Positions 1-33,677 of a DNA stretch of 33,677 bases are shown piece after piece. Made by a program: the position numbers and the translations under genes. Numbering within the stretch: position 1 is the first letter of the stretch; every line of letters begins with the position of its first letter. Origin of the DNA: Prolixibacteraceae bacterium (GTDB lineage: Bacteria > Bacteroidota > Bacteroidia > Bacteroidales > Prolixibacteraceae); NCBI GenBank assembly GCA_016938055.1, contig JAFGVJ010000206.1:1-33677 (forward strand). Direction: 5' to 3'. A model generated the notes under the pieces. The model did no database searches, had not been told where the DNA came from, and saw only the letters and a list, made by a program, of their open reading frames with translations.

Positions 1-1790
<1,790 letters not shown>

Positions 1791-1799
1791 ATTTATTTT

Positions 1800-1824
1800 A
1801 ACACGGTGGCACGGTGACACGGAG
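1800..1824. repeat. 8-bp-period repeat array, left inverted arm flanking the GxxExxY CDS
   Basis: Plus strand AACACGGTGGCACGGTGACACGGAG; three 8-bp units. Two nt from the CDS stop codon. Imperfect inverted copy at 2223-2247. Confidence 0.85.
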
Positions 1825-1826
1825 TT

Positions 1827-2225
1827 TTATTCTATATCTCCGTTAATCCGTCTTCTTATCCCAAATTTAAGCAGTGAAACATTGAAGTTGATCAAATATC
1901 CTAATTTCATACCAGAAAGCTTCAAGGAAGTAACCAGTTGCACTTCGTGAACAGGCATTAACTCTTCAACCGCTTTCAATTCAATCACGATTTTATTTTC
2001 AACTAAAAGGTCAATAATGAATTCTTTGTTTAGATCTTTTCCCCGGTAAAAAATGGGCAACCTAACTTGACGCTGAACATTAAGACCTCTGTTTCTCAAT
2101 TCTTCAATCAGGCATACTTCATAAACTGACTCTAACAATCCAGGGCCAAGTTCCCGATGTACCTGCATAGCAGCATCAATAATCAAGGTTCCTAATTTGT
2201 TATATGTCAATTCTGAATTTTTCAC
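1827..2225 (-). CDS. GxxExxY family protein (small PD-(D/E)XK-like protein)
   Basis: 132 aa with GPGLLESVYEVCL (GxxExxY), ELRNRGL, IDLLVENKIVIELKAVEEL and HEVQLVTSLKLSGMKLGYLINFNV. GTG start lies inside a flanking repeat array. Confidence 0.9.
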   Translation of the reverse strand: MKNSELTYNKLGTLIIDAAMQVHRELGPGLLESVYEVCLIEELRNRGLNVQRQVRLPIFYRGKDLNKEFIIDLLVENKIVIELKAVEELMPVHEVQLVTSLKLSGMKLGYLINFNVSLLKFGIRRRINGDIE

Positions 2226-2247
2226 TGTGTCGCTGTGTCGCTGTGTT
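2223..2247. repeat. 8-bp-period repeat array, right inverted arm flanking the GxxExxY CDS
   Basis: Plus strand CACTGTGTCGCTGTGTCGCTGTGTT. Overlaps the GTG start (2225-2223) of GxxExxY and the last base of the mutA stop codon. Confidence 0.85.
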
Positions 2248-4112
2248 TATTTAATCAATTGTGCTTGATACCCCTTCAATTCTTCCAACAAGTTGCTACG
2301 CACGTGGATGAAGTTTTTGATGCCTTTGGCTTCGAGTTCTTCTTTGCAGGCAGGGCTACCGGCCACAACAAAAATTTCATCGATGAGCATTTCGGCTGCA
2401 GCAGGTGCCAATTCAGCGTACTCGTCGTCGGAGCTGCAAAGCACCACAATGTCGGCACCCAATTCAACAGCATCGGCAACACCATCTTCAACTGTGCTAT
2501 AGCCTTTGCCTTCCTGTACGTCGAAACCGGCTACCGCAAAGAAGTTGCAAGCGAACTGGGCGCGAGCCTTACGCATGTTAAGGTTCCCAACGGTGAGCAT
2601 AAAGGCCAGGGGGCGTTTGTTGTCTTTCGAGTAAACATCGGTGGCATAGCGCAAGGCTTCGAAGGCTTGTGCTCCACGGTAACGGGCCAATGGTTCGGCT
2701 ACGGCATTGTCCGATTTGCGGATTTGTTTGCTGAATATTTCGGCATCCATTTCTTTCTGTAAATACTCGGTAAAGTTGGGGAATTGGTTCGTTCCCAATA
2801 GGTTTTCGCGACGGGTGGCGATGGCCGAATCCATTTTGGCAGCTGTAGCATTCACCTGTGCTTGTACAAAACCTTGTTTGAAAGCAGCCACATAACCGCC
2901 TTTTTCCTGAACATCGAGGAAGAGTTTCCAGGCTTGTTCAGCAATGCTGTCGGTGAGTGTTTCAATATAATAAGAGCCGGCAGCAGGGTCGGCAATTTTA
3001 TCGAGGTGAGCCTCTTCTTTCAGCAGTATTTGTTGGTTGCGGGCAATGCGTTCTGAGAAAGGTGTGCTTTCTTCGTAAACAGCATTGAAAGGCAACACGG
3101 TGAGTGAATCGGTTCCGCCCAACACGGCGCTCATGGCCTCGGTTTGGGTGCGGAGCATGTTCACATACGGATCATAAATCGTTTTATTGAAGATGGTGTT
3201 TTCGCTATGGATGCGCATTTTGGCCGAGCATTCGCATTTTGGGCCGTAAGTTTCAACCACTTTGGCCCAAAGTAAGCGGGCTGCACGGAGTTTGGCAATT
3301 TCCATGAAGTAATTGGCGCCTACACCAAAGTTGAATTTGATGTTGCAAGCTACATCGTCAACGCTTAAGCCAGCTTCAGTCAGTGCCGAAAGGTATTCTG
3401 CACCCATGGCCAACGAGAAACCAAGCTCCTGAACGATAGATGAACCAGCATCGCGGAAATTTTTACCGGTAACGGTAATCGAGCGGAAGTTTTCCAACGA
3501 ATTGGTTTCTTCGATCAGTGCTTTCATTTCGGCATAAACCGCCTCGTCGAAACCACCGTTGCGGGTTAAACTACCCAGTGGGTCAACCTTGACCGAGGCA
3601 ACCACATTGGAGTTAGCACCATAGGTTTTTGTAATGTAGGCGGCCAGTGCTTTGGCATTTGAAACGCTTTTGCAGCAGCTGATCAGGTTAACTTCGATTG
3701 CATCGAGGCAAATGTCCTTGAGCACAATTTCAAGGTCGGCCACGGTAACTTGGGCACAGCCTTTAAAAACTAAACCCAGCGAGTTCACTCCTTTGTTGAG
3801 TACGTCGAGGACTTTTTTGTTGGCTTCTTCGGGTGTGTTTACCTGAATATCCTGACGGATCAACCATGTATTTCCATTGGTTTTGTTTCCCCTAACGTAG
3901 GGGAATTGGCCTGGTAAGCTATTGATAAACTGAATGTTTTCGAGGTCTTCAGCACGATAGTATGGCCTTACGTTGAATCCTTCGTTGGTTTTCCAAACCA
4001 GTACTTTTTCGAAATCCCTTCCTTTCAAATCGGCTTCAATTTGTTGCTGCCAATCAGCACCTGAAACAGGTGGAAATTCATCAAAAAGTGTTTTCCTATT
4101 ATTAACTGTCAT
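2247..4112 (-). CDS. mutA: Methylmalonyl-CoA mutase small subunit
   Basis: 621 aa; FDEFPPVSGADWQQQIEADLKGRDFEKVLVWKTNEGFNVRPYYRAEDL; paired with the large subunit downstream. Confidence 0.95.
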   Translation of the reverse strand: MTVNNRKTLFDEFPPVSGADWQQQIEADLKGRDFEKVLVWKTNEGFNVRPYYRAEDLENIQFINSLPGQFPYVRGNKTNGNTWLIRQDIQVNTPEEANKKVLDVLNKGVNSLGLVFKGCAQVTVADLEIVLKDICLDAIEVNLISCCKSVSNAKALAAYITKTYGANSNVVASVKVDPLGSLTRNGGFDEAVYAEMKALIEETNSLENFRSITVTGKNFRDAGSSIVQELGFSLAMGAEYLSALTEAGLSVDDVACNIKFNFGVGANYFMEIAKLRAARLLWAKVVETYGPKCECSAKMRIHSENTIFNKTIYDPYVNMLRTQTEAMSAVLGGTDSLTVLPFNAVYEESTPFSERIARNQQILLKEEAHLDKIADPAAGSYYIETLTDSIAEQAWKLFLDVQEKGGYVAAFKQGFVQAQVNATAAKMDSAIATRRENLLGTNQFPNFTEYLQKEMDAEIFSKQIRKSDNAVAEPLARYRGAQAFEALRYATDVYSKDNKRPLAFMLTVGNLNMRKARAQFACNFFAVAGFDVQEGKGYSTVEDGVADAVELGADIVVLCSSDDEYAELAPAAAEMLIDEIFVVAGSPACKEELEAKGIKNFIHVRSNLLEELKGYQAQLIK

Positions 4113-4140
4113 AATGTAACTTTGGTTTTTTTAATGGCAT

Positions 4141-4173
4141 CAAAGGTAGTTGTTTTTAAGAAGTTGAAACAAA
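4141..4173 (-). promoter_or_regulatory. Bacteroidetes-type sigma-ABfr promoter for mutA
   Basis: Minus strand TTTG (4173-4170), 21-nt spacer, TACCTTTG (4148-4141), 28 nt before the mutA start. Matches TTTG / TAnnTTTG. Confidence 0.7.
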
Positions 4174-4232
4174 ACGCATCTCATAATTTGGCGCAGTTAG
4201 GAGTTTCTTAAGATAGGTTTTGAAGAAAACAA

Positions 4233-4264
4233 AAAACTCCGAAACCTTTGAGTAGCGGAGTTTT
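4233..4264 (-). terminator. Rho-independent terminator downstream of the MCP gene
   Basis: 9-bp stem AAAACTCCG...CGGAGTTTT with a T-rich tail on the minus strand (CGGAGTTTTTTGTTTTC). Confidence 0.75.
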
Positions 4265-4285
4265 GAATATTCTTGTCCAAGGGTT

Positions 4286-5407
4286 TTATGAGCGGAAAAA
4301 GGATGTTGTTTTCTTCAACTCTTCCGACTGTCGGAGCAGCTCGTGTGAACTGGCTGAAAGTTCTTCGGATGTTACAGCATTTTGTTGTGAGATATCGTTC
4401 AACTGATTGATCGCCATGTTGATTTGTTCAATGCCGCTGCTTTGCTCCCTGCTGGCAGCAGTAATTTGTTCCACCAGTTGAGAAGTGCGTTGGATTTCGG
4501 GCAACAATTCACGGATGAGTGTAAAGGTTTCGTTGGTAATGTCCATACTTTGAGCCGAAATTTGGTTGATCTGGCCGGCTGCAATTTTACTATTCTCGGC
4601 CAATTTCCTGATCTCGGTAGCCACTACTGCAAATCCTCTCCCTGCTTCACCCGCACGGGCAGCTTCAACAGCTGCGTTCAATGCCAGGATATTGGTTTGA
4701 TAGGCAATATCGTTGATCACTGCAATCTTTTCCAAAATATTGTTGATGGCTTCCAGGCTTTTTTCAGATGCAATGCTAACCAGGTCCATGGTTTGGGTTG
4801 ACTTTTGAGCAATATTTCGGGTTTCACCGGCATTTTGCGAGTTTTGTTGAACATTGGCCAGCATTTCCTCCATGGAGCTGGCCACTTCCTCGAGCGACGA
4901 CGACTGTGTTGAGGCACCTGCTGAAAGTGATTGTGCCGCAGCATTCAACTGGTCACTCGACATGACCATCTGATTATTCCCGGCATTGATTTCGGTAACG
5001 ATACTTTGAAGGTTTATGGCCAATTGATAAACTGCCTGATTGAGCGCACCCAATTCTGTTTTAGCTTGATCCTCTTTTTTTCGCATGTTGATGTTTAGGT
5101 TTCCTTTCGAAAGCTGAACGATATGTTGGATTGATTCGTCCATGGGCTTGCGGACCATTCGCGAAACCAGATAAAAGAACCCGATGGTAATGGGAATTCC
5201 AATGGATAGTGTCATCCAGGTAGGAAAGGTCTCGGGGTATAAGTTACCCAATTCTCCCAGGGCGTCGATGATCAACAAATCGGCTACCCAAAAAATTGAA
5301 ATGCGCAAGAGAATTGAATTCTTAAAGAACAATCGTAAAACCAAAAATGCCAGCGGAATTCCAATAATAGCCGTACTGAAGATTTCCACAAAAATTTTCC
5401 AACTCAT
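4286..5407 (-). CDS. Methyl-accepting chemotaxis protein with a short membrane-only N-terminus
   Basis: Signalling tip [40 protein letters not shown]; about three hydrophobic segments in the first ~90 aa. Confidence 0.93.
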
Positions 5408-5603
5408 AATTTTTCAATGTATCGCGGTCCCAATTTAGCGAATATTTTTTTGATGAATGATGCAAAGGTTTACCAAATTGGTACAAAAAAAATCGTTCTC
5501 CTGTCGTTTCAGACACTTTACCGATGAAATGCTCATTTCCCCTTTTTTACAATGCTTGAAATGCTTTCTTTTCTATTTTTGTGTGTGATTTAAACCAAAA
5601 TTT

Positions 5604-5891
5604 ATGGATGCCCGAGTAAAAGCCATTATTGCACACCTTACCCCTGTGGGTTGGATAGTTGCCCTGTTACTGAATCTGGATCGTCGCGATGAGCTGTCCT
5701 CATTTTTTATCCGTCAAACGCTTGGATTGTGGATGGCCGGAGCTGTGATCAGTTGGATTCCGGTGCTGAACATCTTTGGGGGGCTTGTTATTTTTGCCTT
5801 CTGGATTTTGAGCCTGGTATATGCAGCCCAGGGAACGATGAAAACTGTTCCTTTTGGCGAGTATTTCCAGGTGTGGTTTAGCAGCCTTTGA
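5604..5891 (+). CDS. Small multi-pass membrane protein (DUF4870/Tic20-like)
   Basis: 95 aa with MDARVKAIIAHLTPVGWIVALLLN and several hydrophobic segments; TATTTTTG -7-like element at 5574-5581. Confidence 0.65.
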   Translation: MDARVKAIIAHLTPVGWIVALLLNLDRRDELSSFFIRQTLGLWMAGAVISWIPVLNIFGGLVIFAFWILSLVYAAQGTMKTVPFGEYFQVWFSSL

Positions 5892-5893
5892 TC

Positions 5894-7111
5894 CTAAAAA
5901 ACGGCCATTAAAAGGTCTAGCTCCTTGGTGGGTAGGTTGAATTTACGACCTAAATCTTTATTGGTCAATATCCCGGTATAAATATAAATCCCTTCGCGGA
6001 AGCCTTTCATGCTTTTGATGTAATGGGAAATGCCACCTATTTCGCCTATCTCGAGCAGCACCGATGCAAAAATGTTGCTCAGTGCAATGGTGGTGGTACG
6101 CGATACCTTGGCTGAAATATTGGGGACGCAATGGTGAATGACACCGTCGACCACATAGGTTGGATTGTTCAAAGAGGTACAGCGGGTTGTTTCGAAACAA
6201 CCTCCCTGCGAAGCGTTCAGGTCGATGATGATGGAGCCGGTTTTCATTTTTCCAATCATGTCGCGGGAAAGAATGTAGTTGGGCACCGCGTTAAAAGGTT
6301 GGGCTCCCAGCACCACATCGGCCGAAGCAATGGCTTTTTCCAGTACCCTGGGATAATACAGCGAGGTAAAGATGTTTTGGTTAAACTTTCGTTCAAAGGC
6401 CCTGAGTTTGTTGATGGAATTGTCAAAAATTTTAACCTCGGCACCCAAACCCAGTGCGGCTCTGGTGGCATATTCGGCAGCTGTTTCGGAGCCCAGAATG
6501 ATCACCGATGCCGGTGAAATACCAGTCACACCGCCAAACAAGACTCCTTTGCCAAACTCACTAAAGCTGAGTAGTTCACTGGCCACATTCATGGAAACCA
6601 CCCCTGAAATTTCACTCAGCGATTGCATCACCGGCAAACAGTCCAGTTCATCTTTCATGTATTCGTAGGCCACCGAGGTAATTTTTTTCCTGATGAGCTT
6701 TTTAATGGCTTCTTCGTTCTGGGTATTGATCTGCAACATGGAGAACAACACCTGGTTACCTCTGAGCATGTCGATTTCCTGGTTGCAGAAGGGGGCGACT
6801 TTCACAATAAAATCGCACTGAAAAACATCAGCTTTGTTTTTGGTGATGATGGCTCCGGCTTCGGAATATTCCAGATCGGTGTAACGGGCTTTTTGGCCGG
6901 CTTCACTTTCAATCAATACTTCATGACCCGAAGCAACCAACAGTTCAACTGCCTGTGGGGTCAGGGGAAGGCATTGTTCATCGTTGTTAAAGTTGCCCGG
7001 AATGCCAATGTTGATTTTTTGATGTTTCGTTCTTACTTCCAGCTTTTCCTCAGCCGGAAGCAACTGTTGTTCATCAAAATGGACCATGCCGGATTTTTGG
7101 TGTTCAGCCAT
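5894..7111 (-). CDS. Alanine dehydrogenase / PNT-family-like protein (catalytic residues look altered)
   Basis: 405 aa; IGIPGNFNNDEQCLPLTPQAVELLVASGHEVLIESEAG, FGGVTGISPASVIILGSETAAEYATRAALGLGAEVKIFDNS, SQGGCFETT...NNPTYVVDGVIHHCVPNISAKVSRTTT. Confidence 0.85.
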   Translation of the reverse strand: MAEHQKSGMVHFDEQQLLPAEEKLEVRTKHQKINIGIPGNFNNDEQCLPLTPQAVELLVASGHEVLIESEAGQKARYTDLEYSEAGAIITKNKADVFQCDFIVKVAPFCNQEIDMLRGNQVLFSMLQINTQNEEAIKKLIRKKITSVAYEYMKDELDCLPVMQSLSEISGVVSMNVASELLSFSEFGKGVLFGGVTGISPASVIILGSETAAEYATRAALGLGAEVKIFDNSINKLRAFERKFNQNIFTSLYYPRVLEKAIASADVVLGAQPFNAVPNYILSRDMIGKMKTGSIIIDLNASQGGCFETTRCTSLNNPTYVVDGVIHHCVPNISAKVSRTTTIALSNIFASVLLEIGEIGGISHYIKSMKGFREGIYIYTGILTNKDLGRKFNLPTKELDLLMAVF

Positions 7112-7168
7112 GTTTGCCAGGTTTAATTCAGCGCACTGAAATTACAGCTTTCCCTTGAGATTAACAAT

Positions 7169-7591
7169 TCATGGAATATTTACGCTAATTATCCGATGAT
7201 TTTTAGCTTGAACTTCAATTTTTACTGCGATGGCGGACTCGGGCAGCAGCTCCTCCATTCTCTCGGGCCATTCAATAAAACAGTAGTTCCCGGAATATAA
7301 ATACTCTTCGGCACCTATGTTGTAAGCTTCTTCAAGGTTTTTCAAGCGGTAGCAATCGAAATGGTAAATTGAATTGCCGCCAGATGCAATGTATTCATTC
7401 ACAATGGAGAAGGTAGGGCTGGTAATGTTTTCTTCAACCCCCATCAAGCGACAAACCTGTTTTATAAAGGTAGTTTTCCCGGCACCCATTTCACCATAAA
7501 AAGCAAACACCTTGTAGGTGCCCATCATGTTCATAAAGGTTTGGGCTGCAGTTTCTAAGTCGTGAAGTGTGGCTATTTGAATTGTTCTCAT
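7169..7591 (-). CDS. tsaE: tRNA threonylcarbamoyladenosine biosynthesis ATPase TsaE
   Basis: 140 aa; Walker A GEMGAGKTTFIKQVC, SPTFSIVNEY, YHFDCYRL, FIEWPERMEELLP. Confidence 0.95.
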   Translation of the reverse strand: MRTIQIATLHDLETAAQTFMNMMGTYKVFAFYGEMGAGKTTFIKQVCRLMGVEENITSPTFSIVNEYIASGGNSIYHFDCYRLKNLEEAYNIGAEEYLYSGNYCFIEWPERMEELLPESAIAVKIEVQAKNHRIISVNIP

Positions 7592-7745
7592 TGGATTGCA
7601 TTTAGTGTCTGCAAAAATGTGAAAAAAAACCGGTTCAGGGCCTGATCGGTAACCGAAATTGATGGAAAATGCCGCTTTCTGTCATGGTGGTTATTGCATT
7701 TTTCTTTTTACATTTGGACAAGTCGAATTTAAAAAAAGCGAAATC

Positions 7746-8126
7746 ATGAAACTTCCTGAAAACCTTCAGTACACCAAAGAACACGAATGGGTAAAAGTTG
7801 ACGGCGATGTGGCCGTTGTAGGCATTACCGAATATGCTCAGGGTGAACTGGGGGATATTGTTTTTGTAGAAATTGAAACAGTTGGAGAAAGCCTCGATAA
7901 AGAAGAAACCTTTGGTACTGTTGAAGCGGTGAAAACAGTGTCTGATTTGTTTATGCCGGTGAGTGGTGAAATTCTGGAAAAGAATGAAGCCCTTGACGAT
8001 GCCCCAGAAACCATCAACAAAGATCCATATGGTGCCGGTTGGATGATCAAGGTGAAAATGAACAATCCTGCCGAGCTGGATGAACTGCTCAGCGCTGCTG
8101 AATACAGTGACCTGGTAGGCGCTTAG
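7746..8126 (+). CDS. gcvH: Glycine cleavage system H protein
   Basis: [42 protein letters not shown]...[22 protein letters not shown] (lipoyl-lysine motif). The ORF-track start at 7659 is probably too early: a TACATTTG -7-like motif at 7709-7716 lies inside the extension. Confidence 0.96.
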
Positions 8127-8127
8127 T

Positions 8128-8181
8128 TCCATCAAAAAATCCTGACAGGTTTTTGAAAACCTGTCAGGATTTTTTGATGGA
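8128..8181. terminator. Long bidirectional hairpin terminator between convergent gcvH and infB
   Basis: Perfect 26-bp inverted repeat TCCATCAAAAAATCCTGACAGGTTTT / AAAACCTGTCAGGATTTTTTGATGGA with a 2-nt centre (8154-8155). Confidence 0.85.
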
Positions 8182-8205
8182 AATATCTGAGCGTAAGCAG
8201 TTGTT

Positions 8206-11200
8206 TTATAATTTCTTGGCTACTTCAACCGTGGTGAAAGATTCAATGAGGTCACCTTCTTTTAAATCATTGAAATTGTTGATATTCATCCCACATTCGT
8301 AACCATTCTTCACTTCCTTCACATCTTCCTTAAAGCGTTTCAGTGATCCAAGGTCGCCGGTATAAATCACAATGCCATCGCGGATCAGGCGTACTTTGTT
8401 GGTCCTGATGATTTTGCCATCGCGAACGATACAACCGGCAATGGTACCTACTTTGGTAATTTTGAACACCTCGCGAATTTCAGCAGTACCTACAATTTCT
8501 TCCTTAATCTCGGGCGACAGCATGCCTTCCATGGCCGAACGGATTTCCTCTATGGCATCGTAAATAATGGAGTACAGGCGGATGTCGATTTGTTCCTGCT
8601 CGGCCAGCTTACGGGCGGCCAGCGAGGGACGCACCTGGAAGCCTATGATAATGGCATCGGAAGCCGAAGCCAGCATCACATCCGATTCGGAAATCTGACC
8701 CACGGCCTTGTGCTTCACATTTACCTGGATTTCTTCGGTAGAGAGTTTGATCAGTGAATCGGAGAGGGCCTCGATGGATCCGTCCACGTCGCCTTTCACA
8801 ATCACATTCAATTCCTGGAAATTACCAATGGCAATGCGTCGGCCAATTTCGTCGAGGGTAATGTGTTTCTGGGTACGCATACCTTGCTCGCGTTGCAGTT
8901 GTTCCCTTTTGTTGGAAATCTGGCGTGCTTCGCGTTCGGTTTCCATCACGTTGAATTTATCGCCGGCCTGGGGTGCTCCGTTGAGGCCAAGGATCATGGC
9001 TGGTTCAGCTGGTTTGGCTTCTTTGATGCGCTGGTTCCGTTCGTTGAACATGGCTTTGATGTGTCCCATGTGCTGTCCGGCAACCAGGATATCGCCTTCG
9101 CGAAGGGTACCATTTTGTACCAGTACGGTGGCTACGTAACCCCTGCCCTTATCGAGCGATGATTCGATGATGGAACCTACGGCCCGTTTGTTGGGATTGG
9201 CTTTTAAGTCGAGCATTTCGGCCTCGAGCAGTACTTTTTCGAGCAATTCTTCAACTCCCTGACCCATTTTGGCTGAGATGTCGTGGCTTTGGTATTTGCC
9301 GCCCCACTCTTCCACCAGATAGTTCATGTTGGCGAGTTTTTCCTTGATGGCTTCGGGGTTAGCACCCGGTTTGTCAATTTTATTGATGGCAAAAACAATG
9401 GGTACACCGGCGGCTGAAGCATGGTTGATGGCTTCGACTGTTTGAGGCATCACATTGTCGTCGGCTGCCACAATGATGATGGCAATGTCGGTTACCTGGG
9501 CACCACGGGCGCGCATGGCCGTAAAGGCTTCGTGACCCGGAGTATCGAGGAAGGTGATCCGGCGCCCGTTTTCGAGCACCACGTTGTAAGCACCAATGTG
9601 CTGGGTAATTCCCCCGGCTTCACCGGCAATCACGTTGGAACTGCGGATATAGTCGAGCAGTGAAGTTTTTCCGTGGTCAACGTGTCCCATCACGGTAACG
9701 ATGGGTGAACGGGATAAGAGGTCTTCTTCTCTGTCTTGTTCTTCTTCAATGGCGTCCATTACTTCGGCGCTGATGAATTCTACTTTATAGCCAAATTCTT
9801 CGGCTACCAGCGACATGGTTTCGGCATCGAGACGTTGGTTGATGGACACAAATAAACCAAGGCTCATACAGCTGGAGATAACCTGGGTCACTGAAACGCC
9901 CATCATGGTAGCCAGTTCGTTCACCGATACAAATTCGGTCACCTGAATACTTTTTTGGATGTTGTGTGCCATTTCCTCGTCGTGTGCCATCTTTTCAGTG
10001 AAGGCAGCTCGTTTTTCACGACGATATTTTGATCCTTTCGATTTACTCTTAGTGGTTAACCGGGCCAGGGTATCTTTGACCTGTTTTTGAACATCGACTT
10101 CAGATACTTCGGGACGGATGATGCGTTTCCGGTTTTTGCCAACCGGGCCTTTCCCTCCAGGTGTAGGTTTTCGGTCGGGGTGTCCACCGCCGGCAGGTCT
10201 GGTGGCGTCCGAAGGCTTGTTTACATCTACCCTTTCCTTTTGAATTCGTTTTCTTTTTCGGCGTTGCTGTTCAGCGCTTTCGGCAGTGGTTTTGGCTGCG
10301 CCTGGCGTCACTTCACCTGTAGGTTTTTTATCACCAAATGCCGGTGTTTCGGGCTTTTTCTTTTGGTTTCTTGATTTACGCTCTTCTTCGCGTTGCTTTT
10401 TCGATTTCTTGGGTGGACGGGTTCGTTGGTTGATGGTATCGAGATCGATTCGGCCCACGACTTTTACTTCGCTTTCAGCTTTTTTCGGAACGTTGGTTTT
10501 GATGTTGTTGTCTTCGATGGCGGTTTTCTGCTGTTCTGCGGCCTGGGGTGTTGGCTTTTGGGCCTCTACGGGTTTTTCAACAGGTTTTTCAACAGGTTTC
10601 TCAGCAGGTTTCTCAACAGGTTTTTCGATCGGTTTTTCAACAGGTTTCTCAGCTGGTTTTTCGATCGGTTTCTCAGCTGAGACAGGAGCCGCCTGCTCAG
10701 GTTGTTTGATGACTTCGGGTTTTTCTGTTTTGGCAGCAGGAGCCTGAGGTTTTTCCTCCTTCACGGGTGGTTCAGGCGTTTTTGGGCTTGGTTTCTTATC
10801 CAGGTCAATCTTTCCAACAATTTTGACTTCTTTACGGGGTGCTTCCACTTTGATTTCAGGGGCTGCTTCACGTTCCCTGAATGAGCTGGATTTTTTAGCA
10901 CTGTTGTCGGTAATTCTCAGTACTTCTGAGTCTTCCTTGTCGTCAACATCGTTGTTGTCATCCTCATCGTTTTGATTGTTCACATCGTTGATGGTGAGCG
11001 TTTCGTTTTTCTGATGACGGTGTGCCCTTAGATTCAGTTTTTCCGACTCCTTTTTCAAATCGATATCGCGACTGTATTCTTTATGTAACAGTTCGTACTG
11101 GTCATCATCGATTTTTGCATTTGGGTTCGGATCAACTTTATGCCCTTTTTTATTCAGATATTCAACCATTGTGGCAATTCCTACATTGAATTCCCTTGCA

Positions 11201-11238
11201 ACTTTACCAAGCCGTTGTGTTCCTTTGCCAGATACCAT
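8206..11238 (-). CDS. infB: Translation initiation factor IF-2
   Basis: 1010 aa; [59 protein letters not shown]; long charged Pro-rich N-terminus. Confidence 0.98.
10571..10678 (-). repeat. 12-bp coding tandem repeat in infB (KPxE units)
   Basis: Nine consecutive 12-bp units of the form GGTTTYTCRNNN, encoding the [16 protein letters not shown]... stretch. Confidence 0.9.
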
Positions 11239-11280
11239 ATATTACCTTTCGTGTTTTTTCGTGTTTTTACCTTTTCGATG

Positions 11281-12528
11281 TTACTTGTCGAATTCGGATT
11301 TCAGTATTCCCAGAACGCTGTCGATGGTCTCTTCTTCGAGATCAGTACGTTTGATCAGTTCGTTACGGGGGATGTTCAACACGTTTTTGGCCGTGTCGCA
11401 ACCAATAGCTTTCAGCTCGTCGATGATCCATCCTTCAATTTCATCGGAGAATTCATCCAGGTTTACATCTTCGTCGTCGGCTTCCATCTCGCGGTAAACA
11501 TCAATCTCATAATCGGTCAATTGACTGGCGAGTTTGATGTTCAAGCCGCCTTTGCCAATGGCCAGAGAAACCTCTTCGGGTTTCAGGTAAACCTCGGCAG
11601 TTTTTTTCTCATGATCGAGTTTAATGCTGGAGATTTTAGCCGGGTTTAATGCCCTTTGGATGTATAGGTTGAGGTTGGTGGTATAGTTGATTACATCGAT
11701 GTTTTCGTTGCGTAATTCGCGAACGATCCCGTGGATGCGTGATCCTTTCATACCCACACAGGCTCCAACGGGATCGATACGCTCGTCGTACGATTCTACC
11801 GCAATTTTGGCCCGCTGACCGGGAACCCGAACAATCTTTTTGATGGTGATGAGACCGTCAAAAATTTCAGGAACCTCGAGCTCAAACAATCTCTCGAGAA
11901 AGGCTGGCTGGGTACGGGAAAGGATGATGAGGGGGTTGTTGTTCCGGAGTTCAACCTTGTAAACCACCGCTCTCACGGTATCCCCTTTTCTGAAATAATC
12001 GGTTGGGATTTGTTCGGTTTTAGGAAGGATCAGTTCGTTTCCTTCGTCGTCGAGTACCAGTATTTCTTTTTTCCAGATCTGGTATACTTCACCGGTTACA
12101 ATTTCCCCGATTTTGTCTTTGTATTTGGTGTAAATGCTGTCTTTTTCCAGCTCTAAAATACGGCTGGCAAGGTTTTGGCGAAGGTTCAAAATGGCCCTGC
12201 GTCCAAAATCGATCAACTTTACTTCGTTGGTTACTTCTTCACCAATTTCGTAATCGGCATCAATCTTTTTGGCTTCCGATAAAGGAATTTCCTTGTTCGG
12301 ATCTGTAAATTCTTCATCGGCAACAACGGTACGGTAATGCCAGATTTCAAAGTCACCCTTATCGATGTTGATAATAATATCGAAGTTTTCGTCGCTTTCG
12401 TACTTTTTTTGAAGCAGGTTACGGAAAACATCTTCCAGCACGCTCATCATGGTAGCGCGATCGATATTTTTCAGGTCCTTAAATTCGGCAAACGTATCAA
12501 TCAGACTGACGTTGTCTATGTTCTTCAT
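11281..12528 (-). CDS. nusA: Transcription termination/antitermination factor NusA
   Basis: 415 aa; VRVPGQRAKIAVESYDERIDPVGACVGMKGSRIHGIVRELRNENIDVINY; sits between rimP and infB. Confidence 0.97.
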   Translation of the reverse strand: MKNIDNVSLIDTFAEFKDLKNIDRATMMSVLEDVFRNLLQKKYESDENFDIIINIDKGDFEIWHYRTVVADEEFTDPNKEIPLSEAKKIDADYEIGEEVTNEVKLIDFGRRAILNLRQNLASRILELEKDSIYTKYKDKIGEIVTGEVYQIWKKEILVLDDEGNELILPKTEQIPTDYFRKGDTVRAVVYKVELRNNNPLIILSRTQPAFLERLFELEVPEIFDGLITIKKIVRVPGQRAKIAVESYDERIDPVGACVGMKGSRIHGIVRELRNENIDVINYTTNLNLYIQRALNPAKISSIKLDHEKKTAEVYLKPEEVSLAIGKGGLNIKLASQLTDYEIDVYREMEADDEDVNLDEFSDEIEGWIIDELKAIGCDTAKNVLNIPRNELIKRTDLEEETIDSVLGILKSEFDK

Positions 12529-12535
12529 ATTTTAT

Positions 12536-13000
12536 TTATTTGAACGATATGATATTTTTCACAGTGGGTTTCGACGCAAATTCAACTCGTTGAGTGCGGG
12601 TAACAGCCACCTTTTTTTTCTTTTCTTCCAGCTTTTCGAGGGTAGTCACTTCAATTTCAAAACCTTGTTCATCAACACTTTTCAGGATGCCTTTTACCGG
12701 TTTGTTTTCACTAACAGCAACTTCCACTTCTTTTCCAATGTTTTTGATGTATTGGCGATACACCCTGAAAGCTTTGCCCAGTCCTGCCGATGAGACACTG
12801 AGTTCAAAGTCATCCTCATCGCGGTTCAGTGCCTGTTCGATACTCCGGCTGAGGTCCACGCATTGTTGAATGCTTACTCCATGGTCACCATCAATGACCA
12901 CTTCAATCTCATTGCTTTTGCTGAGTGTGATGTCAACAATGAAGAACTCCTCAGTGAGGGCATTCCTAACGATATTTTCTATATATTCTTTTGAAAGCAT
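12536..13000 (-). CDS. rimP: Ribosome maturation factor RimP
   Basis: 154 aa; ISKSNEIEVVIDGDHGVSIQQCVDLSRSIEQALN-like region; canonical rimP-nusA-infB order. Confidence 0.95.
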   Translation of the reverse strand: MLSKEYIENIVRNALTEEFFIVDITLSKSNEIEVVIDGDHGVSIQQCVDLSRSIEQALNRDEDDFELSVSSAGLGKAFRVYRQYIKNIGKEVEVAVSENKPVKGILKSVDEQGFEIEVTTLEKLEEKKKKVAVTRTQRVEFASKPTVKNIISFK

Positions 13001-13017
13001 GATGATACTTTAATAAA

Positions 13018-13039
13018 ATAGGGGACACAGGTCCCCTAT
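13018..13039 (-). promoter_or_regulatory. Hairpin in the predicted 5' leader of the rimP-nusA-infB operon
   Basis: 9-bp perfect stem ATAGGGGAC / GTCCCCTAT with a 4-nt loop, between the predicted promoter and the rimP start. Confidence 0.6.
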
Positions 13040-13059
13040 AATCACTTACAGAATCGCGG

Positions 13060-13090
13060 CAAAAATACAAATAATAATGATTTCCACAAA
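13060..13090 (-). promoter_or_regulatory. Bacteroidetes-type promoter for rimP-nusA-infB
   Basis: Minus strand TTTG (13090-13087), 19-nt spacer, TATTTTTG (13067-13060). Confidence 0.7.
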
Positions 13091-13248
13091 ATCAACTCAT
13101 TAAATAACAGGGCAACTGAAAAAGAAAAAATGGCTTCGTGGGTAATAAATTATTGAAAACTCGGCATTGCCTCGGAAGTTTTGAGCACTTTTGTATAAAT
13201 TCACAGCTTACAATCAACTTTTAGTATTGCCCGAAAGATTATGTTTCT

Positions 13249-14502
13249 ATGGCTCGTCAATTGGTTAACAAACGAAAAATTCTCAACGATCCGGTTTATG
13301 GTTTCATCAGTTTACAATCGGACATCATCTTCGATTTGATTGAACATCCCTACTTTCAGCGTTTACGAAGAATCAAACAGCTCGGTTTGTCGTGTGTGGT
13401 TTATCCCGGTGCCAATCATACCCGTTTTGAACACGCTATAGGAGCACTTCACCTCATGCGTCAGGCCATCGACAGTTTAAGGATGAAGCAGGTTGAAATC
13501 AGTGATGAAGAAGCCGAAGCCGTTTGTATTGCTATTTTACTGCACGATATTGGCCACGGGCCGTTTTCACATGCTCTGGAACAAACATTGGTACAGGGCA
13601 TCACCCATGAAACTTTGTCGTTGTTGCTGATGGAGCAACTCAATACCGAATTTCATCAGCAATTGAGCCTGGCCATCAGGATTTTTAAAAACGACTATCC
13701 GAAGAAATTCTTACATCAGTTGGTGGCCAGTCAGCTGGACATGGACCGAATGGATTATCTGCGCCGCGACAGTTTTTTCAGCGGGGTAGTGGAAGGAACC
13801 ATCGGGTCAGACCGGATTATCAAAATGTTGAATGTTTGCGACAACCAGCTGGTGGTTGATCGAAAAGGTATTTACTCCGTAGAGAAATTTTTGGTGGCCC
13901 GCAGGTTGATGTACTGGCAGGTGTACCTTCACAAAACGGTAATTGTAGCTGAATACATGCTCATACTGATCCTGGAACGTGCCAAGTTGCTCGTGAAAAA
14001 GGGCGAAACCTTGTTTGCCCCCGAGCCACTGAAATGGATGCTTCAGCATCAGTTCGGGCTGGACGATTTGAGCATCACCGACAAGAAGTCGAATTTAATT
14101 GAAAATTTTACGGCACTCGACGATTCTGATATTCTTTCCTCTATAAAGTCATGGTGCAAGCACCCCGACCGTGTATTGTCTTATCTTTCGAAGGCTATTG
14201 TGAACCGTAAACTGCTAAAAATATCAGTTGCTGACCGTCCCGTTTCAAAAACACAATTGGTGGAGATTAAAAAGAAAGCGAAAGATCAATTGGGATTGAA
14301 AACCAATGAAATAAAGTATTTTGTTTTTACAGGCAGTATTACCAATCATATTTATGAAGCCGATTCTGGCACCATTAAAATATTATCGAAAAGCAACGAA
14401 ACCATTGACCTTGAAAATGCATCTGATATTGATTTCAAACGCTTATCAAAAGCCGTTCGTAAACATTTTATATGCTATCCAAAGGAATTGGATTTAAACT
14501 AA
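13249..14502 (+). CDS. HD-domain phosphohydrolase
   Basis: 417 aa; [60 protein letters not shown]. Confidence 0.92.
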
Positions 14503-14539
14503 TTTTTTTGTTTATTTCGCCTTTAATTTAATTTATTAT

Positions 14540-15580
14540 ATGGAATTTACAGCACGTCAAATAGCTGCATTTCTCGGGGGGGAAGTGATCGGTGATCAGG
14601 AGGTTACCATCAACAATGTTTCAAAGATTGAAGAAGGAGAACCCGGGACACTGACTTTTCTGGCCAATCCTAAGTATGAACCCTTTCTATATGAGACAAA
14701 AGCATCGGTGGTGTTGGTGAATAAAAGTTTGAAGCCCCTTAGGGAAGTGCAAGCCACCATGATACGTGTTCATGATGCCTACGATGCACTTGCCCGGCTG
14801 ATGGAGCTCTATGTTCAGTCGATCCCAGTCAAAAAGGGCATAGAAATTTCTACCTACATCCATGCCAGTTCCAGCGTTGGCCCCGATTGCTATGTTGGCG
14901 CCTTTGCATACATCGATGAAGGGGTGAAAATTGGGAAGAACGTACAGATTTACCCGCATTGCTGGATTGGCCGGGGCGCTGAAATTGGCGACAATACCGT
15001 GCTGTTTTCAGGCGTAAAAATTTATCCCGAATGCAAAATCGGGAAAGGCTGTATCCTGCATGCAGGGGTGGTGATTGGGGCCGATGGTTTTGGCTTTGCA
15101 CCCCTTCCCGACGGAAGTTATAAAAAGCTTCACCAGGTAGGCAATGTGGTGATTGAGGACGATGTTGAGATAGGAGCCAACACCACAGTTGATTGTGCGA
15201 CCATGGGATCTACCATTATCCGTAAAGGGGTAAAATTGGACAACCTGGTACAAGTAGCCCACAATTGTGAAGTCGGCAAAAATACTGTAATAGCAGCTCA
15301 AACAGGGATTGCAGGTTCATCGTCGATCGGTGAGAATTGTATCGTGGGCGGGCAGGTTGGCGTGGCCGGACATCTCAAAATAGGGAACAAGGTAACCATT
15401 GCTGCTAAATCGGGCATCTCGAACAATGTGAACGACGGAAGTGTTCAAATGGGGGAACATGCATTTGAAGCGGCTAAATACAGAAGATCCTATGCCGTAT
15501 TCCGCAATTTGCCCACCTTATTTCATGAGGTAAACCAACTCAGAAAAGAAATCAATAAACAAACTGATAATAAAAAATAG
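14540..15580 (+). CDS. lpxD: UDP-3-O-(acyl)glucosamine N-acyltransferase
   Basis: 346 aa with left-handed beta-helix hexapeptide repeats, [32 protein letters not shown]. Confidence 0.96.
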
Positions 15581-15585
15581 TTGAC

Positions 15586-16983
15586 ATGGTGGATCATCAA
15601 AAAACCATTCAAAATGAAGTGACCCTCACCGGGAAAGGATTGCATACCGGTATTGCTGTTAGCATGACGCTCAAACCTGCTCCCGAGCATTCAGGCATTG
15701 TTTTTAAGCGGATTGACCTGGAAGGTCAGCCTGAAATTGAAGCCGATGTAAAACATGTTGTTGATACCTCAAGAGGCACCGTTCTGGAAAAGAATGGCGC
15801 AAGAGTTGGCACCATTGAACATACGCTGGCTGCCATCTCAGCACTGGGAATCGATAACCTGATCATCGAAATTGACGGTCCTGAAGCACCCATCATGGAT
15901 GGTAGTTCAAAGTTGATTTACGATGGCATTGGCGAAAACAATTTGCAGGAGCAGGATGCCGAGCGGGAATATTTTGAAATCCGGGAGAAAATTGTTTTCA
16001 CCGATCAGGAAAGTGGAGCTGAGTTGGTTGCCCTCCCCGATGATTCGTTCAGCATTGACGTGATGATTTCATACAAGTCGCCGGTACTCGATAATCAATA
16101 TGCCCGGATCAGCAATATCAGGCATTTCAGAGATGAAATTGCACCATGTCGTACTTTTGTGTTTTTGCATGAACTGGAATTTCTGTTGAATAATAACCTG
16201 GTGAAAGGGGGTGATCTGGACAATGCCATCGTGATTATGGACCGCAATGTATCGCAGGAAGAGCTGGACCGTATTGCCGATCTGTTTCACCACGAACATA
16301 TTAAGCTGAACGGACAACAGGGGATACTCAACAACCTGAAGCTACATTTTACCAATGAGCCGGCACGGCACAAACTGCTCGATGTGATTGGTGATTTGAC
16401 CTTACTGGGACGCCCCATTAAAGGGAAAATTATTGCCAGCAGACCTGGGCACAGTGCCAATACCCAGTTTACAAAAATGCTGCAAAAGGAAATGAACAAA
16501 CAGTTCTCCAAAACTGCTCCCCCGGTATACAATCCCGATAAGGAACCTGTGATGGATATTCACAAAATCAAGGAATTGCTACCACATCGTTATCCGTTTT
16601 TAATGGTCGATAAAGTAATTGAAATCAAAGAAAAGCACATTGTGGGTATTAAAAACATTACGACCAACGAACCCATTTTTACCGGGCATTTTCCCCAAGA
16701 GCCGGTCTTTCCGGGGGTTTTACAAATTGAAGCCATGGCACAGGTGGGCGGTTTGTTTGTATTGAACCAAATGGATCCCAATAAAACCTTTTCAACCTAT
16801 TTTCTGAAAATTGATGGCATTAAATTCAGGAAGAAAATTGTACCTGGTGATACCTTGATTATCAAAGTTGAGATGGTTACACCCATTCGCAGGGGCATCG
16901 CCACCATGAAAGGGTACATTTTTGTTGGAAACCAACTGGCTTCCGAAGGTGAATTTATGGCGCAGATCATTGAAAATAATTAA
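15586..16983 (+). CDS. lpxC/fabZ: Bifunctional UDP-3-O-acyl-GlcNAc deacetylase / 3-hydroxyacyl-ACP dehydratase
   Basis: N-terminal LpxC (TLTGKGLHTGIAVSMTLKPA, IEHTLAAISALGIDN, DLTLLGRPIKGKIIASRPGHSAN) fused to FabZ (LLPHRYPFLMVDKVIEI, TGHFPQEPVFPGVLQIEAMAQ). Confidence 0.97.
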   Translation: MVDHQKTIQNEVTLTGKGLHTGIAVSMTLKPAPEHSGIVFKRIDLEGQPEIEADVKHVVDTSRGTVLEKNGARVGTIEHTLAAISALGIDNLIIEIDGPEAPIMDGSSKLIYDGIGENNLQEQDAEREYFEIREKIVFTDQESGAELVALPDDSFSIDVMISYKSPVLDNQYARISNIRHFRDEIAPCRTFVFLHELEFLLNNNLVKGGDLDNAIVIMDRNVSQEELDRIADLFHHEHIKLNGQQGILNNLKLHFTNEPARHKLLDVIGDLTLLGRPIKGKIIASRPGHSANTQFTKMLQKEMNKQFSKTAPPVYNPDKEPVMDIHKIKELLPHRYPFLMVDKVIEIKEKHIVGIKNITTNEPIFTGHFPQEPVFPGVLQIEAMAQVGGLFVLNQMDPNKTFSTYFLKIDGIKFRKKIVPGDTLIIKVEMVTPIRRGIATMKGYIFVGNQLASEGEFMAQIIENN

Positions 16984-17009
16984 TTACAAACTAAATACAC
17001 TCTTGCACA

Positions 17010-17789
17010 ATGCAACAAGCAATGGCCAATATTCATCCCGATGCTAAAATCGGCAAAGATGTTGTGATTGAACCTTTTGTTACCATAGCTGCCGATGTTG
17101 AAATTGGCGACGGAACCTGGATAGGCCCCAATGCCGTGATCATGGACGGTGCCCGCATTGGTGCAAACTGTAAAATATTTCCGGGAGCCGTCATTGCCGG
17201 TATTCCACAGGACCTGAAATTCAAGGGCGAAGTGACAACCGTGGTGATTGGCGACAATACAACGGTCAGGGAATTTTGTACCGTGAACCGGGGAACTGCA
17301 GCTAAGGGAACCACCATCGTCGGGAAAGATTGTCTTTTACAATCGTATTCCCATGTTGCCCACGACTGCCTTTTGCACAACAATGTGATTCTGGGTAGTT
17401 ACGCTGGACTGGCTGGCGAAGTGGATGTAGAAGATTTTGCGATTGTGAGCCCCTATACTGCTGTTCATCAGTTTTGCCGCATTGGGAAACATGCTTTCAT
17501 TGCGGGTGGAAGTTTGGTGCGAAAAGACATTCCACCCTACGTATTGGTAGCCAATGAACCACTGTCGTTTGCAGGTATTAATTCAGTAGGCTTACGCCGC
17601 AGGGGTTTTTCCATCGATCAAATTAACGACATTCAGAATGTATACCGATACCTTTACCAAAAAGGGATGAACAATACCCAGGCCATGGAAGCCATCCTGG
17701 CCGAAACCGAAGCTACCACCGAAAGGGAAGCCATCCTGGATTTTATCCGTAGTTCGGAAAGAGGAATTGTACGCGGTCCTCAGGACTGA
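17010..17789 (+). CDS. lpxA: Acyl-ACP--UDP-N-acetylglucosamine O-acyltransferase
   Basis: 259 aa; IHPDAKIGKDVVIEPF, IPQDLKFKGE, hexapeptide repeats, ANEPLSFAGINSVGLRRRGFS. Confidence 0.96.
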   Translation: MQQAMANIHPDAKIGKDVVIEPFVTIAADVEIGDGTWIGPNAVIMDGARIGANCKIFPGAVIAGIPQDLKFKGEVTTVVIGDNTTVREFCTVNRGTAAKGTTIVGKDCLLQSYSHVAHDCLLHNNVILGSYAGLAGEVDVEDFAIVSPYTAVHQFCRIGKHAFIAGGSLVRKDIPPYVLVANEPLSFAGINSVGLRRRGFSIDQINDIQNVYRYLYQKGMNNTQAMEAILAETEATTEREAILDFIRSSERGIVRGPQD

Positions 17790-17820
17790 TTTTTTTTGGT
17801 CAAATCAAATAACAGGCTTC

Positions 17821-20811
17821 TTATTCTATTTTGATTCTATAGAAGGATGTGCTGGTGGTCACAAAAAGTTCGTTTTTGTCTTTTCCACCAATGGCCATGG
17901 AATTCACCCGTTCGTTAGGGTTAAGGTGTTTGATTTCATTGCCAGCCGTGTCGAATACGATAATCTGACCTTCGGCCAGGTAGAAGTTTCCATTCCGGTC
18001 TGTTACGTTGCTATATTCTCCCCTTGCCATTTTCTTTTGCATGTTGGTGAGCTTCCCATCAGCTCCCACATTCAATTGGTAGGTGATTTTAGGATCCTCG
18101 TGCGTAATAAAAACAGGGTCGCTTTGACCGGGTGTTACGGCCACTAACTGTACAGAGCGGCCTAAGTCGTAGGTTTCCGGCACAATGGTCACACCATCGG
18201 GGGCCAGAAAGCTGGTTTTGGGCATGCCTAACACCACATTTTCAAAGTCGCTCCGCCAACGATGTGTTGGGTAGATGACGCGTTCAACATGATGGGCATC
18301 TTCCGTATTGATTCTCTTCAAAGGTTCCATATCGTCAGGTTGATCGGGATTGATCGCATAAGCCAAGGTGGCCCATCCTCCATTCCCCCAACCGCTGTAC
18401 ATCGGGTTATCGTCGGGCAGTTTTTCAACGCTTTCCTGTTCGCCGTTTACCAGTAATCCCGGTTGAGGGTCGTAGCGACAGATCACCAACAGGTTGTCCC
18501 TGGTATCCACCGCAAGCGAGAATGGTTTGTACGGATAATCGGCATACAGTTCAAGGGCATTGGTTGTTACATCCCATTTGTAAATCCGTTTACGCTGATG
18601 TTCGCAAAAATAAACGTTGCCTTTACTATCGGCCACTGCTCCGGTGGCGAATTCATATCCGTATCCTACCTTTACCGGTACATCTGTCTGTTCTTGTAAA
18701 TTTCTTCGGGAAAGTTCATTACCCGTTATTGTTGCCCGGGCAAAATCACCCGGATAGATGGCGAGCTGCTTATTCATATCGTATACTGTAATTCCCGGCA
18801 GATGTAATACCTGTGTCCATGAGCGCATATTTCTGAAATCGATGTTGGATGAGTTCGCAACTTTTATGCCCCATTCACGGGGTGTATTCACCCGAATAAC
18901 GCGATACATCCAGAAGTTGGCAAACAACAAATTGTTACAAGCGTTCATTTCAAGCGTTTGGCATTCCTGGCCTTCGCGGCTTTCTTCCTCAAATTGGAAG
19001 GCGTAGAATTTCCAGTTCGAAACCTTGTAGAGCCGGCATTCCTGCCGCACATGATGTTCGAGCGACATGGCATAAACCCTCCCCGGGGTACTTGTATTGC
19101 TTACATAGAACCCGGTTCCGGCATAGGTGCTGGCTGTCCAAATGTCTTTAAAGATTCCACCTCCGTTGTTGGTGACCCACAAACTCCAATACTGATTGTC
19201 CCAGGCCAGGTCTTTACCCTCGGCATATACAGGTGAAACAGGAGCACTGATTTTCCGGTCTCTTCGTTGACGTTCGGGTTCCTCTCCGGGTTTGAACATG
19301 GTGCCGTGACCACCAACGAATTTCACATCGTTCACCAGTGAGCCTTCGCCGGCCATCCATTTTAAGCCAACCGCCCGGTAGTTATAGCCACCGGTGTTGA
19401 TTCCTATTCCATTCACTATATCATTGCCTCCTTCCGACGATTCGAGCAGGGGAACGGGTGCCCCAAATCCGCTGAATGCCGGTTCGCTTTCCTTCAGCAT
19501 GATCTGGGTGGCAAAGGGATGCAGGCCAATTAGTTTGGTACCCTTTGCCATTTTCAAGGTTTCAGTAATGCGGTACCAGCCGGTAGGTACATAAATATTT
19601 TGATGTTCGGCAATGGCCTTTTTAAATACTTCGGTATCGTCGGTTTCACCATCGCCTTTGGCGCCAAGTTCACGAATGTTTACCCAGGAATTCATGACCG
19701 GTAAGGATGGAATGATTTTCGCCAAATGAGCCGGAACATCGTTGACCGGTTCAATTTTACTGTTGATTCGATATTCAGGGTTGTCGGTCATATCGTCCAT
19801 CACCAGGCCGCTTGTAAAATCTTCGATCAGATAGAGCTTGCCTTTCCCTTCTATACTTTTGTTGCTTTTTATGAAATGTACGGCAAGCGGAACGTCCTTA
19901 CAGGCAATGTTGATCAGGTTCACCTGATTGGTGGCGATTTCTTCCCCTCCAACTACCACTCCTGTGCCCACCGTCTCGAAAAGGCAGTCTTCCATGAACA
20001 AGCGATCGGGCACATCTTCCTGAAGTTCCACAGCAACAGGAGCATTTTTCACCTGCATGGCCACAATGGTCATACCGGTGTTCCGACTAATGACGGCAGC
20101 TTTTCGCTGACCTTCGAAATAAAGATCGACCATCATCATGGGCCAGCCCGGTGAAGTCCGGGCAGTGGTGATTCCGTATTCACCACCATAAAATTTCAAA
20201 TCTTCAATTTCGTTACCCAGATCGTATATTCCGGCTAATCCATCCCCGATGTAGAAGTTACAATGGCTCACAAAGCCGTGTTGGGCAAAGTGGGTGCGCA
20301 GCGCAATGGCTTTGGGATTTCCTTCTTCAATTCGAAAATCGATGTTCGAAATGGCGCTGTAAAAAGTACCGGCTCCTGCATCACGAGGTTCCTGCCCTTC
20401 TTCCACCAAGCGGTCGATAAACCAAAACATGTAATTCTGTTCCACTTGATAACCTTGTGTTTTAGCGCCCAGTATAAATTCGGGCCTTTTTTCACCATAG
20501 CCAATTAATCGAATGGCTTTGGGTACATAAATGGTTTTGCTGATAAGATACTTTCCCTCGGGAATAAACAGAATGCCAAAATTCTGGTTGGTTTTTAGCT
20601 TGTTAATAGCTTTCTGTAGTTCATCGGAGACATCGGTTGTGCCATCGGCTTTGATTTGAAAATGCTCAGCAGTAAAATACACGGCTCCGGGGTCGTTTGG
20701 TTTCATCTCATAAACTGACTGAGCAGTACCGTGAAAACCAAATAATAATAGCCAGAAAAGGGCAATACAATTCAACACGAATTGTTTATGATTGCTTAGA
20801 TAAGTATGCAT
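17821..20811 (-). CDS. Secreted protein with two pectate_lyase_3-like (GH55-like) beta-helix regions and a C-terminal NHL/SMP30-like propeller region
   Basis: 996 aa with signal-like N-terminus (VLNCIALFWLLLFGFHGTAQS); KADGTTDVSDELQKAINKLK...GILFIPEGKYLISKTIYVP and again NIRELGAKGDGETDDTEVFKKAIAEHQNIYVPTGWYRITETL; propeller-like repeats such as GAVADSKGNVYFCEHQRKRIYKWDV. Confidence 0.75.
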   Translation of the reverse strand: MHTYLSNHKQFVLNCIALFWLLLFGFHGTAQSVYEMKPNDPGAVYFTAEHFQIKADGTTDVSDELQKAINKLKTNQNFGILFIPEGKYLISKTIYVPKAIRLIGYGEKRPEFILGAKTQGYQVEQNYMFWFIDRLVEEGQEPRDAGAGTFYSAISNIDFRIEEGNPKAIALRTHFAQHGFVSHCNFYIGDGLAGIYDLGNEIEDLKFYGGEYGITTARTSPGWPMMMVDLYFEGQRKAAVISRNTGMTIVAMQVKNAPVAVELQEDVPDRLFMEDCLFETVGTGVVVGGEEIATNQVNLINIACKDVPLAVHFIKSNKSIEGKGKLYLIEDFTSGLVMDDMTDNPEYRINSKIEPVNDVPAHLAKIIPSLPVMNSWVNIRELGAKGDGETDDTEVFKKAIAEHQNIYVPTGWYRITETLKMAKGTKLIGLHPFATQIMLKESEPAFSGFGAPVPLLESSEGGNDIVNGIGINTGGYNYRAVGLKWMAGEGSLVNDVKFVGGHGTMFKPGEEPERQRRDRKISAPVSPVYAEGKDLAWDNQYWSLWVTNNGGGIFKDIWTASTYAGTGFYVSNTSTPGRVYAMSLEHHVRQECRLYKVSNWKFYAFQFEEESREGQECQTLEMNACNNLLFANFWMYRVIRVNTPREWGIKVANSSNIDFRNMRSWTQVLHLPGITVYDMNKQLAIYPGDFARATITGNELSRRNLQEQTDVPVKVGYGYEFATGAVADSKGNVYFCEHQRKRIYKWDVTTNALELYADYPYKPFSLAVDTRDNLLVICRYDPQPGLLVNGEQESVEKLPDDNPMYSGWGNGGWATLAYAINPDQPDDMEPLKRINTEDAHHVERVIYPTHRWRSDFENVVLGMPKTSFLAPDGVTIVPETYDLGRSVQLVAVTPGQSDPVFITHEDPKITYQLNVGADGKLTNMQKKMARGEYSNVTDRNGNFYLAEGQIIVFDTAGNEIKHLNPNERVNSMAIGGKDKNELFVTTSTSFYRIKIE

Positions 20812-20861
20812 AGCATCAGGTTAAAGGTTTAGATGCTGAAAGATATCATCTTTTCAGGAAA

Positions 20862-20899
20862 GAAGGGAACCGTTCTCCCAAAAAAGAACGGTTCCCTTC
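20862..20899 (-). terminator. Hairpin, probable terminator downstream of the M49 peptidase gene
   Basis: 15-bp perfect inverted repeat GAAGGGAACCGTTCT / AGAACGGTTCCCTTC, 8-nt loop. Confidence 0.6.
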
Positions 20900-20930
20900 G
20901 TAAGTTGTACTTTATGGTCCAACAGATATT

Positions 20931-20974
20931 AAAAGTTGTCGGACAGAAAAGTTGTCGGACAGGAATGTCCGACA
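20931..20974. repeat. 16-bp perfect tandem duplication ending in a small hairpin
   Basis: AAAAGTTGTCGGACAG x2 (20931-20962), then TGTCGGACA-GGAA-TGTCCGACA (20953-20974). Confidence 0.9.
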
Positions 20975-20983
20975 TACAAGGAT

Positions 20984-23023
20984 TCAATTAACATTGGGTA
21001 GCCACGAATGTTCTTTTGAATAGCGCAGCATTTGTTCGGTATAAGCCTCGGTGTAGTCCAGGGTGATGTTGGTGATGTTTCCATCAGCATCTTTTTCCAC
21101 CACATATTTGGGATTTACGAAACCGCTGTAGGGAGCCAGGTTCAGTGTGGCATATCGTTCGAGCACTTCGTCGTGCAGGGTGCGGTCAATCTTCACAGCA
21201 TAAGTTTCAACCAAAAGTTTTGCAGCATCAAAATCACCTTCCGACTTTACACGCTGAATCTCAGAAAGTAGTTGGCCAAAAAGTGTTTGGAGTTTTTTGT
21301 AATCGTTTACTACGAAATAGGTTTTCCCATCTTTTACTTTTTGCTCAATTACATTTTCGGTTTGTCCTTTTTCGTAAACCCATTTTGAAATTAACTGCCG
21401 GTTGCGCATGTGGGCCTGTTCCACATCGTCGCCGGGTTTAATCCGGGTAAGCTGGGTCATTAAACCATTACGGATGTAATCGTCGTAAGCGGCTTTGTAG
21501 GCTTCGGCATCGGGCAACAAACCCAGTTCTACCATTTTGCTGTCGCCCATGTAATAAAGGGCAAAAAGGTCGGCACGGGATTCTTCAATGGATGCTCCGT
21601 AAGCTTTGAGCTCGTCGCCATTCACACCAGGCAGCAGTTGCCCCGAACCATGTCCAAGGCACTCGTGCAGGTCGGTGTGCAGGTTATCGGCCTGGAAGCC
21701 ATATTGGTGTTGCCGCTGAATTTCTTCTTCCGAGTAGCAAAATTCTTCGAGGAACCCATTGCCTTCAGCGGCCCTGTCGTAAGCGTAAGTGATGTTTTCG
21801 ATGGTCACCGATTTTGAACCATGGTCGCGGCGAATCCAGTCGGCATTGGGAAGGTTAATGCCAATGGGTGTGGCCGGGTAGCAGTCGCCTCCCAGCATGG
21901 CCGCTGTAATAACTTTTGCCGTAACACCTTTCACGGTTTCTTTTTTGAAACGCGGATCAACCGGCGAATGGTCCTCGAACCACTGTGCATTGCTGCTAAT
22001 TATTTCTGTACGTTTGGTGGCTTCTATGTTTTTAAAGTTCACCACACTTTCCCAGCTGGCTTTCAAACCCAGCGGATCGCCGTAGGTTTCGATGAAACCG
22101 TTCACAAAATCAATGTGCGAGTTTTGATCGGCCAGCCAGGCCACGTTGTATTGGTCAAAGGTTTTCAAATCGCCGGTTTGGTAGTATTCAATCAGGAGTG
22201 AGATGACTTTGGCTTGTTGGTCGTTTTCGGCTACAGCGAGTGCTTTTTCGAGCCAGTACACAATTTTTTCGATGGCCGGTGAATAAGTACCACCCACTTT
22301 CCATACCTTTTCCACCAGTTTCCCATCTACCTTTTCCAGACGGCTGTTCAGGCCATAGGATACGGGTTCCTGATCGTTGGGATCTTTCAGGGCGGCATAA
22401 AATGCTTCGGCTTCGACTTGAGTAACACCTTCGCCCCAATAGTTGTTGGCCGAGGTGAGCAAGAGGTCCTGGCCGTCTGCCTGGTTCACCCGCTTGGCTT
22501 CAAAAGCAGGATCGAACATGAGAGGCACCAGGGTTTTGACAATTTCGTTTTTTGAAACCGGGAACTTTTCTTCGGCTACATCTTGCAGTAAGGTGCTGAA
22601 GTAATCGAGGCTGAAACCAGGCAAAAACTTATCGGTGGAATAGTGGTGATGAATGCCGTTGGAGAACCATACCCTTTTGAGGTAGATTTCGAAGGCTTTG
22701 AAATCTTCGTTTTCGCGCTCACCCGAATAGTTTTCGTAAATGGCTTCGAGGGTTCGGCGGATGGCCAGGTTGTGGCGGTTGTTCTGGTCGAACATGATGT
22801 CGCGGCCCTCGATGGCTGCCTGCGACAGGTAATACACCAGTTCCTTTTGCTGAAGCGTGAGTTCATCGAAACCCAGCACAGGATAACGAAGTATCTTCAG
22901 GTCGGCAAACTGTTCAACAAAGAACTGAAAATCATCGGTTTTATCGGCTTCTTTCGGAGCAGGAGTGTTACAACTCATCATGGTACTCAACATTAAAATG
23001 AAAAGGGATGAAACGTATTTCAT
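20984..23023 (-). CDS. Dipeptidyl peptidase III-like zinc peptidase (M49)
   Basis: 679 aa, lipoprotein-like N-terminus (LILMLSTMMSCNTP); HECLGHGSGQLLPG (HExxGH) followed by EESRADLFALY. Confidence 0.93.
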   Translation of the reverse strand: MKYVSSLFILMLSTMMSCNTPAPKEADKTDDFQFFVEQFADLKILRYPVLGFDELTLQQKELVYYLSQAAIEGRDIMFDQNNRHNLAIRRTLEAIYENYSGERENEDFKAFEIYLKRVWFSNGIHHHYSTDKFLPGFSLDYFSTLLQDVAEEKFPVSKNEIVKTLVPLMFDPAFEAKRVNQADGQDLLLTSANNYWGEGVTQVEAEAFYAALKDPNDQEPVSYGLNSRLEKVDGKLVEKVWKVGGTYSPAIEKIVYWLEKALAVAENDQQAKVISLLIEYYQTGDLKTFDQYNVAWLADQNSHIDFVNGFIETYGDPLGLKASWESVVNFKNIEATKRTEIISSNAQWFEDHSPVDPRFKKETVKGVTAKVITAAMLGGDCYPATPIGINLPNADWIRRDHGSKSVTIENITYAYDRAAEGNGFLEEFCYSEEEIQRQHQYGFQADNLHTDLHECLGHGSGQLLPGVNGDELKAYGASIEESRADLFALYYMGDSKMVELGLLPDAEAYKAAYDDYIRNGLMTQLTRIKPGDDVEQAHMRNRQLISKWVYEKGQTENVIEQKVKDGKTYFVVNDYKKLQTLFGQLLSEIQRVKSEGDFDAAKLLVETYAVKIDRTLHDEVLERYATLNLAPYSGFVNPKYVVEKDADGNITNITLDYTEAYTEQMLRYSKEHSWLPNVN

Positions 23024-23132
23024 GGGTCAGTAGTTTAATCAATAACTGTTTAAATTCGCGTTCCAAAAGTAACAGAAAAATGGGAATTAATTGTCATGAA
23101 GAGCTACGGAGTAAATTTGAATGTTACCAAAA

Positions 23133-23174
23133 CAATTGTTTTCCACCGCTTTCAATTGTTTTCAATAGTTTTCC
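23133..23174 (+). promoter_or_regulatory. Helically phased repeats upstream of the DUF6922/AbiEii pair (candidate operator)
   Basis: CAATTGTTTTCC (23133), CAATTGTTTTCA (23153), CAATAGTTTTCC (23163): spacing 20 then 10 bp. Confidence 0.45.
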
Positions 23175-23206
23175 TCAGTATCAAGCTGTTTTATTAACTT
23201 CGCAAC

Positions 23207-23509
23207 ATGAAGCAGCAAAATAAGCCCATTTTTAACAAGCGCATTTTCTGGGATGTGAACTTTGAACAGATTGATTACGATGGCAAAGCCAGTTTTGTGA
23301 TCGAGCGGGTGTTCGAACGGGGCGATGTGGAGGACATCCGCCAGTGCAGGCGTTATTATGGTGATGAAAAAGTGACATTGGCCCTGTTGAATGCACGGTT
23401 TCTGCCACTTCACACCATCTATTTTGCAAGTGCAGTTGTTGGTGAACCAATTGAAAAATTCAGATGCTACAAACTAAGACAATTGAACCCGGAACTCTTT
23501 CCGTATTAA
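23207..23509 (+). CDS. DUF6922-type small protein, putative antitoxin partner of AbiEii
   Basis: 100 aa; FNKRIFWDVNFEQIDYDGKASFVIERVFERGDVEDIRQCRRYYGDEKV; overlaps the downstream gene by 46 nt. Confidence 0.8.
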   Translation: MKQQNKPIFNKRIFWDVNFEQIDYDGKASFVIERVFERGDVEDIRQCRRYYGDEKVTLALLNARFLPLHTIYFASAVVGEPIEKFRCYKLRQLNPELFPY

Positions 23510-24090
23510 AGGAACTGATGGCGCTTCCTGCTCTATACCAGTTTTCGCTGGTTGGAGGGACTGCTTTGGCTTTAAAATTTGGTCACCGTAGTTCAGTTGA
23601 TTTAGATTTGTTTGTTCATGAAAAATTTGATCATAAGCCCATTGTGGTTTCTTTTGAACAAGTATATGGAGATCGATTTGAATATAAACAACAAAATACG
23701 CAGTTTGGTATTTTTTGTTTTATTGACCAAGTTAAAGTTGACATTGTTCACTACCCTCATCAACCAATTAAAGCAGTAGAGAATATTGAAGGTATAAGAA
23801 TGTATCACGATGCTGATATTGCCGCAATGAAAATTCAGGCCATACTGGGGAGAGGTAAGAAGAAGGATTTCTGGGATTTACACGAATTGTTAAAACATTA
23901 TTCACTTCAACAAATAATTGATTGGCATAAGATGAAATTTCCCAGTCAAATGTTGGCCATAAGCATCCCACATGCCATCACCTATTTTGTTGATGCCGAC
24001 GAGAGCGAAACTCCTGTCAGTTTTATGGGTCAAACCTGGGACCAAATCAAACAAAATATCAGCCAAACGGTGAGTGATTACCTGAAATAA
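23464..24090 (+). CDS. Nucleotidyltransferase AbiEii-family toxin-like protein
   Basis: 208 aa; FSLVGGTALALKFGHRSSVDLDLFVHEKF and KKDFWDLHELLKHYSLQQIIDW. Confidence 0.9.
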   Translation: MLQTKTIEPGTLSVLKELMALPALYQFSLVGGTALALKFGHRSSVDLDLFVHEKFDHKPIVVSFEQVYGDRFEYKQQNTQFGIFCFIDQVKVDIVHYPHQPIKAVENIEGIRMYHDADIAAMKIQAILGRGKKKDFWDLHELLKHYSLQQIIDWHKMKFPSQMLAISIPHAITYFVDADESETPVSFMGQTWDQIKQNISQTVSDYLK

Positions 24091-24098
24091 GCCTGTTT

Positions 24099-24899
24099 TT
24101 AAAAAGGCAACTTCCCTACAAAAAAAGTATCGATATCGGTAGCCCAGGCTGCAAAAATCCCGAACACTTCATCGGGCATGTTGGAAACCGGGTTTCCGGG
24201 CGCAATGGCATTGAACGATCCGCCCAGGTTTTCGGTGAGCCCGCCATAATAGTCGTAGGTAGCCTTATTGAGGTGGCGTAGCTCGGTGATGACTGTATCG
24301 CCGGGGGCGTATGTCTTAAAGTAGATGGGCATGCTAATGAGCCCGTCTTTCCCAAAGGTATCGTCCACCACGTAAAAGGTTTGGTAATCGTTTTCGCCGG
24401 GACTGTAAACCAGCAGTCGGAAAAAGTTGTCTTCGCCCACACGGTCGAGCACGTTCACGAAAACGTTCAAACTGTCGGGGGAGTTGTCGAAAGGGTTGGG
24501 AACAAACACCACGCTGGTAATGTCCACTTTGGGCGGCATTTTTGCTGAAACTTCCACCAACTGATCACCGTTTTCAATTTCCAGTTTGTAGCTTTCGCCA
24601 TATTGGGCCTGCAGGTTTTTTGAAAAGTATCTGTCACCGATCAATGTCAACTGTTCGCTTTCGCCGGTACTTTCAACCGTAAGGCTGACCGTGGCATTGG
24701 TGATCCGGTTGGAATCGGGGACATCGTAAAAGCCCTGGCTGTAGGATAGAATCACTTCTCCCATGGGTTCACTGTTGCTAATGCGTGCTTCTACCACCAG
24801 CTTTTTCTCGATGGAATCCAGGTCGAGCACCACCTCTTCTTCGCAGGCAGCAAAGAAAAAGGATAGCAGGATCATTGGTAAATATTTCGTTTTCATCAT
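24099..24899 (-). CDS. DUF4249-family lipoprotein
   Basis: 266 aa; LLSFFFAACEEEVVLDLDSIEKKLVVEARISN; directly downstream of a TonB receptor. Confidence 0.85.
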   Translation of the reverse strand: MMKTKYLPMILLSFFFAACEEEVVLDLDSIEKKLVVEARISNSEPMGEVILSYSQGFYDVPDSNRITNATVSLTVESTGESEQLTLIGDRYFSKNLQAQYGESYKLEIENGDQLVEVSAKMPPKVDITSVVFVPNPFDNSPDSLNVFVNVLDRVGEDNFFRLLVYSPGENDYQTFYVVDDTFGKDGLISMPIYFKTYAPGDTVITELRHLNKATYDYYGGLTENLGGSFNAIAPGNPVSNMPDEVFGIFAAWATDIDTFFVGKLPF

Positions 24900-24901
24900 T
24901 T

Positions 24902-27220
24902 TTAAAATTTAAAGTTCCAGCTAATGGAAGGGATGGCCGAAAACAGGTACACCATGGTCGATTTTGTTTGTCCCGGATTCTCTTCATCTTCACTGAAGAT
25001 AAAGCTGTACGGATTTTTTCGGGCATAGGCATTGTACACCGAGAAACTCAGTTCTGATTTGAAACGCTCATTCTGTTTTAAGAGCCAGGTAGCAGCCAGG
25101 TCGAGGCGGTGGTAATCTGGCATGCGGTAGCCGTTGCGTTCGGTAAACAAGCTGGCTACATTCCCTTCAATGATGTATTTCCCTGCAGGGAAAGTCACAG
25201 CATTGCCGGTATAGTATACCCATGTTCCCGAGAAGGTCCATTTGGGGTTCAACTGATAGATGGCTACCACCGAAAGATCGTGGATACGGTCCTGACGTGC
25301 CGGATACCAGTTGCCTTTGTTAATGCCATCGATCTGTTTGAGCGAACGGGCTAAAGTGTAAGCGATCCATCCGGTGAGTTGACCTTCCTTTTTTTCGAGC
25401 AGGAATTCAGCCCCATAAGCTTTCCCTATGCCATACAGTAATTCCGATTCTACCATTTCGTTGAGGAGCAGTTCGGCCCCGGTGCGATAATCAATCTGGT
25501 TTTGCATGGTTTTGTAATAGCCTTCGATGGAAAACTGGTAACGGTGCACGTCGAAATTCCGAAACACACCCACGCTCACCTGGTCGGCCACCTGGGGTTT
25601 GACGTTAGGGCTGCTGGGAATCCAGAAGTCAACCGGGGTGCCGGCGGTGGCATTTTGCAACAAATGGATGTATTGGGCCATGCGGTTATATCCGGCCTTG
25701 ATACTGGTAAATTCATTGAAAACGAAATTGACACTCAGGCGCGGTTCGATGTTCCAGTAGGGTGAGTACCATTCCCCTTCAACATAACTTACCGTATCCA
25801 TCAGCTCACCTTTTGTATCGAAATTGAATTCGTTGGAAGGCCCATGACGTGTGAAATTTGAAAGTCGAACGCCATAGCTTAATGAAAGCCTTGTGCCAAT
25901 TTTCTGCTCATTGGCCAGATAGGCAGCACTTTCAAGTCCCTGTTTTTCGGAAACACTGAAGGTTTGTTTTTCATTGTCGAGCGAGATCAGTTCAAGGCTT
26001 CCTGGCTTGAAAACATATTGATTCAATTCGGCACCAAACGACCAGGTATTGTTGGGGTTGTGGTAATAGGTAAAGCGTTGTTTGAAGGTACGGCCAATAA
26101 TTCCGGCTTTCAGGTCGAAAGCAAAATCCAGATCGGCCGAAGTGGTATAATCATAGTCGTTGAAAATTAAAGAGGTGTTGCTGAATAACTTTGGAGAGAA
26201 TACGTGCATCCAGCGCAGGGTGCCCACCCGGTTGCCCCAGTTAAATCCAAAACTGGAAGCACTGAGAATGTCGCGGCCCAGGTATCCCGAAAGGTAGAGC
26301 CGGTCATTTTGGCCCAGTTCGATGTGCGATTTCAGGTTAAGATCATAAAAATAGAGCTGGCTGTTTTTGATTTGCTCGTTTTTGGAAAAAAGCAGAAAGA
26401 GGTCGGCATAGGTTCTGCGTCCTGAAAGCAGAAATGAACTTCCGTTGTTGCCCAGGGGACCTTCGAGGGTAAGCCGGCTCGAAATGAGTCCGATGCCGCC
26501 ACTGGCCTGAAAACGTTCGGAGTTGCCCTCGCGCTGGTGCACATCGAGTACCGACGAAGCCCTGCCGCCAAAATTAGCAGGGACACCACCCTTGTAGAGT
26601 TTCACATCGTTGATGGCATCGGAGTTGAACACCGAAAAGAAGCCCAGCAGGTGAGAGGGGTTGAATACCGGGGCATCGTCGAGGAGCACCAGGTTGTGAT
26701 CGGCCTGACCACCCCGTACAAAGAAACCGGTACTACCTTCACCTGCAGAGGAAACCCCCGGCATGAGCTGTATGGTTTTCAATACATCCTGTTCACCAAA
26801 TAGCACCGGAATGGCCTTGATGATTTTCGGGTTGAGCTTAAAAGTTCCCATTTCGGTACCCACAATGTTTTGGTTGATGGCTTCGGTGCTTACCACAATT
26901 TCCCCAATGGTTTCGCTAGATGGTTCCAGACGGAAATTATAGGTGATTTTACTGTCGGCCGAAAGGGTGATCTGCTGCGTTTGATAGCCCAGAAATTTCA
27001 CGGTGATGGTGTAAAAACCAGGTTTAATGTTGAGGGCATAAAAACCAAAAGCATTAGAGATGGTCCCCGTTTTCAGTTGTTCCACATAAACAGTTGCCCC
27101 AATCAGGTCTTCGCCGTTGGAAGCATCGCGGATGTAGCCCGAAATGGAAACATCGTTCTGGGAGAAGGCCATCCTGACGGTCAGGAATAGTAGCGCGATA
27201 ATGATTCGTATCTTTTGCAC
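24902..27220 (-). CDS. TonB-dependent receptor with N-terminal carboxypeptidase-regulatory-like domain
   Basis: 772 aa; VSISGYIRDASNGEDLIGATVYVEQLKTGTISNAFGFYALNIKPGFYTI, plug region GEQDVLKTIQLMPGVSSAGEGSTGFFVRGGQADHNLVLLDDAPVFNPSHLLGFFSVFN. Confidence 0.95.
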   Translation of the reverse strand: MQKIRIIIALLFLTVRMAFSQNDVSISGYIRDASNGEDLIGATVYVEQLKTGTISNAFGFYALNIKPGFYTITVKFLGYQTQQITLSADSKITYNFRLEPSSETIGEIVVSTEAINQNIVGTEMGTFKLNPKIIKAIPVLFGEQDVLKTIQLMPGVSSAGEGSTGFFVRGGQADHNLVLLDDAPVFNPSHLLGFFSVFNSDAINDVKLYKGGVPANFGGRASSVLDVHQREGNSERFQASGGIGLISSRLTLEGPLGNNGSSFLLSGRRTYADLFLLFSKNEQIKNSQLYFYDLNLKSHIELGQNDRLYLSGYLGRDILSASSFGFNWGNRVGTLRWMHVFSPKLFSNTSLIFNDYDYTTSADLDFAFDLKAGIIGRTFKQRFTYYHNPNNTWSFGAELNQYVFKPGSLELISLDNEKQTFSVSEKQGLESAAYLANEQKIGTRLSLSYGVRLSNFTRHGPSNEFNFDTKGELMDTVSYVEGEWYSPYWNIEPRLSVNFVFNEFTSIKAGYNRMAQYIHLLQNATAGTPVDFWIPSSPNVKPQVADQVSVGVFRNFDVHRYQFSIEGYYKTMQNQIDYRTGAELLLNEMVESELLYGIGKAYGAEFLLEKKEGQLTGWIAYTLARSLKQIDGINKGNWYPARQDRIHDLSVVAIYQLNPKWTFSGTWVYYTGNAVTFPAGKYIIEGNVASLFTERNGYRMPDYHRLDLAATWLLKQNERFKSELSFSVYNAYARKNPYSFIFSEDEENPGQTKSTMVYLFSAIPSISWNFKF

Positions 27221-27340
27221 TTTCGAATGGTTGGTTGATGAAATGATTCATCAATATAGACCAGTAAAGCGCTAAAAGGTTGTGAAAGCCCTCAAAACTT
27301 TATGATTTGTTTTTATATTTTTAACAAAAAATTCTTATTG

Positions 27341-27991
27341 ATGCAAGTACGTGAATTTAAGTGGAGAAGTTTTGTGAGTTTTGGGATGTTTTTTTCTTTC
27401 CTGATCATGGCTGTTTCGGGGATAGTTCTTTATGTTGCACCTCCCGGCAGGGTATTTCGCTGGACCAACTGGCATTTACTGGGGATTGATCTTTCCCAAT
27501 GGCAGGCTTTGCATACGCTGTTCTCCTATTTGTTCATTGGATTTGCCATTTCGCACATTTTCAGCATGAACTGGAAAATCCTGTTTTCATACTTCACCCG
27601 GAAAACCCGTGAAGGATTAAGGCGAAAGCGCGAACTGATCGGTGCGTCGCTGGTGATTTTGTTGTTTGTAGCAGGAACCCTATTCAATGTTCCACCCTTT
27701 TCCAGTGTGATGCAGCTGGGAAGCTGGTCATCTGATACCTGGGGGAAAAACATTGATTACCCGCCGGTGGCGCATGCCGAAGCCATGAGTCTGGAAGAGA
27801 TTGCCTTGGTGTTGCTGGACCTTGAGGCCGAAGAATACCTCGAACGGATCAGGCAAGCTGGTTATCAGGTAGAGGGTGTTCAGCAAAAGTTGGGCGACGT
27901 AAGCGCATTGAATGGAGTGGCGCCTTATGTGTTTTTCAGGAATACCACCAGGGGACTGAAGGTGTTGGTGCTTCCGGCTGCGAAAGATTAA
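27341..27991 (+). CDS. DUF4405-like membrane protein (cytochrome b-like)
   Basis: MQVREFKWRSFVSFGMFFSFLIMAVSGIVLYVAPPGRVFRWTNWHLLGIDLSQWQALHTLFSYLFIGFAISHIFSMNW; spaced His in hydrophobic segments. The longer ORF start at 27302 is possible but less typical. Confidence 0.75.
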   Translation: MQVREFKWRSFVSFGMFFSFLIMAVSGIVLYVAPPGRVFRWTNWHLLGIDLSQWQALHTLFSYLFIGFAISHIFSMNWKILFSYFTRKTREGLRRKRELIGASLVILLFVAGTLFNVPPFSSVMQLGSWSSDTWGKNIDYPPVAHAEAMSLEEIALVLLDLEAEEYLERIRQAGYQVEGVQQKLGDVSALNGVAPYVFFRNTTRGLKVLVLPAAKD

Positions 27992-28008
27992 AAAATAATG
28001 GACTGACT

Positions 28009-28338
28009 TTACGAGATTAATTCAATTATTTTATTGACTGTTTGAACCTGCTTTTCTTCTTTTAAGTGGCCAATAGTTTTCAGAATTAAAGAAGCGTCTG
28101 CTGTGAAAATTCTATTTGGACGAATGTTACTTATTTGATTCAAAGATCCATAAGTGAAATCTGAATCCGATAATTCTATAGAATATTCATCATTTCGAAA
28201 TTTGCTCGTAATCTGACATAAAATGAAATCATTCCCCTTTAAAACTGCCAATACCAAAGCAGGTCTTCTTTTCGAGGATGATAAATCTGAAAATGGGAAT
28301 GGGATCACTACGATGTCTCCTCTTATAATTCTTTCCAT
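28009..28338 (-). CDS. Type II toxin, PemK/MazF family
   Basis: 109 aa; RGDIVVIPFPFSDLSSSKRRPALVLAV and CQITSKF. Confidence 0.88.
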   Translation of the reverse strand: MERIIRGDIVVIPFPFSDLSSSKRRPALVLAVLKGNDFILCQITSKFRNDEYSIELSDSDFTYGSLNQISNIRPNRIFTADASLILKTIGHLKEEKQVQTVNKIIELIS

Positions 28339-28517
28339 GCTTCATCTTCATCTTTAGAATTCCAATCTTTAGACAATGAGGGTTCACTCACGATAGTGGT
28401 ATCAAAGCGTTCGTTATTTTGTTTTAATATTCGAACATAATCAAGTACTTGAGCTATTAAACCTTCAGGAAGTTCTTCAAGTTCTTCGATGACTTTCATT
28501 TTTCTAATTGAGAGCAT
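28323..28517 (-). CDS. DUF2281-like antitoxin
   Basis: 64 aa; MKVIEELEELPEGLIAQVLDYVRILK and C-terminal DEDEAWKEL; overlaps the toxin gene by 16 nt. Confidence 0.78.
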   Translation of the reverse strand: MLSIRKMKVIEELEELPEGLIAQVLDYVRILKQNNERFDTTIVSEPSLSKDWNSKDEDEAWKEL

Positions 28518-28572
28518 AAACTTTAAAATTTATAACGAAGTTAAGCTTTTCCCTTAAAACAAGCCAGATACT

Positions 28573-29505
28573 TTACTTGTCAAAAGTATTGAATACATTT
28601 CTTTTCAATTTTTCAAACCCTGCCCTTTGCACTGCCGATTGCTGAAAGATGTTGTTGAACTGTGTTTCGCTCAGTGCTTCCCAATCGGCACGGCTCATTT
28701 TCAGAAAATCGGGGTGGGGTTTGAAGGCTTCCTCTTTGGTGATTTTGGGCCGCTGGTTCCAGGGACATACATCCTGGCAAATGTCGCAACCAAAGGCCCG
28801 GCGCATGAGTTTGCTTTTGAAATGATCGGGAATATCTCCTTTCAGTTCAATGGTGAGGTAGGAGATGCATTTCCGGGCATCGAGCACGTAGGGCTTTGCG
28901 AAGGCTTGCGTGGGACAGGCACTCAGGCATTGGGTACAGCTGGCACAGTGCTCTTTTTGGTAGGGCTGGTCGTAATCAAGTTCCAAATCAATGATCAGCT
29001 CCCCGATGAAAAAGAAGGAACCCAGTTCGCGGTTCAGCAACAAGCCGTTCTTGCCTATCCAGCCCAATCCGGCCTGAACTGCCCAGGCTCTTTCCAAAAC
29101 GGGTGCTGAGTCGGTAAAAATCCGGCCTTTCACCGGGGTTAGTTCGTTCTGGATGTATTCGAACAAAGTTTTGAGCTTTTCTTTGATCACCACATGGTAA
29201 TCTTTCCCGTAAGCATATTTGGCAATCAGGGGTACTCCACTCCCGGTTTGTAACTGTTCGGGGAAATAATTGAGCAGGACCACTACCACTGATTTTGCCC
29301 CTTCGACCAGTTGGGCCGGGTCGAGGCGTTTGTCGATGTTCCGCACCAGATAGCTCATTTCGCCATGATACTGTTCGTTGAGATAAGCGTGATAACGTGC
29401 TTCTTCCTCTGCCAGCTTACGCACAGGTGCAATGCCGCAAGCCGAGAATCCCAGTTCGTGGGCTTTGGTCTTTATTTGTGAGGAAAATGTCTGCACCGCT
29501 GACAT
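28573..29505 (-). CDS. queG: Epoxyqueuosine reductase
   Basis: 310 aa; GRIFTDSAPVLERAWAVQAGLGWIGKN; two 4Fe-4S motifs CASCTQCLSACPTQAF and CDICQDVCPWN. Confidence 0.96.
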   Translation of the reverse strand: MSAVQTFSSQIKTKAHELGFSACGIAPVRKLAEEEARYHAYLNEQYHGEMSYLVRNIDKRLDPAQLVEGAKSVVVVLLNYFPEQLQTGSGVPLIAKYAYGKDYHVVIKEKLKTLFEYIQNELTPVKGRIFTDSAPVLERAWAVQAGLGWIGKNGLLLNRELGSFFFIGELIIDLELDYDQPYQKEHCASCTQCLSACPTQAFAKPYVLDARKCISYLTIELKGDIPDHFKSKLMRRAFGCDICQDVCPWNQRPKITKEEAFKPHPDFLKMSRADWEALSETQFNNIFQQSAVQRAGFEKLKRNVFNTFDK

Positions 29506-30015
29506 TTATAATTTGATGCGAATCCGTTTGGCCGAATCTTTCCGGGTGATGAGCATGGGAACCGCTACTCCCACCGAAATGGCCAGCAATATGAAGGCCA
29601 CGTTCATGCCATTTTGGAACATATCGGCTACCAGGTTGTCTTTTGGTCCGCTATCGATGGCAATGTTGATCAGGTTTAACATCATGCGGTAAGCATAGGC
29701 TCCGGGAACCATGGGGATCACGGCCGGAATGGAAAAAATCAGCGGGGGTGAATGGATTTTATGGGCCAGTGGGATACTGAGAATCCCGATGAGGGTGGCT
29801 CCGGCAAAGGACGCCATAATGATGTTAACGTCATAAACCAACAGACTGAATTTGGCGAGTCCTCCCAAAGCCCCGATGAGCCATATGGCAAACAAGGTGC
29901 GTGGCGGAACGTTGAATAGGATGGCAAAACCCAGCGCTGCAAATCCGGCCCAAAGCCCTTTTTCGAGTAATAACATGATTTCCATGGCGTCAGAAATTGA
30001 GGATGATTTTGGCAA
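29506..30015 (-). CDS. Threonine/serine exporter (ThrE) C-terminal-half subunit
   Basis: 169 aa, multi-pass; IPAVIPMVPGAYAYRMMLNLI typical of the DUF3815/ThrE_2 half. Confidence 0.85.
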   Translation of the reverse strand: MPKSSSISDAMEIMLLLEKGLWAGFAALGFAILFNVPPRTLFAIWLIGALGGLAKFSLLVYDVNIIMASFAGATLIGILSIPLAHKIHSPPLIFSIPAVIPMVPGAYAYRMMLNLINIAIDSGPKDNLVADMFQNGMNVAFILLAISVGVAVPMLITRKDSAKRIRIKL

Positions 30016-30754
30016 ACAAGAGCCCCAGTGCTATGCAAAAAGCGATGATCATGCCGTTGGTGCCGCGCACAATTCCGATGGAGATGTTTCCATCGATCAG
30101 ATCGGTGAAGGAGTTGATGAGTGGAACGCCTGGAACCAGAAAGAGCACCGAGGTGGCAAAAGCTGTCTCGGGTAACTGTCCAATACCCGTTACCACTGCG
30201 GTACCTGATATGATGGATGCAGAGAAGGCAGCCATCATGACACAAATGTAGGCGTTGTACTGATGTTTGATGGCCTCTTGCCTGACGAATAAACCGAAGC
30301 AGGTGGCCACAAAAGCCACGCCCATTTCAATGGGGCCTCCTCCGAACAAACGGCAAAATGAGGCACCGGCCAAGGCAACCAACAATAGAATTACAATCCT
30401 TGGGTAATGGGGCAAAGCACGCAAACGATCCAGTTCTACATTGATCTGCTCCAACGACCAGTCTTCGTCCTGTACTTTCCAACTCATGCGGCTGATCCCC
30501 GACAGGATTTTGAAATTTACTCCGTGCGGAGGAGTGCGTTTTAATTTACTCGTATAAAATTCTCCGTCGTCGTCAATCACGCTTAACATCACGGCACGGT
30601 GGGTGATGAGCAGCTCCACCTGATAGCCCAGCGAGTGGGCAATGCGGTTGATGGTCACCCTGATGCGCCCGGTATTGGCGCCAGCCCCCATGAGCATGGC
30701 CCCGGTTTCGAGCAGCACGTCGGCTATTTGGCTTAGTTCCTTGTTCATTTGCAT
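29990..30754 (-). CDS. Threonine/serine exporter (ThrE) N-terminal-half subunit (DUF1212)
   Basis: 254 aa; GAMLMGAGANTGRIRVTINRIAHSLGYQVELLITHRAVMLSV, VPGVPLINSFTDLIDGNISIGIVRG; overlaps the next gene by 26 nt. Confidence 0.88.
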   Translation of the reverse strand: MQMNKELSQIADVLLETGAMLMGAGANTGRIRVTINRIAHSLGYQVELLITHRAVMLSVIDDDGEFYTSKLKRTPPHGVNFKILSGISRMSWKVQDEDWSLEQINVELDRLRALPHYPRIVILLLVALAGASFCRLFGGGPIEMGVAFVATCFGLFVRQEAIKHQYNAYICVMMAAFSASIISGTAVVTGIGQLPETAFATSVLFLVPGVPLINSFTDLIDGNISIGIVRGTNGMIIAFCIALGLLFAKIILNF

Positions 30755-30918
30755 GCAAAATTACAACCTGTTGAAACTGAAAAATGTTCAACATCAAGTT
30801 ATCCCATTTTAATTGGGTCTGCAAGATTATCAAGAAGAAGTTGAAACGAACCATAATGAAGGTTAACAAATTCAGAATTTTTAAACCAAATTTGTATGTT
30901 TACAACAAAGTGAAAAAT

Positions 30919-31926
30919 ATGAAACAACTGGTATTATGGAGCCTGCTATTGCTTTTATTTGGCTCCACGCAGCAAATCAATGCTCAAAACACCATCGCGC
31001 ATCAGCAAAATGCCCGTTTGGGTCGCGGCGTTAACATGATTGGTTACGACCGTGCATTGTGGAAGGATCACACAAAGGGTCGTTTCAAAGAGCATTATTT
31101 TCAAATGATTAAAGATGCCGGTTTCCAGTCGGTAAGGGTCAATTTACATGCATTTTCACACATGGATGAAGCTTATCAGCTGGACTCTTCATTTTTGAAG
31201 ACCCTCGATTGGACAGTGGAAAATGCCCTGAAAGCAGGGTTGATGGTCATTTTGGACATGCATGAATTCAACGCCATGGCCGATGACCCCGTTGGAAAAA
31301 AGGAGATGTTCCTTTCGGTTTGGCGACAGTTGGCTCCCCGTTATCAGTATCAGCCTTCGTCGGTGCTTTTTGAAATACTCAATGAACCCAACCGTAAACT
31401 TACCGTTGAATTATGGAACGAATACCTGGTCGAAGCCATTGCCATCATTCGTGAAAGCAATCCTGAGCGTACCCTGATTATTGGTCCGGGAAACTGGAAC
31501 GGGATTGAAAGCCTGCCCACCCTGGAACTTCCCGAAGACGACAGGAACATCATTGTAACGGTTCATTTTTATCATCCCATGCCTTTTACCCATCAGGGAG
31601 CACCCTGGTCGGCCGAAAACAAGGATTTGAGCGGCATTCCCTGGACCGGAACTGATCAGGAAAAAGCCGATGTAGTTTCGAAACTCAGGAAGGCTGCCGA
31701 ATGGGCTGAAGCCAACAATCGGCCCATCTTTCTGGGTGAGTTTGGTGCTTACGATAAGGCCGATATGGATTCCCGTGCCCGTTACACTGCTTTTGTGGCC
31801 CGTACTGCCGAAATACTCGGCTTCAGCTGGGCCTACTGGCAGTTCGACAGTGATTTTATTGTGTATGACATTGATCGGGAAGATTGGGTTGAACCCATCC
31901 TGAATGCCTTGATTGAACAACAATAG
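30919..31926 (+). CDS. Secreted glycoside hydrolase family 5 (cellulase-like)
   Basis: Signal peptide MKQLVLWSLLLLLFGSTQQINAQ; FEILNEPN (acid/base Glu) and IFLGEFGAYDKAD (nucleophile Glu). The longer ORF start at 30784 is unlikely because the signal peptide starts at 30919. Confidence 0.92.
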   Translation: MKQLVLWSLLLLLFGSTQQINAQNTIAHQQNARLGRGVNMIGYDRALWKDHTKGRFKEHYFQMIKDAGFQSVRVNLHAFSHMDEAYQLDSSFLKTLDWTVENALKAGLMVILDMHEFNAMADDPVGKKEMFLSVWRQLAPRYQYQPSSVLFEILNEPNRKLTVELWNEYLVEAIAIIRESNPERTLIIGPGNWNGIESLPTLELPEDDRNIIVTVHFYHPMPFTHQGAPWSAENKDLSGIPWTGTDQEKADVVSKLRKAAEWAEANNRPIFLGEFGAYDKADMDSRARYTAFVARTAEILGFSWAYWQFDSDFIVYDIDREDWVEPILNALIEQQ

Positions 31927-31965
31927 GAAATGATACAAAAAATGAGCGAGTTTGTATTCTGACGA

Positions 31966-32934
31966 TCAGGGGAGAGGAGTGGTTGGTTTAAAGTAAAATG
32001 CATAAGCTTCATGCACCCATTTCAACAATATTTCTTTGAGTTCTACAGGCTCAATCACTTGTGCATGACTGCCGGTGTTGAGTAACCACAATGCAAAGCC
32101 ATGCAATTCGTTGTTTGAAAAGTGCATCGTGCTATGCACTCCTTCGCTTGTCTCGCTCAGGAATCCATACCAGTATTTGGTGTCCTCCAAAAACTTCTTC
32201 CGGCTTTGCTCCACCACAATGGTAATGTTGGGGGAGTTGCTAAATTGACTGTTGGCTTGCATGTACTCCTCAACGCTGAGATGTTTTTTGTTACTGAAAT
32301 CCAGGGTGGTCAACTCCAGTTGCGTTATCCTGTCGAGCCGAAAATCGCGGTAGGCTTTTCGGAGGCAGCACCAGGCGAGCAGGTGCCAGCGGCTGCTGTA
32401 GTTACACAGCCCGATGGGCTCCACCTCGCGGCAAAGGGCTTCTTCGGTATATTTCGATTCGTAGCTGATGCGTAAAACTTTCCGGTTGACCAGCGCATCC
32501 CTGATTTCCCTGAGCCAGAGTTGCTGGTAGCGGGTGCCCATGTTGTTGAAATTGTACACGCTGATGTGCTCGTGCAGTTTCTCGAGGTAGTCTTTTTCGG
32601 CGGGTTTCAGCACGGCTTTGATCTTGTACAAGGCAGAACAGAAATCCGTTTTGATTTTCTCGTCGCTCATTTTTTCGATGAGCTTTTCGCCAAAGAGCAG
32701 GGCCGAGGCTTCATCGTTGCTGAACATCACCGGGGGCAGGTGATAGTTTTCCTGGAGAAAATAACCTACACCCGCTTCAGCCCCAATGGGTACACCTGCT
32801 TCCTCCAGCGAACGGATGTCGCGGTAAACCGTTCGTAAACTGATGTCGAAACGCATGGCAATTTCCTGCGCCTTGACAATTCGCTTGCTCTGCAGTTGTA
32901 TTAAAATAGCATTCAGCCTTTCGGTCCGGTTCAT
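31966..32934 (-). CDS. WYL-domain (YafY-type) HTH transcriptional regulator
   Basis: 322 aa; RLNAILIQLQSKRIVKAQEIAMRFDISLRTVYRDIRSLEEAGVPIGAEAGVGYFLQENYHLPPVMFS; WYL-like core CREVEPIGLCNYSSRWHLLAWCCLRKAYRDFRLDRI. Confidence 0.92.
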   Translation of the reverse strand: MNRTERLNAILIQLQSKRIVKAQEIAMRFDISLRTVYRDIRSLEEAGVPIGAEAGVGYFLQENYHLPPVMFSNDEASALLFGEKLIEKMSDEKIKTDFCSALYKIKAVLKPAEKDYLEKLHEHISVYNFNNMGTRYQQLWLREIRDALVNRKVLRISYESKYTEEALCREVEPIGLCNYSSRWHLLAWCCLRKAYRDFRLDRITQLELTTLDFSNKKHLSVEEYMQANSQFSNSPNITIVVEQSRKKFLEDTKYWYGFLSETSEGVHSTMHFSNNELHGFALWLLNTGSHAQVIEPVELKEILLKWVHEAYAFYFKPTTPLP

Positions 32935-32981
32935 AATTTCAGGAAAGCGTCATTGGTCAATGGTCATTGGGAAAAACGTAC

Positions 32982-33326
32982 TCATTTTTTTATCACCATC
33001 CGGTTCTGATCAATCATCAAATCAATGAAGGCTTCGCGGCCATTTGCTTTGATGTATTCGATGGAAGCCGGACGATCGGATCTAAAAATAAATGAAAAAA
33101 TGTCGGAAACGAAATTACTGAACTTTTTGCAATCGCGCGGATTGGTTTCACATTCGGCACATGTTGTGAAGCCATTTTCGATGCAACACTTGCGGGCCAT
33201 GCACCAGCTTGCTTTGGCGTTGGCTTCGCAGCCGGCGCATTTTCCGTTTTTGAATTTACCACAGTTTCCGCAGTATAAGCCGCATTTGGCTACAAGGTTT
33301 GGATTGATTTTGCGTAATGTATTCAT
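32982..33326 (-). CDS. DUF3795-type cysteine-rich protein
   Basis: 114 aa; LVAKCGLYCGNCGKFKNGKCAGCEANAKASWCMARKCCIENGFTTCAECETNPRDCKKF. Confidence 0.85.
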   Translation of the reverse strand: MNTLRKINPNLVAKCGLYCGNCGKFKNGKCAGCEANAKASWCMARKCCIENGFTTCAECETNPRDCKKFSNFVSDIFSFIFRSDRPASIEYIKANGREAFIDLMIDQNRMVIKK

Positions 33327-33452
33327 GGTTTTTTTGTTTAAAACCGAAGATGTATCAAAAGTTTAATTTCGAAATTGGCAACTTATCAATTGAAAGTTAA
33401 TATCCGAGAAAAAATACTTTTGATACAACCTCAGTCATTGGTTTTTTCGTGG

Positions 33453-33677
33453 CTATTCAGGGATGATGACCTGGATCTCGGTCACACAGTTTTGCGGGTT
33501 TTCAAAATCACAAACCATGTATATTTCCCGGCTGGCAGTGCCCATGGGAATTCCACGGCGGGTCATTTCGCCAAAAACGCGCTGGTAGCTGTTCATCAAG
33601 GTATCATATGAACCCTTGTGGATGGTGGCAATGCAGTTAATTTCGGGCAATACCTCGAAGCGGAATTTTCCCGGATC
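33453..33677 (-). CDS. GyrI-like effector-binding domain protein (5' end beyond window edge)
   Basis: Frame stays open to the window edge: DPGKFRFEVLPEINCIATIHKGSYDTLMNSYQRVFGEMTRRGIPMGTASREIYMVCDFENPQNCVTEIQVIIPE. Confidence 0.75.
   Translation of the reverse strand, partial: DPGKFRFEVLPEINCIATIHKGSYDTLMNSYQRVFGEMTRRGIPMGTASREIYMVCDFENPQNCVTEIQVIIPE

Follow-up and report, generated by a model that had tools for sequence, protein, structure and literature searches.

Several described systems place repeats around, or close to, small genes. REP/BIME palindromes with RAYT transposases (REPtrons) hold an enzyme gene between palindromes, with numerous solo palindromes at other places of the genome, and the cyanobacterial STRR are heptanucleotide tandem arrays. 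The 23S rRNA genes of Coxiella and Leptospira contain intervening sequences (IVS) of ~430 nt that have complementary ends, carry an S23/IVP ORF and are patchily distributed (PMC4990558). Heptanucleotide repeats have been reported as TAACTGA (PMC4679880), as GGGGATT/GGGAATC (PMC4692102) and as Geobacter heptamers (PMC2700814); in the accessible parts of these three papers we found no link between heptamer arrays and a cargo gene, and in those of the first one author speculates that a repeat-binding protein might be the mobile element. GxxExxY is named in two open-access papers, in passing in one of them, and in the accessible parts of the open-access literature we found no paper tying S23 or GxxExxY to tandem arrays and no description of the class of cassette reported here.

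The window analyzed is a 33,677-nt stretch of Prolixibacteraceae DNA in which a 448-bp cassette lies between genes of a core metabolic operon. An earlier note on this DNA had described a GxxExxY gene, packed between inverted arrays at the mutA/mutB junction, as a candidate mobile cassette. The features of the locus are as follows.

1800 to 2247, reverse strand: the whole cassette, a GxxExxY gene with inverted period-8 arrays at the mutA/mutB joint; the orthologous joint of relatives is empty or otherwise filled.
2223 to 2247, reverse strand: 5' array (transcript sense), units ACACAGCG-ACACAGCG-ACACAGTG, holding the GTG start codon.
1827 to 2225, reverse strand: GxxExxY coding sequence, 132 aa, a predicted compact PD-(D/E)XK nuclease by profiles, residues and fold.
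1800 to 1824, reverse strand: 3' array (transcript sense), units CTCCGTGT-CACCGTGC-CACCGTGTT, which repeat the 5' array imperfectly and in inverted orientation.
2247 to 4112, reverse strand: mutA, methylmalonyl-CoA mutase small subunit, the host gene upstream (TIGR00642, 586 bits, slightly below the cut-off of 617).
3 to 1784, reverse strand: mutB, methylmalonyl-CoA mutase large subunit, the host gene downstream, which leaves the window at its edge.

The arrays around the gene were confirmed where the earlier note had placed them. On the forward strand, the arms read AACACGGTGGCACGGTGACACGGAG (1800-1824) and CACTGTGTCGCTGTGTCGCTGTGTT (2223-2247), with three 8-nt units each, and TRF recovered both as period-8 arrays, the left at 1801-1822 (score 37) and the right at 2225-2246 (score 44, 100% match). 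The packing is as tight as had been claimed: the right (5') arm overlaps the mutA stop codon (2247-2249) by that codon's final base, position 2247, and contains the GxxExxY start, while the left (3') arm begins 2 nt past the GxxExxY stop codon. The two arms pair in inverted orientation as an imperfect duplex (-17.8 kcal/mol). Since this pairing, taken at the single locus, was only moderately unusual compared with shuffles (z 3.9, p 0.01), we tested the arms as a population of loci. Nothing in Rfam reached gathering level in window positions 1700-2350. Elsewhere in the window, a near-perfect, terminator-like 30-bp inverted repeat with a 2-nt loop (8124-8185) occupies the gap before an ORF at 8206-11238, and a tandem repeat of 12/36 bp (10571-10677) lies inside that 1010-aa ORF.

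Like the rRNA IVS, cassettes of this kind lie within a transcription unit, enclose a small ORF between ends that are complementary, measure about 430 nt and are patchily distributed; moreover, the alternative cargo found at the window's joint in relatives belongs to the IVS ORF family (PF05635). Unlike the IVS, the window cassette sits between mutA and mutB rather than in an rRNA gene, it encodes GxxExxY, an unrelated predicted nuclease, rather than S23/IVP, and its ends are short tandem arrays. The REP/RAYT systems share with the cassettes a palindrome-flanked enzyme gene and solo palindromes elsewhere, but the cassette cargo has a predicted PD-(D/E)XK fold, not that of a Y1 (HUH) transposase, and the palindrome sequence varies from copy to copy. 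The arms of the alternative cargo resemble STRR-like arrays in being intergenic and heptameric, the latter on cyanobacterial plasmids too, whereas the window arms have period 8 and are paired around a gene. From MITEs and insertion sequences, the cassettes differ in having no terminal inverted repeats common to their copies and in a unit that varies between species at one site. The rRNA IVS, the heptamer arrays and REP/RAYT each have a part, none has the combination, and in each case at least one defining feature that we tested is absent from the cassettes. As far as the open-access literature goes, the cassette anatomy appears to be new.

The window protein belongs to the GxxExxY family, with a full-length match to TIGR04256 of 149 bits (cut-off 35), and it scores 145 bits (cut-off 22) against PF13366 (PDDEXK_3), its sole Pfam match. 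Among 42 homologues, the catalytic residues D72, E82 and K84 are invariant and Q96 and Y100 nearly so (D, E-x-K, Q-xxx-Y). When its AF2 model (pLDDT 95.5) was searched with Foldseek, the best PDB fold was Cas4 SSO0001 (4ic1; TM 0.52-0.56), followed by lambda-exonuclease-like enzymes, at weak E-values (0.007 and up, none below 0.001). By its residues and modeled fold, the window protein thus qualifies as a predicted PD-(D/E)XK nuclease; given a Cas4/lambda-exonuclease-like fold together with the conserved residues, it probably works as a nuclease of the exonuclease branch rather than as a recognized site-specific endonuclease. It is like Cas4 and lambda exonuclease in fold and catalytic residues, and it differs from them in being a single domain of 132 aa and in lying, in the window, outside any CRISPR or recombination operon. 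PADLOC-DB gave no match of this protein to known anti-phage defence proteins.

Most GxxExxY genes proved alike in architecture. In 42 GxxExxY loci from the family of the window and in a cross-phylum set of 76, which included Cyanobacteria, Acidobacteria, Verrucomicrobia, Proteobacteria and archaeal MAGs, we aligned each 5' flank with the reverse-complemented 3' flanks of its own and of other cassettes. The median arm score was 17.25 within vs. 10.0 across cassettes in the family set (p 1.5e-18) and 22 vs. 10.5 in the cross-phylum set (p 1.4e-32). A score of 16 or more was reached by 28/42 family and 60/76 cross-phylum loci, compared to only 8 of 523 ordinary ORFs (1.5%), so that, contrary to one possibility raised by the earlier note, other GxxExxY loci do carry such arms. 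With reversed arms, the same score was seen in 3/42 and 8/76 loci. Since ordinary ORFs and reversed arms both scored low, base composition and a general palindromic tendency of intergenic DNA are excluded; base composition as the source of arm likeness was also rejected by complemented controls. Three-unit CTYYGYG arrays numbered 282 in 60 family genomes, vs. 1 for the pattern read backward.

Within one cassette, the arms are inverted copies of one another, yet they differ from cassette to cassette. The window's genome has three GxxExxY copies, each between short-period arrays of a different unit. The window has the CACGGTG type, a second locus (L001) has CTCTGTG, accompanied by hairpins and long direct repeats, and the third (L003) has the CAGGATT type. 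The suggestion that the arms are terminal repeats in the transposon sense was therefore not supported.

We compared the mutA/mutB joint across 50 related species and found GxxExxY in 5, a four-helix cargo in 14, arrays without cargo in 6 and a short or absent spacer, extending to overlapping ORFs, in 25. GxxExxY is hence not fixed at this joint across the clade, and the 448-bp unit is, as had been proposed, a real cassette, which close relatives either lack at this joint or have replaced by something else. The alternative cargo, which lay beyond the view of the earlier note, is an S23/IVP four-helix-bundle protein (PF05635), unrelated to GxxExxY, that has the same cassette anatomy with its own array period. 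Within the window's genus, the joint holds GxxExxY in G000 and in G002 (where the contig ends just past the gene start) and the four-helix gene in G001, G005 and G007. The state of the joint changed at least 16 times on the mutB tree and at least 15 times on the mutA tree.

This turnover takes place between near-identical flanks. In G041 and G027, mutB DNA is 95-98% identical per 60-bp tile up to the boundary, and the last 300 bp of mutA are 87-97% identical. On trees of only about 120 columns, as are those of GxxExxY, the four-helix genes of these two genomes do not group as a clade (AU p 2e-4), and the two sets of arms are likewise different; vertical four-helix descent was likewise rejected for a pair of genus g15, G021 and G049 (AU p 4.5e-9). 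At a resolution of 60 bp, we saw no flank co-conversion beside mut-joint cassettes; such a trace would be expected of a simple homing tract unless the donor was very close. In another comparison, G036 carries GxxExxY where G057 has a 91-bp array without cargo (mutB flank 94% identical). A remnant of a four-helix start (L068) looks like a decay intermediate. Neither a target-site duplication nor a common target sequence was identified in the joints compared, which were too divergent and lacked a clean recent empty/occupied pair.

The arms of four-helix cassettes are inverted as well (p 1e-18 for 39 family loci; p 7e-14 for 30 further loci across Bacteroidota), and these cassettes also occupy other operon joints, at hisH, hisA, sdhB, ABC-transporter genes and gmd/fcl. 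For the 14 at the mut joint, own arms paired better than swapped arms (permutation p 5e-5). Array grammar depends on the cargo. Four-helix arms have a 7-nt period, with a lag-7 identity of 0.43 vs. 0.25 in control flank and a raised lag 14, while the lag peaks of GxxExxY arms lie at 8-10 nt. The motif YYYGYG occurs 3.9 times per 200 nt in GxxExxY arms, 1.5 times in control and 0.64 times in four-helix arms, and by itself separates the two cargo classes with an AUC of 0.92. Each cargo is present in 0-17 copies per genome, and the two copy numbers correlate across genomes (rho 0.73, uncorrected for phylogeny or genome size).

Of six four-helix genes inspected on cyanobacterial plasmids, most lie between short tandem arrays, four of the six clearly between inverted heptamers. 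On plasmids of Pseudanabaena (L373) and Anabaena (L374), an array-flanked four-helix gene sits between cas6 and cas4, the L374 genes being of type I-D. The 23S rRNA IVP appears in a list of CRISPR-linked genes (PMC10910872), and such placement may explain that listing. On a Nostoc plasmid (L371), the space between ribonucleotide reductase subunit genes holds a GGGAGTA heptamer palindrome with a four-helix gene inside it; this gene runs antisense and is thus an exception to the co-directional placement described below.

Arrays also occur without cargo: about 21 of the 26 CTCTGTG loci examined were solo palindromes. One genome, G018, has neither cargo, yet 400 kb of its sequence contain nine palindromic arrays built on another unit, and short-period palindromic arrays are therefore broader than the two cargo classes. 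The G018 arrays (L266-L277) have longer units, GAATCGATGGA.. and ACAAACCATGG.., in several of 20 sampled 20-kb regions. A generic census of periodic palindromes (2 x 400 kb) gave few hits and was uninformative on GxxExxY arrays; it exposed the G018 array family. In a further genome (G048, contig C1), positions 911936-912697 pack nine three-unit CTTCGTG/CTTTGCG arrays into 760 bp, and 64 such arrays occur genome-wide.

At the gmd/fcl joint, three congeners differ in cargo: one has GxxExxY, and the other two have four-helix genes of separate lineages. Their flanks are 85-88% identical and their cassettes cannot be aligned, and other relatives have a 0-14 bp spacer or palindromes without cargo. 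A frame-damaged GxxExxY-like insert at this joint (L329) looks like decay. The GDP-fucose synthase (fcl) of G044 (L296) contains in-frame array-like peptides, SQKSKVKSQKS...LGPSTLDLRPV, that are absent there in G033 and G055 (L292, L304); as an array palindrome within a coding loop, they would be reminiscent of Rickettsia palindromic elements. Flanking genes were co-directional for 38/39 four-helix and for 32/42 and 53/74 GxxExxY cassettes, compared to 51% of ordinary ORFs, a baseline drawn from two family genomes and hence not cross-phylum.

Across these loci, the class has one anatomy: a 5' array, one small cargo gene and an inverted 3' array, about 430-470 bp in all, set tightly between co-directional genes. 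Its array grammar is specific to the cargo, it turns over at fixed joints with near-identical flanks, and it is faithful to its sites. Together, the recurrence across phyla and the swapping at the same joints point to an undescribed class of mobile DNA. We consider the window locus a member of this widespread class of operon-joint cassettes and a selfish, homing-like DNA element, with a probability of about 0.5. As judged from sequence comparison, exchange would occur at the DNA level, each cassette with its cognate arrays. The cargo protein, here a predicted nuclease of Cas4/lambda-exonuclease fold, would recognize and process its own palindromic arrays, and related cells would receive a copy of the cassette in their alleles of this joint. 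Solo palindromes could then be left behind when the arms, or repeated hairpins (duplicated at L001 and L103), recombine with each other and delete the cargo, while host tolerance would account for the co-directional siting between ORFs.

How far these elements are mobile was the part of the earlier note's proposal that stood only in part: the state turnover at joints favors mobility, while a transposon-like mode is opposed by arms that are not common to copies, by cargo that keeps to its site and by almost no intragenomic spread. The 14 mut-joint four-helix genes form one group in the cargo phylogeny (support 74) and the seven of one ABC joint a separate group, and 11 mut-joint GxxExxY genes from four Bacteroidales families require 2 changes vs. 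10.7 expected. For 0/57 and 3/132 copies, the nearest cargo relative belonged to the copy's own genome, and neither cargo trees nor these counts gave any sign of recent copying between sites. With cargo so faithful to its site and nearest relatives almost never in the same genome, this is not a jumping transposon, and ordinary transposition was rejected, the ends also differing between copies. A reverse transcriptase as common mobilizer was rejected because several cassette-rich genomes have no RVT_1 gene (e.g., G028, with 11 GxxExxY, 8 four-helix and 0 RT). It is thus highly improbable that the cassettes are conventional transposons of the cut-and-paste or copy-and-paste kind, or retroelements that a host reverse transcriptase mobilizes, even though multiple and decaying copies, inverted ends and presence/absence at joints would fit either. 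The site-clustered cargo, seen without recent copying between sites, means that part of the pattern is accounted for by vertical descent with loss, and the cassettes spread either by vertical descent with frequent loss and exchange or by a site-faithful, homing-like route; one trait of homing elements, the same element at the same site across species with the site unoccupied in others, is present.

The main rival to a selfish, homing-like element is a regulatory role, in which old resident cassettes would serve as operon-specific modules whose cargo and arrays control how the host operon is translated or processed, with species differences arising by loss or divergence. It draws on the clustering of cargo by site, the co-directional placement within operons, joints where cassettes are vertical over a genus (L288/L289, L287/L290) and the regulatory role proposed for heptamer arrays elsewhere, in the accessible parts of PMC4679880. 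We nonetheless hold it doubtful, as one joint can be empty, cargo-less or filled with either cargo among congeners, the AU tests oppose vertical four-helix descent in two congeneric pairs, copies per genome vary widely for each cargo, and several GxxExxY copies in G007 are broken by stops. An RNA-level intervening sequence, with arms that pair in the polycistronic mRNA, an insert excised by RNase III and a stem maintained by selection, would be suggested by S23/IVP being the ORF of rRNA intervening sequences, whose 28-bp terminal stem is cut by RNase III (PMC4990558), and by arm duplexes that are more stable within than between cassettes. We regard it as unlikely: the duplexes are imperfect, as in the window, and G-U mismatches between arms were in no excess over A-C when cross-cassette pairs served as the reference (odds 0.90, p 0.20), although selection on sense-strand RNA pairing would produce such an excess. 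Such pairing as a selected feature, in which the cassettes would resemble the rRNA IVS, is thus unsupported by this wobble test; an apparent A-C over G-U asymmetry was shown by the cross-cassette control pairs to be compositional. Less likely still, the arrays would be host repeats of the STRR or REP type, independent of any cargo, and would mark tolerated intergenic space in which irrelevant small genes accumulate. The many arrays without cargo, the arrays of G018 and, in the accessible parts of PMC4692102 and PMC2700814, heptamer arrays known as free-standing repeats agree with this, but cargo class predicts array period and motif, arms co-diverge in site-matched cassettes, and several relatives have no array at the joint at all.

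On a broader view, the class would comprise phylum-spanning minimal mobile elements, each one small protein with its own short-period inverted arrays; at least two unrelated proteins would compete for core-operon joints, and in many cases the heptamer arrays that stand alone in bacteria, and their intergenic palindromes, would be the cargo-less remains or partners of such elements, a view whose chances we put a little below even. GxxExxY and S23/IVP proteins occur commonly, often in several copies, and have no function assigned to them, and heptamer arrays between genes have so far gone unexplained. A protein-specific array period, together with swapping at the same joints, offers one testable hypothesis for all three puzzles.
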